A stretch of DNA of 64,000 bases. It comes from Fimbriimonadaceae bacterium. Lineage in GTDB: Bacteria; Armatimonadota; Fimbriimonadia; Fimbriimonadales; Fimbriimonadaceae. Each line of letters starts with the position of its first letter. The stretch's first letter is position 1. The position numbers and the translations under genes were made by a program. The DNA is taken from contig JAHCHO010000002.1 in NCBI GenBank assembly GCA_026129685.1, forward strand, positions 124,001 through 188,000. Direction: 5' to 3'. A model generated the notes under the pieces. That model was not told the origin of the DNA and did not search any database. It saw only the letters and a program-made list of their open reading frames with translations. Positions 1 through 64,000 of this stretch are shown in pieces.

Positions 1-1080
1 GTCAACTCCATCGAGGTCAGCGGGGTCGAGTGTGTGCGGTTCGACAACGACATTCCCCTTGAGTTCGGGGTGAGCCAGTGCATCGGCGATACCATCGGCC
101 CGGGCGGCCTCTTCAAGGGTCTGCGCACGATCCCCGTCTTCCTCGAGATCCTCCGCGACGCCGAGCGACTCTGCCCGCGCGCCCTCGTTCTGAACTATAC
201 GAACCCGATGAACATGATGTGCCTGGCCGCCTCGCGGGTGAGCCGGATGCCCGTCGTGGGACTCTGCCATTCCGTCCAGGGCACCTCGCACCTGCTCGCG
301 AAATGGGCCGCCGTCGAGTACGAACAGATGCGCTGGGAGTGCGCGGGCATCAACCATTTGGCGTGGTTCACGCGTCTTGAAGACGCGGACGGGAAGGACC
401 TCTACCCCGTCCTGATGGAACAGGCACGGGATCGCGAAAGCGCCTTCGCGAAAGCCGAGCCCGTGCGCAGCGACATGATGCTCCACTTCGGGGCGTTCAT
501 CACCGAGTCGAGCGGTCACCTAAGCGAGTACCTGCCCTATTACCGCAAACGCAAAGACCTGATCGAACGCTATACGGACGAGGGCTATCTGGGAAGGGAG
601 AGCTTCTACGCCGACAACTGGCCGAGCTGGCGCAAGGGTCAGGACGCTTCGCGCGAACGCCAGATCTCCGGCGAGGAGCCGATCAAGTTGGAGCGGACAT
701 GGGAGTACGGCGCGTGGATCATCGAGGCGCGCGAGAAGAACGTGCCCTACCGCATCCACGGCAATGTCGCGCCGAACGCCGGACTGATCCCGAACCTGCC
801 CGACGACGGCTGCGTCGAGGTCGCCTGCCTCGTCGACCGCAACGGCATCCAGCCGACCCAGCACGGACGCCTGCCCAAGCAGATGGCCGCGATCTGCGAC
901 TCGAACATGCGGATGTTCGACCTCGCCGCCGACGCCTGCATCGAGCGCTCGAAGACGCTCGCCTACCACGCACTGCTTCTCGACCCCCTAACCTCCGCCG
1001 TCTGCTCTCCCGCCGAGATCAAGACCATGACCGAGCGCCTTTTCGAGGCGGAGGCGGCCTTTCTACCCGGCTTTCGCTAG
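1..1080 (+). CDS. Glycoside hydrolase family 4 protein, 5' end missing
   Basis: The reading frame is open from the first base, so the gene starts before the window; 359 residues and the stop are present. GH4 enzymes are NAD- and Mn-dependent glycosidases (alpha-galactosidase, alpha-glucosidase and 6-phospho-glycosidase types) that act in the cytoplasm by an oxidation-elimination mechanism. The visible part keeps the family core: a GPGG loop, the NYTNPM segment, the metal-site cysteine in GLCH, and the metal-site histidine in AGINHLAWF. The Rossmann NAD-binding start lies upstream of the window. A second, clearly different GH4 gene lies at 7149-8495. Substrate cannot be read from the sequence; an alpha-galactosidase-type role is an inference. 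Confidence 0.9.
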   Translation, partial: VNSIEVSGVECVRFDNDIPLEFGVSQCIGDTIGPGGLFKGLRTIPVFLEILRDAERLCPRALVLNYTNPMNMMCLAASRVSRMPVVGLCHSVQGTSHLLAKWAAVEYEQMRWECAGINHLAWFTRLEDADGKDLYPVLMEQARDRESAFAKAEPVRSDMMLHFGAFITESSGHLSEYLPYYRKRKDLIERYTDEGYLGRESFYADNWPSWRKGQDASRERQISGEEPIKLERTWEYGAWIIEAREKNVPYRIHGNVAPNAGLIPNLPDDGCVEVACLVDRNGIQPTQHGRLPKQMAAICDSNMRMFDLAADACIERSKTLAYHALLLDPLTSAVCSPAEIKTMTERLFEAEAAFLPGFR

Positions 1081-1133
1081 AGCCGGTCGTGCCACGATGG
1101 GCTCCGGTGCGCGATAGCGGGCGGCCCAACCAA

Positions 1134-1162
1134 AACGGAGGACCCAAATCGGGTCCTCCGTT
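1134..1162. terminator. Bidirectional intrinsic-type terminator between convergent genes
   Basis: A perfect 12-bp inverted repeat (arms 1134-1145 and 1151-1162) with a 5-nt loop lies between the GH4 stop at 1080 and the convergent PEP-CTERM stop at 1184. The plus-strand side continues with only a weak T-rich run (TTCGTTC). Placement between two converging genes supports a shared terminator. Confidence 0.75.
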
Positions 1163-1183
1163 CGTTCAAGGGCAAACGCCGAG

Positions 1184-1783
1184 TCAGCGCGCGCGGCGAC
1201 GACGCAGAAGCGCCAACGCCCCCACGCCGAGCGCGATGAAGCTGGCCGGCTCCGGCACCGCCCGGATGTTGTCCACGTACATCGTGCGCGGACCCGCGTT
1301 CGCCGAGTTCACTCCGATGAACACCTGGAACCACGGGTTGCTCAAGTTCGGGGCCTGAATGGCCGAAACGTCCACCGACACCGTGTGCAGACCCGCGGCG
1401 GTCGGGATCGTGGTGCTCGTGCCCGTCTGGCGCCAGCCGTACGAGCCGTCGTTGTAAGCGACCAGCATGTTGGCCCAGTTGGACTGACCCACGAAGCCCG
1501 GGTCCACCGTAATGTCCATCAGGATCTGGTTCGCACCGTGGAGCGCGGTCTCGACCGCTCCCGCCGTGGAACTCGTCCCGATCCAGCCGAAGCCACCGCT
1601 CCAAGTGATGGACATCGCCTGGGTCCCGTTGGTGGCGCCCGTCGTCGATTGGGCAAGGGTGATGACCGGATCGCCGGCCAGATCCGCCCAGCCTTGAAGG
1701 TCGGATTCGAAAGAGTAAAGCGTTTGGGCGAAGGCACCCGTCGAAACGAGCGCGAGGGCGAACACAAGGGATCGCTTCATCAT
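1184..1783 (-). CDS. PEP-CTERM sorting-domain secreted protein
   Basis: This 199-residue protein has an N-terminal signal peptide (basic MMKRS, hydrophobic stretch, cleavage after AFAQ) and a C-terminal PEP-CTERM tail: the VPEPAS motif, a transmembrane segment (FIALGVGALALL) and a terminal arginine cluster. The body is beta-rich and looks like a carbohydrate-binding or jelly-roll fold (FESDLQGW start, late YVDNI strand), which is inferred only. Proteins with this tail are processed at the membrane by an exosortase, and one is encoded at 46717-47652. The start at 1783 is chosen because the signal peptide begins there and an AGGAG lies just upstream; the next codon (1780) is also ATG. Longer upstream extensions look non-coding. 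Confidence 0.88.
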   Translation of the reverse strand: MMKRSLVFALALVSTGAFAQTLYSFESDLQGWADLAGDPVITLAQSTTGATNGTQAMSITWSGGFGWIGTSSTAGAVETALHGANQILMDITVDPGFVGQSNWANMLVAYNDGSYGWRQTGTSTTIPTAAGLHTVSVDVSAIQAPNLSNPWFQVFIGVNSANAGPRTMYVDNIRAVPEPASFIALGVGALALLRRRRAR

Positions 1784-1935
1784 TGACTTCCTACTCCTGC
1801 GCTTCGCCTCTGTCGGGCGAATGCGCCATCGGGCGCGACACCGCGCCACACCCCCATTGTAGCGACATCGGCGCCAAATCCGAATCGGCGGGGCGAAACG
1901 CCCCGCCGAATGGTCCAAAGGTCCCAGGGAGCCGC

Positions 1936-3036
1936 CTAGAGCACGATCGCGGTGGACACCGAGTGGCTCAGCACTTCCTCCGCCGTCACTTCCCGGCCGA
2001 GCTTCTCCGAGAGGTAGATCCCCTCGCTGATCAGCATCGTGTTGAGCGCGATCTGGGCGGTCGGCAGCAGCGGCACTTTGCCCTGGAGCGCCGCCACCCA
2101 GTGGTGCTGCGCCGAATCGTAAGCCGACTCGTCCGGGTTCAATTGGTGGCGACGCCAGTCCGCGCTGTCCGTATCGAACTTGGCGTCCATCGGGGTGTCC
2201 TCCAGGTTCGTGAAGAACGTCAGCGGATCGAGCTTGATGCCGCCCTTCGAACCGAAGATCGAACTCGGCTCGAACCCGCCCATGTGGACGGCCCACGACT
2301 CGATGACGTCCATGGAAAGACCGCCCGCGAAGCGCACGAACCCTAACCCGAGTTCTTCGACGTTGTAGCCGCTGATCTGCCGCCGGTTCTCGTCCATCTC
2401 GGTTTCCTGGTACGTCTTGCCCGTCACCCGCTCGACCGTCGGGTTGCCGAGCAGAAACAGCATCTGCGCGATGTGGTAGACGCCCATGTCGTAGAGCGCC
2501 CCGCCCGAAGCCGTCTCCTTCTTGACGAAACTCGGCGTCCCGTAGCCGTCCACATAAGGTCGTCCCCGGCGACGGTGGCCCGTGCTTCGTGCGTGGTACA
2601 CCTTGCCGAGGTGCCCCTGCTCGATCAGCTTCTTCGCCATCTTGACGCTGGACCCGTAAAGCGTCGAGAGTTGGATGCTGAGCTTTCGACCCGTCTCCTC
2701 CGCCGTGTCCATCATCGCCTTCGCGTCCACGAACGCACCCGCCATCGGTTTTTCACAGTACACGTGCTTGCCGGCCCTGAGGGCCGCGATCGTCACCGGC
2801 GCGTGCAGGTTGTTGTGGAGGCAGACGTCCACCGCGTCCACGTCGTCCCGCGCGATCAGCTCTCGGAAATCGCTCGTCGTGAACGGGATCGCGTACTCTT
2901 CCGCCGACTTGGCGAGGGCGCTCGCGTCGAGGTCGCACGCCGCGACCACCTTGGCCCCGGGAACGCTCTGGTACTGACGAAGATGATGCTGGGCGATCTG
3001 CCCCACGCCGACGAATCCGATTCGGACGGTATCCAT
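1936..3036 (-). CDS. Gfo/Idh/MocA family NAD(P)-dependent oxidoreductase
   Basis: A 366-residue cytoplasmic dehydrogenase. The N-terminus has the Rossmann nucleotide-binding signature GFVGVGQIAQHH at residues 7-18 and CDLD at the end of the second strand. The EKPMA motif that carries the family's catalytic-region lysine follows, and then the C-terminal alpha/beta substrate domain. Family members oxidise or epimerise sugars and inositols; the substrate is not evident here. The start at ATG 3036 puts the Rossmann strand at the very N-terminus and removes an unconvincing upstream extension. The location near GH5 and GH4 genes suggests sugar metabolism. Confidence 0.88.
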   Translation of the reverse strand: MDTVRIGFVGVGQIAQHHLRQYQSVPGAKVVAACDLDASALAKSAEEYAIPFTTSDFRELIARDDVDAVDVCLHNNLHAPVTIAALRAGKHVYCEKPMAGAFVDAKAMMDTAEETGRKLSIQLSTLYGSSVKMAKKLIEQGHLGKVYHARSTGHRRRGRPYVDGYGTPSFVKKETASGGALYDMGVYHIAQMLFLLGNPTVERVTGKTYQETEMDENRRQISGYNVEELGLGFVRFAGGLSMDVIESWAVHMGGFEPSSIFGSKGGIKLDPLTFFTNLEDTPMDAKFDTDSADWRRHQLNPDESAYDSAQHHWVAALQGKVPLLPTAQIALNTMLISEGIYLSEKLGREVTAEEVLSHSVSTAIVL

Positions 3037-3133
3037 TCCGCCCACGATTATGGGAGCGACCCGGGCGAAGCGCCTGGGACGAAAAGTGTCGTCACGCCAA
3101 GTCCCGGACGCCGACAAAGGCAGTTCCGACGGT

Positions 3134-3628
3134 CTAGAACTTCACTCCCACGAACAGCCCGACTCCGCGCAGGGCACTCTCGGAGCCGGTGAACAGCTTC
3201 GCCTCGACGAACGTCGGCACCGGACCGATGCCGAACGGGATGCCCGCGCCGAACTCCAGGCCGAACTTGGCCGAGTCGATGCCGCCCGGCGCGCGGTTGA
3301 ACGCCACTCCGGCCCCCGCGAAGGCGTAGAACCCGACGAAGCTCCACCGGTAGGTGAGGGCAATTGGGATGCTGCGCGCCCCCAATTTCTCCATGTAGTC
3401 CGCCGAGAGCATGATCTTGTTCTCGAGCGGACCAAACTTGAACAGCTTCGTCATGTCGAAGTCCGCGCCGAGGGCGAGCCAGGTCGCTCCCAGGTCGCGC
3501 GCGTCGCCGGAGCCGGGCAGGAACAACCCGACGCGCACCGCGTTGAGCTTGTCGAGCGACGGGAGCGGTTGGGCGATCGCCGTCCCGGCGAGGGTTACGA
3601 GGGCAAGGGGAAGCAGCGCGCGTTTCAT
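3134..3628 (-). CDS. Small secreted, outer-membrane beta-barrel-like protein
   Basis: A 164-residue protein with a clear signal peptide (MKRALLP, hydrophobic core, cleavage near AIAQ). The remainder alternates short amphipathic strands rich in Gly, Phe and Val, and ends in GLFVGVKF with a C-terminal phenylalanine, as is typical of outer-membrane beta-barrels. No specific family is recognised. It could be a small porin-like or OmpW-like barrel, or a periplasmic protein. The ATG at 3628 is chosen because the signal peptide begins there. It sits 97 bases upstream of the oxidoreductase in the same direction. Confidence 0.6.
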   Translation of the reverse strand: MKRALLPLALVTLAGTAIAQPLPSLDKLNAVRVGLFLPGSGDARDLGATWLALGADFDMTKLFKFGPLENKIMLSADYMEKLGARSIPIALTYRWSFVGFYAFAGAGVAFNRAPGGIDSAKFGLEFGAGIPFGIGPVPTFVEAKLFTGSESALRGVGLFVGVKF

Positions 3629-3692
3629 GGCCTTACTACTATGACGCGCCACTTCCCGGTTCCGTTAACCCGGCCCACCGGTCCGCATACCT

Positions 3693-4724
3693 TCAGCGAA
3701 CCCGGCGCAACAGCGTCACTCGTCCGATCGGAACCCATTCGGCCACGAGGATGTCGCCGTTGCGCAAGAACATCGCGTCGTGCGGGTGGATGAACTTGCC
3801 GGGAAGGAACTCCGATCGAGGCTTGCCCCGCAATCCCGAGGGATGGCCGTCCCCGAGTTGGACGATCGGTTGGTTCTTCTCGTCCAACAAGGTCACCACG
3901 CTCTCCAGGTCCGGCACGAGCATCACGCCTTCGCGGACGTCGAAGTGGCAGGGGAGGCGCATGCCGACGGTGCTGAAGGAGACGTGCTTGCCCTCGAGTG
4001 AAAAGTATTGGATACGTCGGTTCGCCCGGTCGGCGACCGCCAGCAGTGGCTCCGAACCCCGCGCATCGACCCAGAGCCCGTGCGGCTGCTGGACTTGCCC
4101 TGCCTCCTTGCCCGGGCCGCCGAAGGTGCCGAGGTAGTTCGCGTCCTTGTCGTACCGGTGAATCCAGCTCGACCCATACCCGTCCGCGACGTAGAATCCA
4201 CCGTCCGGGCCGAACGCCACGTTGGTTGGAATGTAGTTCTGGCCGTCTTTGTACTTCTCGGAGGCCTCCGGAACGCCCATCTCCCAGACGACGCGACCAT
4301 CGAGGCTCGTCTTGACCACCTTCCGGGCGTTCGTGTCGCAGTGGTAGAGAAACTCCTCGTCCCCTTCTTTCCGAAGGTCGAGCCCGTGCGAACCACCTTT
4401 GAACCGCTCGCCCCACGAGGTCAGGTACTTGCCCTTCTCGTCGCACACCACGATCGCGTTCGACGAAGCGCTCTCGCCGTTGACGGTGTGGCCGACGTAG
4501 ATGCGGCCCTGGGAGTCCTGAGCCACCCCCTGGGTATCGCCGAAAACCATTCCTTCCGGGGGCGTCAGCCAGTCGTGCAGGCACTCGTAGCGGTGCGACC
4601 CGCTGCCAAGAACCAACGGCTGTTCCGGCTGGCCGAACGAGAAGCGACGGGCCAAGACCGCGCCCACCACGGTGGACGCGCGACCGAGCAACTGACGACG
4701 GGAGAGATCGCAACCTTCGGACAT
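3693..4724 (-). CDS. Tat-exported NHL-repeat beta-propeller protein
   Basis: A 343-residue protein beginning with a twin-arginine signal (SRRQLLGRAS at residues 8-17) followed by a hydrophobic core. Downstream are repeated NHL-type blades: GVAQDSQGRIYVGH, NVAFGPDGGFYVADG, PHGLWVDARG with VADRANRRIQ, and IHPHDAMFLRNGDILVAEW. NHL propellers bind proteins or ligands, or form the fold of peptidylglycine-lyase-like enzymes; no catalytic set can be assigned. Export through Tat implies folding, perhaps with a cofactor, before secretion; tatC is at 28492. It lies 41 bases after the GH5 gene in the same direction, suggesting co-transcription. Confidence 0.82.
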   Translation of the reverse strand: MSEGCDLSRRQLLGRASTVVGAVLARRFSFGQPEQPLVLGSGSHRYECLHDWLTPPEGMVFGDTQGVAQDSQGRIYVGHTVNGESASSNAIVVCDEKGKYLTSWGERFKGGSHGLDLRKEGDEEFLYHCDTNARKVVKTSLDGRVVWEMGVPEASEKYKDGQNYIPTNVAFGPDGGFYVADGYGSSWIHRYDKDANYLGTFGGPGKEAGQVQQPHGLWVDARGSEPLLAVADRANRRIQYFSLEGKHVSFSTVGMRLPCHFDVREGVMLVPDLESVVTLLDEKNQPIVQLGDGHPSGLRGKPRSEFLPGKFIHPHDAMFLRNGDILVAEWVPIGRVTLLRRVR

Positions 4725-4765
4725 GGGCGGCCTTCGCGAGACGCTATCATACCGTCCGTGGAGGT

Positions 4766-5767
4766 TCACGACATCGCGCGCTTCATCAGTTCGAAAAGGT
4801 CGCGATCCACACGGTAGCCGTCGAGATCTTCGTACCGGGCGTCCGGTCGCCCGTGCTCGATAAGGCCGAACGCCCCCTCGAAGTTCCACATGCCCCAGCC
4901 CCATCCGAACTCGCGGTAGAGGTCGAACAAGTCTCCCAGCCAACGTAACGCCACTTCGTTCGGAGTCTGGATGTAGCAGCCGAACTCGCCGATGTGAACG
5001 GGTGCGCCTTGGCGCTCCACCTCGCGCCAGGGTTCGTAGAACGCGCGCAAGGCGTCCTTGTCCCAGGTCCTGCCGTCCCAGAACACGCCCGGGTAAATCG
5101 GCCCTTCCGCAACCTTCCATCCGTCCCACCAGCCTGCGCCCCAATGGCTCACGGGCATCGGCTGGTAGCCGCGCCCGCTATGGGTGACGTCGAGATCCGC
5201 CAGTTCGGGCATCGCGAGATGCCCGCCCGCCAGGCCGTCGATCGCGATCGGACGGGTCGGGTCCACCGACCGAATCGCCGCCACGGTACGACGGATTACC
5301 CGGGCGTGGACCTCGCGGGTCATGCCATACTGGCCGACGTCCGGAGGCTCGTTGACTAAGTCGAAGCTAAGGTCTTCGGGCAGTTCGCCGAGGTAGCGCC
5401 GGGCGAAGGTCTCCCAGAGGAAGACGAATGCGTCGGTCGCGATCCCCTCGCCCCAGAGGTTGTCGCGCTCCAAGTCGTTGCGGTTGATGCAGTAGCCCGG
5501 CGCCCGGTGCAGGTTCAGGCTCATGTGCAGCCCGCGGTCCTTGCACGCCACGAGGTAGGCGTCCAGATGGGCGAAGACCGCTTCGTCCGGTTGGAAGTAG
5601 TCAAAGTCCTTCGTCCAGACCCGATAATCGGTAGGAATCCTTACGAATCCGAAGCCGTGTTTGGCGAGGAAATCAAGGGCCTTCTCGTCGGGCGGCGGGG
5701 GCGTCTTGCCCGCCTGATGCACGAACATCCACTGAAAGCTGAACCCGGACCGTCGGTGGAAACCCAT
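4766..5767 (-). CDS. Glycoside hydrolase family 5 (cellulase-like) protein
   Basis: A 333-residue single-domain GH5 (TIM-barrel, retaining) enzyme. The catalytic acid/base is Glu140 in FDLVNEPP and the nucleophile is Glu261 in HIGEFGC. The N-terminal strand FGFVRIPTDYRVW is also typical. Family members hydrolyse beta-1,4-glucans, mannans and related beta-glycans. No signal peptide is visible, so it is probably cytoplasmic, acting on imported oligosaccharides, unless it is exported by another route. It is followed closely by the NHL protein and preceded by a membrane protein with a 24-base gap. The exact substrate cannot be read from the sequence. Confidence 0.85.
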   Translation of the reverse strand: MGFHRRSGFSFQWMFVHQAGKTPPPPDEKALDFLAKHGFGFVRIPTDYRVWTKDFDYFQPDEAVFAHLDAYLVACKDRGLHMSLNLHRAPGYCINRNDLERDNLWGEGIATDAFVFLWETFARRYLGELPEDLSFDLVNEPPDVGQYGMTREVHARVIRRTVAAIRSVDPTRPIAIDGLAGGHLAMPELADLDVTHSGRGYQPMPVSHWGAGWWDGWKVAEGPIYPGVFWDGRTWDKDALRAFYEPWREVERQGAPVHIGEFGCYIQTPNEVALRWLGDLFDLYREFGWGWGMWNFEGAFGLIEHGRPDARYEDLDGYRVDRDLFELMKRAMS

Positions 5768-5791
5768 CGTCCGGCAGGCTACCCGTCTCGG

Positions 5792-6517
5792 CTAATCCAG
5801 GGTGAGACGCTCCGGCAACTCCGCGTCGTCCGCGGTCGGTTGTTCCACCGCCTTGATGGAATCCGCCGGGGTGGCCCGCTCGAGCGCCTCTCCCATTTCG
5901 TCCAGGACTCGTTGGGCAAAGGCCGCGCCCGCTTTGGCGGTTCCCCGCATCAGCAAGTAGGCCAGGCCGTAGCCGATCGCCAAGACGATTGCGCCAGGCA
6001 TGGGGAGGCGCTCCTTGAAGGTCATGACGCAGGAGATCAAGGTGGAGAAGAACAAGAGCGGAATCGAGAGGGCGACCGCCGCCCCGGGCGTGGACTCGAC
6101 GCGCATTCGGGTCCGTCCGTCCCGGGCGACGACCTTGAGTTCCTGGCTGGAGAGACCGGCCATGTAGGCGGTTCGAAACGTGTTCCCCATCGCCGTCGGC
6201 TGACCCGTCAGTCCGCTGACGGGGAGACTCAAAATCGCTTCGGCGTAGGCGGCCGGTTCGTACTCGCCCTCGACGACCCTCTCGAACGTGCGTTTCCGCC
6301 ATGGCGGTCCGCCCGAGTCGTCGCCGGACCGAACCTGCTCGATCGCCGCCGAAAGGTCGGTCGGGGCGATTCCGACCTCTTGGGCCAAGCGCTCGAGTTC
6401 GAGGCGAGAAATGCCGCCCGAGTCGCGACCCCCGCCGGAATCCGAGCCGTGCCGCCGCGCCGCGACCCGGATGATTTGGGCCACTTGCGCCTCGGTGAAC
6501 ACGTCGCGATCGTTCAT
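5792..6517 (-). CDS. Hypothetical membrane protein with N-terminal helical domain
   Basis: A 241-residue protein of unknown function. The N-terminal 70 residues form an amphipathic helical segment (FTEAQVAQIIRVAARR, then a Gly/Ser linker and LELERLAQEVGIAPTDLSAAIEQV) that resembles short helix-turn-helix-like modules of bacterial membrane proteins. Two adjacent transmembrane segments follow (VALSIPLLFFSTLISCVMTF and IVLAIGYGLAYLLM), and then a cytoplasmic helix with an acidic tail. ATG 6517 is chosen as start because the helical domain begins there. It lies between a DinB-like gene and the GH5 gene, all on the minus strand. Confidence 0.6.
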   Translation of the reverse strand: MNDRDVFTEAQVAQIIRVAARRHGSDSGGGRDSGGISRLELERLAQEVGIAPTDLSAAIEQVRSGDDSGGPPWRKRTFERVVEGEYEPAAYAEAILSLPVSGLTGQPTAMGNTFRTAYMAGLSSQELKVVARDGRTRMRVESTPGAAVALSIPLLFFSTLISCVMTFKERLPMPGAIVLAIGYGLAYLLMRGTAKAGAAFAQRVLDEMGEALERATPADSIKAVEQPTADDAELPERLTLD

Positions 6518-6562
6518 GGACTGACGTATTGTGACCCGCATTCGAGTCGGACCCGGTTTGGC

Positions 6563-7078
6563 TCAGGTGCGGTGCCGCCACAGGTCGTGGAGCAACACCG
6601 CCTGTCCTCCATGGTACGCCTCGTGTTGGGCGACATGGGCGACCACCCAGCCGAGTGAAACCTCGAACCCTTTCCGCGCGATTCTGCGTTCGGCGGAGTC
6701 GTCGCGGAGGCGGTCGAAAGCTCGGGCGCGCACCCGGTCATGAAGGTCACAGTACCAGGCGATGGGCTCGGAGGGCGGGGTCGGCCAGTGTCCGCCGTAT
6801 TGGCGCGTTTCTCGGTCAAGGGTTTGTTTCAGTTCGTTCGGATTCCGGCGGCAACCCCGTGCGAACGTCTCGAGCCAGAACGACTCGCAGGCCACGATGT
6901 GCAGGAGAACCGCCCCAATGCTGTGCCCGTTTGGCCGCGGCTGCCAGACGATCGCCTCTGGAGGGGGATCGCCCAGTTCGGCGCGCCACTTGCGGGTCGC
7001 CTCGTTCATGGTCGCGAGCAAGAGCCCAAGCTCGGACTCGAAGCCGTCCAGTGGCTTCAGCATAAGGTTCTTCGGCAT
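6563..7078 (-). CDS. DinB/YfiT-like four-helix metal-binding protein
   Basis: A 171-residue protein with the DinB-superfamily layout. A first-helix region ends in ATMNEATRKW, an HSIGAVLLHIVACESFW helix follows, and the C-terminal HVAQHEAYHGGQ motif supplies two or three of the metal-coordinating histidines. Members include thiol-dependent S-transferases (bacillithiol or mycothiol) and damage-inducible proteins; no activity can be fixed here. The start is placed at 7078; a second in-frame ATG at 7063 is possible. It is divergent from the GH4 gene that starts at 7149, so the 70-base gap must hold both promoters. Confidence 0.78.
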   Translation of the reverse strand: MPKNLMLKPLDGFESELGLLLATMNEATRKWRAELGDPPPEAIVWQPRPNGHSIGAVLLHIVACESFWLETFARGCRRNPNELKQTLDRETRQYGGHWPTPPSEPIAWYCDLHDRVRARAFDRLRDDSAERRIARKGFEVSLGWVVAHVAQHEAYHGGQAVLLHDLWRHRT

Positions 7079-7148
7079 CGCGACGGAGCCTACCGCCGTG
7101 CGGGACGGGCATAGACGGCGCCCCTTCCCTTTGTCTATGCTGGGATCG

Positions 7149-8495
7149 ATGGATCGCGTGAAAGTCGCCCTTGTCGGGGCGGGAAGTCGGTCGTTTGGGC
7201 CGGGCACCGTCCGGGACGTGTTGCTGAGCGAACCGCTCAACGAGCGAGGGGTGCACCTCGCCCTGATGGACATCGACGAGCGAGCGGTCCGCGAGGTCGA
7301 GGATTACGCCCGCTACGCCTCCGCACAACTCGGACGCGACGCCAAGATCACCGCCACGACGTCCTTGGCGGAGGCCCTCGAGGGCTCGACGGCGGTGGTG
7401 GACGCGATCGAGATCAGCCGAGACGTGTACTGGGCGATGGACTTTCACATCCCTCGCAAGCATGGTTTCCGGCAGATCTACGGGGAGAATGGTGGTCCGG
7501 GAAGCCTGTTCCACGCCCTTCGAAACATGCGGCCGATCGTCGAGATCGCCCGGGCGATGGAGGTGCAATGCCCGGGAGCGATCCTCCTGAACTACACGAA
7601 CCCGATGCACAAGCTGTGCCAGGCGGCGACTCGACTCAGTTCCACGACCACCGTCGGCCTTTGTCACGGCATCGGGATGGGGATGGGCCAGATCGCCGCG
7701 ATGCTGGAGATGGCGGTCGAGGACCTGGACGTTGCCGCCTGTGGAATCAACCACTTCACCTGGTTCCAGCGCATCCGGGATCGTCGCACGGGCGAGGACC
7801 TCTACCCGGCCCTTCGGCATGCCGACCGTGAGGGCGATCCGCTCTACGACTGGCACGAGGTCGCCCTATCGCGCGTGCTGTTGCGACGATTCGGACTCTA
7901 CCCGTCGCCGGGGGCCAACCACATTGGCGAGTACATTGGCTGGGCGGACGAATTCTACGCGCCGAACATGCTCTGGTACTACGATCCGGTCGACGGACAC
8001 CCCTGGGAAACCGGGGCCGCACCCGAGTTCGTGTACACCGTCGGCGCGACCTCGACCGACCGACCGCTGCGCAAGCCGAACGATATGCGGGGCGGGATCG
8101 AGAAGGGCGACCTCTGGTTCAGTGGCGAACTCGCACAACCCATCCTCGAGGCGATCGCCCTGAACGTCCCTCGCGACCTCGAGGCGGTCAACGTACCGAA
8201 CCGGGGCGCGATCCCGAACCTGCCCGACGACCTCGTCGTGGAGGTCCCCGCCACCGCCGACGGTTCGGGACTCCGGTCGGTCGCGATGGAGCCGCTTCCG
8301 GAGCCCATCGCGGCGCTGATTCGCACCCAGGCCTCGATCCAAGAGCTCCTAGTGGACGCTTTCGTCGAGGAGTCCAAGGAGAAGTTGCTCCAAGCCGTCC
8401 TGCTCGAGCCGACGGTGGACTCCTACCGCCGGGCGGTCGAGATGGTGGACGAAATGCTGCGAATGCAGGCCGACCTCTTGCCCCCACTTCATTAG
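7149..8495 (+). CDS. Glycoside hydrolase family 4 protein (alpha-galactosidase type)
   Basis: A full-length 448-residue GH4 enzyme. The NAD-binding loop is VALVGAGSRSFGPGT at residues 6-20, the GENGGPG loop is at 112-118, and NYTNP is at 148-152. The metal-binding Cys172 (in GLCHG) and His202 (in CGINHFTW) are present, so the enzyme looks active. Family knowledge predicts NAD- and Mn-dependent cleavage by an oxidation/elimination route. It is first in a tight operon with a ROK kinase (8-base gap) and an AgaI-like deaminase, which points to release of a (hexos)amine sugar inside the cell. Start 7149 gives the normal short N-terminus; an in-frame ATG at 7137 is an alternative. Confidence 0.92.
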   Translation: MDRVKVALVGAGSRSFGPGTVRDVLLSEPLNERGVHLALMDIDERAVREVEDYARYASAQLGRDAKITATTSLAEALEGSTAVVDAIEISRDVYWAMDFHIPRKHGFRQIYGENGGPGSLFHALRNMRPIVEIARAMEVQCPGAILLNYTNPMHKLCQAATRLSSTTTVGLCHGIGMGMGQIAAMLEMAVEDLDVAACGINHFTWFQRIRDRRTGEDLYPALRHADREGDPLYDWHEVALSRVLLRRFGLYPSPGANHIGEYIGWADEFYAPNMLWYYDPVDGHPWETGAAPEFVYTVGATSTDRPLRKPNDMRGGIEKGDLWFSGELAQPILEAIALNVPRDLEAVNVPNRGAIPNLPDDLVVEVPATADGSGLRSVAMEPLPEPIAALIRTQASIQELLVDAFVEESKEKLLQAVLLEPTVDSYRRAVEMVDEMLRMQADLLPPLH

Positions 8496-8503
8496 GATTA
8501 CTT

Positions 8504-9340
8504 ATGATAGTTCTCGGGATCGATGTGGGCGGAACAAAAACCCGCGTCGGGGTGTTCGACGGCATTCATTCGATAGCCGAAACATCATTCGCCACGGAGG
8601 GGTTCGACGCCACCCTTGACCGGCTTACGCAATGGGCCGAGCCGTATTCTTACCGCGCGATCGGCGTCGGCTGCCCCGGGCCGCTGGACGAAACGAACGG
8701 AACGGTTATCCACCCCGACACGCTTCCTGATTGGATCGGAAGGGACCTCGTTGGAGCGTTAGGCTCCCGAACGAACCGACCCGTGGCCATTCTGAACGAC
8801 GCCGACGCCGCCCTCCTCGGGGAAATGCAGGGCGAGACGCGCGAACCCACCGCCATGCTGACGTTCGGCACCGGCGTCGGCGGCGCGTTCTGGGCGGGTA
8901 CGGACCGTTACCGGGGTGCGTTCGGCGAGCACCCGGAGATCGGCCACATGCCCGTGCTGCCCGACGGGCGGCCGTGCTACTGCGGTCTGTGCGGTTGTCT
9001 GGAGAGCGAAGCCAGCGGTACCGCCCTGAACGCGCGCGCCGCAGAAGCGGGCTACGCCGACCTGGCGTCGGCAGTTCAGGCAGACGACCCCCTGGTGCAT
9101 CGGGGGCGTGAGGCGATCGGCCGCGCGATCTGGAACCTGGCCCACGTGCTTCGGCCAGAGCGGGTCATCCTGGGCGGGGGCCTCATGGACGCCTTCTTCG
9201 ACGATCTCGTTCCGTTCCGCACGATGGTCGCCGCCACGGCGCCCTCGCTCATCGCGCCACTCCGGGTCGTGCCCGCAAGGCTCGGCAACCGGGCGGGCGT
9301 CGTCGGGGCGGCGGACCACGCACGGCGGAGGTTCTTGTGA
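8504..9340 (+). CDS. ROK family sugar kinase
   Basis: A 278-residue cytoplasmic hexose or amino-sugar kinase. The phosphate-binding motif GIDVGGTKTR is at residues 5-14 and the catalytic Asp99 is in LNDADA. The ROK zinc motif is complete: Glu145/His148 in EIGHMP, then CxCGxxGCxE at 158-167. No helix-turn-helix domain is present, so this is a kinase and not a ROK repressor. It is 8 bases downstream of GH4 and overlaps the deaminase by 4 bases. The likely job is phosphorylation of the sugar released by GH4; galactosamine or N-acetylhexosamine is inferred from the next gene. Confidence 0.9.
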   Translation: MIVLGIDVGGTKTRVGVFDGIHSIAETSFATEGFDATLDRLTQWAEPYSYRAIGVGCPGPLDETNGTVIHPDTLPDWIGRDLVGALGSRTNRPVAILNDADAALLGEMQGETREPTAMLTFGTGVGGAFWAGTDRYRGAFGEHPEIGHMPVLPDGRPCYCGLCGCLESEASGTALNARAAEAGYADLASAVQADDPLVHRGREAIGRAIWNLAHVLRPERVILGGGLMDAFFDDLVPFRTMVAATAPSLIAPLRVVPARLGNRAGVVGAADHARRRFL

Positions 9341-10029
9341 CCTACCGCCATTTCTCGCACGCCGTCGGGCTGGCCGAAGCGGGCGCGGACCTGGTGGACG
9401 AGACCCTTGCGACCAATCCGGAAGCACACCTGGTCCTGGCGACCGGGAGTTCGCCGCTTGGCCTCTACCGCGAACTGGTTCGACGTGGTCGGCGATGGGA
9501 CCGGGCTTGGGTGACCAAACTCGACGAATGGCTTGGCCTCCCCCCAAACGACCCGGCGACTTGCGAGGCATACCTCCGGCGTGAGGCGATCGGCCCCCTC
9601 GCCGCGCCAGAAGAGCGGTACCTCGCCTTCGACGGCTTGGCCACCGATTCCATCGCCGAGTGCGCGCGCGTCCAGCGCGCCCTGTGCGAAAGACCGTCCG
9701 TGGATCTTGCGATCCTTGGCATCGGACGCAACGGGCACCTCGGACTCAACGAACCGGGGTCCTCGCTGCATCCTGGGTGTCACGTCGCCGCCCTCGCACC
9801 CACCACGCGAAGCCACCCGATGCTCGACCGGGCGGGTTCTCCGCCGACCCACGGCCTGACTCTGGGAATCGGCGACCTTCTGTCGGCACGGCGAATACTC
9901 CTTATCGTGAGCGGTGACGGTAAAGAAGAGGCCTTTCGCTCGCTCAATGAGGGCCTCGTAACTACCTCGCTCCCCGCATCCTTCCTCCACCTCCACCGGG
10001 ACGTCGTCTGCCTGTCCCAGGCTTCCTGA
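9337..10029 (+). CDS. agaI: AgaI-like galactosamine-6-phosphate deaminase/isomerase
   Basis: A 230-residue member of the glucosamine/galactosamine-6-phosphate isomerase family. The motifs LATGSSPLGLY, TKLDEWLGLP and GIGRNGHLGLNEPG are in order (catalytic-region Asp63, His134 and Glu139). The NGHLGLNEPG form, the TCEAYL segment and the PASFLHLH C-terminus match what I recall of E. coli AgaI better than NagB, where the corresponding loop is usually NDGHIAFNEP. The predicted reaction is amino-sugar-6-phosphate to keto-sugar-6-phosphate plus ammonia. The GTG start overlaps the kinase stop (GTGA), indicating translational coupling. A plain NagB role is the main alternative. Confidence 0.75.
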   Translation: MTYRHFSHAVGLAEAGADLVDETLATNPEAHLVLATGSSPLGLYRELVRRGRRWDRAWVTKLDEWLGLPPNDPATCEAYLRREAIGPLAAPEERYLAFDGLATDSIAECARVQRALCERPSVDLAILGIGRNGHLGLNEPGSSLHPGCHVAALAPTTRSHPMLDRAGSPPTHGLTLGIGDLLSARRILLIVSGDGKEEAFRSLNEGLVTTSLPASFLHLHRDVVCLSQAS

Positions 10030-10062
10030 CGACTCCTCACCTCCTTCTAGCGACGGTATCGA

Positions 10063-11061
10063 CTACCTGCTCGGGTCGGCGCCCTTGGCGCCCTTCTCGT
10101 CCAGGCGAGCGACTTGCAGGGTGTTCGACAGAGCCAGTGTCTTGGCGACGATGCCCGCCGGATCGAGACCCGGTCGGTGGATGGGCCAATGGACGACCGC
10201 CTGGAGGTTGGCGGCGGTGCGGTCGCGGAAGACGGCAAGGGACGCTTCGTCAGGGCTCTCGAATCGCCACGGGAGCCGAAGTACATCGTCGAGTCCGATC
10301 GGTCGTCCGATTTGGGCGATACCTCGCAAGAAGGAGGCGAGGTTTGCCTTGGCGTGCTCATAGACCCGGTCTTCGACCGACTTGGCGGGCTCGGGCCGAG
10401 CGGGAGTTCTGCCGCCGGCATAGGGCGCATCCCAGAAGCGCTCGTGGCGGAACCGGGTCGGGTGGCCCACGAACACGCAGAGGCAATCGGTCCGTCTCCG
10501 GGAGACCTCATGCAGGACCTCGGCACAACGCCGCGCGGCACGGTCGTCGTCGGCCCAGTCGTCCTCGGAAACCGAAAGGTGTTGCGTGAAGGCGAGCACA
10601 CCGTTGAAGCGGTGCGCACAACGATCCGGCAACTCGGTCAGGGCGTAGACGTATGCCGGTATACCGAGTCGCCCCAAAGCGTCCGTGATCTCCGGTGACC
10701 AGGTGTTTCCCGCCCCGCCCCAGAAGGCGGGTGGCCTCCCGAACGCTGCTGCGAAAGCGTCGAACCCACGCTTCTCGGCCAGGTAGGCGAGGCGCGCACC
10801 CTCCTCGAAGGCGACGTCGGCCAGCAGTTCCATGGTCGTGGGATGGACCGAGTGCGTATCCGTGTGGAGACCCAGGCAGTGGGGAGCGAGCGCATCGAGG
10901 ACGTCGGTTCGGCGGCGAGCGACCAAAGTTCGGCACTTTTCGCCCGTCACGCAGAAGTTTCCGCGAACACCGGCCTCGGTGAACAGCCGGGCTAGATCGA
11001 GGGCCGCGTCGTCCGCGAGCGGATTGATCGGGTCCTCGACGTCCATAAAGAGGTGGACCAT
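10063..11061 (-). CDS. NodB-like polysaccharide deacetylase family protein
   Basis: A 332-residue cytoplasmic-looking protein (no signal peptide). The N-terminus has the metal-binding aspartates of the NodB fold in FMDVEDP, then HTDTHSVHPTTME with the two-histidine metal site, and FWGGAGNTWSPE as the third motif region. The family removes N- or O-acetyl groups from sugars or hydrolyses related C-N bonds. It is convergent with the AgaI-like gene (34-base gap) and divergent from the ABC importer (48-base gap). Its position suggests deacetylation of an imported amino sugar, replacing a missing NagA/AgaA; this is inference. Start ATG 11061 places the first motif at residues 5-11. Confidence 0.72.
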   Translation of the reverse strand: MVHLFMDVEDPINPLADDAALDLARLFTEAGVRGNFCVTGEKCRTLVARRRTDVLDALAPHCLGLHTDTHSVHPTTMELLADVAFEEGARLAYLAEKRGFDAFAAAFGRPPAFWGGAGNTWSPEITDALGRLGIPAYVYALTELPDRCAHRFNGVLAFTQHLSVSEDDWADDDRAARRCAEVLHEVSRRRTDCLCVFVGHPTRFRHERFWDAPYAGGRTPARPEPAKSVEDRVYEHAKANLASFLRGIAQIGRPIGLDDVLRLPWRFESPDEASLAVFRDRTAANLQAVVHWPIHRPGLDPAGIVAKTLALSNTLQVARLDEKGAKGADPSR

Positions 11062-11109
11062 GGCGCATTCTGGCGCGGGCCGGAACGGAACGAATATGCT
11101 TAGCACGCG

Positions 11110-12003
11110 GTGCCGAGTCGCGCGAACCATCGGATCAGGAACAACCTGACGGCGTACCTCTTCCTGAGCCCCTGGCTCGTCGGTCTGTTGGCGTTCACGA
11201 TCTGGCCTTTCTTCCAGAGCATCTACCTATCGTTCACCCGCTACAACATCGTGACGACGCCGAAGTGGGTGGGAATCGCGAACTACCGGATGCTCCTCAC
11301 CCAAGACGAGTTGTTCTGGAGGTCGGCGTGGGTGACCGTGAAGTACGCCTGCGTATCGGTGCCGCTCGGGATCGTGTTCGGGGTGGGACTGGCCATGCTC
11401 CTCAATGCGAACGTGCGGGGGATCGCGCTCTTCCGGACGATCTTCTACCTCCCCTCGATCGTCCCCACCGTCGCCACCTCGGTCCTGTTCATCTGGCTCC
11501 TGAACCCGAACATCGGGCTCGTCAACAGGCTTCTCGGCCTCGTCGGGATCACCGGACCGGCGTGGCTGAACACCGCTCCCTGGGCGTTCTACAGCCTCGT
11601 GATGATGGCCCTCTGGGGGGTCGGCGGGAGCATGGTGATCTACCTGGCCGGCCTGAAGGACATCCCTCGGCATCTCTACGAGGCGGCCGACCTGGACGGA
11701 GCGGGAGCCTTCGGCAAGATGGTACACGTCACGTTGCCGATGATGACGCCGGTGATCTTCTTCAACTTGGTGATGGGGATCATCGGCGCCTTCCAGACCT
11801 TCACCCAAGCTTACGTCATCACCCCGAACGGTGGACCGCAGGACAGCACCTACTTCTACAGCCTCTATCTTTATAATCGGGCATGGAAGTACCTTGATAT
11901 GGGTTATGCGAGCGCGATGGCCTGGATGCTCTTCCTCGTTATCGTCGTGCTGACCGCGGTCGTCTTCCGAACGCAACGGAGGTGGGTCCACTATGGCGGC
12001 TAA
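11110..12003 (+). CDS. Sugar ABC transporter permease, MalF/UgpA type
   Basis: A 297-residue inner-membrane permease with six hydrophobic spans, beginning with AYLFLSPWLVGLLAFTIWPF. The cytoplasmic EAA loop is EAADLDGAGAFGKMVHVTLP, the contact site for the ATPase. It imports a sugar together with the binding protein and second permease that follow. The start is the GTG at 11110; no Shine-Dalgarno is obvious. A TATGCT 9 bases upstream (11095-11100) could be a -10 element giving a leaderless or near-leaderless transcript. The gene overlaps the binding-protein gene by 11 bases. No ATPase gene accompanies the operon. Confidence 0.92.
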   Translation: MPSRANHRIRNNLTAYLFLSPWLVGLLAFTIWPFFQSIYLSFTRYNIVTTPKWVGIANYRMLLTQDELFWRSAWVTVKYACVSVPLGIVFGVGLAMLLNANVRGIALFRTIFYLPSIVPTVATSVLFIWLLNPNIGLVNRLLGLVGITGPAWLNTAPWAFYSLVMMALWGVGGSMVIYLAGLKDIPRHLYEAADLDGAGAFGKMVHVTLPMMTPVIFFNLVMGIIGAFQTFTQAYVITPNGGPQDSTYFYSLYLYNRAWKYLDMGYASAMAWMLFLVIVVLTAVVFRTQRRWVHYGG

Positions 12004-13339
12004 GCGCGTCCTCCGATGGGGGCTCTGGTTGCTCGCGCTGGCGGCGGTCGTGTTCGTGTTCGCGAGCGGATATTCCACACCCCGCAAATACCCCGAGCGA
12101 AAGCTCGTGCGCTTCTGGCATCGCTGGCAGGGCGACTGGGAGAAGCAGGTCCAGAAGATCGTCGAAGCGTTCAACAAGAGCCAGAGCGAATACGAGGTGG
12201 TGCCGGTCAGCGTGCCGAGCGGCGGCGCCGACTCGAAGTTCATCCTGGGCGTGATCGGAGGCGATCCGCCCGACCTGATGTCGATGTTCAACGGCGCGGT
12301 GCCGAACATGGCGGCCAACGGCTTCCTCACCGACCTCGGCACCTTGATGACGCCGGACGAGAAGAAGCGCTTCTTTGAGGAAAGCTACCCCTCGATCCGC
12401 GAAACCGGCATGTTTCGCGGCAAATGCTACGGCATCACGATCGGGGCCGATCTGATGGCGCTCTATGTGAACGCGCAACACCTTCGCGAAGCCGGTTACG
12501 ACCCGGACAAGTTCCCCAAGACTCTCGAAGAACTCGAGGAGATGGGGATGAAGTTGAACAAGTACGACGGCAAGGGCAACTTGACGCGTCTCGGATTCCT
12601 GCTCAACGATCTGGTGTACGTCGCGCACTACTTTGGCGGGGGCTTCGAGATGGACGAGCACGGCGAGGTGCGCCTGAACACCCCGGAAAACCTGCGTGCG
12701 CTCAAAGCGATCGTGCGGCACCGCAAAGCGGTCGGTTTCGACAACGTCGTGCGCTTTCAAGCGGGGTTGAACGATATCGAAGGTGCGGCTTCCTGGGCCT
12801 TCATGCACGGCGACTTGAGCGTCACCTACGACGGTCAATGGCGAGTCGAGGAGTTGCGCAAATTCAAACCGGAGATGGAGTACCGGGTGTACCCGATTCC
12901 ACCGCCGCGCGAAGGCGGCACCCCGTTGGGCGGTCAGGTCGGCGGCAACTACATGATCGTCCCCATTTCCGCCAAGCAGAAGGCGGGGGCTTGGGAGTTC
13001 CTGAAGTTCTGGACAGGCCTGAACGACCCAGACCGGGCGGCGACGTTCTACAACCTGGGTGGGTGGCTTCCCTACTCCCCCGCCGTCGCGAACTCCCCGA
13101 CGTTCCAGCGGTGGCTCCGGACGAACCCGCAGTTCCAGGCGTTCCTCGACATCTTGGCCAGCCCGAACTGCAAGGCCCCGCCCCCGATCGCGAACCTCCA
13201 GTTCCTGACCGACCAGATCTACCGGGCGGAGGATCGGGCGGTCCGGGGGGTTATGACCCCTGAGCAATCGCTCGCCGAGCTCGAATCGAAATACCGCGAG
13301 GAACTGGCGAAAAGGAGGGCCCTTGGCTACGAAGAGTGA
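11993..13339 (+). CDS. ABC transporter sugar-binding protein (family 1)
   Basis: A 448-residue extracytoplasmic solute-binding protein. It has an N-terminal membrane anchor or signal (LWLLALAAVVFVFASG), no clear lipobox cysteine, and the typical family features FWHRWQGDWEKQVQKIVEAFNK, the GDPPDLMSMF hinge region and a long aromatic-rich second lobe. The family binds oligosaccharides. It is sandwiched between the two permease genes with overlaps at both ends, an arrangement that implies one transcript and coupled translation. The absence of a lipobox suggests it is held by an uncleaved N-terminal helix. Confidence 0.9.
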   Translation: MAAKRVLRWGLWLLALAAVVFVFASGYSTPRKYPERKLVRFWHRWQGDWEKQVQKIVEAFNKSQSEYEVVPVSVPSGGADSKFILGVIGGDPPDLMSMFNGAVPNMAANGFLTDLGTLMTPDEKKRFFEESYPSIRETGMFRGKCYGITIGADLMALYVNAQHLREAGYDPDKFPKTLEELEEMGMKLNKYDGKGNLTRLGFLLNDLVYVAHYFGGGFEMDEHGEVRLNTPENLRALKAIVRHRKAVGFDNVVRFQAGLNDIEGAASWAFMHGDLSVTYDGQWRVEELRKFKPEMEYRVYPIPPPREGGTPLGGQVGGNYMIVPISAKQKAGAWEFLKFWTGLNDPDRAATFYNLGGWLPYSPAVANSPTFQRWLRTNPQFQAFLDILASPNCKAPPPIANLQFLTDQIYRAEDRAVRGVMTPEQSLAELESKYREELAKRRALGYEE

Positions 13340-14183
13340 CACCGGCCCCAGGTTGGCTCTCTCGGGCCGACTTGGGGTGTACGCCGCCCTCTTGTTGCTC
13401 TCCATTCCGGCGATGTTGCCTCTTCTGTGGATGGTCGCGACCTCGTTCAAGGGCAACGCTCAGATCTTCGCCGGGGGAGAACTCACGTTGCGCTCGCTTA
13501 TCCCGTCGCCGTTCGTGACGAACAACTATCCGGAGGCGATGCAGAACATGCCGTTTCTGCTCTATCTGCGAAACACGCTCGTGCTCTGCCTGTGCACCGT
13601 CGTCGGGGCGGTGGCGAGTAGCGCGATCGTCGCCTACGGGTTCGCGAAGATGGAATTCACGGGAAGGGGGCCGCTGTTCGCGCTCATGATCGCGACGATG
13701 GCGCTCCCGGGGCAGGTGACGATGATCCCGGTCTTCAGCCTGTTCCGATCGCTCGGCTGGTACGGAACCTACCTTCCGCTCATTGTGCCCGCTTTCACCT
13801 CGTCGGCTTACTACGTGTTCTTGCTGACGCAATTCTTCAAGACGCTGCCGGCCGAAATGTCGGAAGCGGCCCGCATCGACGGGGCGAACGAGTGGCGCAT
13901 CTTTACCGGTCTCGTGCTGCCCCTCTCAAAACCCGCTCTGGCGACGTGCGCTCTCTTCCAGTTCATTGGCTCCTGGAACGACTTCCTCGGTCCCTTGCTG
14001 TACGTGAACGACCCGGCGAAGTACACGCTGGCCTACGGTTTGCAGCAGTTTGTATCGCATTACGGTGGGTTCTACGCCCAATTGATGGCGGCGGCGACCA
14101 TCTTCACCTTGCCGATCATCGTGCTGTTCTTCTTCGCGCAGAAGACTTTCATCCAAGGTATCGCAACGACGGGCGGCAAGTAG
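13323..14183 (+). CDS. Sugar ABC transporter permease, MalG type
   Basis: A 286-residue six-span permease with the EAA loop SEAARIDGANEWRIFTGLVLPLSKP. The start is TTG at 13323: an AGGAGG sits 4 bases upstream and the start overlaps the end of the binding-protein gene by 17 bases. It completes the importer (permease, binding protein, permease) without an ATPase, so a shared MsmK/UgpC-type ATPase must be encoded elsewhere. Its stop lies 4 bases from the convergent stop of the DUF5107 gene. Confidence 0.92.
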   Translation: MATKSDTGPRLALSGRLGVYAALLLLSIPAMLPLLWMVATSFKGNAQIFAGGELTLRSLIPSPFVTNNYPEAMQNMPFLLYLRNTLVLCLCTVVGAVASSAIVAYGFAKMEFTGRGPLFALMIATMALPGQVTMIPVFSLFRSLGWYGTYLPLIVPAFTSSAYYVFLLTQFFKTLPAEMSEAARIDGANEWRIFTGLVLPLSKPALATCALFQFIGSWNDFLGPLLYVNDPAKYTLAYGLQQFVSHYGGFYAQLMAAATIFTLPIIVLFFFAQKTFIQGIATTGGK

Positions 14184-14187
14184 CGCG

Positions 14188-16080
14188 TTACTCGGTCATC
14201 GCGAGGCGCATCGCGTTGGGCATGGTGGCGGTACCCCCGGTCGCGGCTTGGTACGCGTTCCAGAGGGATTCCAGCGCCGTGTCGCCCTCCCGTAAGTCGG
14301 GAACGACGACCCGATCGGCGAAGAAGCGGCGGGCCGGGTCCACGTCGCCAAGCGCGAGGGCGGCGCGCGCCTCCGCAAGCCGGACACGGCCGTCGTCGAG
14401 GCCGACTCGCGGCAGACGCGGGAGGAGTTCGATCACCGCGCGCGGGTCGTGCTGCGCGAGAAACCCGAGGGCTTCGCGCGCCAAGACGAGGCTTGGGGAT
14501 CCGGCGGTCATGGCCGAACGGTAGGCGGCGACGGCGGCCCCGACCTTGCCGACCCGGCACGACGCAACCGCGAGGTTGCGGCAGGTTACGGGCGACGGGG
14601 ACCGGCCCAAGGAGCGGTACCACGTCCGGATCGCCGCGTCGGTGTCCCCCCGGTAGAACCGGGCGACGCCCTGGTGCATCGGGGAGTTCCCGAGGAAGGA
14701 GGACCACCCCTCGGCGACCTGAAAGCTCGACGTCGGGGGCGCGGCGCCAGCCTCCAGGAACTCGATCCAAGCCGCTTCGTCGGAACCGGGGTTCGATTGC
14801 ATCGGAAGGCCCGCGTCGGGGAGGCTGGGATCGCCGGCGAGTCGCCTTCGTACTTGCTCGACCGCCCCCCATCCGGAGCCGGTCCAGAGCGCTTCGACCG
14901 GCCGCAGGTGGCACCACGCCTTGGATTGCGTCTCGACCCGCTCCAGGATCTCCATGGGTAGAGAGGCGTCCAGAGAGGACTCGAGCGCGGCGGTCGCCGA
15001 GGCGTGGTCGGCGGCCGGGGATGACTCGATCGGGCCATAGGCCTCGGTCCAAGTCCACTCCGACTGGGCCGGCATCGCTAGGTACTCGAGCTGGGTTTGG
15101 GCGAGGCCGGCCTGAATCTCGAAGTACTCGCCCCCCAAAGGCGAAAGCAGCCTCTGCCAGTTCGACCCGGCCGGCCCCGTCCCCCAGACGAACAGCTTTC
15201 GTCCTTTCAGCCTCGCCGTCGAGGCCTGAACGACCCCTCTCCCATCGCCGTCCACCGCGGCGATCCACTTGCGCCGCTCCCGGGGGACGTCGAAGAAGTA
15301 GTCGCGGGGCATCGACGCGCGGCTCGGGTAGCTCGCGTCGAACCCCTCCGCCTCGGGAAACGGGATCACGTCGAGACGGCTTCGGTACCCGAAGGAGAAA
15401 GCCCGTTCGGCGGGGACCAGAACGCGCACGTCGGGTGCTTGCGGGACGGCCATGTTCGACCACCAGTACATCGGGATTGCGACCTCGCGCGGGTTGCGGA
15501 TGGTGATCGTCACGAACAAGTAAGGCGAATCCCCGGGAAGCCGGCAGTCGAGTTCGTACAGCACGCCCCGAATCCGCTCGTACTCGTAGAGCCTGAGAAC
15601 GGGTTCCCCATCCGGCCCATCCAGGCGAGCGGCGTAGACGGACGAGCAAGTTTGGGGGCTGTGGCCGATCACCCCGCAGTTCCACTCGACCCCGCCCGCG
15701 AACCAAGCGTTTCGGAGGGCGAGGTTCGCGTACTGGACGCAGGCGTTTCGGTAGAGCAGTTCTCGCCCAGAAGCCTTGTCGAACAGGGACCACAATCGGC
15801 CCCCGCGTTCGAGCAGGAAGGTCGCGCGAAGGTGAGCGTTCTCAAGGACGGCAACCCGAAACTCGCGTTCGACGAGGCGGCGATCGTAGCCGTCCTGCAT
15901 CGTGTAGGGAAGCACGCTGGGCACGTGGCCCGTCCCGAGGTTGCGCACGATCTCGGCCGGTACGCCGTCCGCATGGGCCACTTCGTGGAGTTCGCGTTCG
16001 GAGACCAAGGGTGGCAACGGGCTATCCGGACCGAGGTCGGCGGCGGGCATGGCGAGACGCTCGACTCGGAGTTCGGTCAC
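14188..16080 (-). CDS. DUF5107 family protein with C-terminal TPR-like repeats
   Basis: A 630-residue protein. Residues of about 40-340 match the DUF5107 family as I know it: a beta-sandwich, galactose-mutarotase-like region with ERGGRLWSLFDKASGRELL, NAWFAGGVEWN and WWSNMAVP. Residues of about 400-620 are alanine-rich helical pairs (for example ARFYRGDTDAAIRTWYRSLG and AEARAALALGDVDPARRFFADR) resembling tetratricopeptide repeats. DUF5107 proteins are common in carbohydrate-degrading bacteria and are often linked to glycosidases; the biochemical role is unknown. It starts with an ATGA overlap on the stop of the GH36-like gene, so the two are translationally coupled. Confidence 0.8.
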   Translation of the reverse strand: MTELRVERLAMPAADLGPDSPLPPLVSERELHEVAHADGVPAEIVRNLGTGHVPSVLPYTMQDGYDRRLVEREFRVAVLENAHLRATFLLERGGRLWSLFDKASGRELLYRNACVQYANLALRNAWFAGGVEWNCGVIGHSPQTCSSVYAARLDGPDGEPVLRLYEYERIRGVLYELDCRLPGDSPYLFVTITIRNPREVAIPMYWWSNMAVPQAPDVRVLVPAERAFSFGYRSRLDVIPFPEAEGFDASYPSRASMPRDYFFDVPRERRKWIAAVDGDGRGVVQASTARLKGRKLFVWGTGPAGSNWQRLLSPLGGEYFEIQAGLAQTQLEYLAMPAQSEWTWTEAYGPIESSPAADHASATAALESSLDASLPMEILERVETQSKAWCHLRPVEALWTGSGWGAVEQVRRRLAGDPSLPDAGLPMQSNPGSDEAAWIEFLEAGAAPPTSSFQVAEGWSSFLGNSPMHQGVARFYRGDTDAAIRTWYRSLGRSPSPVTCRNLAVASCRVGKVGAAVAAYRSAMTAGSPSLVLAREALGFLAQHDPRAVIELLPRLPRVGLDDGRVRLAEARAALALGDVDPARRFFADRVVVPDLREGDTALESLWNAYQAATGGTATMPNAMRLAMTE

Positions 16081-18023
16081 GTCCTCTCCGCCCCGCCGCT
16101 CCAGACAGACACCTCAAAGGGCGCGAGTTCGACAACGACGCCTCGCGGGCCGAGGACGATCTCGTTGGGCGCGTGCGTCGAGAGGTCGGGCTTGAGCCGG
16201 TACCGCCTCGCGGCTCCCGGCGGGAGTTCGAAGGCGGCGTCGGCATCCAGGGCAAAGCGCCGCACCTCCTCGGACGGGTTGCGCAACATCAGCGTGACGC
16301 GGCCGTTGCGCCAAGCGGCGGTTCCATAGACCTCTCCCCTTAGCGGATCGCCACCGACCCAGTGGGCGTCCATCAGGGTCGGACGGTGAGTCCTCGCCCA
16401 TTTGACGGCGCGCGCGAGTCCGTCCCAGGCCGCCGGGGTCACCAGACGCGGCGTCAGGTAGAGCTCCTGCAACGTGACGCCCATGCCGAAGAAGCTGTAG
16501 ACCTCGGCAAGAAAGCTCCGCAGGTCGGCGAGGGTGGCGAGGGGGGCGTCGAGGCCGTGGGGCGCGTGCTCGGCCAGCGTGGGTCCGACGAGCATGACGC
16601 AGGAAACCGGGAAGAGCGGAGACTCTCGGACGCCGCTCTTGTGCCAGTTGCCGTCACGATAGGTGATCCAGCGCTCGCGGCTCGGCCCATTCCCGGCGCT
16701 CAGCGTGTCCTCGCCGTCCCGCCAGATCGAATCCACGTAGAACAACCAGAACGGCGAGTGCCAGGTGCCGACGGTGGCGTTGATGAAGACCTTCGGATCG
16801 CGGGAGCGCAGGTCTTGGGTCAGGCGGAACAGGGCACGATAGTCCGCGACGGCTTGAGGGTTGGGTCCCCGCTGGTACAGGCCGCCGCCGATTCCGTCGA
16901 ACTTGAACGCGCCGACCCCGTAGCGCTGCATCAGGTCGAGGGCGACGTCGCGAAAGCGACGGTAGTAGTGGGGACCGGCGAGGCGGAATCCCTCGTAGCC
17001 GTTCACGACCTGGGTCTCGAACGGCGGCGACTGCGCCTTGCCGTAGCGGACGCGACGAATCTGGTTTTCGCCGTAGCCGCCGAAGGGCGACATCCAGACG
17101 CCGAGAGTCCAGCCGTACTGCTTGGCGCGGGCGGCCAGGTTGGACCACTCGTCCGGAAAGCGGCTCTTGGGGAAACCCCAGAGCGAATCGGGGTCGTCCC
17201 ACGGGTCGTCGAGAACATAGCCGTCGAGGGCCACCCCGCGCCTCTCCGTGAGCTCCCGGCGGAAGGCCGCCATCCGATCCAGCACCTCGGCCTCGGTGAA
17301 GGGCGGTCGGGTGGGGAACCCGAGGTCGAACCAGCAGTTCGGGTGGAGGTAGTACCGTCGCGGCTGGGCGCGGAAGGCCTCGAGGTAGGTCTGGAACGCT
17401 CTCCGTCGTTGCCCGATCGCGTGGGCGCCGATAACGGAGTCGACCACGATGGATTCACCGGTGACGAGGTCGGCGTCCAGCCGCAGTTCGCTCGATGCGC
17501 GCTCGCCCGCCACGGTGGATACGGCCATCGGGTGCTCGATCGAGGCGAAGAACGCCTCGTTGGCGAGGGGGTTGCCGTCGTCCACCCCCAGAACCTTGGC
17601 TCCAGGCATCGTGAGGCCGAGGCGGACCGCGTCGACCCGGACCGGCTCGGTTGCGGTCAGCCGAATCTCCGGACGCAGAATGTCCTGGTCGGCGTAGGTA
17701 CGGAGTCGTACCACGATGCTCAGGCCGTGCCCCGCGTAGGTGGCGCGAACGGTTCGGGCGCGTTTGGCTCGTCCGGGTCGGTACGAGGGGGTCGCCTCGC
17801 CGGGCTCGACTTGGGGGGACGCCACCACGCGAAAATCGCTCGGGCCGAGCCACCGCCCGCCGACTTCGACGTCGAACAACGTACCTCGGAGCACGGTGAG
17901 GGCATTCGCCGACGTGACGCGGAATCGCCCGCCGTCGACCTCGACGTCGAGGAGTCCCCTAATCGTGACCGGTTCAGAGGAGGCGAGGTTCATGGCGAGC
18001 CACACGGCGAGGGCGAGCGGCAT
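16077..18023 (-). CDS. Secreted GH36-like (clan GH-D) glycosidase
   Basis: A 648-residue protein with a short signal-like N-terminus (PLALAVWLAMNLASS), an N-terminal beta-sandwich, then a TIM-barrel region with DGYVLDDPWDD, LGVWMSPFGGYG and AFKFDGIGG. Asp376 in the last motif sits where clan GH-D enzymes keep the nucleophile; an acid/base aspartate further on (region of WRDGED) is tentative. A C-terminal beta domain finishes the protein. It resembles the large, poorly characterised alpha-galactosidase or 'enterotoxin'-annotated family of environmental bacteria. Substrate is uncertain; alpha-galactoside or alpha-N-acetylgalactosaminide would fit the neighbouring sugar locus. It is translated upstream of, and coupled to, the DUF5107 gene. 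Confidence 0.68.
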   Translation of the reverse strand: MPLALAVWLAMNLASSEPVTIRGLLDVEVDGGRFRVTSANALTVLRGTLFDVEVGGRWLGPSDFRVVASPQVEPGEATPSYRPGRAKRARTVRATYAGHGLSIVVRLRTYADQDILRPEIRLTATEPVRVDAVRLGLTMPGAKVLGVDDGNPLANEAFFASIEHPMAVSTVAGERASSELRLDADLVTGESIVVDSVIGAHAIGQRRRAFQTYLEAFRAQPRRYYLHPNCWFDLGFPTRPPFTEAEVLDRMAAFRRELTERRGVALDGYVLDDPWDDPDSLWGFPKSRFPDEWSNLAARAKQYGWTLGVWMSPFGGYGENQIRRVRYGKAQSPPFETQVVNGYEGFRLAGPHYYRRFRDVALDLMQRYGVGAFKFDGIGGGLYQRGPNPQAVADYRALFRLTQDLRSRDPKVFINATVGTWHSPFWLFYVDSIWRDGEDTLSAGNGPSRERWITYRDGNWHKSGVRESPLFPVSCVMLVGPTLAEHAPHGLDAPLATLADLRSFLAEVYSFFGMGVTLQELYLTPRLVTPAAWDGLARAVKWARTHRPTLMDAHWVGGDPLRGEVYGTAAWRNGRVTLMLRNPSEEVRRFALDADAAFELPPGAARRYRLKPDLSTHAPNEIVLGPRGVVVELAPFEVSVWSGGAERT

Positions 18024-18327
18024 GGCGCGAGGTTACCGGAGCGGATCGTCGGCCAAGGTCCAACGACGAAAGGCTCTCGTGGGCCGATGGGCCGGGGTCC
18101 AACGGCTCAGGTCGGAGGTCGCCGCCCGGTGTATCCTCGAAACGTCCTCGGGCGCGATCAACGGAGATCGAACCACGACCCGACAACGAAGCGGCTCGAG
18201 GCGACGTTCCTCGCGTAAAGGGAGGGACGTTCCCAAGGGCTGTGACCGCTGTCGCCGTTGGTTCGCCGTACCCGTCACCCGCCATGCTCCTCGTCGTCGT
18301 GCCGACGAGGCCGAGGACGAGCTGATC
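18024..18327. promoter_or_regulatory. Divergent intergenic region with two GACGTTCC palindromes
   Basis: These 304 bases carry no convincing gene and separate the minus-strand GH36-like gene from the propionate/methylmalonyl operon. Two imperfect palindromes share the core GACGTTCC: CGAGG-N7-CCTCG at 18197-18213 and GGGACGTTCCC at 18224-18234. The cores are 23 bases apart, about two helical turns, as expected for an operator pair. No confident -35/-10 pair is seen. The reading frame can be extended upstream of 18328 but its codon content does not look like protein. Confidence 0.35.
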
Positions 18328-19872
18328 ATGGCGAACCAAGACAAACTCGACCAACTCCGGGAGAAACGAGCCGCGCTCCAACTCGGTGGGGGCCAAGCCC
18401 GCATCGACAAGCAACACGCCGCCGGACGACTGACCGCCCGCGAACGCATCGGGCACCTCCTCGACCCCGACTCCTTTGAAGAGCAAGGGCTGTTCGCCGA
18501 GCACCGATGCACCCAGTTCGGCATGGCGGGAAAGGAAGCGCCCGCCGACGGGGTGGTGACGGGTCTCGGGAGCGTGGACGGGCGTCCGATCCACCTCGCC
18601 AGCCAGGACTTCACCGTGTTCGGCGGTTCGGCGGGCGAGGTCCACTCGATGAAAATCGTGGACGCAATGGAGAACTCCCTCAAGACAGGAACCCCGTTCG
18701 TGTTCATCAACGACTCGGGCGGCGCGCGCGTCCAAGAGGGCATCGACAGCCTGGCCGGGTACGCGCGGGTGTTCTACGCGAACACCATGCTGAGCGGCGT
18801 CGTTCCCCAGATCTCGCTGATTTGCGGCCCTTGCGCGGGCGGCGCGGCGTACAGCCCCGCCCTAACCGACTTCATCATCCAGACCCGCCAGGCCCAAATG
18901 TTCATCACGGGCCCGAGCGTGATCAAGCAGGTGACGGGCGAAGACGTGAGCGCCGAGCAACTCGGCGGCGCCGAAGCCCAGATGCACTACTCGGGCGTCG
19001 TCCACTTCGTGGCGGAAAACGACAAGGAGGCGATCGACATCTGCCGCAGCCTTCTCAGCTTTCTGCCCCCGAACAACGTGATGGACCCGCCGATCAAGGA
19101 GGGCGAGTACCGCCTCGACCCGGTCATGGCCCTCAACGACGTGATCCCCGACGACCCTCGCAAGCCGTACGACGTGAAGGACGTGATCGACCTGCTCGTG
19201 GACGAGGCCGAGTTCCTCGAGATTCACGAGAACTACGCGACCAACATCGTGGTGGGATTCGCGCGCATCGCGGGCCGGCCAATCGGCATCGTGGCGAACC
19301 AGCCGCTCAACTTGGCGGGCGTGTTGGACATCAACTCGTCGGACAAGGCGTCGAGGTTCATCCGGTTCTGCAACGCCTTCAACTTCCCCATCGTGACCCT
19401 GGTCGACACCCCCGGCTTCCTGCCGGGCGTCGAACAGGAGTACGGCGGCATCATCCGCCACGGGGCGAAGATGCTGTTCGCCTACAGCGCGGCGACGGTG
19501 CCAAAGATCTCGGTGATCATGCGGAAGGCCTACGGCGGCGCGTACGTCGCCATGTCGGCGAAGGACCTGAAGACGGATCGGGCGTTCGCCTGGCCGACGG
19601 CGGAGATTGCGGTGATGGGCGCGGAAGGAGCGGCGGAAATCGTGTTCAAACGCGAGATCGAGACGGCGGAAGACAAGGCGGCCACCCGGGCCGAACTTAT
19701 CAAGCGGTACCGCGACCACTTCTCGAACCCCTACGTCGCCGCCTCCAAGCGGATGGTGGACGATGTGATCGAACCGGCGAGCACCCGTCTGCACATCGCG
19801 CGGGCCCTCGAAGTGCTGAGCACCAAGCGCGAACTGCGGCCGCAGAAGAAGCACGGCCTGATCCCGCTCTAA
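18328..19872 (+). CDS. pccB: Propionyl/methylmalonyl-CoA carboxyltransferase beta subunit
   Basis: A 514-residue acyl-CoA carboxyltransferase, the usual family length. It has two crotonase-like halves with the oxyanion glycines: NDSGGARVQEG with CGPCAGGAAYSPA in the N-terminal half, and VDTPGFLPG with KAYGGAYVAM in the C-terminal half. It transfers carboxylate between biotin on the carrier encoded next and propionyl-CoA/methylmalonyl-CoA. No biotin carboxylase or membrane decarboxylase subunit lies in this operon, so propionyl-CoA carboxylase, transcarboxylase or methylmalonyl-CoA decarboxylase (mmdA) roles cannot be separated. The operon with epimerase and mutase fixes the pathway. Start 18328 gives the normal N-terminus. 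Confidence 0.92.
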   Translation: MANQDKLDQLREKRAALQLGGGQARIDKQHAAGRLTARERIGHLLDPDSFEEQGLFAEHRCTQFGMAGKEAPADGVVTGLGSVDGRPIHLASQDFTVFGGSAGEVHSMKIVDAMENSLKTGTPFVFINDSGGARVQEGIDSLAGYARVFYANTMLSGVVPQISLICGPCAGGAAYSPALTDFIIQTRQAQMFITGPSVIKQVTGEDVSAEQLGGAEAQMHYSGVVHFVAENDKEAIDICRSLLSFLPPNNVMDPPIKEGEYRLDPVMALNDVIPDDPRKPYDVKDVIDLLVDEAEFLEIHENYATNIVVGFARIAGRPIGIVANQPLNLAGVLDINSSDKASRFIRFCNAFNFPIVTLVDTPGFLPGVEQEYGGIIRHGAKMLFAYSAATVPKISVIMRKAYGGAYVAMSAKDLKTDRAFAWPTAEIAVMGAEGAAEIVFKREIETAEDKAATRAELIKRYRDHFSNPYVAASKRMVDDVIEPASTRLHIARALEVLSTKRELRPQKKHGLIPL

Positions 19873-19884
19873 GAGACGACGACC

Positions 19885-20280
19885 ATGAAACTCAAAATCA
19901 ATGTCGAAGGAAAGACCTACGAGGTCGAAGTCGAGGTCGCCGAGGCGGAACCGAGGCCCGTTCCCCGGGCGAGTCGAGGTTCCGCACCAGGAATGCCCGC
20001 CGGCCCCGCGCCGCGTCCGACCGGTGCCGGGGGCGGACGAGCGGCGACGGACCGGAGCGTGGTGAGCCCCTTGCAGGGGGTCGTCTCCGCGATCCAGATT
20101 ACCGTCGGCCAAGAGGTTGCGGAGGATCAGGAGGTCGTCATCCTTGAGGCGATGAAGATGCTGACCTCCGTCACCTCGCCGCTGGCGGGGAAGGTCAAGG
20201 AGATTCTCGTCAAGGTCGGCGACGCCGTCAAGCAGGACCAGGTCATCATCGAGTTCGAGGAGGAGGAACCCCAGGCATGA
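19885..20280 (+). CDS. Biotin carboxyl carrier protein
   Basis: A 131-residue carrier with a short N-terminal part, a flexible Pro/Ala/Gly-rich linker (residues of about 25-52) and a C-terminal biotinyl domain of about 75 residues. The EAMKM motif contains the biotinylated lysine. The layout (linker plus single biotinyl domain) resembles the gamma subunits of methylmalonyl-CoA decarboxylases and the carriers of separated carboxylases. It is 12 bases after the carboxyltransferase gene and overlaps the epimerase start by 4 bases (ATGA). Confidence 0.92.
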   Translation: MKLKINVEGKTYEVEVEVAEAEPRPVPRASRGSAPGMPAGPAPRPTGAGGGRAATDRSVVSPLQGVVSAIQITVGQEVAEDQEVVILEAMKMLTSVTSPLAGKVKEILVKVGDAVKQDQVIIEFEEEEPQA

Positions 20281-20726
20281 GCCCGCACCTACGATTCATC
20301 GACCACGTCGCGATCGCGGTACCGCAGGGCCAGTTGGACGCCCACGTCGACGTTTACCGGCAGATGGGGTTCTCGATCCTGCACCGGGAAGACGTTTACG
20401 GCGGGGACCAAGTTCGGGAGGTGCTCCTCCGCATTGGAGAGAGCGACAATCTGATCCAGTTGCTGGAACCGCTCGGTCCCGATTCCCCGGTTGCCAAACA
20501 GATCGAGAAGAGCGGCGGGCGGGCCGGACTGGCCCACGTCGCGTTCCGAACGACCGACATCCAGACCGCTTTCGACGACATGAAGGCGGCGGGCTTCAAC
20601 ATCATCGACGCGGCTCCCCGAAAGGGCTCGCGCGGCACAACGGTGTTCTTCCTGCACCCGAAGACGCACCGGGACGGCGCCCTGGGGGTGCTGTACGAAA
20701 TCGTTCAGGAAGGGGGAACCGAGTAG
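20277..20726 (+). CDS. mce: Methylmalonyl-CoA epimerase
   Basis: A 149-residue vicinal-oxygen-chelate fold protein. It opens with FIDHVAIAVPQ (metal His near residue 10) and continues with LLRIGESDNLIQLLEPL, GGRAGLAHVAFRTTD (second metal His) and the C-terminal LYEIVQE glutamate. It interconverts the R and S forms of methylmalonyl-CoA between the carboxyltransferase and the mutase. Its start overlaps the carrier stop (ATGA) and the mutase gene begins one base after its stop, so translation is tightly coupled. Confidence 0.93.
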   Translation: MSPHLRFIDHVAIAVPQGQLDAHVDVYRQMGFSILHREDVYGGDQVREVLLRIGESDNLIQLLEPLGPDSPVAKQIEKSGGRAGLAHVAFRTTDIQTAFDDMKAAGFNIIDAAPRKGSRGTTVFFLHPKTHRDGALGVLYEIVQEGGTE

Positions 20727-20727
20727 G

Positions 20728-22674
20728 ATGGCCGACCGTTTGTTCGCCGAATTTCCGCCCGTGCCCACGGAGGCATGGCTGGCGACGATCGCGCACGACC
20801 TGAAAGGCGCCGACTTCCGCAAGAGGTTGGTCACCCAGACCGAGGACGGGCTGGACGTTCAGCCGGTGTACCGTCGGGAGGATGTGCCGCCTTGCGCCGA
20901 CTCCATACCCGGCGGCGCGCCTTTCCAGCGAGGATTCGATGCCAATCCCGACTGGGCGGTCCGCGAGCCGATTCGCGAGGCGAACGTGGGCGACGCGAAC
21001 GCCCACGCGATCCGGTGCCTTGGCCGTGGCGTGGACGAAATCGCCTTCCTCGTGACCCCGGGGTCGCCGGTCTCGTCTCAGGCCGAGTTCCGCGCGCTGC
21101 TGGACGGCGTCGTGCTGGAGGCCGTGCCGGTCCACTGGATGGCTGGGCCCTGTTCGCCCCAGATCTTGGCGATGCTTCTCAACGAGGTGGAGCGGCGAGG
21201 CATCGAACCCGCCGACTTGGCGGGCAGCGTCGAGTGCGACCCGATCATGGATAGCCTGATCGGCTGGAGCGCGGCGGACCCCTCGTCCTGGACGGCAAGC
21301 GCCGGAGCGATGCTCGAACCCATCCGGGATCGGCTGCCCCGCTTCCGTACGCTGACGATCCGCGCATCGCTTTTCCAGAAGGCGGGCGGTTCGGCCGCCC
21401 TCGAACTGGCGACCGCGATCGGCCTGTTCACCGAGTACCTCGCGGGCCTTGTCGAGGCCGGCTTCGACGGACGCTGGCTCGCCGCCAACACCGAGTTTCG
21501 GTTCGCGGTGGGATCGGGGTACTTCCAGGAGATCGCTAAGTTGCGCGCGGCGCGAACCCTGATCGCGAACGTTGTGAAAGCGTTCGGGTTGGAGGGAGTG
21601 CGCCCGCGACTGCACGTGGAAACGACCTCCCTCAACAAAACCCTGTACGACCCCCACAACAACCTGCTCCGCACGACCACCGAAGCGATTTCCGCCGCCC
21701 TGGGCGGCGCGGATTCGATCACCGTGGGGGCGTTCGATCAAGTGTTCCGCGAGCCGACCGAGTTCGGCGAGCACTTGGCGCGCAACACGCAAACCATACT
21801 GAAGGAAGAAGCGTTCCTGGCCAAAGTGGCCGACCCACTGGGCGGCGCCTACTTCGTCGAACGGCTGACGGAGCGCCTCGCAACGGCGAGTTGGGACCTC
21901 TTTACGGAGATGGAGGACCAGGGCGGCTTCCTCACGGCTTGGCGATCCGGCTTCGTGCCCGAACGACTGGCCATGTCGCGCGGCGCCAAGATCAAGGCGG
22001 CCCATACACGGCGGGCCGGGATCGTCGGGACAAGCACGTCCCCCAATCCGAAGGAGACCCGCTTGCGCGACCTGGGCCACGCGCCCGTTGCCTCCCGGGT
22101 TTGGCCGCTCGACCGCGCCTTCGGGCCGTTGCGCGAAGACCTGGCGAACGGTGCGCGGCTCTCGGAGTGGGAAACCGGCGAACCGGTTCCCGACTCGCCG
22201 CTTGCCGCCTTCCGCCCCGCGGCGGCCTTCGAGGAACTCCGGCTGCGAGTCGAAAGGCACGTGGCGGCGGGCAAGGCTCGTCCGCGCGCTTTCCTTGCTC
22301 AGTTGGGCGACCGCAAGATGGCGTCCGCCCGGGCTGGGTTCTGCACCGGCTTTTTCGGGTGCGGCGGGTATGAGGTTGTTTCGGAACGTCCGAAGGACGC
22401 GGCCGAAGCCGTACAGCGATCGCGCGACTTTGAAGCGCTGGTCCTGTGCAGCGCCGACGACGCTTACCCCGAACTGGTCGGACAGATCGCGCCGCTTCTC
22501 AGCAAGGCCTCGCCGCCGATTCTCGTGGTGGCGGGCAATCCGACGGATCACCTCGACTCGTTGCGACGGGCGGGGGTCGAGTTCTTCGTCCACATCCGGA
22601 GCGACGTCGTCGCCACCATCACCGACCTGCACGCCCGACTCGGCATCGGTCCGAGCGAGGAGCGAACGCGATGA
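20728..22674 (+). CDS. mutA: Methylmalonyl-CoA mutase small (beta) subunit
   Basis: A 648-residue protein related to the mutase large subunit but non-catalytic by family knowledge. The barrel region is present ([38 protein letters not shown]). The C-terminal B12-like domain lacks the DxHxxG histidine motif; the corresponding segment reads [14 protein letters not shown]. It pairs with the large subunit encoded next, and the two genes overlap by 4 bases (ATGA). Heterodimeric mutases are typical of actinobacteria and several other phyla, whereas many bacteria have a single-chain enzyme. Confidence 0.92.
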
Positions 22675-24791
22675 GACCCTTGTTCGGCCCACTTGACCTG
22701 ACCCCCTCCAAAGCGACCGAGTCCGTCCAAACCACGTGGACGCCCGCCGAGCAAATCCCGGTAAAGACCTACTTTACCGATCAAGACTTACAGGGAATGG
22801 AGCACCTGGACTACGCGGCAGGTCTGCCTCCGTATCTTCGCGGCCCTTACGCGGCGATGTACGCGATGCAACCGTGGACGATCCGGCAGTACGCGGGCTT
22901 CAGCACCGCCGAGGAGTCCAACGCCTTCTACCGGGCGAACTTGGCCGCCGGGCAGCGGGGCTTGAGCGTGGCCTTCGACCTCGCGACGCACCGAGGCTAC
23001 GACTCGGATCACGAGCGCGTGGTCGGCGACGTCGGTAAGGCGGGCGTCGCGATCGACTCGGTCGAGGACATGAAGATCCTGTTCGACCGGATTCCGCTCG
23101 ACCAGATGTCGGTCTCGATGACGATGAACGGGGCCGTGCTGCCCGTTATGGCGTTCTACATCGTCGCCGCCGAGGAGCAAGGAGTCGGTCCGGCGAGCCT
23201 GACGGGCACGATCCAGAACGACATCTTGAAGGAGTTCATGGTCCGGAACACCTACATCTACCCTCCGGCGCCTTCCATGCGGATCATCGCGGATATTTTC
23301 AAGTATTGCGCCGACAAGATGCCGCGATTCAATTGCATCAGCGTCAGCGGTTACCATATGCAGGAGGCCGGGGCGACGGCCGACATCGAACTCGCGTACA
23401 CGCTGGCGGACGGCCTGGAGTACCTTCGGACGGGGATCGAGGCCGGTCTGGGAGTGGACGACTTTGCGCCCCGTATCAGCTTCTTCTGGGACATCGGGAT
23501 GAACCACTTCATGGAGGTGGCCAAGATGCGCGCGGCACGGATGCTGTGGGCCAAACTGGTCGCCGGCTTCGAACCGAAGAACCCCAAGTCCATGGCCTTG
23601 CGTACGCACAGTCAGACCAGCGGCTGGAGCCTGACCGAGCAGGATCCGTATAACAACGTTGCGCGCACCTGTATCGAGGCGCTGACCGCCGTGCTCGGGC
23701 ACACGCAGAGCCTCCATACGAACGCCCTCGACGAAGCGATCGCCCTTCCGACCGAGGCGTCGGCCCGGGTCGCTCGGAACACCCAGCTGTACCTTCAGGA
23801 AGAGACGGACGTATGCCGAGTCGTGGACCCCTACGGCGGGTCGTATTATGTGGAGTATCTGACCCACGAACTTGCCCATAAGGCCTGGAAGCTGATCGAG
23901 GAAGTGGAATCGCTCGGCGGCATGACGAAGGCGATCGAGACGGGCTTGCCGAAGCAACGGATCGAGGAGGCGGCCGCGCGCAAGCAGGCGCGCATCGACG
24001 CCGGAAAGGACGTGATCGTCGGCGTCAACCGGTACCGCCTCGACCGTGAGCAACCCCTCGACGTCCTGGAAGTGGACAACACCACCGTCCTCAACAAGCA
24101 ACTCGAACGCCTTGCCCAAGTGCGGGCGCGTCGCGACCAAGCCCAAGTCAACCGGGCCCTCGACGCGCTGACCCATGCGGCCGAAACAGGCGAGGGCAAC
24201 CTGCTTGCCCTGTCCGTCGAGGCGGCGCGGTTTAGGGCGACGCTCGGTGAGATCTCGACCGCGCTCGAGCGCGCCTACGGACGCTACCAGGCCACCGCTT
24301 CCGCGATCAGCGGGGTCTACAAGTCGGAAGCGGGCGATGCCAAGGCGTTCGAAGCGGCGCGCAAACTCACCGAGGAGTTCGCCGAACGCGAAGGCCGACG
24401 CCCCCGAATCCTCGTCGCCAAGATGGGCCAGGACGGTCACGACCGAGGCGAGAAGGTCGTCGCGACCGCCTTTGCCGACATGGGCTTCGACGTCGACGTG
24501 GGAGCCTTGTTCGCGACGCCCGCCGAGGTCGCCCGCCAGGCGGTCGAGAACGACGTGCATATACTTGGGGTGTCGTCTTTGGCCGCGGGCCACAAGACCC
24601 TCGTCCCCCAGCTGATCGACGAACTCCGCGCAAGGGGACGGGACGACATCCTCGTGGTCGTCGGCGGCGTCATCCCCGCGCAGGACTATGAGTTCCTGTA
24701 CGACCACGGGGTCGTGGGCATCTTCGGCCCGGGAACGGCGCTACCGGAGGCGGCGTCCGGCATCCTCAGAGTCCTGATCGAAGCTCGGTAG
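22671..24791 (+). CDS. mutB: Methylmalonyl-CoA mutase large (alpha) subunit, B12-dependent
   Basis: A 706-residue catalytic subunit. The N-terminal part carries [21 protein letters not shown] and [18 protein letters not shown]; the barrel includes [18 protein letters not shown] and [19 protein letters not shown]. The C-terminal adenosylcobalamin domain begins near residue 578 with [10 protein letters not shown], which holds the lower-ligand histidine, followed by [10 protein letters not shown] and [12 protein letters not shown]. It converts R-methylmalonyl-CoA and succinyl-CoA into each other. The ATG overlaps the small-subunit stop. No MeaB/ArgK chaperone GTPase follows. Confidence 0.95.
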
Positions 24792-24852
24792 GCCCTTCCC
24801 GCAACGCCCGCCCCGCGCCGAGCGTGGAAACGGATGGACGCGAGGCCTAACG

Positions 24853-25770
24853 ATGGACAACCGGATTTGGCTCGGGGGCGGGCTGGTTTGCGCCGTTCTG
24901 ATCGGCGGCTGTCAGGCCACCACCTACCGCTTCGAGACGGTAAACGGCATCGTCGAGACGGGCACTCCCGACGCGCTCGGGAGTGGCGGACCGGCCTTCG
25001 GGGCGCTCTTCTCCCACGACGGCGAGACCATCGGCACCGTCCGATACTCGCCGAACGGGAACGAAGCCGAGTTCGTGGTTTGGGACCGGGCATCGGGAAC
25101 CGAACGACTTCGTTATCGGTTCGGCGAGCAAGACTGGACGCCCGCCTTGTTCTCGGCAGACGGGAGGTCGGTCTTCTTCGCCGGCTCGTTCGATGGCAGA
25201 CCGACGGTTCGTCGCATACCCCTGGACGGCCAGGCCCACCGTGCGCCCGAAGGCGAGGCCAAGCCGGAAGGGACGGTCGTCCGACTCGACGGAAATGGAA
25301 CCGTTGCCCTGCTGGACGACACCATCCTGACCGCCGACGGGCGCCTGACCCCTCTGCGCGGGGACGCCACCGACCTGGGTTACGACCGGGATGGCCACAT
25401 CTGGGTTCGTGCGAGGGGGTGGCGGCGGATCGAGCCGACCGGCAAGACCTTCGTCGGCGACCCGCCGAAGGGGCTCGACGCCGAACCCGGTCGCCGACGG
25501 CCGGGGCTACGGCTGACCTCGCAAGGGACGACGCTCGAACACCTTGGAGCGAGCGCCTTTGCCACGGCGGTGTGGTTGGAGGACGAAGCAAACCGACCGT
25601 CGCCCAGAAAAACCGCGCGCGACGATCAACCGCACGCGGCATTGGTGTATCTCGGCCCGGACGTGACGTCGTTCTCGTTCGTGCCCAACCGGAACGAGGT
25701 TCTGGTGGTCACCCAAACCGGGTCGTTCGTCGTTCCTTACACCACGAAGCCGCCGGCAAAGCGACCCTGA
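24853..25770 (+). CDS. Lipoprotein with beta-propeller-like repeats, unknown function
   Basis: A 305-residue lipoprotein. The lipobox LIGGC places the lipidated cysteine at residue 20. The mature part shows repeated short strands typical of WD40/TolB-like propellers, such as GALFSHDGETIGTVRYS, PALFSADGRSVFFAGS and DLGYDRDGHIWVRARG, each with a D-G turn. No catalytic motif or named family is recognised. It starts 61 bases after mutB, close enough for read-through, but a role in the mutase pathway is not suggested by its export. It is convergent with the phosphoesterase gene. Confidence 0.6.
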   Translation: MDNRIWLGGGLVCAVLIGGCQATTYRFETVNGIVETGTPDALGSGGPAFGALFSHDGETIGTVRYSPNGNEAEFVVWDRASGTERLRYRFGEQDWTPALFSADGRSVFFAGSFDGRPTVRRIPLDGQAHRAPEGEAKPEGTVVRLDGNGTVALLDDTILTADGRLTPLRGDATDLGYDRDGHIWVRARGWRRIEPTGKTFVGDPPKGLDAEPGRRRPGLRLTSQGTTLEHLGASAFATAVWLEDEANRPSPRKTARDDQPHAALVYLGPDVTSFSFVPNRNEVLVVTQTGSFVVPYTTKPPAKRP

Positions 25771-25835
25771 CCGTCGACCGCCTCGTTTCCCGCCATCTGG
25801 GCTTCTCGACCCCGACGGGACGCCGTTGCCGGCTC

Positions 25836-26759
25836 CTACCCTTCGGCCTTCCAGCCGTAAGTCACGTATTCGGAATCGAATGTGCCATCGGCGTAGAGGT
25901 TGACCATGGCGTATCCGGGCTCGCACTCCTGATAATTGCCGCCCCACCAGCCTCCGCACACCGCTCCGTTGCAGAGGTAGGTCGTGCCCAAGTAGTCCAC
26001 CCGATCCAGCAGGTGGATGTGCCCGCTTAGGGCGACCTTGACGTTCCCGGGCTTGTGGAAAAGTTTGACGATGCGCCTCGCGTCGATGTGCATCCAGGCG
26101 CCCGGGACCTTCCAGTCGCCGTCCTTCTCGTTGTCGCCGTCGAAGTAGGCGCAGGCGGCGAGGATCGGAATGTGCGACAGCACGAGCACGGGCGTCGATT
26201 TCGGCGTTGCCGCCAGTTCCCCGGACAGCCACTCGAACTGCTCGTCGTCGAGTTTGGCGACGTATCCGGTTCCCCGGGGAAAGGTGCTGTCGAGAACCAG
26301 GAACTTCCAGCCCGCCCGCTCGAAGCTACGATAGGGCTTCTCGAGAGAGAGCGCGTCCATCGCCCAGCGCTTCCCGCGTTCTGGCTCTCCGCCGTCGCGG
26401 GGCCAGTTCCAGACGTCGTGGTTGCCGATGCAGTGTTCGACGGGGGTCGCGAGGCAGTCCTTGAGGGTTCGTTGCCAGAGATCCCACTGCGTCTTGGTGC
26501 GCTCCTTGGTCGCGCCAAAAGCGTCCATGACCAAGTCCCCTCCGGTCAGAATCAGGTCGGGGCGCTCCTTCTGGTTTTGGGCGTGGACAAAGGCGGCGGC
26601 CATCCCCTCTCCGGCTCGCTTCTCGGGTTGTACGTGAACGTCGGTCAAGTGGGCGATTCGCAAGACCCGTCGGCGCGGCTCCTGGGCAAGCACCGACGCC
26701 GGGCGGGCAAGAGCTCCGGCGGCGGCGCCGACGAGAACATGGCGGCGAGAGAGGTTCAT
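25836..26759 (-). CDS. Tat-exported calcineurin-like metallophosphoesterase
   Basis: A 307-residue protein with a twin-arginine signal (NLSRRHVLVGAAAGALA) and all five motifs of the calcineurin-type fold: LTDVHV, LTGGDLVMD, IGNHDVW, LSHIPIL and SGHIHLLD. These bind a dinuclear metal centre and hydrolyse phosphomonoesters or diesters outside the cytoplasm. The substrate is unknown. ATG 26759 is chosen over a TTG two codons upstream because the Tat signal then begins normally; no strong Shine-Dalgarno is visible. It diverges from the secreted protein at 26932. Export through Tat after folding would fit insertion of metal in the cytoplasm. Confidence 0.86.
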   Translation of the reverse strand: MNLSRRHVLVGAAAGALARPASVLAQEPRRRVLRIAHLTDVHVQPEKRAGEGMAAAFVHAQNQKERPDLILTGGDLVMDAFGATKERTKTQWDLWQRTLKDCLATPVEHCIGNHDVWNWPRDGGEPERGKRWAMDALSLEKPYRSFERAGWKFLVLDSTFPRGTGYVAKLDDEQFEWLSGELAATPKSTPVLVLSHIPILAACAYFDGDNEKDGDWKVPGAWMHIDARRIVKLFHKPGNVKVALSGHIHLLDRVDYLGTTYLCNGAVCGGWWGGNYQECEPGYAMVNLYADGTFDSEYVTYGWKAEG

Positions 26760-26931
26760 CGTCAAGTACGTTACACCTTCGACGTTAACGGGAGTTTAGC
26801 CCTCGGGCGGGTCGTGCGTCGAGCGCTCGTTGAAGGTCAGCGACCTGCCCGGCGGGGTGTGACGATGCGGGGCGAAAGGTCGTCATAATAGGCGGAAAGC
26901 GCGCGCGTGAACCGCGAGCGCGGCGAGATTC

Positions 26932-28476
26932 ATGGTGTACCGAACAAAGCGTGGAATTGGATTGGTCGCGGGCCTGCTGGTCGCCGCGTACGCCTCCGCT
27001 CAAGCCCCGTTCACGATCGTCCGTCCGGCGGACGGGTCGAAAGTCCGCGAAACGGTGAACATTCTGATGCCCAAGGACAGCATCCCTGAGGGCGGCTACA
27101 TCGGGGTGTTCCTGAACGGCCGGTTCATCGAGGGGACGTTGCCGCCGGTGTCGGGCAAGTACTACTCCTACGCGCTGGACACGAAGAACCGCAAGATTCC
27201 CGACGGCATCCAGAACGTCGAGGTCGTGCTCTACCAGGACGTCAACGGCCAGCCGCGCGTGGTGGACCGGTCGTCCATCGAGATCAACGTTCAGAACTCC
27301 GCCAGTATCCAGGTGCCGGCGGAAGGCATCGCGCTTCGGTACCGATTCGTTCCGGATCGAACCTACTTCTACCGGGTGGACAACAAGGTCACGATGTCCT
27401 CGATCAGCGAGGAACAGAACCGGCTCGGTGGGAGGGCGGCGGAACAAGACGTCGAGTCGCAGGTCTTCCGCATGATGTACGCGGTGGACAACGTGTTCCC
27501 GGGCGGCGACGGTCTGGTCCGGATGGCCGCCCAACCCCTCAAGGGCAAGAAGACGGTCTTCCTCTCGACGACGATGAACCCGGACGGCCGCTTCTACGAC
27601 GAAAGCGAGATGGCGCCGATCTACATGCGGCTCACCAACACCGGCCGCCAGGTCTGGGGCAACGTCCCGGCGTATTGGCCGATCGAGGGCGGCGGCGGCA
27701 TCGGCTCCACGACCAATCTCTTCGCCAACTTCCCGTTGCCCACGCTTCCGCCGAAGCGGGTGAAACCGGGCGACGTTTGGGCGGGCCGCTTCCAGTTGGG
27801 CCAGTTCGACATGAACCAGCTCTACACGACCAACTCCCTCGTCCAGACTTTTCCGGCACGCGGCGAGTTCTTGGGCGTGGAATGGGAGCGAGGATTCCCG
27901 TGCGCTCGGATTCGGCAATCGGTCGAGTTGGGCGCGAAGAGCGTCGAAGGCGAAAAGCTGAAGAAGGAAGGGCGCGACTTCACCGATGAGAAGGTCCAGG
28001 TCACCGAGAACTACTGGTTCTCGCTCGACTCCGGCCTCTTGGTGCGCCTCGATCGAGAGATCAGCATGGATATGGTCTCGACCCAACCCTCGAGCGGCGT
28101 GGGCGTTCCCGGCGCGGGCCAAGGGATGGGCGGCAGCTTCGGCCCGCCGGCAGGATTTGGTGGACGCGGCGTGTCCGGACCGCCCGCGGGCCTCGGGATT
28201 CCGACGGGGCGACCCGGTGCGGGTGGACGAGGCGGCGGTGGACGAGCGGACGACCTCGGGCAGGACTCGCGGCGCGGCGGCATGCAGGGCGGCGTCGGCG
28301 GCCTTCAGGGTGCCCCTCCCGGAGTCGGTGGACCCGGTGGTCCTCCTCCCGGATTCGGCGGCCCTCCCGGCGGCATCCCCGGCTTTGGGCGCGGTGCGGC
28401 GCGGACGGGCGGCACAACCGCCACCAACACCTTCAACCGGATCAAGATCCGCCAAACCTTCCTGTTGGAAAGGTAG
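26932..28476 (+). CDS. Secreted protein with Gly/Pro-rich C-terminal tail
   Basis: A 514-residue protein with a signal peptide (LVAGLLVAAYASAQ). The N-terminal 100 residues form an Ig-like beta domain (FTIVRPADGSKVRETVNI, then GVFLNGRFIEG). Residues 110-370 form a second beta-rich region, and residues of about 375-495 are low complexity (GFGG, GPPAGLG, GGPPPGFGG repeats). The final TFNRIKIRQTFLLER is conserved-looking and basic. No family is recognised; a cell-surface or envelope role is inferred from export and the flexible tail. A CATAAT at 26884-26889 could be the -10 element. It ends 15 bases before the tatC start. Confidence 0.6.
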   Translation: MVYRTKRGIGLVAGLLVAAYASAQAPFTIVRPADGSKVRETVNILMPKDSIPEGGYIGVFLNGRFIEGTLPPVSGKYYSYALDTKNRKIPDGIQNVEVVLYQDVNGQPRVVDRSSIEINVQNSASIQVPAEGIALRYRFVPDRTYFYRVDNKVTMSSISEEQNRLGGRAAEQDVESQVFRMMYAVDNVFPGGDGLVRMAAQPLKGKKTVFLSTTMNPDGRFYDESEMAPIYMRLTNTGRQVWGNVPAYWPIEGGGGIGSTTNLFANFPLPTLPPKRVKPGDVWAGRFQLGQFDMNQLYTTNSLVQTFPARGEFLGVEWERGFPCARIRQSVELGAKSVEGEKLKKEGRDFTDEKVQVTENYWFSLDSGLLVRLDREISMDMVSTQPSSGVGVPGAGQGMGGSFGPPAGFGGRGVSGPPAGLGIPTGRPGAGGRGGGGRADDLGQDSRRGGMQGGVGGLQGAPPGVGGPGGPPPGFGGPPGGIPGFGRGAARTGGTTATNTFNRIKIRQTFLLER

Positions 28477-28491
28477 TCTTACCGGCGGCGC

Positions 28492-29325
28492 ATGCCCTTG
28501 TTCCGCCGCAAACCCAAACCACGAAAGTCCTCCGATGATCCGGAGGACTTTCGTGCTCCGTTGGTCGATCACCTCGAGGAACTGCGCACCCGGATTTTCC
28601 GGTCGCTCATGTTGCTCTGCGTCGGCTGGGCGGCGGGTTGGTTCCTGGAGCCCTGGCTCTACGCCCAGATCGACCACCTCGTCCGGACGTCCATCCCGGC
28701 GCACATCAAGTACACGGACGCGTTCCACAGCGTGACGGAGCCGTTCTTCTTCAAGCTGAAGCTCTCGTTCTCGATCGGCATCGCGCTGGCCCTTCCGTTC
28801 ATCGTCCTGCAACTCTGGGGGTTCGTCGCGCCAGGCCTCAAGCCCAGCGAACGCCGACCGATCCAGCGGATGGCGCCGCTCAGCGTGTTGCTGTTCGCGA
28901 TGGGGGCTACGGTGTGCTGGTTCGTGCTCCCGCCCGCGTTCGATTGGTTCGCCAGCTACCTGGACGAGTATCCGAACACCGTCCTGATGCAGAAACCGCA
29001 GGACATCGTGTTCTTCACCGTCAAGATGATCACGTCTTTCGGCGTCGGCTTCCAACTGCCGATCCTCGTGTTCATCCTCGCCAAACTCGGCTTCATCGGA
29101 CCGGAAACCCTGACGAAGTACTGGCGTCACTCGGTCGCGATCATCTTTTTCCTCAGCGCCGCCATTACCCCGAGCGGTGACCCCGTCAGCCTGATGATGA
29201 TGGCCATTCCGCTGACGTTGCTGTTCGTGATCAGCGTCGCCGCCGTCCGGATCACGCACAAGAAGCAGATCGAGGAGGAAGCGCGTGGCCCGCTCGACGA
29301 ACCCGACGAGTCCGCCACCGCCTGA
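28492..29325 (+). CDS. tatC: Sec-independent protein translocase TatC
   Basis: A 277-residue inner-membrane protein with the TatC signature DHLEELRTRIF near the N-terminus, a periplasmic loop with SVTEPFFFKLKLS, and six membrane spans including LALPFIVLQLWGFVAPGL and FGVGFQLPILVFILAKLGF. TatC recognises twin-arginine signals; at least two Tat-type substrates are encoded in the window (3693-4724 and 25836-26759). No tatA/B gene is adjacent. The first 20 residues are basic then acidic and are encoded by a perfect 14-bp hairpin (28521-28554). A TTG at 28561 is a possible but poorly supported later start. The helicase gene overlaps the 3' end by 41 bases. Confidence 0.93.
   Translation: MPLFRRKPKPRKSSDDPEDFRAPLVDHLEELRTRIFRSLMLLCVGWAAGWFLEPWLYAQIDHLVRTSIPAHIKYTDAFHSVTEPFFFKLKLSFSIGIALALPFIVLQLWGFVAPGLKPSERRPIQRMAPLSVLLFAMGATVCWFVLPPAFDWFASYLDEYPNTVLMQKPQDIVFFTVKMITSFGVGFQLPILVFILAKLGFIGPETLTKYWRHSVAIIFFLSAAITPSGDPVSLMMMAIPLTLLFVISVAAVRITHKKQIEEEARGPLDEPDESATA
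28521..28554. repeat. Perfect 14-bp inverted repeat inside the start of tatC
   Basis: The arms 28521-28534 and 28541-28554 are exact reverse complements with a 6-base loop (ATGATC). They cover codons 10-21 of tatC, begin 45 bases after the previous stop, and contain a GGAGG in the right arm. The size resembles the terminator at 1134-1162, but there is no following T-run. It could be an attenuator, a translational control hairpin or a leaky terminator for the upstream gene. Confidence 0.85.
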
Positions 29326-31597
29326 ACAGCCCTGGGACTCGGTGCTCGAGGCTTGGCAGTCCCAGAACAGGCTCGGCCCGGCCACGACCTCGAGCGACCG
29401 TGAACCCGCTTACGGGGTGCCCCGGCGTCCCCTGGGTTCGAAGCTACGCGAGCGATTGGCCGAAGTCGGAATCAGCCGCCTCTACTCCCACCAGTCCCAT
29501 GCGTTCGACGTGGTGAAGTCGGGAGAAGACGCCGTGATCGTCACCGGGACCAACAGCGGCAAGTCGCTCTGCTATGCGCTTCCGACCCTCGACACCCTCC
29601 TGGAGGAGCCGTTCAGCCGAGCCTTCTTTCTCTTCCCCACCAAGGCCCTCGCGCAGGACCAGTGTCGCAAGCTCGAGCGGCTCGCCCACGGAACCGGCAT
29701 CGAGATCGCGAGCTTGGACGGAGACACTCCCGGGCGACAGCGCACGGCGGTCAAGAACCTGGCCCGGGTCATCCTGACCAATCCCGACATGCTCCACTAC
29801 GGGATTCTCCCCAACCACGACCGATGGGTTGCCGTTCTGAAGAGCCTTCGCTTTGTGGTGATCGACGAGGTCCACACCTACCGAGGGGTGTTCGGCGGCC
29901 ATGTCGGGCTTACGCTGCGCCGGTTGTTGCGGCTGGCGGCGTGGCACGGGTCGAGGCCACGCGTGATCGCGTGCAGCGCGACGATCGGGAATCCGGTCGA
30001 GTTGGTGCGCACCCTCACGGGCCGGGAGGCGGCGCTCGTGGACGAGGACGGCTCTCCCCAGGGCCGGCGCACCTACGCGTTCGCGACTTTCGGCGCGGAG
30101 GAGTCTTTGGCGGAGGAGAGCGCGAACGTCCTGACGGCGTCGTTGCTGACCGACCTTGCCGCCGACGGGGTGCGAACGCTCGCGTTCAGCCGCTCGCGAG
30201 CGGGTGCCGAACTCGTATTGCGCTATGCGCGGGAGCGCGCGGCCGGGCGGCCCGACTTGGCGCCAGGGAGCCTGGAATCGTACCGAGCCGGCTACACGGC
30301 GGCGGACCGGCGGGCGATCGAGCAACGGATGGGCGATGGGCGCATCCTCGGCCTCTCGGCGACGAGCGCCCTCGAACTCGGCGTGGACATCGGCGGCCTT
30401 GACGCCGTCGTCATCAACGGATTCCCCGGAACGATGGCGTCGTTCGCCCAGCAGGCGGGACGAGCCGGCCGAGGGAGGCGCGACGGCCTGGCCGTGTTCG
30501 TGCCCCACGACGACCCCCTCGAGCGTTTCCTCGCCCGACAGCCCGATCGGTTGTTGGGCGGACGCAACGAGCGCGTCGTCTGCGCCGCCGACAACAACTT
30601 GGTCCTGGGCCAGCACCTCTTGTGTGCGGCCTACGAGCGTCCCTTGGCCGAACCGGAGATCGCTTTGTTCGGCGCAATGGCGAGAACGGTCGTCGAGGAC
30701 TTGACCGCCTCCGGCGCACTCCACGAGCGGGGCGGACTTTGGTTCTATCCCTCCCACGATCCGCCCGCCGCCCGCGTCTCGTTGCGCGGCATCGGAGGAC
30801 GCTCGATGCGGCTGGTGTCAAACGGGGCCGAACTGGGGACCATGGAGGAGTGGCGGGCGCGTCAGACGGCCCACGTCGGGGCGGTGTATCTGCATCGCGG
30901 CGAACGCTACATGGTCACGGCGGTCGATAAGGCCGGGGGCCGCGTCGAGCTGACGCCCACCGAGGTCCCCTACTACACCCTTCCCCACTTGCGCTCGTCG
31001 CTCGACGTTCGCGCCACGCTCGAGGTCGCGGCGATCGGTCGGCATCGCCTGTCTTTGGTGACCCTGCACGTCGCCACCGAACTGATCGGGTTCGAGCGAA
31101 AAGCGCTTCGGGGCGGACAGACGCTCGGCGTCGAAGAACTTTCCGCTCCTCCGCACCGTTTCGACACGGTGGGGGTCCGTCTCGATCTGGAAGAGGGCCT
31201 CCAAGAGGACGGCGAAGGGTTGGCGGCCATCCACGGCTTGGAGCACGCGCTCGGCTCGGTTGCGCCGATCCTCGCGAGTTGCGATCGGGGAGACCTGTCC
31301 ACCGCCTGGTACGCGGTGTTGCCCGATACGATGCGACCGGCGGTCTTCGTGTACGACAGTGTGCCGGGAGGGGTCGGACTCGCCCATGCCCTCTTCGAGA
31401 ATCGCGAACGCTGGCTCGGCGAGGCGCTCGAACTCCTGACGAGTTGCCCGTGCCGCGACGGATGCCCGTCCTGTCTGCTCATCGCCCAATGCCCGGACGG
31501 CAACCGTCTCCTGAGCAAGGAGGGTGCGATCGGCCTGTTGCTCGAGGCCAACGCAAGGGCGGGCGGCAAACCCGCAGGTCCGCCGCCCGTCCGTTAG
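29285..31597 (+). CDS. DEAD/DEAH-box helicase with C-terminal zinc domain, MrfA/YprA type
   Basis: A 770-residue superfamily 2 helicase. Walker A is TGTNSGKS, motif II is VIDEVHTYRG, motif III is SATIG, and motif VI is QQAGRAGRGRR. The C-terminal DUF1998-type region ends with a four-cysteine cluster, CPCRDGCPSCLL, expected to bind zinc. Bacillus MrfA (YprA) is the best-known homologue and repairs mitomycin-type damage with the exonuclease MrfB; no mrfB is present here. The GTG start at 29285 has a GAGGAGG upstream and overlaps tatC by 41 bases, so the two are probably co-transcribed. It converges on a PEP-CTERM gene with a 13-base gap. Confidence 0.88.
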   Translation: MARSTNPTSPPPPEQPWDSVLEAWQSQNRLGPATTSSDREPAYGVPRRPLGSKLRERLAEVGISRLYSHQSHAFDVVKSGEDAVIVTGTNSGKSLCYALPTLDTLLEEPFSRAFFLFPTKALAQDQCRKLERLAHGTGIEIASLDGDTPGRQRTAVKNLARVILTNPDMLHYGILPNHDRWVAVLKSLRFVVIDEVHTYRGVFGGHVGLTLRRLLRLAAWHGSRPRVIACSATIGNPVELVRTLTGREAALVDEDGSPQGRRTYAFATFGAEESLAEESANVLTASLLTDLAADGVRTLAFSRSRAGAELVLRYARERAAGRPDLAPGSLESYRAGYTAADRRAIEQRMGDGRILGLSATSALELGVDIGGLDAVVINGFPGTMASFAQQAGRAGRGRRDGLAVFVPHDDPLERFLARQPDRLLGGRNERVVCAADNNLVLGQHLLCAAYERPLAEPEIALFGAMARTVVEDLTASGALHERGGLWFYPSHDPPAARVSLRGIGGRSMRLVSNGAELGTMEEWRARQTAHVGAVYLHRGERYMVTAVDKAGGRVELTPTEVPYYTLPHLRSSLDVRATLEVAAIGRHRLSLVTLHVATELIGFERKALRGGQTLGVEELSAPPHRFDTVGVRLDLEEGLQEDGEGLAAIHGLEHALGSVAPILASCDRGDLSTAWYAVLPDTMRPAVFVYDSVPGGVGLAHALFENRERWLGEALELLTSCPCRDGCPSCLLIAQCPDGNRLLSKEGAIGLLLEANARAGGKPAGPPPVR
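31560..31589. terminator. Possible convergent terminator hairpin
   Basis: An 8-bp perfect inverted repeat (31560-31567 and 31582-31589, 14-base loop) lies in the last codons of the helicase gene, just before the convergent stop at 31611. Both arms are pure GC and there is no T-run, so the terminator reading rests mainly on position. Confidence 0.35.
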
Positions 31598-31610
31598 GCG
31601 CGCATTCGGC

Positions 31611-32375
31611 TCATCGTCGTCGGCGCTTGGCCAAGAGGGCCAAGCCGCCGGCGAGGACGGCCATCGTCGCGGGCTCGGGGACCGGGTTCACGTCGGCCTG
31701 GGTCGCGCCGACGCGAAGCTCGTCCACATCGATGATCTGGTTCGCCGCCGAACCGGCCTCGATCTTCAGGACGTCGAGCGAGGTGAAGAAGGTCGAGCCG
31801 CTGTCGGTGTGCAGGGTGTCCAGAACCTTGACGCCGTCGACGTACATGTCGGCAAGGCGGGTGCTCAGGTTGAACTCGAAAGCCAAGTGCCGCACCTGTC
31901 CATCGACGACTCCGACGGAAGACGGCACGTCCACGGTGTCTCCGGCCGTTCCCGCACCCCAGAAGCCGGTCTCCCAGAGGGTGCCCATAAAGAAGCGTTT
32001 GCCGCCCGTTCCGGTCGCGCCCTGCCGCGCCTGAACGCCGCCGTAGGAGCCCTGGCCCGACCCGTTTGGACCGTTCCAGCGGGCCAGGAAACCGACCCAG
32101 AAGGTCTGGCTCGAACTCGTGCGGGCGTCGATCGCCGCCTTGGCGGCCGCGTCGATGCGCCGGAACGACTCGCCAAACTCGCTGATGCGCGAGTACTGGC
32201 CCGTCCCCGTGCCGAGCGGGCTGGCGGAACTGTAGACGAGGGGGCTGTCCCACGTGTCGCCGGCGTCAAAACCCATGCCGCTTGTCGTGGTCGAAAAGTC
32301 GTCGTAAACGAAGAGCTGGGCGTTCGCCGCGCCACCGAGGGCCGACGCCATCGCCAAAGCGAGTAGCCGTTTCAT
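31611..32375 (-). CDS. PEP-CTERM sorting-domain secreted protein
   Basis: A 254-residue protein with a signal peptide (MKRLLALAMASALGGAANAQ) and a PEP-CTERM tail: VPEPATM, hydrophobic AVLAGGLALLA and terminal KRRRR. The middle is a concanavalin-like beta sandwich by appearance (FVYDDFSTTTSG, FWVGFLARWNG, RHLAFEFNLSTRLADMYVDGV, VDELRVG). It is a probable client of the exosortase at 46717. Similar proteins are thought to be surface or matrix proteins. Its start has an AAGGAG 8 bases upstream. The upstream region holds a 6-bp leader hairpin (arms 32405-32410 and 32417-32422) and a split inverted repeat at 32434-32474. Confidence 0.88.
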   Translation of the reverse strand: MKRLLALAMASALGGAANAQLFVYDDFSTTTSGMGFDAGDTWDSPLVYSSASPLGTGTGQYSRISEFGESFRRIDAAAKAAIDARTSSSQTFWVGFLARWNGPNGSGQGSYGGVQARQGATGTGGKRFFMGTLWETGFWGAGTAGDTVDVPSSVGVVDGQVRHLAFEFNLSTRLADMYVDGVKVLDTLHTDSGSTFFTSLDVLKIEAGSAANQIIDVDELRVGATQADVNPVPEPATMAVLAGGLALLAKRRRR

Positions 32376-32433
32376 TCTCTATACTCCTTCCGGTTGACCG
32401 GACCGTCGCCTCGTTGGGCGACAATACTAGACC

Positions 32434-32474
32434 AATCGCTTCAACACGAGCGTTGACTAACTGACTAAGCGATT
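32434..32474. promoter_or_regulatory. Split inverted repeat AATCGCTT/AAGCGATT
   Basis: Exact 8-bp half-sites at 32434-32441 and 32467-32474 face each other 33 bases apart in the gap between the second ABC importer and the PEP-CTERM gene. The stretch between is unusually AT-rich for this genome. Spacing of about three helical turns would suit a dimer or looped regulator; no factor is identified. Confidence 0.3.
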
Positions 32475-32553
32475 AATCTTACACTCAGTATAGCGCGACT
32501 TCGCGAAAACGGGGGCACGATTTCGGGATTTTGGCCGGCACGGGTCGTTTGGC

Positions 32554-33375
32554 CTAGCCCTTGACGGCGCCGAGCTGAATGCCTCGCACCAGGAAGCGCT
32601 GGCCGAACAGAAACACCAAGAGCGGTGGCACCAGGCTCATCGCGGCGGCGGCCATCAGCAGGTTGGTCTGCCGCCCGTAGACCGTGTCGAACGTGAGCAA
32701 GCCGACGGGGAGCGTCCGCATGTGCGGGGACTTCACCATCACCAGCGGCCAGTAGAACGACCCGTAGTTGCCGAGGAACGCGAAGATCGCCAGCGTGATC
32801 ACCCCTGGGCGAGCCAAAGGCAGAACCACGTCCCAGAAGACGTGCCAGTGCGTGGCTCCGTCGAGGCGCGCGGCTTCGTCCAGCGCCGTCGGCAGACCAA
32901 GCATGAACTGACGCAAAAGGAACGTGCCGAACGCCCCGAACGAGGCGGGGACGATAAGCCCGGTGTACGTGTCGAGCAGGTGGAGCCGAACCATCAGGGT
33001 GTAGTTCGGGATCATCGTAACCACGCCGGGAATCATGAGGGTCGCGAGGTACAGCCGGAACAGCGCGTCCCGGCCCCGCCATCGAAGCCGGGAAAAGGCG
33101 AAGGCCGCCATCGCGCTCGACAAACAGGTGAGCAAAGTGACCCACCCCGCAACGACCACGCTGTTCGCAAAGTAGCGGCCGAAAGGAACTTGCTCGGCCA
33201 CCGCCGAGTAGTTCTCGAACTTCCAGACGGTCGGCACCGGGTTCGCGCTCTCGACCTCGGCCAGTGGCTTCAGGCTGGCCAGCAGCATCCACGCGAACGG
33301 GGCGAGCGTCGTCAGCGCGAACGCGCCGAGCGCGACGTAGACGCCGAGATCTTTGAGGCGTCCCGACCTAGGCAT
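32554..33375 (-). CDS. Sugar ABC transporter permease, MalG type
   Basis: A 273-residue six-span permease. The first span starts at LGVYVALGAFALTTLAPFAWMLLASL, and the EAA loop is DEAARLDGATHWHVFWDVVLPLARP. It overlaps the MalF-type permease gene by 8 bases and ends the operon of binding protein, MalF-type permease and MalG-type permease. As with the importer at 11-14 kb, no ATPase gene is attached. The substrate is unknown; the neighbouring penicillin-acylase-family gene gives no obvious hint. Confidence 0.92.
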   Translation of the reverse strand: MPRSGRLKDLGVYVALGAFALTTLAPFAWMLLASLKPLAEVESANPVPTVWKFENYSAVAEQVPFGRYFANSVVVAGWVTLLTCLSSAMAAFAFSRLRWRGRDALFRLYLATLMIPGVVTMIPNYTLMVRLHLLDTYTGLIVPASFGAFGTFLLRQFMLGLPTALDEAARLDGATHWHVFWDVVLPLARPGVITLAIFAFLGNYGSFYWPLVMVKSPHMRTLPVGLLTFDTVYGRQTNLLMAAAAMSLVPPLLVFLFGQRFLVRGIQLGAVKG

Positions 33376-34327
33376 CGTCCGTTCCCCGGTCGCCGAACTT
33401 CCAGTTCAGCAACGTCGCCCCGAAAACGACGGCGAACAGGATCCAACTAACGGCGGAGGCGTAGCCGATCCGGAATCGTTCGAACGCCTCCGTGTAGATG
33501 TGGTACGAGAGCGTCGTGGTGGTGGAGGCGGGACCGCCGGTGGTCATGACGCGGGCCTGCTCAAACCCGCCCTGCAATCCGCCGATCACCGACATCACCA
33601 CGATGAAGAAGGTCGTTGGCGCAAGGAAGGGCCAGGTCACGCTTCGAAAGCAGCGCCACGACGACGCCCCGTCCAACTGCGCGGCCTCCGTCAGTTCGGT
33701 GGGGACGTTCGTTAGTGCGGCGAGGTAGAGGAGCATGTTCCCGCCCCCGATCGCCGCCCAGAGGCCCATTAGGATGAGGGCGTCGCGGGCACCCAGACCC
33801 CACTGGCCCGGGTCGTGTCCAAGCCGCTCGAGGCTCAGAGCGAGGAGGTTCTTGGTGGACAGCAACCACCGGGGGGATTCGAATTGGGTGACCCCCAACC
33901 CGGCGGCGACCGAACGCAGCGCCACGTTGATCGCGCCGAAGTCCGGGTTCAAGAGCGCTTTCCACAGGACCATCACCGCGACGCCGCTCGTGAAACTCGG
34001 CAGATAGAGCAACGCGCGCCAGCCCCCCGAAAACCGGAGCGGACGGTTGAGCAGGACGGCGAACCACAGGCTGGCCGCGATCGCCAGCGGCAGCCCGAGC
34101 ATCAGATAGACCGTGTTGCCCAGATAGAACCAGAACGGATCGCTCGCCAGCGCGTTCCGATAATTGTCGAGCCCGACGAACCGAAGCGGGCTCGTACGCT
34201 GCAGATTCCAGTTGGTCAGGCTTGCGGCGAACGAGAACAGAACGGGACCGGCGGTGAAGAGACCGAACCCGAGCAGGTTGGGAGCGAGGAATCCGATGGC
34301 CGCCACCAAGTCGGACCGCTTGCTCAT
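33368..34327 (-). CDS. Sugar ABC transporter permease, MalF/UgpA type
   Basis: A 319-residue inner-membrane permease with the EAA loop TEAAQLDGASSWRCFRSVTWPFL and the typical first span FLAPNLLGFGLFTAGPVLFSFAASL. The periplasmic loop between spans 3 and 4 is longer than in the 11110-12003 homologue, which largely accounts for the extra 22 residues. The start overlaps the binding-protein stop (ATGA at 34324-34327). Confidence 0.92.
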   Translation of the reverse strand: MSKRSDLVAAIGFLAPNLLGFGLFTAGPVLFSFAASLTNWNLQRTSPLRFVGLDNYRNALASDPFWFYLGNTVYLMLGLPLAIAASLWFAVLLNRPLRFSGGWRALLYLPSFTSGVAVMVLWKALLNPDFGAINVALRSVAAGLGVTQFESPRWLLSTKNLLALSLERLGHDPGQWGLGARDALILMGLWAAIGGGNMLLYLAALTNVPTELTEAAQLDGASSWRCFRSVTWPFLAPTTFFIVVMSVIGGLQGGFEQARVMTTGGPASTTTTLSYHIYTEAFERFRIGYASAVSWILFAVVFGATLLNWKFGDRGTDDA

Positions 34328-35682
34328 CGGCGAGCCCCCTTGCGCGCGGCCACCCGCCGGTCGTACTCCTCCCGCAACGCAGGGCTCTCCTCAAGGGCGC
34401 GAGCGAGCGAAGTCCGGAGACGCCGCGCGGCGTCGTCCATGGCGTCGTCCGGGCTCTTGGCACCCGCCTTCACGAGGTCGAGTTGGGAGCCGATCGCCCG
34501 GTAGACCTCGCCACCATCGAGGAAAGGACACACCGGGGCGGCAACGGCCCGCTCCATGATCGTCCCCCACACGTGGTTGTAGTCTTCCTCTGGATGGTCC
34601 GGGTTCCGCAGAAAGGCAGGCTCCTCCACGTACCGTCGCACCGGGGACATCGCGTCGGCTTGAAGGTTGATCAGCCGGTTGTAGTCGGCTCCCCCCATGA
34701 AGGCGAGGAAGTCGAGGGCGGCCTCGCGATGGGGGGCGCCCCGGGCCAGCAGGGTCGAACGCCCGGCGGCGTAGAACTCGCGCACGTAGGCGTGGGGAGT
34801 CTCCGCGACGCCCAACCGCAGGCCCTTCTCCTTGCGGAGCGTCGCCAGCCACCATCGTCCGCCCAAGGCGACGGCCACTCGCTTCGCCAACAGGTAGTTG
34901 AGGCCCCCGCTCCCCCAGCCGCCCTGACTCGCCATCGAAGCCTCCTCGACGGGCGACGGGCTCACGCGGTAACGGTAGACCAGGTCGCGCATCAGGCCGA
35001 CCGCTTCCTTGGCCGCCGCCGAATCAAGCAACACCTCGGTGCCGTCCTCGCTGAACACCTTGGCGCCGAACACGGCGAAGAAGTCCGCCCACTGGTCCCA
35101 CGAAAAGTAGAACCCGTATTGCTGGACGCGCTCCGCCGCGTCGCGAACGGTCAGCCGCTGAGCAAGCGGAATGAACTCGGACCAACGCCAACCCCCGTCC
35201 GGGAACCGCACGCCCGCCGCATCGAGAAGATCCCGGTGGTACCACAACCCATCCGCGCCGACGTTGGCGAGCACGCCGTAGACCTTGCCGTCGACGGTAA
35301 AGAACGGGGCGCCCGCGGCGAACGTCTGCGCGACAGGGTCCACGCCACGCCTCGCCAAATCGGGACGGATGTCCTCCACGATGCCCGCACGCTCGAACGC
35401 CATGAGGTCGTAGGGGGTGTAGCAGTCGAAGACGTCGGGGCCAACCCCCGCGAGGGTCTGCACGATGATCTTCTCCAAGCCGCCGTTGTTGGGGTCGAGC
35501 AGCACGTACCGGTCCGGACGGAGAAGGTTGAACCGGGCGATTTGCTCCTGACGCAACGGGTTTTCGTCGCTCACCCAGACGACGGCTGCCCGGTCGGAGG
35601 GCGCGGCGGGGGGCGAGGTCGCGAGGAGCACGACCGAGGCGACCGACAGCACCAGCAAGCCGACGGCGAAGACCGCCCTCAT
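34324..35682 (-). CDS. ABC transporter sugar-binding protein (family 1)
   Basis: A 452-residue extracytoplasmic binding protein with an N-terminal signal or anchor (AVFAVGLLVLSVASVVLLATSPP). The ligand-binding lobes carry IVQTLAGVGPDVFDCYTPYDLMAFERAGIVED and YGVLANVGADGLWYHRDLLDAAG, typical of the oligosaccharide-binding family. The C-terminal 60 residues are helical and charged. ATG 35682 is preferred to a GTG one codon earlier. It is first of a three-gene importer operon and starts 48 bases after the penicillin-acylase-family gene. Confidence 0.9.
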   Translation of the reverse strand: MRAVFAVGLLVLSVASVVLLATSPPAAPSDRAAVVWVSDENPLRQEQIARFNLLRPDRYVLLDPNNGGLEKIIVQTLAGVGPDVFDCYTPYDLMAFERAGIVEDIRPDLARRGVDPVAQTFAAGAPFFTVDGKVYGVLANVGADGLWYHRDLLDAAGVRFPDGGWRWSEFIPLAQRLTVRDAAERVQQYGFYFSWDQWADFFAVFGAKVFSEDGTEVLLDSAAAKEAVGLMRDLVYRYRVSPSPVEEASMASQGGWGSGGLNYLLAKRVAVALGGRWWLATLRKEKGLRLGVAETPHAYVREFYAAGRSTLLARGAPHREAALDFLAFMGGADYNRLINLQADAMSPVRRYVEEPAFLRNPDHPEEDYNHVWGTIMERAVAAPVCPFLDGGEVYRAIGSQLDLVKAGAKSPDDAMDDAARRLRTSLARALEESPALREEYDRRVAARKGARR

Positions 35683-35730
35683 CACCTGCTCGGTTTCGCT
35701 CCCTGGGCGCCGGCTCCTCCCAATGGGTGC

Positions 35731-37938
35731 CTATCCGCGATAGCCCATCGGCTTGAAGGTCCACTGCCGGGCGAGGGCCACCTGGTCGTCCGCGTGGGAC
35801 CCCGTCTCGGCAACACCGGGAGGCACGACGTTGCGACCGACCGGGCGCCTGGGCGTGAGTTCCACGATTTGGATATAGGTGCCACGGTCGGCGTACGCCA
35901 CGCGCGGCCCCTCCGGGGCGGCAAAGCTGCCCATCGAGAGCCGCCATTCCGAGACCTCCGATGGCAGGTCCCCACCGGTCGTCCAATCGCGGAGGGGCGA
36001 CGACAGGTCGCGCGATTTGCCCTCCATGTAGTCGATCTTGGTCTCTTTGTTCCAGGCGGCGAGGATGAGGCTGGGCTGGATCGCTTGGGAGAAGAACTCG
36101 GGATTGACGAAGGTGCCCAGTTTGTCGCCGAACACATAGCGCCGCAACCCGGCGAGGGTCCGATCGAAAACGACCGGCGCGGCCAGGCCGTCGAGACGCC
36201 ACCCGTCGTAACCCTTCAGGTAGGTACCGGCCTCGCCGCCGTCCGGGATCGCGGTCCTGAAAACGGGCACGAAGTACTTCGCGTTCGGGTCGCGGCGGGC
36301 GATGGACCAGGCGGCGCGCTCAATGTCGCTCGGTCCGAGCTTCGGCGCGGTCAGCTGCTCGAGCAGGACCTCGTTGCGGAAGATCCGGCCCCAAACCGGG
36401 GTATCCAGGTTCGGCCACCATGCGACGGGCTTGTTGTTCCAGTTGGCGATGAGCCCCGAAGGCGGGTCCACCACGTGTGGCATCTTCTCGAACGGGATCG
36501 CGCCCGTCCATTCGCCGGTCCCATCGCCTGGCAACGGGAGACGGGGATCGAAACCGTCGCGGCGTGTCGGGACCCAACCGCAGTACTGCCAACCGGTGTG
36601 GCCGCTCGTGGTCGCGTAGAACAGGTTGAAACACACGGGGACCTTGGCGGCAAAGGCGCGAACTTCGGCCGGTTCGGCCGCTCGATAGAGGTCGTAAATC
36701 GATCCGAACGCGTCCATCTCGCGCATCCAGTAGCTCGTCTTCTTGGCGAAGTACGCCTTGGCCCCCCGCGAGTGGAGGATCACGGGACCGTGGGTCGTCC
36801 GCAACGTCACGACGGTACGCGGAGCGCCTCCCTTGACAAGGATCGTGCGCTCGATCGTCTTCACCGCTTCCGGCCCTTTCGCAGTCTGGTACTTCCCTTC
36901 GCCCAGGTCGGCGAACCAGAAGACGTCGGCAAGATCGGCGACCCCCGTGGTGAGGCCCCACGCCAGCTTGTCGGTATGGCCGATCAGCACGGCGGGAATG
37001 CCGGGGACGTCCATGCCCGCCACCTTCCAATCCGGTGTGCTGAGCGACACTTCGTGGACGATCGACGGGATTGTGTGCCCCATCTGCGGCGCGGACAGAA
37101 GCCACGGCCGTCCCGTTTTCGAGCGGTCTTTCCCTACGACGACCGCATAACTGCCCCACTTGAAGGGGGTCGCCGTTTGCTCCGCCGCGAACGTGGTGTC
37201 CTCGCCGGCAAGCAGACGGACGGCGGGAAGCAACTCGAGGAGGCCGGGCTGGGGCATCGCCTTGAGTTGGCGCTCGGTATCCGAACGCGACCACTTCGGG
37301 AAGATCGGATGGGTCTTGGCGAGGGGGTCCTCCTTCGCGCTCACCGTCGTCATAGCGCGGGGATCGTTCGACCAGAGCAAGTCGTCGAAGGCGTCGAGCG
37401 CCCGATCCTTCACGGCCGTCGTCCGCAAGTACTGCAGGGCCGCCAGGTTACGCAGTTCCCCGCCGCCGCCCGAGCCGAACATCTGGGCCATTCGCACCGA
37501 AATGGCGACCGAATCGAGCGGGCTCCAAGGCTCGGGCACGAGGCCGAAGCGGGCGTACTCTGCGGGAAGCCGGCCGCCGGCCTTCGCCTCCTCGATCCAG
37601 TGGTTCACCCCCTCGGCATAGGCGAGGAAATACCCGCGCACGCGCTCGGGCAGCCGCGCGAACTGCTGCTCGAGTTCGGCATCGGTATAGCCGGTCAGGG
37701 CGACCTCTCGATCCGACGCGAAGTACGCCTCGCCGAACGCTTCCGCCATGCGACCCCGCGCGAGTCGGCGGCTGTTCTCCATCTGCCAGAGCCGGTCCTG
37801 CGCAACGGCACGGCCAAACTCTCGCATCGCCGCCTCGTTCGTATCCGCCCGAACGTGCGGCACCCCGAAACCGTCGCGTTCGACGGGGGCGGCGCCCGCT
37901 TGCGCGCCGAGGACAAGGGCCAAGAGGAAGGCGGACAT
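35731..37938 (-). CDS. Penicillin acylase (penicillin amidase) family N-terminal-nucleophile hydrolase
   Basis: A 735-residue secreted precursor with signal peptide (FLLALVLGAQAGA). The family autoprocesses between an alpha and a beta chain; here the junction is Gly262-Ser263 in KWGSYAVVVG, making Ser263 the N-terminal nucleophile of the beta chain. VERDGFGVPHVRA opens the alpha chain, HTIPSIVHEVSL and AWGLTTGVAD follow in the beta chain, and GLIANWNNKP supplies the oxyanion-hole asparagine. Substrates range from penicillins to acyl-homoserine lactones and other amides; none can be assigned. It lies between flagellin and the ABC importer on the same strand. Confidence 0.9.
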   Translation of the reverse strand: MSAFLLALVLGAQAGAAPVERDGFGVPHVRADTNEAAMREFGRAVAQDRLWQMENSRRLARGRMAEAFGEAYFASDREVALTGYTDAELEQQFARLPERVRGYFLAYAEGVNHWIEEAKAGGRLPAEYARFGLVPEPWSPLDSVAISVRMAQMFGSGGGGELRNLAALQYLRTTAVKDRALDAFDDLLWSNDPRAMTTVSAKEDPLAKTHPIFPKWSRSDTERQLKAMPQPGLLELLPAVRLLAGEDTTFAAEQTATPFKWGSYAVVVGKDRSKTGRPWLLSAPQMGHTIPSIVHEVSLSTPDWKVAGMDVPGIPAVLIGHTDKLAWGLTTGVADLADVFWFADLGEGKYQTAKGPEAVKTIERTILVKGGAPRTVVTLRTTHGPVILHSRGAKAYFAKKTSYWMREMDAFGSIYDLYRAAEPAEVRAFAAKVPVCFNLFYATTSGHTGWQYCGWVPTRRDGFDPRLPLPGDGTGEWTGAIPFEKMPHVVDPPSGLIANWNNKPVAWWPNLDTPVWGRIFRNEVLLEQLTAPKLGPSDIERAAWSIARRDPNAKYFVPVFRTAIPDGGEAGTYLKGYDGWRLDGLAAPVVFDRTLAGLRRYVFGDKLGTFVNPEFFSQAIQPSLILAAWNKETKIDYMEGKSRDLSSPLRDWTTGGDLPSEVSEWRLSMGSFAAPEGPRVAYADRGTYIQIVELTPRRPVGRNVVPPGVAETGSHADDQVALARQWTFKPMGYRG

Positions 37939-37970
37939 GGGGCCATCTTACCGACCCCCAAACGTAAAGA

Positions 37971-37989
37971 GGCCCGGCGTTGCCGGGCC
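37971..37989 (-). terminator. Intrinsic terminator of the flagellin gene
   Basis: An 8-bp GC-only stem (37971-37978 and 37982-37989) with a 3-base loop lies 23 bases after the flagellin stop. On the minus strand it is followed by TCTTTACG, a T-rich run, as expected for an intrinsic terminator. Confidence 0.8.
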
Positions 37990-38012
37990 GTCTTCGGACG
38001 GGGTGAGCTTAC

Positions 38013-39446
38013 TTACCCACGAAGGAGGGAGAGAACCGCTTGGGGCGCGGAGTTGGCCTGCGCGAGCATGGCCACGCCCGACTGCTGGAGAATTTGGAGT
38101 TTCGTGAAGTTGGTCATCTCCTCGGCCACGTCCACGTCGCGGATCGCGGATTCGGAAGCGGTGAGGTTCTCCTTGGCCACGCCGAGGTTCCGAATCTGCG
38201 ACTCCAGCGTGTTGCGCACGAAGTTGCCGATGTTGCCCCGGGCGGCGGAGATCTCCTCGATCGCCTTGTCGATGACCTTCATCGCGTCGGTGGCGCTGGC
38301 GCCGTTCGTGATGTCGAGGTTGCTCAGGTTGAGGCCGGACACGACCCCGGAACCCAACTGGCTCGAGGCGTAGTTCCCGATGTTGAGACCGGCGGTCTGT
38401 CCCGCGTTGGCGCCGATTTGGAACTGCGTCGTCCCAACGTTCAACTGGCCGATCGTTGTGGCCGCCGCCAACAGGTTGCCGTTCTCGGTCAGACTGATCG
38501 AGTTGCCGTAGGCGTCCTTCAGAGCGAGGCCGGATCCTTGGCTGAAGCTGACCGTCGCCGCCGCGCCGCCCACGGTGACCGACACGTCGGCGACCGCGTT
38601 CACGCCCGCGTCGCTGGTCGCGCCCGCCGCCGAGAGCAGAATCCCGCTCGCGTCGCTCAGGTTGACCTCGGCGGCGGAGCCGTATGCCTTGCTCGTCAGG
38701 GTCACGCCCGCACCGGCGGTCCAGGCGGCGGTGACGCCGGTCACGTCGGACGACTGGTTGATCTTGGCGACGACGTCGCTGATCGTGTCGGACGTGGTGA
38801 CGGAGAAGGTCTTGCCGTTGAGCGAAAAGCTTCCGGCGGCGGTCATCACGGTGGTGGCGAGCGCAAAGGTCCGCGTTCCGGTGAGGGTGGCCTTCTCGGC
38901 GTCGGTCGTCACGTTGACGGTGACCGCGGAGTCGGCGGTGATGGCCTGGCCGTTGAACGTGCCGGAGAAGCTGATGTACGAAACGTTCGCGGCGCTGACC
39001 GAGCTGGCGACGACCCCCGCGCTTCCGTCGAGGAGCCGCTTGCTGCCGAACTGCGTTTGCTGGGCGATTCGGGTGATGGACTCGGCGATGCTGTTGAGTT
39101 GCGACTGGTTCGCCTGAATCTGCGCCTCGCTGAGGGTCGCGGCGTTGGCGCCGGCGACGGCGAGACTCCGGGCGTCCTTCAGCAGGGTGCTGATCTCACC
39201 GAGAGCGCCCTCGGCGGTCTTCGCGAAGTTCACCGCGTCCTGGTTGTTGCGGACCGCCTGGTCGAGGCCGGCGATCTGGGCTCGGAACGTCTCCGAAATG
39301 ATGAGGCCGGCGGGATCGTCGGACCCGCTGTTGATTCTCAAGCCGGTCGAGAGGCGCGTGATGCTCTTCCCCGCTTCCATGCTCGTGTTGCTGACGTTGC
39401 GCAGAGCGCCCATGGCCGAGATGTTGTTGTTAATGCGAAACGACAT
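38013..39446 (-). CDS. fliC: Flagellin
   Basis: A 477-residue flagellin. The D0/D1 N-terminal helices carry RINNNISAMGALRNV, then SITRLSTGLRINSGSDDPAGLIISE and NDAVNFAKTAEGAL-type sequence. The C-terminal half of D1/D0 has RNTLESQIRNLGVAKENLTASESAIRDVDVAEEM and ends in QAVLSLLRG. The central 200 residues form a variable Ala/Thr/Val-rich surface domain. The start has a GGAGG 8 bases upstream. No other flagellar gene is in the window, so the filament gene stands alone with its own promoter (upstream 236 bases) and terminator. Export is by the flagellar type III apparatus. Confidence 0.97.
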   Translation of the reverse strand: MSFRINNNISAMGALRNVSNTSMEAGKSITRLSTGLRINSGSDDPAGLIISETFRAQIAGLDQAVRNNQDAVNFAKTAEGALGEISTLLKDARSLAVAGANAATLSEAQIQANQSQLNSIAESITRIAQQTQFGSKRLLDGSAGVVASSVSAANVSYISFSGTFNGQAITADSAVTVNVTTDAEKATLTGTRTFALATTVMTAAGSFSLNGKTFSVTTSDTISDVVAKINQSSDVTGVTAAWTAGAGVTLTSKAYGSAAEVNLSDASGILLSAAGATSDAGVNAVADVSVTVGGAAATVSFSQGSGLALKDAYGNSISLTENGNLLAAATTIGQLNVGTTQFQIGANAGQTAGLNIGNYASSQLGSGVVSGLNLSNLDITNGASATDAMKVIDKAIEEISAARGNIGNFVRNTLESQIRNLGVAKENLTASESAIRDVDVAEEMTNFTKLQILQQSGVAMLAQANSAPQAVLSLLRG

Positions 39447-39630
39447 TTCTGATTCCTCCGTGATACAGGGCCTGGCGACCGTCCGTGTCTTGGCCCGTAC
39501 CGGTAAAGCTCACGGGTTTCCTTCCATGGGCGTAGGCGGGGAGGAACCGGTGGAATTACCAGGTTTTGGCGACTCCGCACGGATTGCTTGGGAAAGGGGG
39601 GCACGACTGTGGAAAGGCGGCCTCAACGTG
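39447..39630 (-). promoter_or_regulatory. Flagellin upstream region
   Basis: This gap holds the Shine-Dalgarno GGAGG of flagellin and a 5-bp inverted pair, CCCGT/ACGGG, separated by 13 bases in the presumed leader. I see no match to the sigma-28 consensus and no recognisable riboswitch. The promoter class therefore remains undetermined. Confidence 0.25.
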
Positions 39631-39658
39631 GAAGCGGCCCCCGTTTGGGGGCCGCTTC
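39631..39658 (-). terminator. Terminator hairpin of the repeat-protein gene
   Basis: A perfect 12-bp inverted repeat (39631-39642 and 39647-39658) with a 4-base loop starts 24 bases beyond the stop of the 39683-41200 gene, upstream of flagellin. There is no long T-run, but size and position match the other terminators of the window. Confidence 0.75.
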
Positions 39659-39682
39659 GTCACGATCGGGCCAGGTCGAGGC

Positions 39683-41200
39683 TCAATATCGCCAGCGGTT
39701 GTTGCTGGTGCCGAAGTCGCGAATCTCGTACCGTCCGCGGACGTCCTCAAGCCGGAACATGTGGTAGCTCGATCGTCGGGCGCCCCACGTGTCCTGGTAG
39801 ACGTGCTCGGCGAAGATGGTCGCGAAACGACCGTCGCGCCGCACGTCCAACACCCGGTATTCCTGAGTCAGGGTGCCCTCGACGAGGTCGGACAACAACC
39901 CGTAGAAATCGTCGGCGCGAATCGAATACTCGTAGCGGCCGTCGAAGTAGTAGTTGATGCGCCCGTCGTTCGGGACCAGTCGGGCGACGAGGTTCATGTC
40001 GCGTCGCTCGAAACCGCGCACGAGGTCGTCGACCGAATAGTCGAGCTCGGAGTAGCGGTCGGCGCCCCAACCCGTGTCGACCCGATTCCAGCGGTACGGG
40101 TAGCCGTAACTGATGACCGGGACCTCGATGTACATCACGCGGCTGACGACCAGGTAAGCCGGCAGGTGCGGGTAGCAGTACCAGGGCCCAATCACGCACC
40201 GGTAGCGGTACGGATCGAAAGCGTAGAAGGGGAACGCGAACCAGTCGTCGCACCAATCGCGGTTGTAGTGCGAATAGCCTCGCCGACCGCCCGTGATGAT
40301 ACGAATTCGATCTTCCCGGCGCACCTGGGAATCCAGCGGGCCGCTGAAGATGTCGATGTTGCCGACGCGGGTGTGGCTCGTCGCGTCTCGTCCGACGTTG
40401 TTGTTCGTTCCGTAGGCGCCGGACCCGTTGCCCCGCCGACCGACGGCCCGGCTCAGGTCGTTCGGCGCCCCGGTCGTCGCGCCGGGTCGACCTCGCTCGT
40501 CGTAGCTTCCCACGCCGCCGCCGCGAGTTCGGTTCGTCTGCGAACCGGGATCTCCGCCCGCCCGAGTCGTATCGCCGCGCCCAAGGCCACCGGTCTGAGG
40601 TCGTCCGCGTTCGTCGTAGCCACCGCCGCCGCCGCGCGTTCGGCCGGCCGTGTCACCCGTGCTTCGGTCGTTGCCCGAACTTCGACCCAAGTCACCGACC
40701 GACCCGCCGGTCCGTCCCGTCGTGTCGTCGCGTCGTGGAGGATCCGTGCGCGGGAAACCGCCCCGCTCCTGGCCGGAACCACCGCCACCCGTGCGCGTCG
40801 TGTCGTCGCGTCGTGGAGGATCCGTGCGCGGGAAACCGCCCCGCTCTTGGCCGGAACCGCCGCCACCCGTGCGCGTCGTGTCGTCGCGTCGTGGAGGATC
40901 CGTGCGCGGGAAACCGCCCCGCTCTTGGCCGGAACCGCCGCCACCCGTGCGCGAGGTGTCGTCGCGTCGAGGAGGATCGTTGCGCGGTGGGGCGCCGCGC
41001 TCCTGACCCGAAGAACCGCCGCCCGTGCGCGAGGTGTCGTCGCGTCGAGGCGGATCGTTGCGGGGCGGGGCGCCGCGCTCCTGGCCGGAGGACCCGCCGG
41101 TGCGATTCGTTCGCCCCTTGCCGAGGTCCTGGCCGATCGCCAGCGAACCCAGCGTCATTGCCGAGACCGCGAGGAAACAGAGAGCGCGCCAGTTGGACAT
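39683..41200 (-). CDS. Secreted repeat protein with C-terminal globular domain
   Basis: A 505-residue protein of unknown function with a signal peptide (ALCFLAVSAMTLGSLAIGQ). Residues 31-159 are five tandem 25/26-residue units built on TGGGGSGQERGGFPRTDPPRRDD, rich in Gly, Arg, Asp and Pro. They are followed by more Gly/Arg-rich linker, then a Tyr/Trp-rich region (RDWCDDWFAFPFYAFDPYRYRC), and a C-terminal domain of about 120 residues (YSVDDLVRGFERRDMNLVARLV, then EYRVLDVRRDGRFATIFAEHV) that looks like an NTF2-like alpha+beta cone. The start is ATG 41200 at the signal peptide, with GGAG 10 bases upstream. A surface or matrix role is inferred only. Confidence 0.65.
   Translation of the reverse strand: MSNWRALCFLAVSAMTLGSLAIGQDLGKGRTNRTGGSSGQERGAPPRNDPPRRDDTSRTGGGSSGQERGAPPRNDPPRRDDTSRTGGGGSGQERGGFPRTDPPRRDDTTRTGGGGSGQERGGFPRTDPPRRDDTTRTGGGGSGQERGGFPRTDPPRRDDTTGRTGGSVGDLGRSSGNDRSTGDTAGRTRGGGGGYDERGRPQTGGLGRGDTTRAGGDPGSQTNRTRGGGVGSYDERGRPGATTGAPNDLSRAVGRRGNGSGAYGTNNNVGRDATSHTRVGNIDIFSGPLDSQVRREDRIRIITGGRRGYSHYNRDWCDDWFAFPFYAFDPYRYRCVIGPWYCYPHLPAYLVVSRVMYIEVPVISYGYPYRWNRVDTGWGADRYSELDYSVDDLVRGFERRDMNLVARLVPNDGRINYYFDGRYEYSIRADDFYGLLSDLVEGTLTQEYRVLDVRRDGRFATIFAEHVYQDTWGARRSSYHMFRLEDVRGRYEIRDFGTSNNRWRY
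40724..41110. repeat. Tandem array of five 75/78-bp coding repeats
   Basis: The array encodes residues 31-159 of the secreted repeat protein. The three units nearest 40.72-40.95 kb differ from one another at only one or two of 78 positions, including silent sites, so they duplicated recently. The two units toward 41.1 kb have diverged (GAPPRND instead of GGFPRTD). The reading frame is kept throughout. Confidence 0.95.
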
Positions 41201-41228
41201 TGTGTGTGTGCTCCGATGGGATGCCTGC

Positions 41229-41234
41229 ATTGTA
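41229..41234 (-). promoter_or_regulatory. Possible -10 element of the repeat-protein gene
   Basis: The minus strand reads TACAAT here, predicting a start about 22 bases before the ATG at 41200, with GGAG in the short leader. No clear -35 hexamer is found. Confidence 0.35.
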
Positions 41235-41257
41235 TCAACGTTTCCGGAGAGGCGGGG

Positions 41258-41290
41258 TTACGGTCCCCAAAGCGCGTCCCGGGACCGTAA
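41258..41290. promoter_or_regulatory. Perfect 10-bp inverted repeat upstream of ligD (candidate operator)
   Basis: TTACGGTCCC at 41258-41267 and its exact complement at 41281-41290 are separated by 13 bases. The element lies in the 136-base divergent gap between the repeat-protein gene and ligD, directly upstream of the CATAAT at 41317 and over the place where a -35 box would be. It could be a repressor/activator site or an RNA hairpin. Confidence 0.55.
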
Positions 41291-41316
41291 GGTTCCTGCA
41301 GTTTCGTACCCCGAAC

Positions 41317-41322
41317 CATAAT
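41317..41322 (+). promoter_or_regulatory. Possible -10 element of ligD
   Basis: CATAAT lies 14 bases before the ligD ATG. The same hexamer occurs before the starts at 26932 and 48956. A -35 match is weak. Confidence 0.35.
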
Positions 41323-41336
41323 ACGCTCACCACCCC

Positions 41337-44033
41337 ATGTTGGACGAATACCGGGCGAAACGCGACTTCGCGAAGACCACGGAACCCTCGCCCGGAGCGG
41401 GGGACCCCTCCGGCGGCCTGCCCCGGTTCGTCGTCCAGAAGCACCACTCCCGCCACCTGCACTACGACCTGAGGCTGGAGTGGGACGGCGTCCTCAAGTC
41501 CTGGGCGGTTCCAAAGGGACCGAGCCTGAAGCGCGGAGACAAGCGCTTCGCCGCCCTTGTCGAAGACCATCCCCTCGCCTACGCCGACTTCGAGGGGGTC
41601 ATCCCGAAGGAGGAGTACGGCGGCGGCGAGGTGATCGTCTGGGACCGAGGAACCTACTTCCCGGACGAGAACCCATCCGTGGACCCCACCAACCGTGCGG
41701 CCGTCGACGAGGAAATGCGTCGAGGGTTTGCGGCAGGCAAGTTGTCCTTCACCCTTCTTGGCGAGAAGCTGCGGGGTTCGTTCGCCTTGGTCCGCATGAA
41801 GGAGGGAAAGGACTGGCTTCTCCTCAAGCACCAGGACGAATACGTGGACAATGAACGGGACGTCCTCGAGCGGGACCGCTCCGTCCTCACCGGTCGGACC
41901 ATCGCCGACCTACAAGGAGTCCCGGCCGCACCGTCTCCGACCACGACCGACCGCCGCCCCATCCCGGGCGCGATCCACGCTCCGTACCCGACCGTCTTTG
42001 CGCCCATGATGGCCACGCTCGGGGACCGGCCCTTTGTCGGCAAAGACTGGGTGTTCGAGCCAAAGATGGACGGGTTTCGCGCACTCGTGTTCCTGCGCGA
42101 CGGCGACGCCCGCCTCTTCAGCCGCAACGGCAACGAGATGACGTCTCAGTTTCCCGCGTTGCGATTCCGACTCGCGAACCTGGGGCTGAACAGCGCGGTG
42201 CTGGACGGCGAGATCGTCGCGCCGGACGAGCAGGGGCTCCCGTCCTTCCAGCGACTCCTGAAGCGCTTCCAACTGAAGGACGCCCTCAGCGTGCAGAACG
42301 CCGAGCGAACCATCCCGATCCATTTCTACGGCTTAGATCTGCTCTACTTGGACGGGTTCGACCTACGTAACGCCCCCTGGACCGAGCGCCGTGCCGCGCT
42401 GGAGCGCTCTATGGCCCCGCGGACGAGCGACGCGATCCACCTGATCCCCGTGTTCGAAGAGGACGGACCGGTGGCGATGGAGGGTTGCGTCGGCATGGGC
42501 TTCGAAGGCATCGTCGCCAAGCGCAAGGCCGGTCGGTACCAACCCGGCAAGCGGTCTTCGGACTGGATCAAGTTCAAGCGGGAGGCGAGCGACGAGTTCG
42601 TCGTCGTCGGTTACACCCTCGGCCAGGGTTGGCGGTCGAAGTCGTTCGGATCCCTCGTGCTGGCCAAGACCGAGGACGACGGAAGCCTCACCTACGTCGG
42701 CAACGTAGGCTCCGGATTCGACGACGCAACCCTCGAGTCAATACAGCGCGAGTTGGAGCCACTCGCCGCGGCGGAGAGCCCCTTCGCCAAGCTTCCCGCG
42801 ATGAAAGAACCGCACGTGACCTGGGTCCGGCCCGAGGTCCACGCGGAGGTGAAGTTCGACTCGTACACGGAGGCCGGAAACCTGCGCGCGCCGGTGTTCC
42901 TCCGACTGAGGCCCGACAAGGAACGGGGTCCTGGAGTGCCGGAAGTTCGGGCCGACGCTCCGGTGGGAACCGAGTCCGAGGAGGACATCGAGGCCCTGGT
43001 CCAGACCCTACGCGAGGGTCGGCCCAATACGACGGTCAAGATCGACGGCTACCCGGTGGCGCTTACCAACCTTGACAAGCCGCTCTGGACGGCGGAAGCC
43101 GAATGGCGAGCGTTCACGAAGCGCGAATACGTCGTCTACTGCCTTCGGAACCGGGTGGCGATGCTGCGACACTTACGCGACCGCCCGCTGACCCTCACCC
43201 GCTTCCCCAACGGGCACCGCGCCTCGCATTTCTACCAGAAGCACTGGGAGGGGACCCTGCCGCCCTATGTCACGCCCGTTCGCATCTTCTCCGGTCTTCG
43301 CGGCGAGTCCGGCGACTACATGGTGTGCAACAACCTGGCCACCCTGGTCTGGTTGGCGCAGATCGCGGACCTGGAGATTCACTCTTGGTACTCGCGCATC
43401 GCGCGATCCGGTGACGGCTTTGCGGACGATTACGGTTCCTCCAAGGAGGCCCTCGCCGCCTCCGCGCTGAACTACCCGGACTTCATGGTGTTCGACCTCG
43501 ACCCCTACATCTACAAGGGCACGGAGAAGGCGGGGGACGAGCCGGAACTCAACCGCAAGGCGTTCCAGAAGGGGTGCGAGGTCGCCCTCTGGTTGCGTGA
43601 GATTCTCGAGTCGCTGGGACTCCACCCCTTCATCAAGACCACCGGCAAAACGGGGTTGCACGCGTTCGTCCCGATCGTGCGCAACCTCTCCTTCGATCAG
43701 ACCCGTTCCGCCTCCGAGGTCATCGGACAACATCTTTTGCGGCAGCACCCCGAAGACGTCACCCTCGAATGGGCGGTTGAGAAGCGGGCCGGCAAGATCT
43801 TCTTCGACTACAACCAGAACGTGCGAGGCAAGACCTTGGCGTCCATCTACTCGCCACGGGCGACCGGAGGCGCGAAGGTTTCGGTCCCGGTCCGCTGGGA
43901 CGAACTGATGGACGTGTTCCCTTCGGACTTCGACATATCGAACGTACCGGATCGGGTCTCCCGGGTCGGCGACGTGTGGGAGGACATCCTGGATCACCGG
44001 GTGGACCTCAAAGCCCTGCTGAATCTGGGCTGA
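41337..44033 (+). CDS. ligD: Multifunctional ATP-dependent DNA ligase LigD (phosphoesterase-ligase-polymerase)
   Basis: An 898-residue three-domain non-homologous end-joining enzyme. The 3'-phosphoesterase domain (about 25-165) keeps the metal ligands His36/37, His40, His42, Asp44, Arg46, His78 and Tyr82. The ligase domain (about 210-520) has the adenylated Lys243 in EPKMDGFRAL, the FEGIVAK motif and the WIKFK motif. The primase-like polymerase domain (about 590-890) has the metal aspartates in FDLDP near residue 718 and TGKTGLHAFVPI. The domain order is that of Pseudomonas LigD, not mycobacterial. Its partner Ku is not in the window. The stop abuts the convergent GH36 stop with no gap. Confidence 0.96.
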   Translation: MLDEYRAKRDFAKTTEPSPGAGDPSGGLPRFVVQKHHSRHLHYDLRLEWDGVLKSWAVPKGPSLKRGDKRFAALVEDHPLAYADFEGVIPKEEYGGGEVIVWDRGTYFPDENPSVDPTNRAAVDEEMRRGFAAGKLSFTLLGEKLRGSFALVRMKEGKDWLLLKHQDEYVDNERDVLERDRSVLTGRTIADLQGVPAAPSPTTTDRRPIPGAIHAPYPTVFAPMMATLGDRPFVGKDWVFEPKMDGFRALVFLRDGDARLFSRNGNEMTSQFPALRFRLANLGLNSAVLDGEIVAPDEQGLPSFQRLLKRFQLKDALSVQNAERTIPIHFYGLDLLYLDGFDLRNAPWTERRAALERSMAPRTSDAIHLIPVFEEDGPVAMEGCVGMGFEGIVAKRKAGRYQPGKRSSDWIKFKREASDEFVVVGYTLGQGWRSKSFGSLVLAKTEDDGSLTYVGNVGSGFDDATLESIQRELEPLAAAESPFAKLPAMKEPHVTWVRPEVHAEVKFDSYTEAGNLRAPVFLRLRPDKERGPGVPEVRADAPVGTESEEDIEALVQTLREGRPNTTVKIDGYPVALTNLDKPLWTAEAEWRAFTKREYVVYCLRNRVAMLRHLRDRPLTLTRFPNGHRASHFYQKHWEGTLPPYVTPVRIFSGLRGESGDYMVCNNLATLVWLAQIADLEIHSWYSRIARSGDGFADDYGSSKEALAASALNYPDFMVFDLDPYIYKGTEKAGDEPELNRKAFQKGCEVALWLREILESLGLHPFIKTTGKTGLHAFVPIVRNLSFDQTRSASEVIGQHLLRQHPEDVTLEWAVEKRAGKIFFDYNQNVRGKTLASIYSPRATGGAKVSVPVRWDELMDVFPSDFDISNVPDRVSRVGDVWEDILDHRVDLKALLNLG

Positions 44034-45980
44034 TCAGTCCGCGACCATCCGGAGAACGCGGGCCGAGTTACGGTCCGGAATGGTGACCTCGATCCCCAAC
44101 TCCCGAATCGCGTCGGCAGACAGGCGTCGCTCTGCCACCTCGCCGACGACCGACTCGACCCGGTACACACCTGTTTCGGACGGCAAGTTCGGGCGGACGC
44201 GGAAACTGCCCCGATCGTCTTCGAGACGATAGACCCCCAAGAGCACGGAGTCCTCGGCGCCCGATCCTTGCACCGCCCTCCAGCCGTGACGGTCGCCCAG
44301 CGGAGCGAACGGCGTGAGGGGCACGATCGGGTTGGCGACGATTGCCGCACGGTGACGCTTCCACTCCAGGGCCACCCCGCGCACGGACTCGCGCGCTCGC
44401 CCGCCCAGACTGGCGACGTCGCCGCTGAGTCCCAAGCTCCCAAAGAAGCCGAAGGCCATCGCGAACGCGGGGTCGCACGGTTCGCGCGGGTCCCAGCCTG
44501 CCCCGCTGGGCACCTCGACCAGCCCATCCCGTTCGCGCAACACCGCCCAGCGCCCGAGCCGGCCCAAGGGAAGACGCAGCGCCGCGTCGTGGGCGATCGA
44601 GACCATGTCCCACGGGTTGACGGTATCGGACAGGAAGTAGCCGTCGTAGCGGGTCGCCGCCGCCAGGTCGCATCGCATCGCGCCGCTGGCGCACCCCTCG
44701 AAGAAGGTGTCGGGGTAATCGCGCCGCAACCCGGACAGAATCTCGTACCAAGCGGCGAGGTAGCCCGCGTGCTCCGCGCTGCGCGGGTCGGGACCCAGGG
44801 CGAAGTTATAGTCCAGCTTGATCCAAGACAACCGGTACGTATCGAGCAGTCGGCGAATCTGTCCGTCAAGGTAGTCCCGGACTTCCGGACGAACCAGATC
44901 GAGTTCGGCGTCGCCGCGCGCGTTGTTCGGCAACCAGTCGGGATGCTCCCGCCGAATCGAAGCCGCGCTCCCCGATCGCTCCGGCTCCATCCACAGCCCG
45001 AACCCCAGTCCGGCGGCACGGACCTCCTCGGCGAAGTCGCCCAATCCGCCCGCGAGCGCGCTCTTCGGGCCGTCGAACCACTCTCCCGCCTGGCTCCACC
45101 AGGATCGGGGCTCGCCGTACCATCCCGCGTCCACCACGAAGGTCTCGGCCCCAAGTTCCTTGGCGGAGGCGAGTTGGCGCGTCAGGTTTTCGCGCTCCAG
45201 GTTGTCGAACCGATCGAACCAGGTGTTGTACAGAAGGGGCGGGACTTTGGCGGGGGCGCGCTTCAACGCCATCCGCTGGATCTGTTCCGCCGAATCCTCC
45301 GGGCGTTGGCGAAACGCGGTCAACCAGAGTTCCGGCAGGTCCATGGATTCGCCCTGGGCAAGACGCCGCTCGAGGTCGCCTTCGGCGAAGCCGGCATCGA
45401 TCAACCAACCGTAGTGCGGTCCACCGAACGGGGTCAGCCGAATCGTCCAGTTTCCGTTGGGAATCAGGTGAAGGGCGAGCCCATCGCTCTCAAGGTCCCG
45501 GATCCAGAGCGCAGGAGTGGACCCGTCGGTCGTCCGGCCGGGCACGTGGGACAGCGCGATCTCCGCCGAAGTCAGAGGGAGGGGCGTGGTCTGGTTCTCG
45601 CCGCACCAGCGGGCGGACTGTGCCCAGGCCTCGTACCGGGCAGGAGGGAGCACGAGGCGCGCCGATGCCGCCTGAATCGTACAGGCTTGGCCTCGATTCT
45701 CGATCGTATCGCGGCGCGACCAGACGCCGACGACGTCGCGACTCCACACCGAACGATGCAACAGCCCGGTCGCGCTCTCGAACTCGGCGTCGAGGGTTCG
45801 CTCGGAGCGCTCGACCTTGCGCAGCGTCCAGTCCCGCACGAGTCGGCCGTCCCGACGCACCCGCGCGTTGTACGGCTGACCCTCCGGGGTGTTCGTGGTG
45901 AGGGTCAAGGCGCCGACCGCCACCGGGCCGAAGCGGGGAGAGGTCTGAAAAACGGCGTCGGAGACCGTCACTTCCGCCAT
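44034..45980 (-). CDS. Alpha-galactosidase, glycoside hydrolase family 36
   Basis: A 648-residue GH36 enzyme: N-terminal beta-sandwich, (beta/alpha)8 barrel from about residue 255 (PPLLYNTWFDRF, VVDAGWYGE, GLGFGLWMEPERSG), and C-terminal beta domain. The nucleophile is Asp390 in IKLDYN and the acid/base is Asp452 in LSDTVNP, 62 residues apart as usual. The substrate-binding FEGCASG motif is intact. It hydrolyses terminal alpha-galactosides such as melibiose or raffinose-type sugars. No signal peptide is seen, so it is probably cytoplasmic. It stands alone, tail-to-tail with ligD. Confidence 0.93.
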   Translation of the reverse strand: MAEVTVSDAVFQTSPRFGPVAVGALTLTTNTPEGQPYNARVRRDGRLVRDWTLRKVERSERTLDAEFESATGLLHRSVWSRDVVGVWSRRDTIENRGQACTIQAASARLVLPPARYEAWAQSARWCGENQTTPLPLTSAEIALSHVPGRTTDGSTPALWIRDLESDGLALHLIPNGNWTIRLTPFGGPHYGWLIDAGFAEGDLERRLAQGESMDLPELWLTAFRQRPEDSAEQIQRMALKRAPAKVPPLLYNTWFDRFDNLERENLTRQLASAKELGAETFVVDAGWYGEPRSWWSQAGEWFDGPKSALAGGLGDFAEEVRAAGLGFGLWMEPERSGSAASIRREHPDWLPNNARGDAELDLVRPEVRDYLDGQIRRLLDTYRLSWIKLDYNFALGPDPRSAEHAGYLAAWYEILSGLRRDYPDTFFEGCASGAMRCDLAAATRYDGYFLSDTVNPWDMVSIAHDAALRLPLGRLGRWAVLRERDGLVEVPSGAGWDPREPCDPAFAMAFGFFGSLGLSGDVASLGGRARESVRGVALEWKRHRAAIVANPIVPLTPFAPLGDRHGWRAVQGSGAEDSVLLGVYRLEDDRGSFRVRPNLPSETGVYRVESVVGEVAERRLSADAIRELGIEVTIPDRNSARVLRMVAD

Positions 45981-46072
45981 TTCGGCAGTCTATCCCGCCT
46001 GAAGCGGATGCAGAACGGCCCCCCGCGCAGGCGCCCGCCGGGGACTTTGGGTGGCCCGCCGACTGCTCGGCC

Positions 46073-46729
46073 CTAGAAGTACCCGCCGCTCGTCTCGGCG
46101 GAGGCGTCCATGTAGGTCGCGATGAACTCCGCGAGCTGCTCCTTGGTGGCGCCCCGATAGAGCGGCATGAAGCGGTAGAACACGCCGTCGATGTTCTCCG
46201 AGTTCTTCAACTGCTCGAGAAAAATATCCCACTTTAGGCGGGTCGTGCCGTTGGTGAACCCGCCCGGCCCCCGGTAGAAGAAGACCGCGATGTTGTCGCC
46301 GTACTGGGCGTGCTGCATGTAAGCGAAGCTTGCGGGAATGACGCCGCGCCCGGTCGGAATCTGGACCCGCTCTTCGCGAACGATGTTCCAGCCTTGGGCG
46401 GTGAAACACACGCGCGGGTCGTGGAAGCTCTCTTTCTCGCGGCTGGCGATGAGGACGACGTCGAACGTCTTGTCCGCCGACTCGTACTTGCGCGCGACGA
46501 TCCCGTAGGGGCGCAACGTGTCGTAGGTCAGCTTGTCCATCTTGTACGAGCACTCCGGGTTCTCCGGGCTCGCCGCGAACCGGAACCCCGGCACCTGCTT
46601 GGGCGCGCGCTGCTCCATCCAAGTTTCGTTCTTGTCCTTGAAGTTGGGCTTGGGGGATAGGGCGAAGATCGCCCCTGCGGCCAGAAGCACGCCCGCGAAC
46701 ACCATGGTCCGTTTCGTCAGTCTTTCCAT
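46073..46729 (-). CDS. EpsI-domain exosortase partner protein (DUF3485)
   Basis: A 218-residue protein with a single N-terminal membrane span (MVFAGVLLAAGAIFAL) and an extracytoplasmic EpsI/DUF3485 domain. HDPRVCFTAQGWNIV is the conserved motif of the family, and DNIAVFFYRGPGGFTNG follows. EpsI proteins occur as separate partners of, or fused to, exosortases, and in some organisms are needed for exopolysaccharide export. The gene overlaps the exosortase gene by 13 bases, so they are translated together. The likely site is the outer face of the cytoplasmic membrane. Confidence 0.88.
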   Translation of the reverse strand: MERLTKRTMVFAGVLLAAGAIFALSPKPNFKDKNETWMEQRAPKQVPGFRFAASPENPECSYKMDKLTYDTLRPYGIVARKYESADKTFDVVLIASREKESFHDPRVCFTAQGWNIVREERVQIPTGRGVIPASFAYMQHAQYGDNIAVFFYRGPGGFTNGTTRLKWDIFLEQLKNSENIDGVFYRFMPLYRGATKEQLAEFIATYMDASAETSGGYF

Positions 46730-47652
46730 CCGAGCATCCTCGCGAATTTGAACAGCAGGAAGAAGCAGAGCAGCAGGGTGATGTACCCGCTGTAGTCGTG
46801 GAACGCCATGCCGGCGTCCGTGCCGAACTCGTTGCCCACCACGCCGATGAGCGCGATGCGCAGGCCGTTGATGAACAGCGCCAACGGGATGACCATTCCG
46901 GCCATCAGCAGATTGCCCCACCAGCGCAACCGGGCGATCATCATGAAGAAAGCCGTGAACGCCGTCAACGCCAACACCAGCTTCAGCCCGGAGCAGGGCA
47001 CCGCGACGTTCAGGGTGAATCGGTTGAGTTCGATCGTGGTGACGTCCACCCGGAAGGGGGACAGCCCGAAACTCTTGAGCATCGCGTAGGCGACGTCGGT
47101 GGACCAGATCTGGAGCCGGTTCAGATAGACGTCGATCGCCATCGTCCAGATCGGCAAGGCGAACGCCAAGTACAGGATCGGCAGGCTCAGCGCGAACATC
47201 CACCGCGCTCCCGCGACGAACCAGACCCCGCACAGCAAGGACAAGATGAGGCCGAACGACATCAGAGCCTCGATGTCCTGAATGTACGCCGCCCTCAAGG
47301 GCCACAGCATCAGCAGCACGGGCAGGATCGCCGGCCAGAACGGACGGATCGGTCGAGACTGGAGCCTCGGCCACCAGCGGTACACCACGTAACCCGCGAT
47401 CACCGGCACCAAGAACCCGTGGGAGTAGTAGCCGTCCTCGCTCATCCAGAGCTTCGGCAGACCAGACACCAGCGGCCAGAAGGCGGCCAGCAGACCCAGA
47501 ACGGACAAGGCGCCGGGCACAAAGCCGGGCGACCTCAGAACCTTCTGCAGGTCAAAGACGGGCATCGCGAACGCCGCCTCGGGAACGGGCGTCTCGAGCG
47601 GCGGCTCCGTGACGGGTGCGGCGGTGACTTCCATCCCTCGTTTTGACTTCAC
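46717..47652 (-). CDS. xrt: Exosortase (PEP-CTERM processing enzyme)
   Basis: A 311-residue integral membrane protein with eight or so spans. The catalytic triad is present: Cys220 in VAVPCSGLK, Arg265 in INGLRIALIG and His285 in AFHDYSGY. It cleaves PEP-CTERM tails at the membrane; two candidate clients are encoded at 1184 and 31611. The start is the GTG at 47652, which has AGAGGA 7 bases upstream; the ATG at 47634 is an alternative with poor ribosome-site spacing. It lies downstream of a glycosyltransferase gene and overlaps the EpsI gene, forming an exosortase/polysaccharide operon. Confidence 0.93.
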   Translation of the reverse strand: MKSKRGMEVTAAPVTEPPLETPVPEAAFAMPVFDLQKVLRSPGFVPGALSVLGLLAAFWPLVSGLPKLWMSEDGYYSHGFLVPVIAGYVVYRWWPRLQSRPIRPFWPAILPVLLMLWPLRAAYIQDIEALMSFGLILSLLCGVWFVAGARWMFALSLPILYLAFALPIWTMAIDVYLNRLQIWSTDVAYAMLKSFGLSPFRVDVTTIELNRFTLNVAVPCSGLKLVLALTAFTAFFMMIARLRWWGNLLMAGMVIPLALFINGLRIALIGVVGNEFGTDAGMAFHDYSGYITLLLCFFLLFKFARMLGWKD

Positions 47653-47702
47653 GCAACGTCCTCTGTTCGACCCGGAGGTCGACGAAGAGGGAGACGTTCT
47701 CT

Positions 47703-47708
47703 ATTGTA
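47703..47708 (-). promoter_or_regulatory. Possible internal -10 element of the exosortase gene
   Basis: The minus strand reads TACAAT about 51 bases before the GTG start, in the gap after the glycosyltransferase stop. It overlaps the palindrome GTATG-G-CATAC (minus strand; 47706-47716), which could be a binding site. No -35 box is evident. Confidence 0.3.
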
Positions 47709-47731
47709 TGCCATACGTCGTAACCCCGCGA

Positions 47732-48916
47732 CTATTTCGCCAGTTCCTCCAAAGCAAGGACCGTCGCCCCAACCGTGGCGTCCCAATCGAAGCGCGGGGC
47801 ACGGGCGAACCCCTGGGCGACCATCGCGTCGCGCTCCCCCTTTTCCCGGAACTCCCGCACCGCCCTCGCGATCGCGCCCGCGTCGCTCGGGTTGAAGTAG
47901 CGAGCGGCGTCGCCCCCTACCTCCACCATCGCCGGGTGATCGCTCGAAAGCACGGGCGCTCCGAGCAACATCGCCTCGAGAACCGGGATTCCGAAACCCT
48001 CGTAGAGCGATGGGAAGACGAAAGCCTCGCACCGGGCGAACAGCTTGGGCAGGTCCTCGTCCGGCACGTAGCCCAGGAACGTCACCCGATCCTCGATCCC
48101 CAGGGCCTCCAGGTTCGCCACGATCCCGCTCTCCCGCCAACCCCGGGCGCCGGCGACGACCAAGCGGAGGTCCCCGGTCGCCTCATGCGACGACAGCTCG
48201 GCCATCGCGGCGAACAGCGTCCCGAGGTTCTTGCGCGGTTCGAGGGTTCCCAGCGTGAACAGGAAAGGTCCCTCGGGAACGCCGATCTCCCGCAAGTCAT
48301 CGTCGGAGACCTCGTCCGGAAATAGGGGCCGACCCACGTTGCCCGGTCCGAGCGGAGTCACGACGATCTTTCCACGCCGGTGGGGGAACCGGCGTTCGAT
48401 GTCGGCCTTCGTCGCTTCGCTGTTCGTCAGCACCAGGTCGGAGCGGCGGCACGCATAGTTGAGCGCGAGTACCTGGTAGGCCGCTTTGCGCCTCCGAAAG
48501 AAGCCCGGGTACAGGAGCGGGACCAGGTCGTGGATCATCACCGCCCGGCGACCCGGGAACTTCGCGGGCAAGCCCGTCGCCAGCGAGAACCACACGTCCA
48601 GCCCCAGGTCGCGCGCAAGCCGGCGTGGATGGGCGAACTCCCACCAGACGCGCCCGACCCGGTTGTGAAAGGGCACGGTGTGGAACCTCAACCGCGAGTC
48701 GCGCCAATGCGGCTCCAATTCCGCGCCCTTCGGCACGAACACGTGGTAGGTGTGGGGGTCCTGGCGGCGCGCGAGACCGTCGAGCATGCGCAGGACGTAA
48801 CGCCCGATGCCCGCCTTCCGATACCCTTCGCGGGTATCGAGCAGGACGGCGCTCACGCCGATGGTCAGCGGTCGCGAGTCGCCTTGCGGCGGGATGGCCT
48901 CGGCGGCGTCGAGCAT
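47732..48916 (-). CDS. Glycosyltransferase family 4 (GT-B fold)
   Basis: A 394-residue cytoplasmic retaining glycosyltransferase. The N-terminal lobe includes GIGRYVLRMLDGLA. The C-terminal lobe has the donor-binding signatures FTLGTLEPRKNLGTLFAA, LVVAGARGWRE, VTFLGYVPDEDLPKLFARCEAFVFPS and LYEGFGIPVLEAMLLGAPVLSS, whose EGFGIPVLEAM acts on the nucleotide sugar. It is probably mannosyl- or glucosyl-transferring in surface polysaccharide synthesis. It precedes the exosortase in the same direction and diverges from an epimerase-like gene of nucleotide-sugar type, both consistent with an exopolysaccharide locus. Confidence 0.9.
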   Translation of the reverse strand: MLDAAEAIPPQGDSRPLTIGVSAVLLDTREGYRKAGIGRYVLRMLDGLARRQDPHTYHVFVPKGAELEPHWRDSRLRFHTVPFHNRVGRVWWEFAHPRRLARDLGLDVWFSLATGLPAKFPGRRAVMIHDLVPLLYPGFFRRRKAAYQVLALNYACRRSDLVLTNSEATKADIERRFPHRRGKIVVTPLGPGNVGRPLFPDEVSDDDLREIGVPEGPFLFTLGTLEPRKNLGTLFAAMAELSSHEATGDLRLVVAGARGWRESGIVANLEALGIEDRVTFLGYVPDEDLPKLFARCEAFVFPSLYEGFGIPVLEAMLLGAPVLSSDHPAMVEVGGDAARYFNPSDAGAIARAVREFREKGERDAMVAQGFARAPRFDWDATVGATVLALEELAK

Positions 48917-48925
48917 ACGGGCTGG

Positions 48926-48935
48926 ATCATAATAC
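48926..48935. promoter_or_regulatory. Shared AT-rich core of a divergent promoter
   Basis: GATCATAATA here gives CATAAT on the plus strand, 22 bases before the ATG at 48956, and TATTAT on the minus strand before the ATG at 48916. It is the only AT-rich spot in a 39-base divergent gap, so both promoters must overlap it. Confidence 0.4.
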
Positions 48936-48955
48936 CGACGTTCTCCAGGTTCCCT

Positions 48956-49417
48956 ATGGAAGCAACCGTCATTCCCGGCGTCCTCGTCCGATCCTTGAAG
49001 CGTTTCTCCGACGCCCGTGGCTGGCTGATGGAGCTGTTTCGCGAGGACGAGTTGCCGGATGGCTTTCGGCCCGCGATGGGCTATCTGAGCGTGACGAAAC
49101 CGGGGGTCGCCCGCGGACCACACGAGCACGTCGACCAGACCGACGGCTTCGCCTTCCTTTCCGGCTCGTACCGTCTTTACCTTTGGGAGAACCGCCCCGA
49201 CCGCGCGCCCGCCAAGCTCGAACTGGAGGTGGGGGAGGCGAACCCGGTGCTGGTGCTCGTTCCGCCCGGGGTCGTGCACGCCTACAAGAATGTGGGAGAC
49301 GCGGAGGCGTTCGTCCTCAACGTGCCCAACCGCCTCTATGCGGGAAGGAACCGAGCCGAGCCGGTAGACGAGATTCGACACGAGGCCGACCCCGCGTCGC
49401 CCTTCCGACTCGATTAG
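48956..49417 (+). CDS. dTDP-4-dehydrorhamnose 3,5-epimerase-like cupin
   Basis: A 153-residue cupin of the RmlC family. It contains DARGWLMELFREDELP, GYLSVTKPGVARGPHEHVDQTDGFAFLSG (catalytic-type histidine in PHEH) and VLVPPGVVHAYKNVG. RmlC converts a 4-keto-6-deoxy nucleotide sugar on the way to dTDP-rhamnose. This protein is shorter than typical RmlC (about 180 residues) and may be a related sugar epimerase or isomerase. It faces the glycosyltransferase/exosortase operon across a 39-base gap, supporting a nucleotide-sugar role. A hairpin terminator follows at 49436. Confidence 0.8.
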   Translation: MEATVIPGVLVRSLKRFSDARGWLMELFREDELPDGFRPAMGYLSVTKPGVARGPHEHVDQTDGFAFLSGSYRLYLWENRPDRAPAKLELEVGEANPVLVLVPPGVVHAYKNVGDAEAFVLNVPNRLYAGRNRAEPVDEIRHEADPASPFRLD

Positions 49418-49435
49418 CTCGGGACCTTCTGCCCG

Positions 49436-49460
49436 CTTTGGTTCCCAAGGCGAACCAAAG
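49436..49460 (+). terminator. Terminator hairpin after the epimerase-like gene
   Basis: A perfect 9-bp inverted repeat (49436-49444 and 49452-49460, 7-base loop) lies 18 bases past the stop. Its arms are less GC-rich than the others and are followed by CCTAACGTTT, so it may instead be an operator for the AbrB operon. Confidence 0.6.
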
Positions 49461-49569
49461 GCCTAACGTTTCGGCCCCCATCCCGTAGATACTCCCGCAT
49501 CGACGCGTTCGGCACGGACCGGGTAGGATTTCCCAGAAATATGAATTGCATGATTTGGGTGACGCGAGC

Positions 49570-49800
49570 ATGAGTTGCCCGGTCTTCTACGGGTCCGTGA
49601 CCGTTGGCGAGCGGGGGCAGATCGTCATTCCGGCCGACGCCCGAACGGAACTTGGGTTCCAGCCCGGCGACAAGCTGCTCGTCATGAAGCATCCGATGCA
49701 TCCCGGCCTGGTCGTGTTCAAGATCGACTCCGTTCGCGAGTTTCTCGATCACTTCCAAGAAGGGCTTCGGTCGATCGAATCTTCGGAGGAAACCACTTGA
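49570..49800 (+). CDS. AbrB/SpoVT-type transcriptional regulator
   Basis: A 76-residue protein consisting of one swapped-hairpin AbrB domain. SVTVGERGQIVIPADARTELGFQPGDKLLV is the classic signature, followed by an amphipathic C-terminal helix (SVREFLDHFQEGLRSI). Such proteins bind DNA as dimers and act as transition-state regulators or antitoxins. No toxin gene is adjacent. It is the first gene of the efflux operon: the next start is a TTG overlapping its TGA, with GGAGG ahead of it. Autoregulation of the pump through the AT-rich upstream segment (49537-49556) is therefore likely, but inferred. Confidence 0.88.
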   Translation: MSCPVFYGSVTVGERGQIVIPADARTELGFQPGDKLLVMKHPMHPGLVVFKIDSVREFLDHFQEGLRSIESSEETT

Positions 49801-51128
49801 ACTTCGGACTCGCGTTTCTCGCGACCCTCGCCGGCGGCGCCTTCGCCGTCCAAGCGCCCCCCAATCGACTCACCATCGACGCAGCCGTCCAGATCGCCCA
49901 GAAGAACTCGTTCGCCGTTCGCATCGCTGAAACGAACGTCGAGAAGACCCGCCAACAGAGGAACGAACAGCGCGGCGGCCTCTTCCCAACGCTGAACGCC
50001 TCCGGGACCTACACCCGGTTCGACAAGGCGTCCACCGCCAACTTCGGCGGAGCGAACGTGGTGATCCGCCCGATCGACGCGAAAGCGGCGGACCTCGTCC
50101 TGGCCTGGCCGATCGACATCTTCGGGGCCCGGCGCGCGGGCATCGCCGCGATCGACGCGCTGATGCGGGCCAACATGGACCTCGTCGTCGCCGAGGCCAA
50201 CTCCCTTCGCGCGAACGTCCGCACCGCTTTTCTCAACACGCTGAAGGCGCAAGAATTGGTGAAGGTCCGCCAGGACGCCCTGGGGTTGCGCAGGGCGACC
50301 CTCGACCTGGCGAAGGTCAACCTTGAAGCCGGCGCGGTCGCCAAGGTGGACGTCATCCAGGCGGAGACGCAGCTCGAACAAGCCAAGGGCGACGCCCTCC
50401 TTGCGGACAATCAGTTGCGCCTCGCCAAGAAGGTCCTGAACAACGCGATGGGGCGAGCGATCGAAACGGAGTTCGAAGCGGTGCCGATCGAAGGCATGCC
50501 CAGCCCGCCCGCCGCCGAACGCGTGAAGTTCGAGGATGCCGCTTTCCGAACGCGTCGCGAACTCATGAGCTTTGATCGGCAGTTGGTCGCCTACGAGCGA
50601 AGCCTCAAAGCCGCCCGTGGAGGGCTTCTCCCGTCGCTCAACCTCTCGGTCAACCACTCGATCACTTTTGGCAGCGGCGGCTTTGGCAGCCAGAGCGAAA
50701 GTACGACCGGTGTGGCCGTCCTGCGGGTCCCCCTCTTCGACGGCGGCGTGACGAACGCGCTCGTCGCCGAGTTTCGTCAGGACTACGAAAGGACGGTTCT
50801 TCTCCGTGACCAGACCCGGTTGGGTATTTCGCTCGAAGTTCAACAGGCTCTCGTGAACCTGAGCGACTCGCAAGCCCGCCTTGCGGTGGCCGAGCAAAAC
50901 GTTCGCCTCGCTCAAGAGGCGCTGCGCGTCGTCAACGTCCGCTACAAAGCGGGCGAGGCCATCCAGATCGAGGTGGATCGGGCGCAAACCGACCTGACCG
51001 TCGCCCAGACCTCCGTGATCACCGCGAAATTCGACTACCTCGCCGCCTACGCACAACTGCAGAAGGCGGTGGGCGCCGATGATCTCGACCGGGCGCTCCA
51101 GCCGGAAGCGCCGAAAGCCCCCCAGTAA
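49797..51128 (+). CDS. TolC-family outer-membrane efflux protein
   Basis: A 443-residue outer-membrane channel subunit with a signal peptide (LAFLATLAGGAFAVQ). Two coiled-coil TolC repeats show long heptad helices (for example ATLDLAKVNLEAGAVAKVDVIQAETQLEQAKGD and ALRVVNVRYKAGEAIQIEVDRAQTDLTVAQ). It forms the trimeric duct of a tripartite pump. The start is TTG 49797, overlapping the AbrB stop and preceded by GGAGGAAACCAC. It is followed after 8 bases by the adaptor gene. Confidence 0.92.
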   Translation: MNFGLAFLATLAGGAFAVQAPPNRLTIDAAVQIAQKNSFAVRIAETNVEKTRQQRNEQRGGLFPTLNASGTYTRFDKASTANFGGANVVIRPIDAKAADLVLAWPIDIFGARRAGIAAIDALMRANMDLVVAEANSLRANVRTAFLNTLKAQELVKVRQDALGLRRATLDLAKVNLEAGAVAKVDVIQAETQLEQAKGDALLADNQLRLAKKVLNNAMGRAIETEFEAVPIEGMPSPPAAERVKFEDAAFRTRRELMSFDRQLVAYERSLKAARGGLLPSLNLSVNHSITFGSGGFGSQSESTTGVAVLRVPLFDGGVTNALVAEFRQDYERTVLLRDQTRLGISLEVQQALVNLSDSQARLAVAEQNVRLAQEALRVVNVRYKAGEAIQIEVDRAQTDLTVAQTSVITAKFDYLAAYAQLQKAVGADDLDRALQPEAPKAPQ

Positions 51129-51136
51129 GGAACCCA

Positions 51137-52609
51137 ATGCCCATGATGCGTGGATGGAACCTCGTCGCCGTGACCGCCCTTGTCTTTGCGGGCGGTTGCG
51201 TCAACCGTGAAGCCCAACAACAGGGCAAGCGGACCGAAAAGATCGTCAGCGATTCGAGCGTCGCCGTCACCTTGACGACGGTGGAAACGGCCAACCTCGC
51301 CGAGACGATCGACGTCAACGGCGAGGTCGCGACCGCGAACGACTCCCAGGTCGGCGCGAAGGTGCCCGGTCGGATCACGGCGGTCTTCGTCAAGGAAGGT
51401 GACGCGGTGCGCGCCGGGCAGTTGGTGGCGTCGCAGGACAAGACGTCTCTCTACGCGAGTCTGCGCCAGGCTCAGGCCGGAGCCGCCGCCGCCCGGGCGG
51501 CGCTGGCCCAAGCTCAGGCGAGCGCTCGCATCGGTCCCGACCGATCCGCCTCGGCGGTGAAGAGCGCAGAGGCCCAACTGCGGAGCGCCCAAACGAACCT
51601 CAAGAAACTCCTCGCCGGCGCCCGAGACGAGGAGCGACGACAGGCGATGATCGGGGTTCAGAAAGCGCAGAGCGACCTCGACACGGCCGGCAAGGAACTG
51701 GAGAGGGTCAAGAGCCTGTACGACGGTGGCGCGATCTCGAAGCAGCGCCTTGAGCAGGCCCAGAACGCGTTCGCCGCCGCCCAGTCCGGCTACGAGAACG
51801 CGCTGCAGAACCAGCGCATCGTCGAGCGTGAACCCCGTGCCGAAGACGTGAGCGCCGCGCAGGAGGCGATCCGCCAGGCGGAGGAGGGGGTTCGCAACGC
51901 GAGGGCCACCCAACGCTTGGACGTGAACCTTGGGTCGCAGATCGAAGCCGCCCGGGCCAACCTCCAATCCGCGATGGCGCAGGTGGACGCGATCCAGATT
52001 CAGCTAAGGGACGCGGACATCGTCAGCCCCTTCGCGGGCCGAGTGTTCGGCCGCCCGGTCGCGGTGGGAACGGTGGTCGGAGCCGGGACGCCCGTCTGCC
52101 GAATCCTCGGCACCGACGGCGGGTACTTTGAGGGCCAGGTTCCCGAAACGCAACTTCGTCAAGTCCAGATCGGGGCGCCCGTCGCCGTCGAGATCGACGC
52201 CCTCGGCAAGCAGACTTTCTCGGGTCAGGTCATTGCGATCAACCCGCAGAGTCGGGAACTTGGGCGACTGTTCGCGGTCCGCATCCAAATTCAAGGAATC
52301 ACCGACCAGGTTCGCCAAGGGATGTTCGCACGGGGTTCGATCCAAGTCCGCTCCGTTCCTTCCGCCACCGTGGTTTCGCGCGACGCCGTCGTGACCCGAG
52401 GCGCGGAGAACTACGTGTTCACCGTCGAGGGCGAGAAGGCGAAGCGGGTGAACGTGACCCTGGGATTGCGCAAGAACGGCCTCGTCCAAGTCACCGGGTT
52501 GGCGCCCGGCCAGAAGGTCGTGCTCAAAGGGAACACCAGCTTGGTCGACGGTTCCACCGTGAGGGTGGAAACGGCGGACAGCACCGAGGGCGCCAATAGC
52601 GCCGGCTAA
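51137..52609 (+). CDS. RND efflux periplasmic adaptor lipoprotein (membrane fusion protein)
   Basis: A 490-residue adaptor with lipobox FAGGC (Cys21). The order is: barrel/lipoyl half (VGAKVPGRITAVFVKEGDAVRAGQLVA), a long coiled coil of about 200 residues (ARAALAQAQASA, then VKSAEAQLRSAQTNLKKLLAG, ending near AQVDAIQIQLRDA), the second lipoyl half (DIVSPFAGRVFGRPVAVGTVV) and beta-barrel/membrane-proximal domains. The coiled coil is longer than in AcrA, suiting a duct to the TolC homologue. It lies 8 bases after tolC and 12 bases before the RND pump gene. Confidence 0.93.
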   Translation: MPMMRGWNLVAVTALVFAGGCVNREAQQQGKRTEKIVSDSSVAVTLTTVETANLAETIDVNGEVATANDSQVGAKVPGRITAVFVKEGDAVRAGQLVASQDKTSLYASLRQAQAGAAAARAALAQAQASARIGPDRSASAVKSAEAQLRSAQTNLKKLLAGARDEERRQAMIGVQKAQSDLDTAGKELERVKSLYDGGAISKQRLEQAQNAFAAAQSGYENALQNQRIVEREPRAEDVSAAQEAIRQAEEGVRNARATQRLDVNLGSQIEAARANLQSAMAQVDAIQIQLRDADIVSPFAGRVFGRPVAVGTVVGAGTPVCRILGTDGGYFEGQVPETQLRQVQIGAPVAVEIDALGKQTFSGQVIAINPQSRELGRLFAVRIQIQGITDQVRQGMFARGSIQVRSVPSATVVSRDAVVTRGAENYVFTVEGEKAKRVNVTLGLRKNGLVQVTGLAPGQKVVLKGNTSLVDGSTVRVETADSTEGANSAG

Positions 52610-52621
52610 GGAGCCTATCGA

Positions 52622-55600
52622 ATGGGTCTGACCAAAGTCGCGATCACGCGTCCGATCTTCATCCTCATGCTCATGCTGGCGGCGGTCCTGATGGGCTACC
52701 TGTCCTACACCGGCATGCGCAAAGAGCAGAACCCCGACGTCGAGTTCGGGTTCATTTCGGTGGCCACCGTCTACCCCGGAGCCGGCCCGGACGAGATCGC
52801 CACCCAGATCTCGCGCAAGATCGAAGAGGCGGTCTCCGGCATCAACGGCCTCGAGGACGTCACCTCGACCTCCCAGGAAGGCGTCTCCGTCGTCTTGGCC
52901 CGGTTCAACATTGGGATCAACCTCGACGCCGCGCTCAACGACACCCGATCTAAGATCGACCAGTTGGCCGCTGCCCTCCCCTCCGGCGCGGAACGCCCGA
53001 TCATCAGCAAGGCGAACACCTCTGCCGACCCGGTTCTGACCCTCACGCTTCGAAGCAAGACGCTCGGCAACCTGCAACTGCGCGACATCGCCGACGACAA
53101 ACTGAAGGACCGCTTCGCCCGTGTCCCGGGGGTCGCGGCGGTCGTCGTCACGGGCGGCGACGAGCGCGAAATCCAAATTCGCCTCCACAAGGACCGCCTG
53201 ATCGCGATGGGGATCGGCGCGGGCGACGTTCTGAACGCGGTGCGCGGCGCGACGATCAACCTCCCGAGCGGGCGCGTCGTCCAGGACCGCGACGAGATGG
53301 CGGTTCGCGTGCTGGGTGAGTTCAAGACGGTCGAGGAGATCGAGAACATGGTGATCTCGGTCAGCGACCGGACCAACCCGAACGCCCGCCCGGTGATTCT
53401 GCGTCTCAAGGACGTCGCGACCGTCGTGGACGCTTCGAAGGAGCGACGACTCTACAGCCGACTCAATGGAACCGACTCGGTCGGCATCGCCATCCAGAAG
53501 GCCAAAGAAGGGAACGCGGTGGACATTTCCAACGCGATCCAGAAGCCCCAGTTCGGTCAGGACAGCCTTCTGAAGCAGATCGAGAAGGAGTACGGGATCG
53601 AGTTCGTCGTCACCCGCGACACGGCGATCCAGATCGAGGAATCGCTCTTCGACCTCAACTTCGCCCTCCTTTTCGGCATCTTCCTTGTCACCGTCATCGT
53701 TTGGGTCTTCCTGCACAACCTGCGCGGCACGATCATTGTCGGCGTGGCCATCCCGGTCTGCCTGATGGCCACCTTCATCGTGATGGCCCTCTTCGGGTTC
53801 ACGATCAACAACATGTCCATGCTGGCGCTTTCGTTGGCGGTGGGCGTGCTGGTGGACGACGCCATCGTCGTCTTGGAGAACATCTACCGTCACCTGCGTC
53901 TGGGGGAGAGCCCGGTCCAGGCGGCGATCAACGGCCGCTCCGAAATCGGACTGGCCGCGATCGCGATCACCCTGGCCGACGTCGTCGTGTTCCTTCCCAT
54001 CGGCACCATGCCCGGCATTCTGGGCCAGTTCTTCCGGCCGCTCGGTCTCGGCTTCGCGATGGCGGTGCTTCTCTCGCTCTTCGTGTCGTTCACCGTCACC
54101 CCGATGCTCGCCTCCCGCTGGTACCGCGCAGGGGAGGATTGGGAGCATCCGACGGGCCGGTTCGCGGTCTGGTTCGAGCACGGGTTCGAGCGGTTCGCCG
54201 CCCGGTATGGACGCGCGCTTGAATGGTCGCTCCATCACCGTTGGGCGATGTTCTGCGGAGGTTTCACCGCCCTCGTCGCCGTCGTGGTGGCCATCATGGG
54301 CGCGTCGGCCCCGAATCTGGTCGCGGCCGCCCAATCGACGATGCCCATGGTCATGGCGTGCGTCGGTATTGCGGCCGTCGCCTTGCTGTGCAACCTGGCC
54401 TTCTACCGGCGGTTCAAGCCTTTCCTGATCGTCGGCGGACTGCTCTTCGGCCTGGTCTTCCCGCTCGCCGCCATGGGCGGGTTCAAGTTCGGCGAGTGGA
54501 AACAGGGAGCGGTCTTTAACTTCCAATTCTTCCCCGCCAGCGACGGCGGCCTCGTTCAAGTCCAGATCGAGTTGCCGCCCGGGGCCAGCCTTGCCGCGAC
54601 CCAAGAAGTGGTCGAACGGGTCGAGAAGATCGCGATGGCCCACCCGGACGCCAAGTACGTGACCGCCAACATTGGGTCTCGCAGTTCGGGTTTCAGCGCT
54701 TCCGACGCGGGCACGAACGTCGCGCAGGTTCGCATCACCCTTCACGACAAGAAGGCCCTGCTCGACAGCATCGCCTTCTGGGTCAAGCACGAGGGCGAGT
54801 TGCGAACGAAGTCCGACACCTCGGTGGCGGCCGAACTGCTCGAACAGATCGGTCGAATCCCCGGCGCCAAGGTCATCGTGTCCGCCCAGGCGGCGCAGGG
54901 GTTCGGGTCGCCGATTCAGATGTCGTTCCTTGGAACGAACCGCGCCGCCATCCAGGCCGCCGCAGAGGAGATTCGCCTTCGTCTCGCCCAAGGAGTCATC
55001 AAGGGCGTCGTCAACGCCGATACCTCGACCAAGACCGGCAAGCCCGAACTCCGCGCGATACCCGACCGGGTTCGGCTCGCCGATTACGGCCTCACGACGG
55101 TCGACGTCGCCCAGTCCCTTCGCCTTCTCTACGAGGGCAACGACGACACCCAATTCCGGGTGGCCGGCCGGGAGTACCCGATCCGCGTGCTGATGGATTA
55201 CGCGGATCGCGACAACCCGGAGACGATCACCAATCTGCCCGTCAAGTTTCAGAACGGCTCCCCGGTCTACCTGGGCCAGGTCGCGACGATCGACCGTGGC
55301 GTGGGAGTCGACAAGATTCAGCGCCGCAATCGGGAAGAGGAAGTGCTCCTGACCGCCGACCTGCTGCCCGGCTATGCGGCGGGTACGGTTCAGAAGCAGA
55401 TCGAGGACTGGATGGCCAAGGAGAAACTCGTACCTGCGGGCGTGACCATCAAGCCCCAGGGCCAAGCCGACTTCATGGCCCGCGAGGGACCGTACCTGTT
55501 CCGGGCGTTCTTCCTCGGTCTGATCTTGGTGTACATGCTGCTCGCGTCGCTGTACAACAACCTGCTCTACCCGCTGGTGATCCAGCTCGCCCAACCGCAG

Positions 55601-56080
55601 GCGATGGTCGGGGCGTTGCTCGCCCTGATCCTCACCGACAAGACGCTCAACATCGTCGGCTTCATCGGCATTATCGCCCTGATCGGATTGGTCGGCAAAA
55701 ACGCCATCCTCCTCGTCGACTATACGAACACTCTCCGTACCCGGGGATACAAGCGTCACCACGCGCTCGTCGAGGCGGGCCCGGTCCGCCTTCGCCCGAT
55801 CATGATGACGACCCTGGCGGTCATCCTCGGCATGTTGCCGGTCGCCCTCGCGATCGGACGTGGCTCCGAGTTCCGTGAGACGATCGGCATCGCGATTATC
55901 GGTGGCATCGCGCTTTCGACGATCCTGACCCTGCTCATCATCCCTTGCTCGTACACGATTCTCGACGACCTGTCGGACCTGTTCGCTCGACTCGCCAAGA
56001 AGCCCACCAGCGAGGAGTACTTCAATCGCCTCGCCGAGGAGTCGGGCTTTGAGCGGCACGTCGAAGAGGGCGGCGAGTAG
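52622..56080 (+). CDS. RND-family efflux transporter (AcrB/HAE1-like)
   Basis: A 1152-residue inner-membrane pump. The first membrane span begins at AITRPIFILMLMLAAVLMGYL. The proton-relay span has VGVLVDDAIVVLENI with the paired aspartates, and the second half has GKNAILLVDYTNTLRTRG. Periplasmic porter domains occupy about 40-330 and 640-960. Between about residues 539 and 629, where one span is usual, three hydrophobic stretches occur (WAMFCGGFTALVAVVVAIMG, MPMVMACVGIAAVALLC and LIVGGLLFGLVFPLAAMG). Length exceeds AcrB by about 100 residues for this reason. The substrate is unknown; the family exports drugs, detergents or metals. Confidence 0.94.
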   Translation: MGLTKVAITRPIFILMLMLAAVLMGYLSYTGMRKEQNPDVEFGFISVATVYPGAGPDEIATQISRKIEEAVSGINGLEDVTSTSQEGVSVVLARFNIGINLDAALNDTRSKIDQLAAALPSGAERPIISKANTSADPVLTLTLRSKTLGNLQLRDIADDKLKDRFARVPGVAAVVVTGGDEREIQIRLHKDRLIAMGIGAGDVLNAVRGATINLPSGRVVQDRDEMAVRVLGEFKTVEEIENMVISVSDRTNPNARPVILRLKDVATVVDASKERRLYSRLNGTDSVGIAIQKAKEGNAVDISNAIQKPQFGQDSLLKQIEKEYGIEFVVTRDTAIQIEESLFDLNFALLFGIFLVTVIVWVFLHNLRGTIIVGVAIPVCLMATFIVMALFGFTINNMSMLALSLAVGVLVDDAIVVLENIYRHLRLGESPVQAAINGRSEIGLAAIAITLADVVVFLPIGTMPGILGQFFRPLGLGFAMAVLLSLFVSFTVTPMLASRWYRAGEDWEHPTGRFAVWFEHGFERFAARYGRALEWSLHHRWAMFCGGFTALVAVVVAIMGASAPNLVAAAQSTMPMVMACVGIAAVALLCNLAFYRRFKPFLIVGGLLFGLVFPLAAMGGFKFGEWKQGAVFNFQFFPASDGGLVQVQIELPPGASLAATQEVVERVEKIAMAHPDAKYVTANIGSRSSGFSASDAGTNVAQVRITLHDKKALLDSIAFWVKHEGELRTKSDTSVAAELLEQIGRIPGAKVIVSAQAAQGFGSPIQMSFLGTNRAAIQAAAEEIRLRLAQGVIKGVVNADTSTKTGKPELRAIPDRVRLADYGLTTVDVAQSLRLLYEGNDDTQFRVAGREYPIRVLMDYADRDNPETITNLPVKFQNGSPVYLGQVATIDRGVGVDKIQRRNREEEVLLTADLLPGYAAGTVQKQIEDWMAKEKLVPAGVTIKPQGQADFMAREGPYLFRAFFLGLILVYMLLASLYNNLLYPLVIQLAQPQAMVGALLALILTDKTLNIVGFIGIIALIGLVGKNAILLVDYTNTLRTRGYKRHHALVEAGPVRLRPIMMTTLAVILGMLPVALAIGRGSEFRETIGIAIIGGIALSTILTLLIIPCSYTILDDLSDLFARLAKKPTSEEYFNRLAEESGFERHVEEGGE

Positions 56081-56089
56081 GCGCGACGT

Positions 56090-57709
56090 CTACTCGCTGC
56101 CGATCCGCTGGAACTTGACCTCGCAGACGGTCCAGCCGAGTACGTCGGAGATCCGAAAACGGCCGCCGAGCGCGCGAGAGAGGTTTTCGACGATCTGCAA
56201 CCCGAGGTGGCTCGCCTTCGAAGGGTCGTAGCCCTTGGGCAGGGGGTCGCCGCTGTTCGAGACCCAGACGCCGATCTCGCTCTGGTTGTCCTCGACCGTG
56301 ATGTGGATCTCCCCCTCGTCCGACTCTCGGAAACCGTGTTCCACCGCGTTTTGGATGAGTTCGTTCATCACCAGGGCGATCTGGGTCGCCTGGGTCATGT
56401 TGAGGTGAACGTCGTGGCCGCGAACCTCGAACCGAATCTTCTTGGTCGGCGGCAGGAACGACTGCTGGACGTAGTTCACGAGCGCCTGGGCGATGGAGCG
56501 AATGCCGACGTGGTCCAAGTCCTCTCGGCTCAACAAGTCGTGCACGGCCGCGATGGCGAGGATGCGAGCGAGCGAGTCGGTGATCGCTTCTTCGAGCGAC
56601 TTGTAGTGGCTTTGCCGAAGCTGCAGTCGCAAGAGCGAGGCGACCTGTTGCAGGTTGTTCTTCACCCGGTGGTGCATCTCTTGCATCAGCGTGTGGCGCA
56701 CCTGCAGCTTGGCGTGTTCGATCGCGACCGCCGCCTGCTTGGCCAGGGTTTCCAGCGCGTTCACCTCGTCGGCCGGAAAGTCGCGCGGCTCGCTCGTGTA
56801 GCAGCTCATCACCCCGAGGGGGCGATCCTGAATCGTGAGGGGGACGCAGATCATCGACCGAAGGCCCTGCTCGCGCGCCAGATCGTGACCGATGTACTCC
56901 TCGCTCGTTTGCACGTCGTGGACGATCACCGCCCGGTTCTCGGCGATCGCTCGCCCCGCGATGGACTCACCGAGTTTGATCGCCGGCTTCCGCTGGTACG
57001 CCCGGGCGGGAGCCTGGGTCGCCCGCAGGACGAGCTCGTTGCGCACGGGGTCCAGCAACCGCACCGAACACACCGTGTAGTTGAACTGCTGCGCGGTCAT
57101 GTTCACGAGCAACTGCAGAATCTCCTCGAGGTAGGGACTCTGGTTGAGGGTCTTGGCGACCTCGTTGAGGGCGCCCAACCGGTTGAGCTTCGTGCCCGCT
57201 TCGTAGGCCGTTCGGAAGTTGTGGAGGCGAATCGCCGCCATCTGCGCGAATCCCAACAGCCGTTGCTTGTCCGTCTCGTGGAACGGCCGTGGCCGCTCGA
57301 AGGAAAGGAACGCGATGCCGAGGCCCTGGCCGGATTCGACCAACGGCAGAACCGCAACCGCCTCGGAGTGCACGTGTTCGAGTCCGGGGTACGTCGTGAA
57401 GAACGGGTCGCGAAACGCTTCCCGTTCGATGAAGATGGCTTGCTCGTCCACGAACGCCTTGCCGCATAGACCACGGCCCTTCGCCATCCGAAGGTTGCCG
57501 ACGGCTTCGGGAGACCCGGTGCTCGCCCGCAGGGAAAGCCCCTCCGGCTCGGCGATCAGGATATCGGTATGGGAGGCTCCCGTCAGATCCTGGAGTCGCC
57601 GGGCCAAGGCAAGCACCAAATCCTCTTCGGTGCCCGTGTCCATCCCGGCCCGAAGGATGCTGAGGAGCGGGCTTCCCGCGTGCGCTTCGTGGGTGGTCGC
57701 CGCCAGCAT
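56090..57709 (-). CDS. GAF-domain sensor histidine kinase (HisKA_2 type)
   Basis: A 539-residue soluble kinase with two GAF domains (about 20-165 and 190-335), a HisKA_2 dimerisation helix with EMHHRVKNNLQQVASLLRLQ (phospho-accepting His347) and a HATPase_c domain with NELIQNAVEHG, and SNSGDPLP plus LGLQIVENL as the ATP-lid region. The type signals to response regulators encoded elsewhere; none is adjacent. GAF domains bind small ligands, cofactors or light-absorbing tetrapyrroles; the first GAF has CGKAFVDEQ. It starts 2 bases after the M16 protease stop (start ATG 57709, SD GAGG). Confidence 0.9.
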   Translation of the reverse strand: MLAATTHEAHAGSPLLSILRAGMDTGTEEDLVLALARRLQDLTGASHTDILIAEPEGLSLRASTGSPEAVGNLRMAKGRGLCGKAFVDEQAIFIEREAFRDPFFTTYPGLEHVHSEAVAVLPLVESGQGLGIAFLSFERPRPFHETDKQRLLGFAQMAAIRLHNFRTAYEAGTKLNRLGALNEVAKTLNQSPYLEEILQLLVNMTAQQFNYTVCSVRLLDPVRNELVLRATQAPARAYQRKPAIKLGESIAGRAIAENRAVIVHDVQTSEEYIGHDLAREQGLRSMICVPLTIQDRPLGVMSCYTSEPRDFPADEVNALETLAKQAAVAIEHAKLQVRHTLMQEMHHRVKNNLQQVASLLRLQLRQSHYKSLEEAITDSLARILAIAAVHDLLSREDLDHVGIRSIAQALVNYVQQSFLPPTKKIRFEVRGHDVHLNMTQATQIALVMNELIQNAVEHGFRESDEGEIHITVEDNQSEIGVWVSNSGDPLPKGYDPSKASHLGLQIVENLSRALGGRFRISDVLGWTVCEVKFQRIGSE

Positions 57710-57711
57710 GG

Positions 57712-58938
57712 TCAAGCCTCAAACGGCCCGATCGCGGTCGTGCTCAATCCGTTGGCGAACACCCGCCTGGCCAGCTCGATCAGACCCTCGTTCGTCACCG
57801 CTCCGAGCTTAGCCAGGGTCTCCTCGATCGGAACGTCTCGACCGTGCACGATCTCGCTTCTCGCCATCCGCATCATCCGCGAACTCGTGCCCTCCAGAGA
57901 CATCACCAGATTCCCGCGCAAGTTGTTCTTCGTCCGCGTCAGTTCGTCCTCGGTCAGCCCCGCCTGGATGACCTTCTCGATCTCCGCCGAGACAAGCTCC
58001 TGAACCAATGGCCAGTTCTCGAGGCTCGTGCCGCCGTACACGGTGTAAGCCCCGCCGGGGCGGTAGAAGATCGAGTAGCTGCCGATCGCGTAGGCCAGGC
58101 CGCGCTTTTCGCGGATCTCCTGGAACAGCCGACTGCTCATGCTTCCGCCCAGTGCTCCGTCGAGGACGGTCATCGTGTACAGATCGTCGTCGTAGACGCT
58201 ACAACCCTCGGCGCCGATGCAGAAATGCACCTGCTCCACGTCCCGGCTGACTTCTCGCGTGCCGCACGCCCGCACCGGACGATCCAGTTCCGCCGTCGCT
58301 CCGCCCGAGGGGATCGAACCCAGCGTCTCTTCGGCGGCGGCAAGTGCGACCTCCGGATCCACGTGCCCGGCGATCGAAAGCACCACGTTCTCTCCCCGGT
58401 AGCGCCGCTCCATGTACCGAAGCAGGTGTTCGCGCTCGAAAGACGAGACCGACTCCGGCGTGCCGATCACCGGCTTGCCGAGCGGATGGGACGGCCAACA
58501 GTGCTCGAAGTGAAGGTCGTGAACCAGATCACCGGGCTCGTCCTCGCTCCGCTTGATCTCCTCCAGTACGACCCCTTTCTCGCGCTTCAGCTCCTCGGGG
58601 TCGAAGAGCGAGCGGGTCATCATGTCGCCCAACACCTCGACCCCGTGGGCCACGTCCTCCATCAGCACCCGGCAGTAATAGCAGGTGGATTCCTTGTCGG
58701 TGAAGGCGTTGAGCATGCCTCCCCGACCCTCGATCGCTTCGGCGATCTCCTTGGCCGTTCGCTTGGAGGTTCCCTTGAAGAGCATGTGCTCGATCAGGTG
58801 GGTGATGCCCGCCTCGTCCGCCTCCTCGTGACTGCTCCCCGTGACGCACCAAAGGCCGACGGCGGCGGACTGGACGTGGGGAAGCGGCTCGACGAGCACC
58901 CGAACGTTGTTCGCGAGCGTGTATTTGTGCACAGGCAT
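57712..58938 (-). CDS. M16 family zinc metalloprotease
   Basis: A 408-residue peptidase with the inverted zinc motif HLIEH (His47, Glu50, His51) and the distal glutamate in VLEEIKRSEDEPGDL. The sequence matches bacterial processing-protease-like M16B proteins (EHMLFKGTSKRTAKEIAE, LGKPVIGTPESV, YTVYGGTSLEN). These are usually active with two tandem or paired copies; here a single M16 unit is present. The start is uncertain: ATG 58938 is chosen, while a GTG at 58950 overlaps the upstream stop (GTGA). It lies between an FAH-family gene and the kinase on the minus strand. Confidence 0.9.
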   Translation of the reverse strand: MPVHKYTLANNVRVLVEPLPHVQSAAVGLWCVTGSSHEEADEAGITHLIEHMLFKGTSKRTAKEIAEAIEGRGGMLNAFTDKESTCYYCRVLMEDVAHGVEVLGDMMTRSLFDPEELKREKGVVLEEIKRSEDEPGDLVHDLHFEHCWPSHPLGKPVIGTPESVSSFEREHLLRYMERRYRGENVVLSIAGHVDPEVALAAAEETLGSIPSGGATAELDRPVRACGTREVSRDVEQVHFCIGAEGCSVYDDDLYTMTVLDGALGGSMSSRLFQEIREKRGLAYAIGSYSIFYRPGGAYTVYGGTSLENWPLVQELVSAEIEKVIQAGLTEDELTRTKNNLRGNLVMSLEGTSSRMMRMARSEIVHGRDVPIEETLAKLGAVTNEGLIELARRVFANGLSTTAIGPFEA

Positions 58939-58946
58939 GGACGGAT

Positions 58947-59783
58947 TCACTCCACCGGCGCAATGACGGTGGCCTTGAGGGTACCCAGCACGGGCGCGCT
59001 CAGTTGGACCTCGTCCCCGATCTCGAGCCGGGGGGGCGCTTGGTCGCTGAAGTTCTCCGACGCCATCGAGACCGCGAACACATCGCCGGAGAGCAACCGG
59101 CCGGTTTGGCTCGCGTTCACCAGCAGTTCGGCGAACGACCAGTTCGCCTCGATCATGTTCGTATGGAACACATCGCGACCGTTCACCCGGGCGACCATCT
59201 CGAGGTCCATCCGAACTCCGTCCTCGTCGTTCCGCAAGAGGTCCTGCATATCGTCGGGCGTCACCACCACCGGGCCGATCAGACTGGCGAAGTCGCGGGA
59301 CTGCCCATGCCCGGTGATCGACGACGCTTCGAACCGGGCAAGGTCGCGGGCCACGAACTCGATGCCGAGGGCATAGCCGAGGATCAGGTTCTCCGCCTCG
59401 CCCAGTTCGAGGCGATGCCCGTCGTCCTGGATCACGACCACGATCAGTGGTTCGAAGCTGAGGTCGTTCGTCAGCGACGGGTACTCGACCGACGCGCCCG
59501 GCCCCAGAATCGCGCCCGGATTGCGGTAGGAGTACGTTGGGACCGGCTCCTCGATTGGCAGGTCGTCGAGAAAGCCGAGGGGGCTCTTGATGCCATCGAT
59601 CTGGTGGTTCGAGTAGACCCGAAACGACCCGGGCCGCTTCACGGGTGAAAGAAGCTGAATATCGGCCGCTTCGTGAATGCCAAGCGGATTCTTGCCGTCG
59701 GTCTCGTAGACCTTTCCGTTGTGGTAGATGCCGACGCGCGGGTACCCGGGCGCGGCGGCAAGCTCAAACCGGCACAGCTTCAC
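58947..59783 (-). CDS. Fumarylacetoacetate hydrolase (FAH) family protein
   Basis: A 278-residue protein with the FAH-fold core: YHNGKVYETDG at the N-terminus, ILGPGASVEYP with FVARDL (metal-binding Glu/Asp region), and LLSGDVFAVSMASENFSDQAPPRLEIGDEV at the C-terminus. The family hydrolyses, hydrates or decarboxylates 2,4-diketo acids; the substrate is unclear. The start is the GTG at 59783, chosen because conserved sequence begins immediately after. It is flanked by an acetyltransferase gene (20-base gap) and the M16 gene. Confidence 0.7.
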   Translation of the reverse strand: MKLCRFELAAAPGYPRVGIYHNGKVYETDGKNPLGIHEAADIQLLSPVKRPGSFRVYSNHQIDGIKSPLGFLDDLPIEEPVPTYSYRNPGAILGPGASVEYPSLTNDLSFEPLIVVVIQDDGHRLELGEAENLILGYALGIEFVARDLARFEASSITGHGQSRDFASLIGPVVVTPDDMQDLLRNDEDGVRMDLEMVARVNGRDVFHTNMIEANWSFAELLVNASQTGRLLSGDVFAVSMASENFSDQAPPRLEIGDEVQLSAPVLGTLKATVIAPVE

Positions 59784-59803
59784 CCACCAAGGGTACCTGG
59801 GGC

Positions 59804-60751
59804 TTAGAAGTCGTCCAGAGGCCAGTGGTGCGCGGCCGGGTTCGCGAAGAGCGCCGCGACCCGCTCCCACGGCCACCGGATTTCCCGGGCCATCATCCAG
59901 GCGCACGGGGCTTCGGCGACGTCCACGGCGAGGGCACCGATCAGCGGATCGTACGTCGGGTCCAAGGGCAACCGCAAGTTGACTTCGGACAGACCACGCT
60001 CGCGTGCCGCCTCCCGCACCGTGGCTCCGAGCGGGGCCAACCCCTCCGTGTCCCCTGCGGCTTCGAGCACCGACACGCGATCGTCGCCGAACTCGGCGAC
60101 GACGTAGGTCCGCAAGTCCGCCGCGCCGGGATAGGTGAACACGGCGCGATCGGGCTTGAGCATGAGGGCGACCGTTCCCGAGCGCAAGTACCGCGCCGAC
60201 CGCGCGTGGGTCAGCGGCCTCGTCGCGTTGTCCTGGGCGTACAACTCGCCCATCCGGTCTATCAGCGTCGGGACGTGCATCGGTTCGAGCCGAACCCCGC
60301 CCGCCGCCGGCCCGCTCTCCGCCACGCGCCCGTTCCGTTCGCGCAGGGGCGTGTCCTTCCACCCGTACCGCCGGTAGTGCGCGTGCACGCCCGTGAACAG
60401 GAAGGAGAAGTCGCACCCGACCTCGTGCATCCAGGCGATCGCCATTTCCAACAGGCGTCCGGAGTGCCCTTGCCGACGCGCGCGCTCGGCGGTGGCGACG
60501 CTCCCGATCCCACCCATGATCGCTTGCCCACCCTGCTCGTCGCGAACGGGCCGAACGAAGACGTCTACCGTCGAGACCAGGTCGCCGTCGTCGAAGGTTG
60601 CGAAGGTCTGCGCCCAGCCGGACTCGCTGGTGCCCCAGTGCGCGGTGTGGAACAGCCACGTCCCCACCCCGAACACGCTCTCGTAGTGCCGCAACGCGAG
60701 GTCGCGCTCGGCGGGGAGAAGGACACGATCCTGAGTAGCCATGCCTCTCAT
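59804..60751 (-). CDS. GNAT-family N-acetyltransferase, Eis-like
   Basis: A 315-residue cytoplasmic acetyltransferase. The acetyl-CoA motif A is SVATAERARRQGHSGRLLEMAI. The N-terminal GNAT half is followed by a second GNAT-like half containing VALMLKPDRAVFTYPGA, and the C-terminal region resembles the sterol-carrier-like domain of Eis proteins. Length and order fit the Eis/multi-GNAT architecture, which acetylates aminoglycosides or protein lysines; the role here is inferred. The start could be ATG 60751 or ATG 60742. It is the first gene of a four-gene minus-strand run (acetyltransferase, FAH, protease, kinase). Confidence 0.72.
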   Translation of the reverse strand: MRGMATQDRVLLPAERDLALRHYESVFGVGTWLFHTAHWGTSESGWAQTFATFDDGDLVSTVDVFVRPVRDEQGGQAIMGGIGSVATAERARRQGHSGRLLEMAIAWMHEVGCDFSFLFTGVHAHYRRYGWKDTPLRERNGRVAESGPAAGGVRLEPMHVPTLIDRMGELYAQDNATRPLTHARSARYLRSGTVALMLKPDRAVFTYPGAADLRTYVVAEFGDDRVSVLEAAGDTEGLAPLGATVREAARERGLSEVNLRLPLDPTYDPLIGALAVDVAEAPCAWMMAREIRWPWERVAALFANPAAHHWPLDDF

Positions 60752-60907
60752 GCTATCGCACGGACCCTAGAGCGACGACCTCCATGAGGTCTATCGGGTT
60801 AGGTGACCGGGCCTTTCGACCTGCCACCTTGCGACCGCGACAATCGCGGCTGTCATTCGTCTTGTGGGTCTCACGGCCCGCGTTGGTTCGGTGAGCCGGA
60901 CGTGGCG

Positions 60908-61246
60908 ATGTTGCTTCGTGCCCAAGGGTGGCCCGACCACCTGCAGACGATGACCCGGAGCACCGCGGCGATGGTCGAGCTCGCCGTCGCCACGAAGCAC
61001 CCGATCCGATGCGTATATCTCGTCGAGAACGTCCTGCTGACCGGCGGCGACGATCGCCTGAAGCGCCAACTGGCCCGGCGGCTCGACGACCCCGACGTGC
61101 GCGTCCACGAGGCGATCGTCCGCAAGCTGTACGAGTCCATCGGAACCTGGAGGGACCTGCCGAACACGGCGGGCGCCACCCCGCACGCCGTTCGGGAGAT
61201 GCTCGCCCCGTTCGCCCAGAAGGTCCGCGAGCGCTTCGGCGGCTAG
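60908..61246 (+). CDS. Small conserved-looking protein, unknown function
   Basis: A 112-residue protein starting at ATG 60908; a GTG at 60803 would add 35 Cys/Pro-rich residues that do not look like folded protein. It is helical, with MTRSTAAMVELA, HPIRCVYLVENVLLTGG, a basic loop DRLKRQLARRLDD and EMLAPFAQKVRERFGG. No family is recognised. Its last 4 bases overlap the end of the convergent NYN gene. Confidence 0.5.
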   Translation: MLLRAQGWPDHLQTMTRSTAAMVELAVATKHPIRCVYLVENVLLTGGDDRLKRQLARRLDDPDVRVHEAIVRKLYESIGTWRDLPNTAGATPHAVREMLAPFAQKVRERFGG

Positions 61247-62211
61247 ACCGGCCCGGGGTTAAGTTCGCGCACCGTCGGGTGATCCCAGTTGATGATGATC
61301 ACCGAGTAGTCGTTCGGCTCGCCCTGGCGGCGCTCGACCTTGACCGCGCCGTTGTACTCCAGGTTCGCGATCAGCGCCTTGCGCTGGTAGTCGGCGAGTT
61401 GGGTCATCTCGTTGCGCAATTTGTGCAGGTACGGCATGAGGAACACCTCCGGGTGGTGGCCGAAGTACTTGAGCAGAATCTCCAGAGCGTCCCGTTCGTC
61501 CTCGTCGTCCATCCCGAGGGCCCGATTGAAGACCGTGGGCGGAGCGATGCGCAGGGCGGCCTTCGGCGTTTCCTTGGTCGGGGCGAGTTTGGCGCGCTCT
61601 TCCTGCTCGCGCGCGAGGGCGGCCTCCGCCTTCGCCTCGTTCAGCTTGGCGAGCGCCGATTCGCCCAGCAGCGTCTCCGCGTCGATGAAGTTCTCCTCGC
61701 CGACGTTCAGGAGGAGGTCGCCGGAAAGGAACTTCTCGCGAAAGGCGACCGCCATCACCTGCTTCGCCTGCTTCGTCAGGTGCTGGATGACCGGGATATA
61801 GTCACGGTCCCCGGCAAGAAAGATGAACGTATTGATTTCGGGTCGCGTGTACAGAATCTCGAGGGCGTCGATGCACAGCCGCATGTCGGCGGCGTTTTTG
61901 TGGTCGGTGCCCAGCACGTTGTGGGTCTCGACGCCGAGCAGATACATCGAACCCTGGGGGGTGGCCTTCATGCGCTCGAAGTCCGCGTACGCCTTCATCA
62001 CGATCACCCGCTCGTCCCGGTCCCCGAGCATCTTCGCCCGCAGGTTCCGGATCATGTCGAGAATCAGGTCGGACGGCTCGGCGAGCTTCGGGTAGTAGTT
62101 CTTGAGATAGTAGTAGACGTTTTCAAAGTCAATGAACACCGCCGCATAGCGGCGGGCGGCGTTCGGCCAGCGTAGTAAATCGGGAATCAGCGTTGCGTCT
62201 CGTGTAACCAT
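61243..62211 (-). CDS. NYN-domain (PIN-like) RNase family protein, LabA/DUF88-like
   Basis: A 322-residue protein with an N-terminal NYN nuclease domain. AVFIDFENVYYY carries the first acidic residue, DHKNAADMRLCIDALE the second site, and FLAGDRDYIPVIQHLTKQAKQV the third. A charged coiled-coil segment follows (LAKLNEAKAEAALAREQEERAK), then a C-terminal winged-helix-like domain (about residues 235-310) that would bind RNA or protein. NYN proteins cleave or bind RNA; no partner is evident. The start at 62211 has AGGAG 8 bases upstream. Confidence 0.86.
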   Translation of the reverse strand: MVTRDATLIPDLLRWPNAARRYAAVFIDFENVYYYLKNYYPKLAEPSDLILDMIRNLRAKMLGDRDERVIVMKAYADFERMKATPQGSMYLLGVETHNVLGTDHKNAADMRLCIDALEILYTRPEINTFIFLAGDRDYIPVIQHLTKQAKQVMAVAFREKFLSGDLLLNVGEENFIDAETLLGESALAKLNEAKAEAALAREQEERAKLAPTKETPKAALRIAPPTVFNRALGMDDEDERDALEILLKYFGHHPEVFLMPYLHKLRNEMTQLADYQRKALIANLEYNGAVKVERRQGEPNDYSVIIINWDHPTVRELNPGPV

Positions 62212-62243
62212 ACATGCTCCTAATGTTTCGTCGGCCCGGACGC

Positions 62244-63431
62244 TTACCGCGCCTTCGGGACGGGTTTGGCGGCCTTGTCCGGATTCGCCACAAGAAGGTC
62301 GGACGTGTCCTTGACCGCCGCCTCGGTGTAGCGGTTCTTGGCGTTCCATAGCAGGTACTCCGAATAGCCCAGTTCTCGGGCCGCCTTGATCTGGGCCCGC
62401 ACTTCCTTGGCTCCGTACGCGACGCCTCCGAGCGAGAAATCCTGCAACCACGGTCGCAACGCCTTGTCCGGCAGTCGCCTTCGGTAGTCGCCGAGGCTCT
62501 TCAGCACGATCGCGTAGGGACTGGAAGTCGGGTCCTTGATTCCATATTCCCCTCGCGCGTAGTGCGAGGGGTACACCATCGGGCAGATCAGGTCGAAAGG
62601 CTCTGCCGTGGTCTCCAGTTCCTGTCCGATCCCCTGGTCCTTCGTCGTCGAACTGATGATGCCGAACACGTCCGCGCTCAGCACCGCCCCACGCTCGTGG
62701 ACCCTTTTCCGGATGGTCCGTGCGAACGCCGCGATCACCTCGGAATGGCGCGCTTCCGGTTCCGGGTAGCTCTTCCGGCTCGGGAAGACCATCGACGCCG
62801 TCTTCCCCTCGCTCGGGAAGCGCACGTAATCCAACTGAATCTCGGGAAAGCCCAGGTCGAGGGCGTAGTCCACGATCGAAGCAAGGTACTCCCAGTTCGC
62901 TTGGTTGTACGGGTCGAGCCACGGGTAGCCCGCGCGATCCTTCCAGACCTTCCCGTCCGCTGTCTTCACCGCTCGATCGGGGCGCGCCACCGGGACGAAG
63001 CTGTCCCGGAAACAGGCGATGCGCGCGATCGGGTAGACCTTCGCCTCCTTCAGGCGCTCCATCAGTTTCTCCGGCTTGCCGACCGCAACCCGCGTCGCTC
63101 CCGACTTGTCCGCCAGTTCGATCCCGGTCCTAAAGTAAACGATCCCGGCGTCGCGCACGTCGATGACGATACTGTTCAACTCCGTGCGACCCATCATGGC
63201 GAGAACGGCGTCCATCTTCTTGGTGGAGCCCGCCGACCAAGCCGTCAGATAGAGGCCGCGAACGTGTTCGGGCCGCGCGTACGGTGGCTTCGGCTTCTCG
63301 ACCGATGCGGGCGCGGCGGGCGGACGACCGGTGCCCGACTTTGTCGGCGAAGGGCCCCCGCATGATATGATCAGGCAGACGCCAAGGATGGCGACGAGAG
63401 CATGAGGAAAGCGCGCACGGAATTGCGACAC
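62244..63431 (-). CDS. DUF4015 putative glycosidase lipoprotein
   Basis: A 395-residue lipoprotein with the lipobox IISC (Cys24) and a TIM-barrel region of the DUF4015/GH13-like family: VRGLYLTAWSAG, IVIDVRDAGIVYF, ARIACFRD, GFPEIQLDYVRFPSEG and PFDLICPMVYPSHY. The family is predicted to cleave extracellular or cell-wall polysaccharide. The only acceptable start in frame is GTG 63431. A TAAAAT on the minus strand 6 bases upstream suggests a leaderless transcript. The start overlaps the divergent deacetylase gene by 30 bases. Confidence 0.8.
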   Translation of the reverse strand: MSQFRARFPHALVAILGVCLIISCGGPSPTKSGTGRPPAAPASVEKPKPPYARPEHVRGLYLTAWSAGSTKKMDAVLAMMGRTELNSIVIDVRDAGIVYFRTGIELADKSGATRVAVGKPEKLMERLKEAKVYPIARIACFRDSFVPVARPDRAVKTADGKVWKDRAGYPWLDPYNQANWEYLASIVDYALDLGFPEIQLDYVRFPSEGKTASMVFPSRKSYPEPEARHSEVIAAFARTIRKRVHERGAVLSADVFGIISSTTKDQGIGQELETTAEPFDLICPMVYPSHYARGEYGIKDPTSSPYAIVLKSLGDYRRRLPDKALRPWLQDFSLGGVAYGAKEVRAQIKAARELGYSEYLLWNAKNRYTEAAVKDTSDLLVANPDKAAKPVPKAR

Positions 63432-64000
63432 CGTCTTATTTTAGCCCTTTCGGCATGCCTGATTCCCGCGGGTTGCGGGCAGGCGCCGCCGATCCCGGCG
63501 GCCAGCGGTCGGCTCGAGAACCAAGCGACCCCCGCCCCCGAGCCGATGCCCCGCGCCACCGATCGGGCCGCGAATCTTCAGGGCGACGTGCTGATCGTCG
63601 AGTACCACAAGATCGCCGCTGCCGAAGCGCGCTGGGACCGCTCGCGCGCCCGATTCCGAGCCGACCTCGAACGGTTCTACAAGATGGGGTTCCGGCCCGT
63701 CACCGTCGGGCAGTACCTGGACGGCAACATGCCCTTGCCTCCGGGTGCGTCGCCGATTGTGTTCACGTTCGACGATTCGCACCCTAGCCAATTCCGGCTG
63801 CTTAAGGATGGTTCGGTGGACCCCGATTGCGCCGTCGGCATCTGGCGATCCTTCGCCGAAAAGCACCCCGATTTCCCGGTGCGGGCGACCTTCTACGTGC
63901 TTCCGCCGACCCCATGGGGCCAACCGAAGCAACTCGCCGCCAAGTACGCGCTGCTCAAGGAATGGGGTTGCGAACTCGGTAGCCACACCGTCACCCACAC
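63402..64000 (+). CDS. Polysaccharide deacetylase lipoprotein, 3' end missing
   Basis: The frame runs from ATG 63402 off the end of the window (199 complete codons seen). It has a signal peptide with lipobox IPAGC, a linker, then the NodB domain: VEYHKIA, ADLERFYKMGFRPV, the metal motif TFDDSHPSQF, and GSHTVTHT at the very end, which carries the two histidines. It probably deacetylates cell-surface polysaccharide. The divergent DUF4015 gene begins inside its coding region, so the pair must share a promoter zone. Confidence 0.85.
   Translation, partial: MRKARTELRHRLILALSACLIPAGCGQAPPIPAASGRLENQATPAPEPMPRATDRAANLQGDVLIVEYHKIAAAEARWDRSRARFRADLERFYKMGFRPVTVGQYLDGNMPLPPGASPIVFTFDDSHPSQFRLLKDGSVDPDCAVGIWRSFAEKHPDFPVRATFYVLPPTPWGQPKQLAAKYALLKEWGCELGSHTVTH
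63438..63443 (-). promoter_or_regulatory. Possible -10 element for a leaderless DUF4015 transcript
   Basis: The minus strand reads TAAAAT, exactly 6 bases before the GTG start at 63431, a spacing at which transcription would begin on the start codon. The site lies inside the deacetylase coding region. No convincing -35 box is visible. Confidence 0.35.

Follow-up and report, generated by a model that had tools for sequence, protein, structure and literature searches.

The locus and the encoded protein

The stretch of DNA analysed here (the window; 64,000 nucleotides of a Fimbriimonadaceae contig) carries on its minus strand a gene for a probably exported protein, with a flagellin gene downstream of it (Table 1). 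The start ATG at 41200 is matched by a methionine (MSHW) in the frames of both congeners, and in one of them (G002) this methionine is also the start of the listed open reading frame. The N-terminus resembles a signal peptide, as a sequence-only reading of the locus had proposed; by inspection, cysteine is absent from the likely cleavage site and export is probable. No surface anchor was recognised on inspection of the protein, which could be periplasmic or extracellular. A linker of roughly 270 residues connects the signal-like start to the conserved C-terminal part. The protein terminates a few residues past a predicted NTF2-like domain, with the repeat array preceding the folded part. The repeated segment is charged, as the sequence-only reading had it, and low in hydrophobicity, and the composition of the linker suggests that it is disordered and flexible.

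Table 1. Features of the repeat-protein gene and of its surroundings in the window.
Feature	Position	Strand	Size	Remarks
Flagellin gene	38013–39446	−		downstream of the repeat-protein gene; Pfam
Gene for probably exported protein	39683–41200	−	505 aa	from ATG at 41200
Same gene, alternative start	ATG at 41230	−	515 aa	
NTF2-like C-terminal domain (predicted)	39692–40054	−		AlphaFold2 model and VIA-align
Aromatic-rich conserved module	40106–40315	−		GYxHYxxxWxDDxFxYPxYxF...SPWYxYPxLPGY; alignments
Remaining linker beyond the array	40316–40717	−		two copies of a YDERGRP stretch; sequence
YGTNNN	40397–40414	−		linker, ahead of the folded part
Whole array	40718–41104	−	387 bp	five in-frame units
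Unit 5	40718–40795	−	78 bp	excludes the codon after the unit
Unit 4	40796–40873	−	78 bp	identical to unit 3
Unit 3	40874–40951	−	78 bp	
Unit 2	40952–41029	−	78 bp	residues of unit 1 plus one Gly
Unit 1	41030–41104	−	75 bp	25 residues
DLGKG	41114–41128	−		near the linker start
Signal-peptide-like stretch	41132–41200	−		MSNWRALCFLAVSAMTLGSLAIG; inspection; best 12-residue hydropathy 2.2
LigD-type gene	41337–44033	+		divergent neighbour; domain order phosphoesterase, ligase, primase-polymerase
Exosortase (EpsH) gene	46717–47652	−		

A five-unit in-frame array

Tandem Repeats Finder (TRF) reports a repeat at 40718–41089 with a period of 78 bp, 4.8 copies, 91% matches and a score of 513, the top score of the 43 rows that TRF gives for 464 kb (the window together with 400 kb from the contig it lies on, in a genome of 3.94 Mb). 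By comparison, 200 codon shuffles of the window linker peak at a score of 64, and nine of them reach 50. Unit borders were set by cutting the minus-strand gene at every 'RTGG', which yields five in-frame units; this confirms the coding tandem repeat described from sequence alone, with the span, given there as 40724–41110, corrected by six bases. Since the copies are in frame, head to tail and above chance, the array qualifies as a coding minisatellite.

Comparison of the units reveals an uneven pattern of divergence. Units 1 and 2 are separated by eight silent bases and one Gly codon, with no replacement change, a silent-only pattern with p of about 5e-5 if changes are spread evenly over sites. 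Unit 5 departs from units 3 and 4 at two silent bases, and units 2 and 3 differ at 18 of 78 bases and at five residues. These differences therefore define two subtypes, units 1–2 and units 3–5, of which the second looks recently expanded.

The genus is represented by two further genomes. Their folded parts share 66% and 65% identity with that of the window protein, and the 78-bp array is absent at both loci: TRF returns no row at one, and at the other it reports 2.1 copies of a 105-bp period. This absence, together with the three near-identical units, upholds at the level of species the earlier claim of a recent expansion. The motif GQ[ET]RG occurs five times in the window protein, twice in each congener and nowhere in the other 67 of the 70 proteins analysed; the likeliest reading of these sequences is that a genus-wide piece was expanded on the window lineage.

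Arrays of other kinds were seen on G000:C11. In a CRISPR-like array outside the window (L111:1423–2957; about 61.4–63.0 kb), a 35-bp repeat recurs at least 22 times over the stretch examined, at a spacing of 67–89 bp, and one repeat-spacer unit is duplicated exactly. An array at L120:7748–7931 has a period of 43 bp, which is not a multiple of 3, with 4.2 copies, 95% matches and a TRF score of 322.

A widespread family with a predicted NTF2-like domain

Matches to the C-terminal part occur in 77 of 85 Fimbriimonadaceae genomes and, when it is searched as a profile, in 188 of 291 genomes across Armatimonadota, usually once per genome. A scan of named genomes with a single pattern, which covers sequences outside the phylum, returned 12 loci. 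Eleven carry Armatimonadota names (Fimbriimonadaceae, Fimbriimonadales, Chthonomonadaceae, Chthonomonas or Armatimonadetes); the remaining one (L078, JADZEW010000008.1) is labelled Methanoregulaceae archaeon, a label that looks wrong, as the contig equals in length one in G059, a genome of the window's own family. We analysed 70 loci, one per genome, out of the 77 matching family genomes, ignoring the extra matches that a few genomes have and leaving out G016, G025, G028, G031, G040, G042 and G045. Starts of homologues were picked by a hydropathy rule, and one protein with its 5' end cut (L020) was dropped, giving counts over 69 proteins.

An AlphaFold2 model (13 sequences) has a mean pLDDT of 76.5, with the first 39 residues below 50 and block means of 84–95 over model residues 101–220. 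In the aromatic-rich module, the first ~23 residues fall below 50 and the remainder has block means of 63–85. Model residues 104–224 superpose on 4ouq with a VIA-align Z of 11.3 (2.2 Å over 105 residues), and Foldseek also matches the model to NTF2-like structures. The closest solved structures are the DUF4783 proteins 4ouq, 4orl and 4q53, at 6–12% identity. The C-terminal ~120 residues are thus predicted to adopt the alpha+beta fold of the NTF2-like/SnoaL superfamily; a point of difference is the aromatic-rich module before the domain.

The window protein matches no Pfam profile at E values up to 1; a search of PDB sequences gave no match at E values up to 10. Among 24 family members scanned, SnoaL_3 matched four (best E 0.00016), DrmE_C two (best E 5.8e-5), and MipA, Coagulin and Tim44 one each; the best NCBIfam match among the 24 had an E value of 0.068. 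Our preferred explanation, which we consider probable, is that of a coding minisatellite located within the linker of a protein, probably exported, that occurs widely across Armatimonadota.

Repeats, length and selection in the linkers of homologues

Repeats are a feature of these linkers well beyond the window. TRF arrays score at least 50 in 39 of 69 linkers, against one to seven in ten rounds of codon shuffling, and at least 100 in 28 of 69, against none; the folded parts give three of 69 and none at the same thresholds. The arrays of different relatives differ, and all are in frame: the best periods of all 39 are multiples of 3, from 12 to 180 bp. Linkers are 72–333 residues long (median 174; 70 proteins), their composition varies among relatives, and the median hydrophobic fraction is 0.12.

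The clearest change between close relatives is seen in G064 and G065, each a single-contig genome, with domains 98.6% identical and linkers of 173 and 222 residues that differ through repeated blocks. The sequence-only reading had supposed that copy number varies between strains, and this species pair supports that supposition by analogy only. A stronger form, in which the locus is an adaptive contingency locus whose repeat number often shifts within populations and thereby alters surface display, could draw on this 49-residue difference and on the window array itself, where units 3 and 4 are the same, unit 5 is nearly so and 94 bp match exactly at a shift of 78. We think it unlikely: the comparisons are at species level, no surface anchor was recognised by inspection, and among six pairs with domain identity of at least 93% the linkers of the other five lie only 0–4 residues apart. 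Since no array reaches a score of 50 in 30 of 69 linkers, and since linker lengths are equal in L037/L038, L066/L070 and L069/L072, repeat turnover is not constant.

The same 94-bp match, the longest exact one at that shift, means that assembly from short words could miscount units 3–5, and the real copy number might then be other than five. An artefact of this sort has a low probability in our judgement, because the assembly, in 18 contigs, has a completeness of 99.18% and the single-contig relatives G064, G065 and G009 also have arrays; moreover, units 1, 2 and 5 can each be told apart, which establishes an array of several units even if their exact number were different.

The spread of linker lengths and the unlike compositions of relatives are also what would be expected of neutral filler, in which repeats come and go without selection. 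We compared substitution in nine pairs with domain identity of at least 88%, using the Nei–Gojobori method, which ignores codon and transition bias, on alignable codons alone. Linker dN/dS is 0.006–0.122 and domain dN/dS 0–0.111, with the linker value above that of the domain in six of the nine pairs; dS exceeds 0.8 in three pairs, and alignment within repeats is uncertain, as in L016/L017, where dS is 0.145 in the linker and 0.058 in the domain. Among close species, linker residues thus appear nearly as constrained as those of the domain. Short motifs by both linker ends also far exceed shuffles: LG[KR] near the linker start in 31 of 69 homologues (shuffle mean 1.4), and Y[GD]x(1-2)N[NS] ahead of the folded part (shuffle mean 0.7) and SGx[VA]xY near the linker end (shuffle 0.15) in 29 of 69 each. 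The window protein has LG[KR] and YGTNNN and lacks the SGx[VA]xY form. Given these constraints on residues and motifs, we regard neutral filler as improbable.

Net charge was also considered as a signal. It is positive in all 69 linkers; however, 40 of 42 low-hydrophobicity windows in a same-contig background (a crude set of open reading frames, including spurious ones) are positive as well, and positive charge is therefore weak evidence of selection. As this background did not discriminate, charge was dropped as a signal.

Gene neighbourhood

Neighbourhoods were examined for 21 of the 77 matching genomes. A conserved operon was rejected, the commonest neighbour cluster occurring in just 11 of the 21. 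The commonest neighbour, which from its N-terminal sequence we take to resemble isocitrate/isopropylmalate dehydrogenase, is divergent and lies 1.4–2.1 kb upstream, centre to centre, in nine of the 21. A promoter scan returned nothing, and a terminator scan a single candidate on the opposite strand, at chance level. The window also holds a divergent LigD-type gene and an exosortase (EpsH) gene (Table 1); inspection of the end of the repeat protein revealed no recognisable sorting signal.

Flagellin lies downstream on the same strand at 12 of the 70 loci, that of the window among them, with 151–240 bp between the domain match and the flagellin match in 11 of these and 654 bp in one. That the protein is flagellum-associated is nonetheless very improbable, because presence of the gene and of flagellin disagree: of the 12 family genomes that Flagellin_N does not match, 11 have a match to the repeat-protein gene (weak in G025), and of the eight with no match to that gene, seven have flagellin. 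The protein is thus not a general component of the flagellum.

Discussion

NTF2-like domains serve in small-ligand binding or in protein contacts, and from these general roles we take it as most likely that the linker spaces or tethers such a domain. On our preferred reading, that of a coding minisatellite, units 3–5 would be products of a recent duplication in which direct repeats recombined unequally or the template slipped between them. Selection would purge most residue changes and keep the linker polar, with its length loosely constrained. The linker would tether or space the NTF2-like domain, the presumed working part, which may bind a ligand or contact a protein, either within the envelope or extracellularly. 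The number of repeats may tune its reach.

We advance a broader proposal more tentatively, judging it somewhat less probable than not: that across this phylum-wide, probably exported protein family the linker changes mainly by in-frame block duplication, with purifying selection on residues in the short term and a linker rebuilt between genera by the birth and turnover of repeats, while positive charge and the two end motifs are kept.

Near-identical tandem units, the number of which could determine how far a functional domain extends, are also a property of the Periscope Proteins SasG, Rib and Sgo_0707 as PMC8201768 describes them. The likeness has limits. The units here are 26 residues long, of low complexity and not recognised as folded domains, unlike those in PMC8201768; and whereas SasG, Aap and Rib are described there with an N-terminal ligand domain and C-terminal wall attachment, the folded part here is C-terminal and no wall anchor was recognised. 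In Legionella pneumophila, seven of 26 intragenic tandem repeats are polymorphic between strains, according to PMC2639597; tandem repeats inside bacterial coding regions are common to both cases, and the phylum and the proteins differ. Disordered regions of yeast proteins offer a third comparison, their orthologues being poorly alignable with molecular features preserved, as set out in PMC6634968. In our case charge, with a weak control, and two end motifs were examined, and a further element is that length changes through duplicated blocks.

The process itself is already known (PMC2639597, PMC8201768), and our observations appear to reflect ordinary evolution of repeats, in a protein family that is itself undescribed. 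Among the open PMC papers that literature searches returned, judged by their titles and including those on Fimbriimonadaceae together with Armatimonadota and one on domain promiscuity, none concerns this repeat-protein family. Should the broader proposal hold, the linker would be a bacterial disordered region in which bulk properties are conserved and sequence change is saltatory. The practical weight of these observations is modest. A single odd array nevertheless becomes a basis for comparison across a little-studied phylum: the conserved folded end supplies the yardstick, the linker repeats can be set side by side, and it becomes possible to study how disordered linkers evolve in bacteria and which of their properties are under selection.
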